Below are positions 1-9,855 of a DNA stretch of 9,855 bases, in pieces. The translations under genes were made by a program, and so were the position numbers. How positions within the stretch are numbered: the first letter of the stretch is position 1; each line of letters begins with the position of its first letter. The notes below the pieces were generated by a model, which saw only the letters and a list, made by a program, of their open reading frames with translations, had not been told where the DNA came from and made no database searches. Origin of the DNA: Myxococcota bacterium (lineage in GTDB: Bacteria > Myxococcota > Polyangia > GCA-2747355 > JAKLHH01); NCBI GenBank assembly GCA_022710245.1, contig JAKLHH010000189.1, forward strand, positions 1 to 9,855, written 5' to 3'.

Positions 1-412
1 GGTGGTGCCCGGGCGCACCGAGGTGCGCAGCGTGATGAGGCCGGTCACCCAGAGCGTCACCGAATACAGCTACCAGTGCCAGACCACCTCGGTGCCGGTG
101 ACGCGCATGGAGACGACCTACCAGTATCAGTACGACTACGCCTCGAAGAGCTCGCGGAGCGTGCCGGTCACCCGCTCCGTGACGAGCTACGAGTCACGCC
201 AGGACTGCCGCATGGTGCCGACCACGCGCGTGGTGACCCGCTACGAGTACCAGCTGGAGACCCACTACGTCCCGCCGAGCCTGACGTACATCTCGGCGCG
301 CTACACCGACTTCGAGCTGGTGGAGAGCCGGCCCGTCTGCGTCCTCGCCGAGGAGACCGACGAGCGGGCGCCGCATGTCATCCACGGGACGATCTGGCGC
401 GATCCGTGGTGA
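1..412 (+). CDS. Repeat protein with VPVTR..T.Y motifs (5' partial)
   Basis: The reading frame is open to the left edge, so the start lies outside the window; the first in-frame codons (GTG GTG) need not be the start. About 136 residues are visible, ending at TGA 410-412. The visible part contains four loose repeats of about 20 residues, each with a core like (S/M)VP(V/T)TRxxTxY followed by Tyr/Gln-rich residues: RPVTQSVTEY, VPVTRMETTY, VPVTRSVTSY and VPTTRVVTRY. A non-repeat C-terminal part follows, ending in a Trp-containing segment (IHGTIWRDPW). The alternating Val/Thr/Tyr pattern suggests a beta-rich, probably exported, repeat protein, but no signal peptide can be seen because the start is missing. 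I do not recognise a named family. It converges with the minus-strand lipoprotein gene downstream. Confidence 0.7.
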   Translation, partial: VVPGRTEVRSVMRPVTQSVTEYSYQCQTTSVPVTRMETTYQYQYDYASKSSRSVPVTRSVTSYESRQDCRMVPTTRVVTRYEYQLETHYVPPSLTYISARYTDFELVESRPVCVLAEETDERAPHVIHGTIWRDPW

Positions 413-426
413 GCGCCGTGTCGCAG

Positions 427-445
427 GCGCCCGGCCTCGGGGCGC
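427..445 (+). terminator. Possible GC hairpin after the repeat-protein gene
   Basis: A 6-bp perfect stem (GCGCCC at 427-432, GGGCGC at 440-445) closes a 7-nt loop 14 bases after the stop at 412. There is no T-tract, so it is at best a weak or Rho-assisted terminator. In this GC-rich background a 6-bp stem can arise by chance. Confidence 0.25.
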
Positions 446-452
446 GGCGTGG

Positions 453-486
453 ATGAGCTGGCCAGCTACATGAGTTGGCCGGCTAC
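453..486. repeat. 17-bp tandem repeat, each unit palindromic
   Basis: Two adjacent copies, ATGAGCTGGCCAGCTAC (453-469) and ATGAGTTGGCCGGCTAC (470-486), differ at two positions. The first contains the perfect 12-bp palindrome AGCTGGCCAGCT. In the second, the two changes fall at paired positions and leave a G-U pair in plus-strand RNA. The repeat covers the stop codon of the minus-strand lipoprotein gene (483-485) and lies between convergent genes, so a role in 3'-end formation or mRNA stability is possible. Confidence 0.6.
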
Positions 487-1814
487 GGCGCGAAGCGGCC
501 CACGCGGATCGCCTCGCCCGCGTCGGTGATGACCCAGAGGTAGAGGCCGGCGAGCGAGGCGAAGGCTCCCTGGTTGAGCTCGAGCTGGATCGATCCCGCC
601 GTCCAGGAGAGCAGCCGCCCCTGCACCTCGCTGGTCCTCACCACGTCGGGTCGATGGACCCAGGTCGCCGCGGTGCTGAGCTCCACGCGGGCCCGGGTGA
701 CGTCGAGGTACACCTCGCTGATCTCCACGTTGCGGCCCGGGGCGAACTTCTGGGTGGAGCCGCCGTCGTCGAAGCCGAGCCAGTGCACGGTGAGGTTCTT
801 CCAGGCGCCGGTGTCGAGCTGGGTGCCCTCGACGGCGGGGCTGGCGTAGAGGTACAGCGCCTTGGGCCGGAACTCGATGGGGTTCGTCCCGTTCACGGAC
901 GAGTTCGAGCCGAGGGAGAGCTTGCCGTTGACGTAGAGGTCGGCGATCCCCTGCACGCGATCGAGGAAGAGCTCGAGCCGGTGCCAGGCGGCGCCCGGGT
1001 CGGGCAGGCTGCCCCAGGACTTGAGGTTGCCGAAGCCCACCGTGTCCGCGGTGAGGCCGGCCACCGTGAGATCGTAGTGGCCGCTGCCGGCGCCGAAGGT
1101 GTCGCCGAAGCGGAGCGGCTTGTCCTCGCCGCCGTTGCCGCTCGCGTCCTGCGGGTAGCCCGGCGTGGCGCCGTTCATCCGCAGCCACCAGCTGAGGTAG
1201 AGCTGCTGGTTGGCCTGCGCTCCCCAGCTCGCGGGCCACTTGGGCCCCGAGATCCGCGAGTAGGGCTTCGGGTCGCTGGCGCTCTTGGCGTAGTTCCCGT
1301 ACTGGGCCTTGGCGCGGGCATGGCGCAGCCTGGAGGCCGCGGTGGTGTACTTGAGCTTGTGCTCGGGCACGTCCCAGCCCTGGTAGAGCCCCTGGTCGGC
1401 CCAGACCGCGGTGGTGATGGGATCGCCGTCGGCGAGACCGGCGTAGGCCTTCTGGTCCACGCCGTCGAGGTACTGGGCCGAGACCTGATCCCAGAGCCAG
1501 GGCAACGGGCGCGGTCGAGCCCCCAGGCCGCCGGCGGCGCGGGTGATGGTGACCGTGCCGCCGTGGACGAACGCGCCGCTCACGGCGAAGCTGGGGTCCG
1601 GCAGGAAGCCCTTGGCGGACGCGTCCGGGGCGCCCCGCTCGGGGCGAGGCCCGTCGAGGCGAGCGGCGTCGAGGGGGCTGCTGTCTAGCCCGACGGTCTC
1701 GAGCCCGCGCTGATCGACGAGCCCACGCTCGCTGGCCGGGCGGTCGAGCGCGGGCGGAGACGAGTCGCTGCACGCCGCGGCGAGGACGAAGAGCACCACC
1801 GCCGGAAGCTTCAT
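483..1814 (-). CDS. Lipoprotein with concanavalin A-like (LamG/polysaccharide lyase-like) domain
   Basis: 443 residues from ATG 1814. This start is chosen over the in-frame GTG at 1820 because GGAGG (1821-1825) lies 6 nt before the ATG but directly abuts the GTG. The N-terminus is a lipoprotein signal: Lys2, a hydrophobic core, and lipobox LAAAC with Cys15. An Asp/Pro/Arg-rich linker follows (about 16-70), typical of myxobacterial surface lipoproteins. The rest is beta-rich with many Trp and Tyr. The segment 276-300 (AWHRLELFLD...IADLYVNGKL) matches the strand pair typical of concanavalin-like carbohydrate-binding or polysaccharide-lyase-like folds. I infer a membrane-anchored glycan-binding protein or glycan lyase; no catalytic residues can be assigned. 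It is last in a minus-strand operon, 56 nt after the glycosyltransferase stop with no obvious terminator between, which fits a shared carbohydrate-related role. Confidence 0.85.
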   Translation of the reverse strand: MKLPAVVLFVLAAACSDSSPPALDRPASERGLVDQRGLETVGLDSSPLDAARLDGPRPERGAPDASAKGFLPDPSFAVSGAFVHGGTVTITRAAGGLGARPRPLPWLWDQVSAQYLDGVDQKAYAGLADGDPITTAVWADQGLYQGWDVPEHKLKYTTAASRLRHARAKAQYGNYAKSASDPKPYSRISGPKWPASWGAQANQQLYLSWWLRMNGATPGYPQDASGNGGEDKPLRFGDTFGAGSGHYDLTVAGLTADTVGFGNLKSWGSLPDPGAAWHRLELFLDRVQGIADLYVNGKLSLGSNSSVNGTNPIEFRPKALYLYASPAVEGTQLDTGAWKNLTVHWLGFDDGGSTQKFAPGRNVEISEVYLDVTRARVELSTAATWVHRPDVVRTSEVQGRLLSWTAGSIQLELNQGAFASLAGLYLWVITDAGEAIRVGRFAP

Positions 1815-1870
1815 CGGCACCCTCCAGGGAAGTGAGGAGATGGTACGCGTGATCGAGCGAGGACGCGAGG

Positions 1871-3118
1871 TCAGGCGACCGCGGAGGAGCTCGCGGTCGG
1901 TGCCACCGTCGCCGCGCCGCCCTCGCGGGTGATCCGCTCGACGGCGGTCGCCAGGCCGTGCTCGTGGGCGAGCTGCCGCGAGATCTCCCTCGCCCGCTGG
2001 CTGAGGGAGCGATCATAGAGGAGCGCCCGGAAGCTCCCCGCCAGCCGGCGCCAGCCGACGCGGCCGGTGAGCGCGGCGGGGGCGACGCCGAGGCGGTGCA
2101 GGCGGTGGCCCCAGTAGAACTGGTCGGCGAACTGCGGGAGGATCACCTGCGGCACGCCGGCGCGCGCGGCCGTGTGCACGGTCCCGCTGCCGCCCGCGTG
2201 GACCACGCCCGCCAGGTAGGGGAAGAGCTGCGCATGCGGGAGCTCGCCGACGCAGAGCACCTCGCCGCTGACGCCCCGGCGCCCGAGGCCGGTCCAGCCG
2301 CGGGCGAGGAGCAGCCGGCAGCCGACCTCGCGCGCGGCGCGCACCGCGGCCTCGGTCATCCGCTCCGGGTGCTTGATGCTGACGCTGCCGAAGCCCATGT
2401 AGATCGGCGGCGGCCCGGCCTGCGCGAAGCGCACCACCTCGTCGGGTAGCTCGCCCTCGCTGGCGATGTCGATGGCGCCCGTGTAGCTGTAGGGGTGGCG
2501 CCACTCCGGGTCCGGCGCCGAGAGCGTGGGGCTGAAGGCGAGGAGCGTGTGGCTCCGCTCGGCGAAGTAGTCCGCCAGCGAGCGGATGCGGGGCAGGCCC
2601 AGGCGGCGCCGCACGCGCTCGAGCTGGCCGCGGGCGAGGAGCCCGATGCCCTGGGTGAGCGCGATCCACATCAGGCGGTTCGCGGCCGGCGGCAGGTTGG
2701 GCCAGGGCAGCAGCGGCGGCGGCCCCGAGCCGATCAGCACCGGACAGTAGGCGACGCGGAAGTGCGGGATGCCGAGCGCCTCGGCGACGGTGGGCGCGGT
2801 CGGCTCCGTGTGGCCGGTGACCAGGACATCGGCGCCGCGCGCTGCCTCCAGCACCACCCCCGCGCGCTCCTCGAGCCCGCTCGACATCCAGCGGAGCGCC
2901 TGCTTCGAGGCCTCCCAGCTGGAGCCCATGTCCGCCATCGCCTGCTCGATGTCCTCGTGGTAGAGGTGCGGCTCGAGGCCGGCGCGGCGGGCGGCGGGCT
3001 CGAAGTAGGGCGCCACGCAGAGGTCGACCTGGTGCCCCCGCCGGTGCAGCGCGCCGGCGATGGCGATGACCGGATACACGTCGCCGCGCGAGCCGCGGCC
3101 GACGAGGACGACCTTCAT
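1871..3118 (-). CDS. GT1-family (UGT/MGT-type) glycosyltransferase
   Basis: 415 residues from ATG 3118, which overlaps the upstream radical SAM stop as ATGA, so translation is probably coupled; a longer in-frame start at 3328 would lie deep inside that gene. Family features: an N-terminal Rossmann start with RGSRGDVYP (8-16, the G.(R)GD..P motif of sterol/macrolide/flavonoid glucosyltransferases), a second domain opening with MGFGS (241-245), and the nucleotide-sugar motif HAGGSGT (307-313), continued by G.P at 321-323, P328 and DQ at 332-333. Length is normal for a complete GT-B enzyme. It should move a sugar from a UDP- or TDP-sugar to a small molecule, lipid or peptide acceptor in the cytoplasm. 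The acceptor cannot be read from sequence. Its coupling to a radical SAM enzyme suggests sequential tailoring of one product. Confidence 0.92.
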   Translation of the reverse strand: MKVVLVGRGSRGDVYPVIAIAGALHRRGHQVDLCVAPYFEPAARRAGLEPHLYHEDIEQAMADMGSSWEASKQALRWMSSGLEERAGVVLEAARGADVLVTGHTEPTAPTVAEALGIPHFRVAYCPVLIGSGPPPLLPWPNLPPAANRLMWIALTQGIGLLARGQLERVRRRLGLPRIRSLADYFAERSHTLLAFSPTLSAPDPEWRHPYSYTGAIDIASEGELPDEVVRFAQAGPPPIYMGFGSVSIKHPERMTEAAVRAAREVGCRLLLARGWTGLGRRGVSGEVLCVGELPHAQLFPYLAGVVHAGGSGTVHTAARAGVPQVILPQFADQFYWGHRLHRLGVAPAALTGRVGWRRLAGSFRALLYDRSLSQRAREISRQLAHEHGLATAVERITREGGAATVAPTASSSAVA

Positions 3119-4407
3119 GCCTGCACCTGCTCCTCGGCCCCGGCGCGGGGCGAACGCGGGCGCGGCGCCGGCGCGCGGCCGATCTCGCCGAGGAGGGCCG
3201 GGTCGATCTGCGGGAGCGACAGCTTCGAGCCCTGCCGCCGCCACTGGATGGCGCCCCAGGGGATGCGGAAGAGGAGCGTCTTCGGGCTGAACTGGAGCGA
3301 GCTGATCACCCAGCAGCCGTGCGTGCACCAGCAGTTCGCCCGGTGCCCGCCGCCGATCGCCTGGATCTCCCGCCGCATCGCCTCGGAGGTGAGCGCGGCG
3401 CGGAGGTCGTAGCCGTAGTCCTCGAGGCGCCCGATCGGCGGCCGCAGCTCGCAGGCGCGGATGGAGCCGTCGTGGTCGATGACGGCGGTGGTGAGGCCGG
3501 CGGTGCAGTCCATGCCCCAGGGCGTCGGCCCCTCGACGTTCTCCTCCTGCACCGTGTACATCAGCCGCAGCGTCCCCAGGAAGAAGAGCTTGGCGAACCA
3601 GCGCGCGCGCGGGTCCACGTTCTCGAAGAGGCGGTCGGCCATGCGGTCATAGAGCGGGAAGAGCTCGAGGTGGAGCTGCTCGAGCTCGGCGCGCGTGAGG
3701 CCCTTCAGCGACGGGTCGCGCGGGTTGCCGCGGACGTTCTCGAAGAAGTGCGTGCCGGCGCAGTTGCGCTCCATCAGGTAGGCCCCGACCGAGAGCATCT
3801 GCTCGCGCGTCTCCCGGGTCACCACCGTCGCGATGTTGCGGACCAGCCGCGGGTGGCCGCCGAAGCGGGCGCCGATGCGGTCCATGGTGTCGAGGACGGT
3901 GCGGAAGCTCCCGTCGATGCCGCGGATGCGGTCGTGGGTCGCGCCCAGCCCGTCGACGGAGAAGTTCAGGTGGATGGTCAGCTTGGGGCAGCTGTCGAGC
4001 AGGCGCGCCACGATCTTCTCGGCGCGGTCGGGGAGGCTGCCGTTGGTCGGGAAGTTGATCGAGCGGATGCCGTTCTGGTGATAGAAGAGCTCGATCACCT
4101 CGGCGAGGTCCTCGCGCAGGCAGGGCTCGCCGCCGGAGAGCCAGAGCTTGTCGAAGTGCGGCACGCTCTCGGCGACCTTGCGCAGCTGCTCGAAGCTGAG
4201 GTCGGTGCCCTGGTTCAGCGTCTCGTGCGCGAAGCAGGTGCGGCAGCGCGAGTTGCAGCGCGAGGTGACGAAGAGGAAGACCGACTCCAGCGAGGGTCGC
4301 CGGAGGATCTTGCGCAGGAAGCCGGCCTCGCCCAGGTGGACATCGGTCTTGCCCGCGCGGGGGCTGAGGAGCTCGCGGAGGACGCCGGTGACCTTCTCGA
4401 TCTGCAT
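3115..4407 (-). CDS. Radical SAM enzyme with SPASM/twitch-like C-terminal cysteines
   Basis: 430 residues from ATG 4407, with GGGGAG 6 nt upstream; the longer GTG start at 4434 has no such site. The [4Fe-4S]/SAM motif is C51-xxx-C55-xx-C58 (CNSRCRTC), followed by SGGEP (91-95), the SAM amino-group loop. A C-terminal region carries C301-x12-G-x4-C319 (CTAG...DGSIRAC), the opening signature of SPASM/twitch auxiliary-cluster domains, then C359, C361 and C365 (CWCTHGC). This is fewer cysteines than a canonical seven-Cys SPASM, so one auxiliary cluster (twitch) or a variant is likely. The last 65 residues are a non-SPASM tail rich in Pro and Arg. Such enzymes often modify peptides (RiPP maturases, anaerobic sulfatase-maturase relatives), but sugar- or lipid-acting members exist. 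It is first in the operon and coupled to the glycosyltransferase. Confidence 0.9.
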   Translation of the reverse strand: MQIEKVTGVLRELLSPRAGKTDVHLGEAGFLRKILRRPSLESVFLFVTSRCNSRCRTCFAHETLNQGTDLSFEQLRKVAESVPHFDKLWLSGGEPCLREDLAEVIELFYHQNGIRSINFPTNGSLPDRAEKIVARLLDSCPKLTIHLNFSVDGLGATHDRIRGIDGSFRTVLDTMDRIGARFGGHPRLVRNIATVVTRETREQMLSVGAYLMERNCAGTHFFENVRGNPRDPSLKGLTRAELEQLHLELFPLYDRMADRLFENVDPRARWFAKLFFLGTLRLMYTVQEENVEGPTPWGMDCTAGLTTAVIDHDGSIRACELRPPIGRLEDYGYDLRAALTSEAMRREIQAIGGGHRANCWCTHGCWVISSLQFSPKTLLFRIPWGAIQWRRQGSKLSLPQIDPALLGEIGRAPAPRPRSPRAGAEEQVQA

Positions 4408-4448
4408 GATGATCTCCCCTCTCTGTGGGCTCACGGCCCGGGGGCCAG

Positions 4449-4477
4449 ACTGTAGCGATCGGGGAGGCGCACCTCAA
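4449..4477 (-). promoter_or_regulatory. Sigma70-like promoter for the radical SAM-glycosyltransferase operon
   Basis: On the minus strand, TTGAGG (4477-4472) and TACAGT (4454-4449) are separated by exactly 17 nt. Each hexamer matches 4 of 6 consensus positions. A start site near 4442 would leave a leader of about 35 nt before ATG 4407 that includes the GGGGAG ribosome-binding site. Spacing and position are good; the call rests on motif only. Confidence 0.5.
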
Positions 4478-4512
4478 GGGCGCGGTCCTCGACCACCGCA
4501 CTTTCTGCCTCG

Positions 4513-4542
4513 AAGGTGACGGAGGTGACGCGTTTTCGCGTC
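4513..4542. promoter_or_regulatory. Direct repeat and hairpin in the divergent intergenic region
   Basis: GGTGACG occurs twice close together (about 4515-4530). The second copy runs into a perfect hairpin, GACGCG-TTTT-CGCGTC (4527-4542). It lies between the two divergent radical SAM genes and upstream of the minus-strand promoter, where an operator could sit. Its function is a guess, and the TTTT loop shows it is not a simple intrinsic terminator. Confidence 0.25.
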
Positions 4543-4577
4543 GGCGCTGACGCCTTCCGGCCCGGGGCCGATCTGCG

Positions 4578-4741
4578 CTAGACCCAAGACAAGCGCATGA
4601 GCCGTAGCGAGGAGGGCGAGACCGAGGCGAGGCAAGGAGGGCCGACGAAGTCGTACTTCTGATACTTCGAGAAGGCCCGACGCCGTATCGCCGACGGTAT
4701 CGCCCTCCGCTGTAGGCGACATGCGCTTGTTTTGGGGCTAG
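4578..4741. repeat. 164-bp imperfect palindromic element (MITE-like) with CTAG ends
   Basis: The two 22-bp ends (4578-4599 and 4720-4741) are inverted copies with 20 of 22 matches, both starting CTAG and including ACAAGCGCATG. Symmetry about 4659.5 continues inward: GGAGGGCGAGACCG at 4611-4624 faces CGGTATCGCCCTCC at 4695-4708 (13 of 14 paired). The core holds GGGCC/GGCCC (4639-4643, 4674-4678) and CGAAGT/ACTTCG (4646-4651, 4664-4669). The whole element could fold as one long hairpin in DNA or RNA. It has no convincing gene. CTAG at both ends could be a palindromic 4-bp target duplication or part of the terminal repeat. It resembles a non-autonomous transposon derivative or dispersed intergenic palindrome; copy number elsewhere is unknown. 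Its right edge abuts the start of the next gene. Confidence 0.75.
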
Positions 4742-4742
4742 A

Positions 4743-5705
4743 GTGGCGCGCATGCCTCCCCGCTGGCGCAGCTGGCCCCTCGACGGCAAGCTCCTCCGCT
4801 TCGACCGCGAGACGGGTGTGAACCAGCTCCTCTCCGGCGAGGAGACGGCGCACCTGCGGCAGCGCGCGCCGCGCTTCATGCACGTGGCGCTGACGAACGC
4901 CTGCAACAAGGAGTGCTCCTTCTGCTACCGCCCGGCCGGCGTGGTGAGCCGCTGGAGCTTCGACGAGCTCCTCGCGCTCGCGCGCTGGGCCACGGAGTGG
5001 GGCGTCCTCGAGCTGACCTTCGGCGGCGGCGAGCCGCTGGTCTTCCCGCGCTTCGACGAGCTGCTCCGGCGGATCTGGCAGGAGACGCCGCTCTGCCCGA
5101 GCTTCACCACGAACGGCGTCGCGCTCGACGCGGCGCTCCTGCGCAGCATCCAGGGATGCTACGGGCAGCTGCAGCTCTCCATCTACGACGACGAGCAGCC
5201 GCTGGAGAAGATCGCGCTCCTCGTCCGCGAGGGGGCGCGCTTCGGGCTCAACGTGCTCGTCACGCCGGAGCGGCTGCGCACCCTCGAGCTCGACGTCTAC
5301 CGCTGGCACCGCGCCGGCGCGCGCGACCTGCTCCTGCTCAGCTACAAGGGGAGCGACGACGAGCTGCACCTGTCGCCCGACGACGACCGCCGCCTCGTGG
5401 CCAGCGTGCGCCGCCTGCGCGAGCGCTTCGGCCCCGGCCTGGTGTTCAAGGTCGACGTCTGCTGGCGCGAGCGGGTGGCCGGGCTGCCCCAGCTCCTCGA
5501 CGAGCCGGACTGCGGCGCCGCGGACAGCTTCCTCTCGCTGAGCGCCGACCGGCAGGTGCAGCCCTGCTCCTTCCACGAGCAGCGCGTCCCCTTCGAGAGC
5601 TTCGACGAGATCCCGATCATCTACGAGCAGCTCCGCCGCGCGTGTCCTCGCGCCGCGGCGCGTGGCTGCGGGCGCCCCACACCCCTTCAGCCCCGAGGAG
5701 AGTGA
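4743..5705 (+). CDS. Radical SAM protein with degenerate SPASM/twitch-like C-terminus
   Basis: 320 residues from GTG 4743 (GGGG 5 nt upstream, supplied by the palindrome edge) or 317 from ATG 4752, which has no good ribosome-binding site; the start is uncertain. Counted from the ATG, C51-xxx-C55-xx-C58 (CNKECSFCY) binds the [4Fe-4S] cluster, and GGGEP (91-95) contacts SAM. C254 and C272 have the same spacing as the first auxiliary-cluster pair of the divergent radical SAM protein, but the usual Gly of the DG.V.PC stretch is Arg267 (DRQVQPC). Only C298 and C306 follow, so an auxiliary cluster would be incomplete or unusual. The protein has the length of a minimal radical SAM core plus a short tail. 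One base separates its TGA from the next ATG, so it is translated together with the mosaic protein, its probable partner or substrate. Confidence 0.9.
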   Translation: MARMPPRWRSWPLDGKLLRFDRETGVNQLLSGEETAHLRQRAPRFMHVALTNACNKECSFCYRPAGVVSRWSFDELLALARWATEWGVLELTFGGGEPLVFPRFDELLRRIWQETPLCPSFTTNGVALDAALLRSIQGCYGQLQLSIYDDEQPLEKIALLVREGARFGLNVLVTPERLRTLELDVYRWHRAGARDLLLLSYKGSDDELHLSPDDDRRLVASVRRLRERFGPGLVFKVDVCWRERVAGLPQLLDEPDCGAADSFLSLSADRQVQPCSFHEQRVPFESFDEIPIIYEQLRRACPRAAARGCGRPTPLQPRGE

Positions 5706-5706
5706 G

Positions 5707-7785
5707 ATGGAAGTCCACGTCTGGCGGTCCTTCTCCAGCAACAACAGCAGCGCCTACCGCCTGGTCGCCCGCTTCGAGAGCGAGGAGCAGGCGGCGGCGG
5801 CGAAGCCCGAGCTCCTGGCCTTCATCGAGGCGCACGCGAAGGAGGTCGATGAGACCGAGAACTGGGACGACCCGACCGCGGCGCAGCAGGCGCTGGCGAA
5901 GAAGCACGGCTACACCTTGCGCCGGAACGCCATCCTCAGCTGGGGGGACGAGGGCCTGGGCGGCGACGAGCCCGAGCTCGCCGTCTCCGGCAAGACGCTG
6001 GTCATGTACCACAGCTACTGCGGCGGTCTGCAGGAGGGCTTCGGCCCCTACCTGCAGGCCGTCGGCGCGAAGGTCCTCGAGGAGGAGCGCGAGGCGCCCG
6101 AGGTCGCCGTCTTCCTCACTCTGCCCGAGGGCGCTCGCGGCACGAAGCTGCGCGAGGCGCTGGACGCCTACTTCGCGCAGAGGGAGAGCGGCGCCTCCCT
6201 CGACGAGTGGAGGCAGGCGCCCTGGGTCTCCGGCGGTCGGCACCGCGTGCCCTACGCCGAGGCCGAGGACGTCCTCTACTACTGCGACGGCCAGCGCCTC
6301 GGCTTCCAGCTCCCCTTGGAGCTCCGCGGCCTCGACGCGCTCACCACGTACCTGAAGGAGAGCGGCGCCCCGGACTACCGCCTGCTCCTCTGCGATGACG
6401 AGCTCAAGCAGAAGCTGACGGTGCTCTCGCAGACGCGCCGCTGCCCCGAGTGCAACGCGACGAGCCTGCGCTACCTCCCGGCGGCGAGCGAGCGGCTGGA
6501 GGAGGACCAGCTCCTCTGCGAGGGCTGCGGCGGCATGTTCACCCTGGCCAGCGCCGCCCGGCTGCGCGACTCCGAGAAGGCGGTGGACGCCTGGCTGGAG
6601 AAGAAGGGCGTGCAGCGGGTCTGCCCGCGTTGCAGGGGGGAGGAGCTGCCGCTCCGCGCGGGAGAGAAGCCCGAGGACGCCGAGCTGGTCTGCGTCGGCT
6701 GCGGCGAGCGCGTCACGCTGAAGGCGCTGGTCGCGGCCTCGCCAGCCCAGCGCCTGGCGGGCGGGGGAGTGCTCAACGTCGTGCACGGCGCGGGCAAGAG
6801 CGTCTTCGTCGGCGATCGCGGCGGCACCGTCTACCGCTCCACCAATGGCGGCAAGGCGTTCAAGAAGGCGAAGGTCGAGGGAGCGCCGAGCCAGCTCTTC
6901 GGCCTCCACGCGGTCTCGGAGCAGGTCGTCGTGGTGGCAGGCTACGGCGGCCTGCAGCGCTCCGAGGACGGCGGCGAGACGTGGAGGCCGGTGCCATGCA
7001 AGGCAACCGGCTACCTGTTCTCCTTCACGCGCGCCGCCGACGGCACGCTCTGGCTCGCGGCCACCGGCGCGCTCTGGCGATCTCGCGACGAGGGGCGCAG
7101 CTTCACGCGCGTGAAGGTGCCCTTCTCGGGCCACATGCTGCACGTGGCGCAGGCGTCGGCGAAGGTCTTCTACGCGGTCGGCCACCAGGGCACGGCGCTG
7201 CGCAGCGAGGACGGCGGCAAGAGCTGGAAGGAGCTGACCTCCGGCGTCAGCCGCCCGCTCTGTCGCGTGCTGGCCTTCGACGAGCAGGAGGCGGTGGCGG
7301 TGGGCGACGGCGGCGTCATCATCACCACGGCCGACGGCGGGGCCAGGTGGACCAAGCGCAAGAGCCCGACCACCGCGGATATCGAGGGGCTGGTGCGCGG
7401 CAACGACGGCCGCCTCTACGCCGTCACCGCCGGGGGCGAGCTGCTGATCTCGGCCAACCGCGGCAAGGCCTGGGAGAGGCAGTCGAGCGGCGCCAGCACC
7501 CACCTCTGGAGCCTCTGGCCGAGCCCCGCGGGCACGCTCTTCCTGGTGGGCCAGGGCGGTCTCCTCGTGCGGCGCGACGACCTCGACGTCCCCCTCTCGA
7601 TCGCGGCGCCGGAGAAGAAGGCGCCGGAGAAGAAGGCGCCGGAGAAGAAGCCCGCCGCGAAGCAGCCCGCCGCGAAGCAGCCCGTCGCGAAGAAGCCCGC
7701 TGCGAAGAAGCCCGCCGCGAAGAAGCCCGCCGCGAAGCAGCCCGCCGCGAAGCAGGCCGCCGCGAAGAAGCCCGCCGCGAAGTAG
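5707..7785 (+). CDS. Mosaic protein: unknown N-domain, two zinc ribbons, Asp-box propeller, (PAAKK)n tail
   Basis: 692 residues from ATG 5707 (GAGGAG 6 nt upstream; the 5662 alternative lacks this and overlaps the radical SAM gene). Residues 1-235 form an unrecognised domain opening with VWRSFSSNNSSAYRLVARF. Two zinc ribbons follow: C246-xx-C249...C271-xx-C274 and C306-xx-C309...C329-xx-C332. Residues 350-622 carry six Asp-box (BNR/Ycf48-like) repeats at 378, 419, 459, 500, 541 and 582, a period of 40-41 residues (for example SEDGGETW, SEDGGKSW), indicating a beta-propeller. Residues 634-692 are three APEKK and nine PAAK(K/Q) units, like AlgP/histone-H1 tails. There is no signal peptide or membrane segment, so it should be cytoplasmic. 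The zinc ribbons and basic tail suggest nucleic-acid or protein binding; the propeller suggests a scaffold. It is tightly coupled to the radical SAM gene upstream. No function is assigned. Confidence 0.92.
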   Translation: MEVHVWRSFSSNNSSAYRLVARFESEEQAAAAKPELLAFIEAHAKEVDETENWDDPTAAQQALAKKHGYTLRRNAILSWGDEGLGGDEPELAVSGKTLVMYHSYCGGLQEGFGPYLQAVGAKVLEEEREAPEVAVFLTLPEGARGTKLREALDAYFAQRESGASLDEWRQAPWVSGGRHRVPYAEAEDVLYYCDGQRLGFQLPLELRGLDALTTYLKESGAPDYRLLLCDDELKQKLTVLSQTRRCPECNATSLRYLPAASERLEEDQLLCEGCGGMFTLASAARLRDSEKAVDAWLEKKGVQRVCPRCRGEELPLRAGEKPEDAELVCVGCGERVTLKALVAASPAQRLAGGGVLNVVHGAGKSVFVGDRGGTVYRSTNGGKAFKKAKVEGAPSQLFGLHAVSEQVVVVAGYGGLQRSEDGGETWRPVPCKATGYLFSFTRAADGTLWLAATGALWRSRDEGRSFTRVKVPFSGHMLHVAQASAKVFYAVGHQGTALRSEDGGKSWKELTSGVSRPLCRVLAFDEQEAVAVGDGGVIITTADGGARWTKRKSPTTADIEGLVRGNDGRLYAVTAGGELLISANRGKAWERQSSGASTHLWSLWPSPAGTLFLVGQGGLLVRRDDLDVPLSIAAPEKKAPEKKAPEKKPAAKQPAAKQPVAKKPAAKKPAAKKPAAKQPAAKQAAAKKPAAK

Positions 7786-7880
7786 CCCGCCGCGAAGGAG
7801 CCCGCCCGCGAAGTAGGCCGCCCGCGAAGGTGCCCGCCCGCGAAGGTGCCCGCCCGCGAAGGTGCCCGCCCGCGACGTAG
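7606..7880. repeat. 15-bp tandem repeat coding the Lys-Ala tail, continuing as 16-bp units past the stop
   Basis: Three GCGCCGGAGAAGAAG units (7606-7650) are followed by nine CCCGCCGCGAAGMAG-type units (7651-7785). The ninth ends in TAG instead of AAG or CAG and so makes the stop codon. One more 15-bp unit follows (7786-7800), then five 16-bp units, CCCGCCCGCGAAGGTG-like (7801-7880), each with one added C. The frame is kept inside the gene and lost after it, which points to expansion by slippage with relaxed selection downstream. The units abut with no spacers, so this is not a CRISPR array. Confidence 0.9.
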
Positions 7881-7942
7881 TGCTCCGTGGTGGGGTGCGA
7901 AGGGGCGAAGCGCCGGGGGTGCGCCCGACCGCGACACCGAGC

Positions 7943-9061
7943 TCAGGGCAACGTGACGTCAACGACCGGCGTCGTGTTTGAGCAGCTGAAGATCCTTCCC
8001 TTCCCCGTGCGCGGCACGACGCGGTTCCATAGGGCCATCGACCAGTTCAGGACGGTGCCGTTAGCGTCCATGGCCTGTTGACCATAGAGCACGCGACCGT
8101 AGGTCGGTGGTCCGCTGCCCGGCCAGACATTGCCTGGCGCGAGGTCGATTCCAAAATACTCCACGTAGCCTTCTCGCTTCTTGTAGATGTCGTCGTAGTT
8201 CGAATAGATGAGTACCCACCGGGTTCCCATGTCTCCTCCCAGATCGATCTTGCGCAGCGCGTGAATCGTATTGCTGGCAGACGACGGGATCGGGATGCCT
8301 ATCTGCTGCTCACTCCTGAAGACGCAGGGTGACGGAGCAGCGCCGCGGCTCACGGCGTTGCTCATCCCGATGAAAGCGGCCCAGTTGTCGGTCGCGCGGC
8401 CCGGCGGAGGCACCGCGAACGTCACCCGTGTCCCCAGCGTGTTCGGGATCAGGATCTGGGTTGGCAGAAGTGGCAGAAGGCCGGGGAACTTCGAGGTCTC
8501 GGGCCAGAGCGGCCCTCCCCAAGTTGCGCTCGTTGCGCCTGTCGCGGGGGCAAGGACGTTCGTGGGGTTCTTCATGGCCCCCGTAGAATACAGGCCGAAC
8601 GTGTTTCCCACGTTGCCGTAGACGTCGAGGACTCCGAAAGGAGCGACGGCACCGGTCGAATCCTTGGCCTCCATCTCGATCAGGTAGTCCTCCTTCGTGA
8701 CCCAGTCGATGAACGGATGCGGTTGCCAGGGGACACCGATGTAGTTCCGAACGAGGCCTGGTAGCTTCACGCGAGAGGCGTTCGGATACGTGCGCGCGAA
8801 GCCCTTGCGGGAGTACCAGAAGTTGATGTCCGCCGGGGCCAGCGTGCCGGTGTAGATCGTCTTCTGGAAGAGGAGTGACAGGTTCGCGGTGGTTGGAACG
8901 AAGGTGGGGACCTTGTCCCAGCTCGTCACGTAGGCCATCGTCTCCCGTCCTTCCGCGGCCTCCTCGCCTGGCGCTCCCTCGGTGCCGATGGCCCCGTCGC
9001 AGCCGGGCGCGATGAGGACAGCCCCGAGGAGCCGCAACCACGAACGCGCGATGTGTCTCAT
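7943..9061 (-). CDS. Unrecognised lipoprotein of lower GC
   Basis: 372 residues from ATG 9061, with GAGGTG 5 nt upstream. The N-terminus has Arg residues, a hydrophobic core ([10 protein letters not shown]) and Cys21, a likely but imperfect lipobox because Ala sits at -3. A Gly/Glu-rich linker runs to about 40. The mature part contains many Trp, Tyr, Pro and Asn and looks beta-rich and extracytoplasmic; Cys246 and Cys360 could form a disulfide. I recognise no family. Third codon positions are far less G/C-biased than in the neighbours, and the gene has clearly more A/T, suggesting horizontal acquisition or a young lineage-specific gene. It is convergent with the mosaic-protein gene and divergent from the hydrolase, so it is probably transcribed alone. 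Its leader carries a duplicated ribosome-binding site. Confidence 0.85.
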
Positions 9062-9100
9062 CGTTTCACCTCAAGGCTGATCGTTTCACCTCAAGGCTAA
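9061..9100. repeat. 20-bp tandem duplication of a ribosome-binding site
   Basis: TCGTTTCACCTCAAGGCTGA (9061-9080) is repeated at 9081-9100 with a single change (G to A at the 19th base). On the minus strand each copy contains TTGAGGTGAAACGAT. The copy next to the lipoprotein start ends in ATG; in the outer copy the matching triplet is ATC. The Shine-Dalgarno sequence GAGGTG is therefore present twice, 20 nt apart, with only the inner one in position to start translation. Confidence 0.9.
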
Positions 9101-9224
9101 CGGGCTGCAGGCTTCGTGCCGCCGGCTCTGCCGCGGGCCTCGGGCGGCATGGTCCCGAAGTCCGCGTACTCCGAGGATCGTTGACCGCGAGGAGCTGCTC
9201 GCAGGAGTCACGAGCTCCGTCGAC

Positions 9225-9244
9225 GCTGGCGAGACCTCGCCAGC
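9225..9244. promoter_or_regulatory. 8-bp perfect inverted repeat upstream of the hydrolase gene
   Basis: GCTGGCGA-GACC-TCGCCAGC forms a perfect 8-bp stem with a 4-nt loop. The sequence also starts an 18-bp tandem pair (9225-9242 and 9243-9260, 16 of 18 identical). A second inverted pair, GGAGCT...AGCTCC, lies just upstream at about 9191-9218. All sit between the divergent lipoprotein and hydrolase genes, where a regulator could bind. No regulator can be named. Confidence 0.4.
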
Positions 9245-9283
9245 TGGCGAGACCTTGCCCGGCCTGGCGGGCGCGCGGTCCGC

Positions 9284-9292
9284 TGCTAGACT
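9284..9292 (+). promoter_or_regulatory. Possible extended -10 element (TGCTAGACT)
   Basis: TGC-TAGACT lies 20 nt before ATG 9313 and resembles an extended -10 box. I see no matching -35 hexamer at 16-18 nt, so confidence is low. Confidence 0.3.
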
Positions 9293-9312
9293 CTTCCCTT
9301 CGAGTGACCTGG

Positions 9313-9855
9313 ATGGGCACAGCGACGAGGAGCGCGGAGGCGCGGCGGCTGGCAGAGGCGGAGCGGGGCGCGCGGCCGTGGCGTCGCTGGGGGCCGTACC
9401 TCGCCGAGCGACAGTGGGGCACCGTGCGCGAGGACTACTCGGCGGACGGCGAGGCGTGGCGCTACTTCCCGCACGAGCAGGCGCGCGGCCGCGTCTACCG
9501 CTGGGGCGAGGACGGCCTCGGCGGTCTCTCCGACGACGGCCAGCACCTCTGCCTGGCGCTCGCCCTCTGGAACGAGCGCGACCCCTTCCTCAAGGAGCGG
9601 CTCTTCGGGCTGAGCGGGCCCCAGGGCAACCACGGCGAGGACGTCAAGGAGGAGTACTACTACCTCGACGCGACCCCAACGCACTCGTACCTGCGCATGC
9701 TCTACAAGTACCCGCAGGCGGCCTTCCCCTACGCGCGCCTGATCGAGGAGAACGCGCGGCGCAGCCGGCGCGAGCCGGAGCTCGAGCTCCTCGAGACCGG
9801 CGTCCTCGACGATGATCGCTACTTCGACGTGGAGGTGGTCTGGGCCAAGGCCGAC
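9313..9855 (+). CDS. MGH1-like (GH63-related) glycoside hydrolase, 3' partial
   Basis: 181 codons are open from ATG 9313 to the window end with no stop. The N-terminus follows a pattern I recognise from bacterial MGH1-like/glucosyl hydrolase proteins related to family GH63: EARRL.EAERG (9-19), W(G)[15 protein letters not shown] (26-43), [10 protein letters not shown]...[10 protein letters not shown] (49-71), [30 protein letters not shown] (81-113) and DDDRYFDV (166-173). The full protein is normally several hundred residues with an (alpha/alpha)6 toroid catalytic domain, so most of it and its catalytic acids lie outside the window. No signal peptide is present, which predicts a cytoplasmic enzyme acting on alpha-linked oligosaccharides. 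ATG fits the family start; an in-frame GTG at 9304 is an alternative, and neither has a strong ribosome-binding site. Its substrate is inferred from the family only. Confidence 0.85.

Follow-up and report, generated by a model that had tools for sequence, protein, structure and literature searches.

A gene for a radical SAM enzyme is followed, in the stretch of myxobacterial DNA that we analysed (9,855 nucleotides, here called the window), by the gene of a large partner protein, and this enzyme-partner pairing recurs across genomes beyond chance. The reading that we favour, with a probability of roughly 0.57, is that of a two-part cassette working at the level of protein: the enzyme would act on, or by way of, a short segment at the N-terminus of its partner. 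The pairing appears to be a system not described before, with an enzyme that has a partner protein of its own to act on. A description of it was not found in the open-access literature (PubMed Central), nor was any paper there on DUF6375 or on 'radical SAM' together with 'Avs2', a search outside of which most subscription journals lie. Few radical SAM enzymes are known whose substrates are folded proteins.

The locus is laid out on the + strand as follows, with enzyme residues numbered from ATG 4752.

4743..5705, + strand: gene of the radical SAM enzyme, with a GTG start at 4743 (320 aa) or an ATG start at 4752 (317 aa)
4902..4925, + strand: CX3CX2C motif for the [4Fe-4S]/SAM cluster (C51, C55, C58)
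5460..5669, + strand: C-terminal region of the enzyme with four extra conserved Cys (C237, C254, C272, C306)
5703..5709, + strand: stop-G-ATG junction, a single base separating the radical SAM and partner genes
5707..7785, + strand: partner protein, 692 aa, with relatives 74% identical over the N-domain
5707..6411, + strand: N-terminal domain (residues 1-235), a tandem ferredoxin-like fold in the model and a distant DUF6375 relative
5722..5748, + strand: conserved segment WRSFSSNNS (residues 6-14), proposed as modification or docking segment
6439..6735, + strand: two zinc ribbons (CPEC...CEGC, CPRC...CVGC) with CxxC...CxxC cysteines
6784..7569, + strand: Asp-box/Ycf48-like beta-propeller (PF15902, PF14870 and PF02012 above cut-off)
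7603..7782, + strand: Lys-Ala-Pro repeat tail, a tandem repeat of 15-bp units

An earlier note on this DNA had described just this order of parts, from the radical SAM gene and the one-base gap through to the Lys-Ala tail, and its coordinates and modules are borne out. The radical SAM frame stops at 5703-5705 and the partner runs from the ATG at 5707 to its stop at 7785, such that the next gene after the enzyme codes for 692 residues and is no short precursor. Upstream on the + strand, a mechanical ORF listing gives small candidate frames of 21 to 41 aa (4425-4550, 4516-4581, 4597-4662 and 4732-4821), and Rfam had no match within the window at gathering scores.

The enzyme belongs to the radical SAM superfamily by its PF04055 score (46.8 bits against the Pfam cut-off of 29.5) and its CX3CX2C motif, of which all three cysteines are invariant in the 22 rows of the enzyme alignment (A1). 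The same holds for the four extra cysteines of the C-terminal region (22/22 rows), which, judged from the sequence, may form an auxiliary cluster site of a non-SPASM type; SPASM (PF13186) was absent among the Pfam matches of the enzyme at E up to 1. When a natural enzyme-domain fusion was modelled and compared by Foldseek, the top matches were peptide maturases (SuiB, a sactipeptide enzyme, and SkfB), with anSME also among the fold matches. The structural and profile matches also include BlsE, viperin and MoaA, none of which has a protein as its substrate.

How general the pairing is can be seen from several counts. Scanning around radical SAM genes recovered the N-terminal domain in 25/29 loci, every time on the strand of the enzyme, and in a 26th locus (L009) the segment is readable in the final bases before the contig ends. 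When the search was started from the domain, 12 of 282 Myxococcota genomes carried it, 11 of these 12 with a radical SAM relative in the same locus. When those 282 genomes were searched separately for the radical SAM enzyme, 11 matched, and 10 genomes carry both enzyme and domain (Fisher p 9.7e-16; 4.7e-13 once the two seed genomes are removed), though these large searches scored by alignment no more than 5 to 7 candidates from the first look in each genome and may have missed some. Furthermore, enzyme and domain are fused in frame in twelve distinct ORFs from 10 genomes; a protein of Polyangium sp. 6x1 (L025) is an example of a natural fusion. The earlier note had proposed recurrence of the domain beside radical SAM genes as a test of its idea, and the idea has passed it by the locus scan, by the genomes carrying both and by the fusions.

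The pairing extends over Myxococcota, Chloroflexota, Planctomycetota and others; in a sample of 251 Chloroflexota genomes the only match was the seed genome, and the final search of proteins by the N-domain profile yielded 7. Distances between enzymes and distances between partners are correlated (Mantel r 0.69 over 43 pairs, with none of 2000 permutations as high, the permutations keeping shared species history). One enzyme gene may also be accompanied by several partner paralogs: eight loci hold two to four, with the maximum of four ORFs in L012. Many of the Chloroflexota partners, at about 200 to 350 aa, are barely longer than the domain itself. That the two genes merely share an operon while their functions are unrelated is hardly credible, since the pairing recurs in several phyla, is fused repeatedly and shows matched presence and absence.

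Exceptions were found as well. In two genomes with the enzyme (L018, L019) no partner was found, though both are metagenome assemblies; G110 has nothing but a radical SAM fragment, broken by an in-frame stop, and lacks a partner, L029 has a partial radical SAM match without a local partner, and G071 has a weak domain match lacking both motif and enzyme. In eight partner regions no enzyme gene lies nearby; they come from genomes that had been chosen as enzyme carriers, and hence they cannot show that such copies need the enzyme. Distant plasmid-borne radical SAM matches in Rhizobium and Agrobacterium (27% identity) were rejected as being of the same kind, because in the one that was opened, a Rhizobium plasmid (L061), the radical SAM gene came with no partner, DUF6375 annotation or motif.

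What the partners have in common is the element W-x-x-F-[SA]-S-N-[HN]-S at the start of the protein. Residues 6-14 are the most conserved stretch of the N-terminal domain, with a mean conservation of 0.76 against 0.31 for residues 26-235 and 0.51 for the best 9-residue window beginning after residue 20. Ser14 and [HN]13 are each present in 77/77 distinct ungapped segments (137 rows were aligned, giving 82 distinct segments, of which 5 gapped ones were left out), counts that are drawn from profile matches and are therefore biased toward motif-bearing sequences. In the model of the N-terminal domain, a confident tandem ferredoxin-like fold (mean pLDDT 90.9) lies behind the segment, which itself is modelled as coil with a mean pLDDT of 62 for residues 1-10 and 80 for residues 11-20. 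In the model of the natural fusion, the segment core A-S-N-N-S-G (residues 335-340) has a pLDDT under 50. The segment is apparently flexible, as far as the models can tell. With a pTM of 0.56 the fusion model does not show the segment to be in the active site, and its input alignment (A5) had the first five residues of the separate N-domain rows misplaced.

The modules behind the domain are far less constant, being a propeller, BRCT, HEAT, WGR or nothing recognised among the relatives. In the window's partner, the ribbon cysteines are at 246/249/271/274 and 306/309/329/332, with Pfam ribbon models matching below cut-off only, and the likeness to Ycf48 is limited to the propeller (59.2 bits on the equivalog NF010237 versus 326). 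Up to an E of 1, Pfam lists 16 families for the partner, none of them a glycyl radical domain, and it gave no sulfatase domain.

The earlier note had named two natural targets of modification, the N-terminal Ser/Asn cluster and the repetitive tail. The former coincides with the most conserved part of the domain, while the latter is implausible as a general target and was rejected as such. In three close relatives (P0002, P0003, P0005) a linker comparable to the Lys-Ala tail leads into a BRCT domain, called by Pfam in P0005 and by alignment to P0005 in the other two; the Chloroflexota partners in the alignment inspected have no Lys-Ala-like tail; and the 15-bp repeat array continues for about 90 bp beyond the partner's stop codon, to 7875. 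The variability of the rear modules also makes the tail a poor candidate. A BRCT domain further on in the window was not found, the sole tblastn match having an E of 0.11 and lying on the opposite strand.

No Pfam family scores above cut-off on the N-terminal domain. On sequence grounds, it is a distant relative of DUF6375 (PF19902), for which the window protein scores 12.2 bits, an L007 protein 20.8 and an L012 protein 25.8, all below the cut-off of 27.5. In a mixed alignment of window-type and DUF6375 proteins, W, S, F and A are invariant in 12/12 rows. A radical SAM gene is linked to DUF6375 in every record examined, and the feature set of an N-terminal W...[EN]-[HN]-S segment plus an adjoining radical SAM gene, which was set in this analysis and lies outside Pfam's definition, is present at the window locus. 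In 7/8 distinct DUF6375 loci the third gene is an Avs2-like immune STAND ATPase; the cyanobacterial plasmid p11801_1 carries an operon of radical SAM, DUF6375 and Avs2-like genes. The PADLOC Avs2 model had no match in the eight window ORFs scanned, and DUF6375 had none in phage records. The six DUF6375-linked enzymes have no Cys at the aligned columns of the four extra conserved positions, which makes a single chemistry for the whole superfamily doubtful. Both the distant kinship to DUF6375 and the Avs2-like gene beside these relatives had been overlooked in the earlier note.

Under the cassette reading, the enzyme would bind its partner and act on or through the flexible segment W-x-x-F-[SA]-S-N-[HN]-S, with the tandem ferredoxin-like domain behind it serving as the docking body. 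The partner would thereby be modified by chemistry that the enzyme supplies, most likely on the invariant [HN]-S pair or close to it, and the modified domain might then, in activated form, head whichever module follows, which is zinc ribbons and propeller in the window and BRCT, HEAT or WGR in other partners. In the DUF6375 branch, the place of this module would be taken by a separate protein, the Avs2-like STAND ATPase.

It is conceivable, if unlikely, that the N-terminal domain instead helps the enzyme as an accessory or recognition subunit, in the way that PqqD-like elements assist peptide maturases. The substrate would then lie elsewhere in the partner, or be the Avs2-like protein or some unlinked protein. 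The segment could be a docking motif, as conservation alone cannot separate docking from modification, and the third protein of the DUF6375 loci would be a possible target. However, partners consisting of little more than the domain, as well as two to four paralogs per enzyme, fit substrates better than subunits; the rear modules are not conserved; and among 87 of 131 neighbour ORFs scanned in window-type loci no recurrent third gene was found, the commonest Pfam family occurring in 4/87 (E 1e-5) and defence matches being sporadic. Distinctly unlikely is a third possibility, namely that the enzyme makes a small molecule, such as a modified nucleotide in the manner of viperin or MoaA, which the partner binds, carries or senses. 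A weak likeness to the viperin and MoaA profiles, the rank of viperins among the structural matches and the immune association of the DUF6375 branch would agree with it. But the enzyme reaches 40.2 bits on the prokaryotic viperin model NF038283, far under the curated cut-off of 180, and on the pVip model another radical SAM protein of the window, of a different type, scores alike (44.2 vs 45.8 bits); the scores being generic, a viperin-like identity was rejected. Moreover, such an enzyme needs neither a constant tie to one segment nor repeated fusion.

If the cassette reading is true, the pair is new and widespread, and its candidate target is nine residues long. The pairing also supplies a genomic context for DUF6375 and links a radical SAM gene with immune genes of the Avs2-like kind. 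Much more tentatively, one may speculate on a superfamily of radical-SAM-primed switch proteins, in which modification of [HN]-S on a ferredoxin-like adaptor head would license a swappable sensor or effector. This sensor or effector would be an Avs2-type STAND ATPase in several phyla, both on plasmids and on chromosomal contigs, or, in myxobacteria and Chloroflexota, a module of the zinc-ribbon/propeller, BRCT, HEAT or WGR type. Were this so, we know of no earlier case of a protein modification by a radical SAM enzyme that is built into NLR-like immunity in bacteria.

Among known systems, some FtsH ternary conflict systems contain a radical SAM gene, and its product has been proposed to modify a peptide-effector from an adjacent gene (Kaur et al. 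2020, PMC7159879). In their components, which are MoxR-vWA and FtsH, these systems differ from the window. With RiPP maturases of the SuiB and SkfB type, the window shares the fold of the enzyme and a genetically coupled, ribosomally made partner; that partner, however, is a folded multidomain protein and not a short precursor, and the enzyme lacks a PF13186 match. The anaerobic sulfatase-maturating enzyme is a case where one radical SAM enzyme serves folded protein partners via a short motif, C/S-x-P/A-x-R. Enzyme plus short motif on a folded partner is what it would have in common with the window, whereas its motif differs from the conserved segment and its partners are sulfatases. Avs2 was reportedly a single gene as first described, and its STAND NTPases are found as third gene in the DUF6375 loci and not among the window ORFs scanned. 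The DUF6375 proteins themselves are of only about 130-143 aa, with E in place of the window's N12, an Avs2-like gene next to most of them and enzymes devoid of the four extra cysteines. Yet like the window's partner they begin with a conserved segment, W-x-x-x-[GSA]-[SA]-[EN]-[HN]-S, and their gene lies beside or overlaps that of a radical SAM enzyme.

In the window, the radical SAM gene is followed after a single base by the gene of a 692-residue partner with zinc ribbons, a propeller and a Lys-Ala tail, which confirms the layout described in the earlier note. The features, in window coordinates, are:

4743-5705, plus strand: radical SAM enzyme, GTG 4743 (alternative ATG 4752) to stop 5703-5705
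5707-7785, plus strand: partner, 692 residues, from ATG 5707
7614-7875: repeat array coding for the Lys-Ala tail
4578-4741: imperfect inverted repeat of 164 nt with arms of 47 nt, ending just upstream of GTG 4743
3115-4434, minus strand: second radical SAM protein of a different kind, 439 residues, SPASM match below cut-off
1871-3328, minus strand: EryCIII/UDPGT-type glycosyltransferase, overlapping the second radical SAM ORF as listed
483-1820 and 7943-9061, minus strand: ORFs of 445 and 372 residues, no Pfam match at E up to 1

A GAGGAG stretch precedes the partner's ATG and could be its ribosome-binding site. The enzyme carries CX3CX2C as well as four further cysteines (C237, C254, C272 and C306, numbered from ATG 4752) that are invariant in 22/22 aligned relatives. 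For the partner's N-domain (residues 1-235), no Pfam family was found above cut-off. Behind it lie two CxxC-CxxC ribbons, a Ycf48/sortilin-type Asp-box propeller and a Lys-Ala-Pro repeat tail; since the repeat array extends roughly 90 bp beyond the stop codon at 7785, the gene ends inside the array. A BRCT domain, which lies beyond the comparable region in relatives, is absent from the window.

The inverted repeat upstream of the pair matches no Rfam family, and a 181-nt piece around it has a folding energy of -106.8 kcal/mol (z-score -9.9); possible identities are a small mobile palindromic element and a transcription signal. The second radical SAM gene and the glycosyltransferase gene are a separate two-gene unit.

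The earlier note had called for a survey of whether the N-domain recurs beside radical SAM genes in other genomes, and it does. Searching species genomes with the enzyme alignment yielded 29 loci; the titles of their records name, for example, Myxococcales, Myxococcota, Kofleriaceae, Polyangium, Deltaproteobacteria, Chloroflexi, Anaerolineae, Planctomycetota and a cyanobacterium. A profile search placed a same-strand partner domain at 25 of them. At L009, one of the remaining loci, the contig stops just past the enzyme and its final bases encode VRISVWQQFSSNHSARFT in another frame; at L029 the enzyme match is partial and lacks a local partner, the same genome having the pair elsewhere (L074). 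At L018 and L019 the partner domain was found nowhere in either genome assembly. These are two Anaerolineae genomes that keep the enzyme gene, and in both a neighbour of one kind, 795-796 residues long, lies ahead of it.

From the partner side, the domain alignment matched 14 places in 12 of 282 genomes from Myxococcota, the phylum to which Polyangium sp. 6x1 belongs. Of these places, two are the seed loci (L002 and L025), both paired, and a radical SAM relative is present in 11 of the 12 new loci (L040-L051, exception L044). The enzyme alignment at E 1e-35 matched 11 of the same 282 genomes, 10 of them common to both searches (Fisher p 9.7e-16; 4.7e-13 without seed genomes G025 and G002). The exceptions are a broken radical SAM piece (G110), a weak domain match without the motif (G071) and a true DUF6375 with a more distant radical SAM neighbour (G082). 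In Planctomycetota, 3/199 genomes matched, with all three places beside or inside a radical SAM gene.

Enzyme and domain also share one reading frame, at L021-L025, at five of the new Myxococcota loci (L045, L046, L048, L049, L051) and at two second loci (L071, L072); counted afresh across every locus, the fusions come to 12 distinct ORFs from 10 genomes. In eight loci, seven in Chloroflexi/Anaerolineae records plus L006, one enzyme gene stands beside two to four partner ORFs. Eight partner regions have no local enzyme gene (L068, L069, L070, L073, L075-L078); because the genomes searched were the 29 enzyme-bearing ones, a distant enzyme accompanies them by design, and several, on short contigs or contig edges, may be fragments of one array. 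Enzyme and partner distances correlate with r 0.69 over 43 pairs, uncorrected for shared host ancestry, and 0/2000 permutations were as high.

Conservation in the partner's N-domain peaks in residues 6-14, W-x-x-F-[SA]-S-N-[HN]-S (WRSFSSNNS in the window). Over 49 domain sequences, mean Jensen-Shannon conservation is 0.76 for this segment versus 0.31 for residues 26-235, and the best 9-residue stretch starting past residue 20 reaches 0.51. Among 77 distinct ungapped segments, DUF6375 rows included, Ser14 and [HN]13 are present in all (H 40, N 37), residue 12 is N in 68, E in 8 and S in 1, W6 occurs in 72 and F23 in 76. An AlphaFold2 model of residues 1-235 shows two ferredoxin-like halves (mean pLDDT 90.9, pTM 0.84) with residues 1-16 as coil (pLDDT 62 over 1-10, 80 over 11-20). 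In a model of the natural fusion L025 (623 residues; pLDDT 84.7, pTM 0.56), the core of the segment (residues 335-340) has a pLDDT below 50, and its position is not fixed by the model. Being the most conserved part yet lacking confident packing against its own domain, the segment looks as a target or docking segment would be expected to; since it is internal in fusions, a free N-terminus is unnecessary.

The rear of the partner varies. BRCT follows the N-domain in L002, L027, relatives P0006-P0008 and, with weak propeller matches, L005; propeller and BRCT are combined in P0005 and, by alignment, in P0002 and P0003; the L007 partner has HEAT repeats and fusion L024 a WGR domain. The L012 and L014 partners have no further Pfam domain above cut-off. 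As these modules are interchangeable, the rear module and the tail are unlikely as general targets; the earlier note had considered the repetitive tail a natural one.

A distant branch of the N-domain is DUF6375 (PF19902), which matches window-type domains below cut-off (L012 E 1.8e-5, L007 6.4e-4, window 0.29). A true DUF6375 (L047/L052, 139 bits) adjoins a radical SAM gene. In 16/16 plasmid records with a DUF6375 match (12 Vibrio; five inspected individually), a gene annotated as radical SAM lies under the match or next to it, and in the phylum of G014 DUF6375 occurs in 3/339 genomes, with the enzyme in 3/3, two of these three contigs equalling two of the plasmids in size. In eight distinct DUF6375 loci studied in detail (Synechococcus p11801_1, a Picosynechococcus plasmid, two Deinococcus plasmids, Vibrio harveyi p345-185, G839, G937, G082) the enzyme is always present, and in seven PADLOC models of Avs2, an immune STAND ATPase type, match a large protein (best E-values 1e-71 to 4e-113; 873 to 1,423 residues, the shortest truncated by the contig end). 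The best-scoring stretches listed span the front and the ATPase region, in most cases as far as about position 960 of the 1504 in the profile. At the eighth locus, in D. peraridilitoris, a transposase takes the place of the Avs2-like gene. No Avs2-like gene was found among the eight window ORFs scanned, nor in scanned neighbours of window-type loci among the 25 of 35 PADLOC families listed. The enzymes linked to DUF6375 lack all four extra cysteines, some having Cys at other positions, and the chemistry of the two branches may differ.

Two of the DUF6375 operons have further neighbours. AbiEi- and AbiEii-like genes lie directly upstream of the radical SAM-DUF6375-Avs2-like operon in one genome from the Planctomycetota sample (G937; L083 2189-5254), and on the conjugative plasmid p345-185 (L060 7397-13873) annotated qnrVC6 and dfrA resistance genes come after the operon.

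We favour, at a probability of about 0.57, a reading in which the enzyme would act on or through the partner's N-terminal segment, the putative modification most likely lying near [HN]-S, and the N-domain head would then serve the module attached behind it or encoded next door. The enzyme's structural neighbours are peptide maturases first, then BlsE, viperin and MoaA. Among the open-access papers searched, none was found on DUF6375 or on radical SAM together with Avs2. Kaur et al. (PMC7159879) proposed a radical SAM enzyme as modifier of a neighbour-encoded peptide-effector in a conflict system. Radical SAM enzymes with protein partners of their own are already known, and we regard the pair in the window as a variant.
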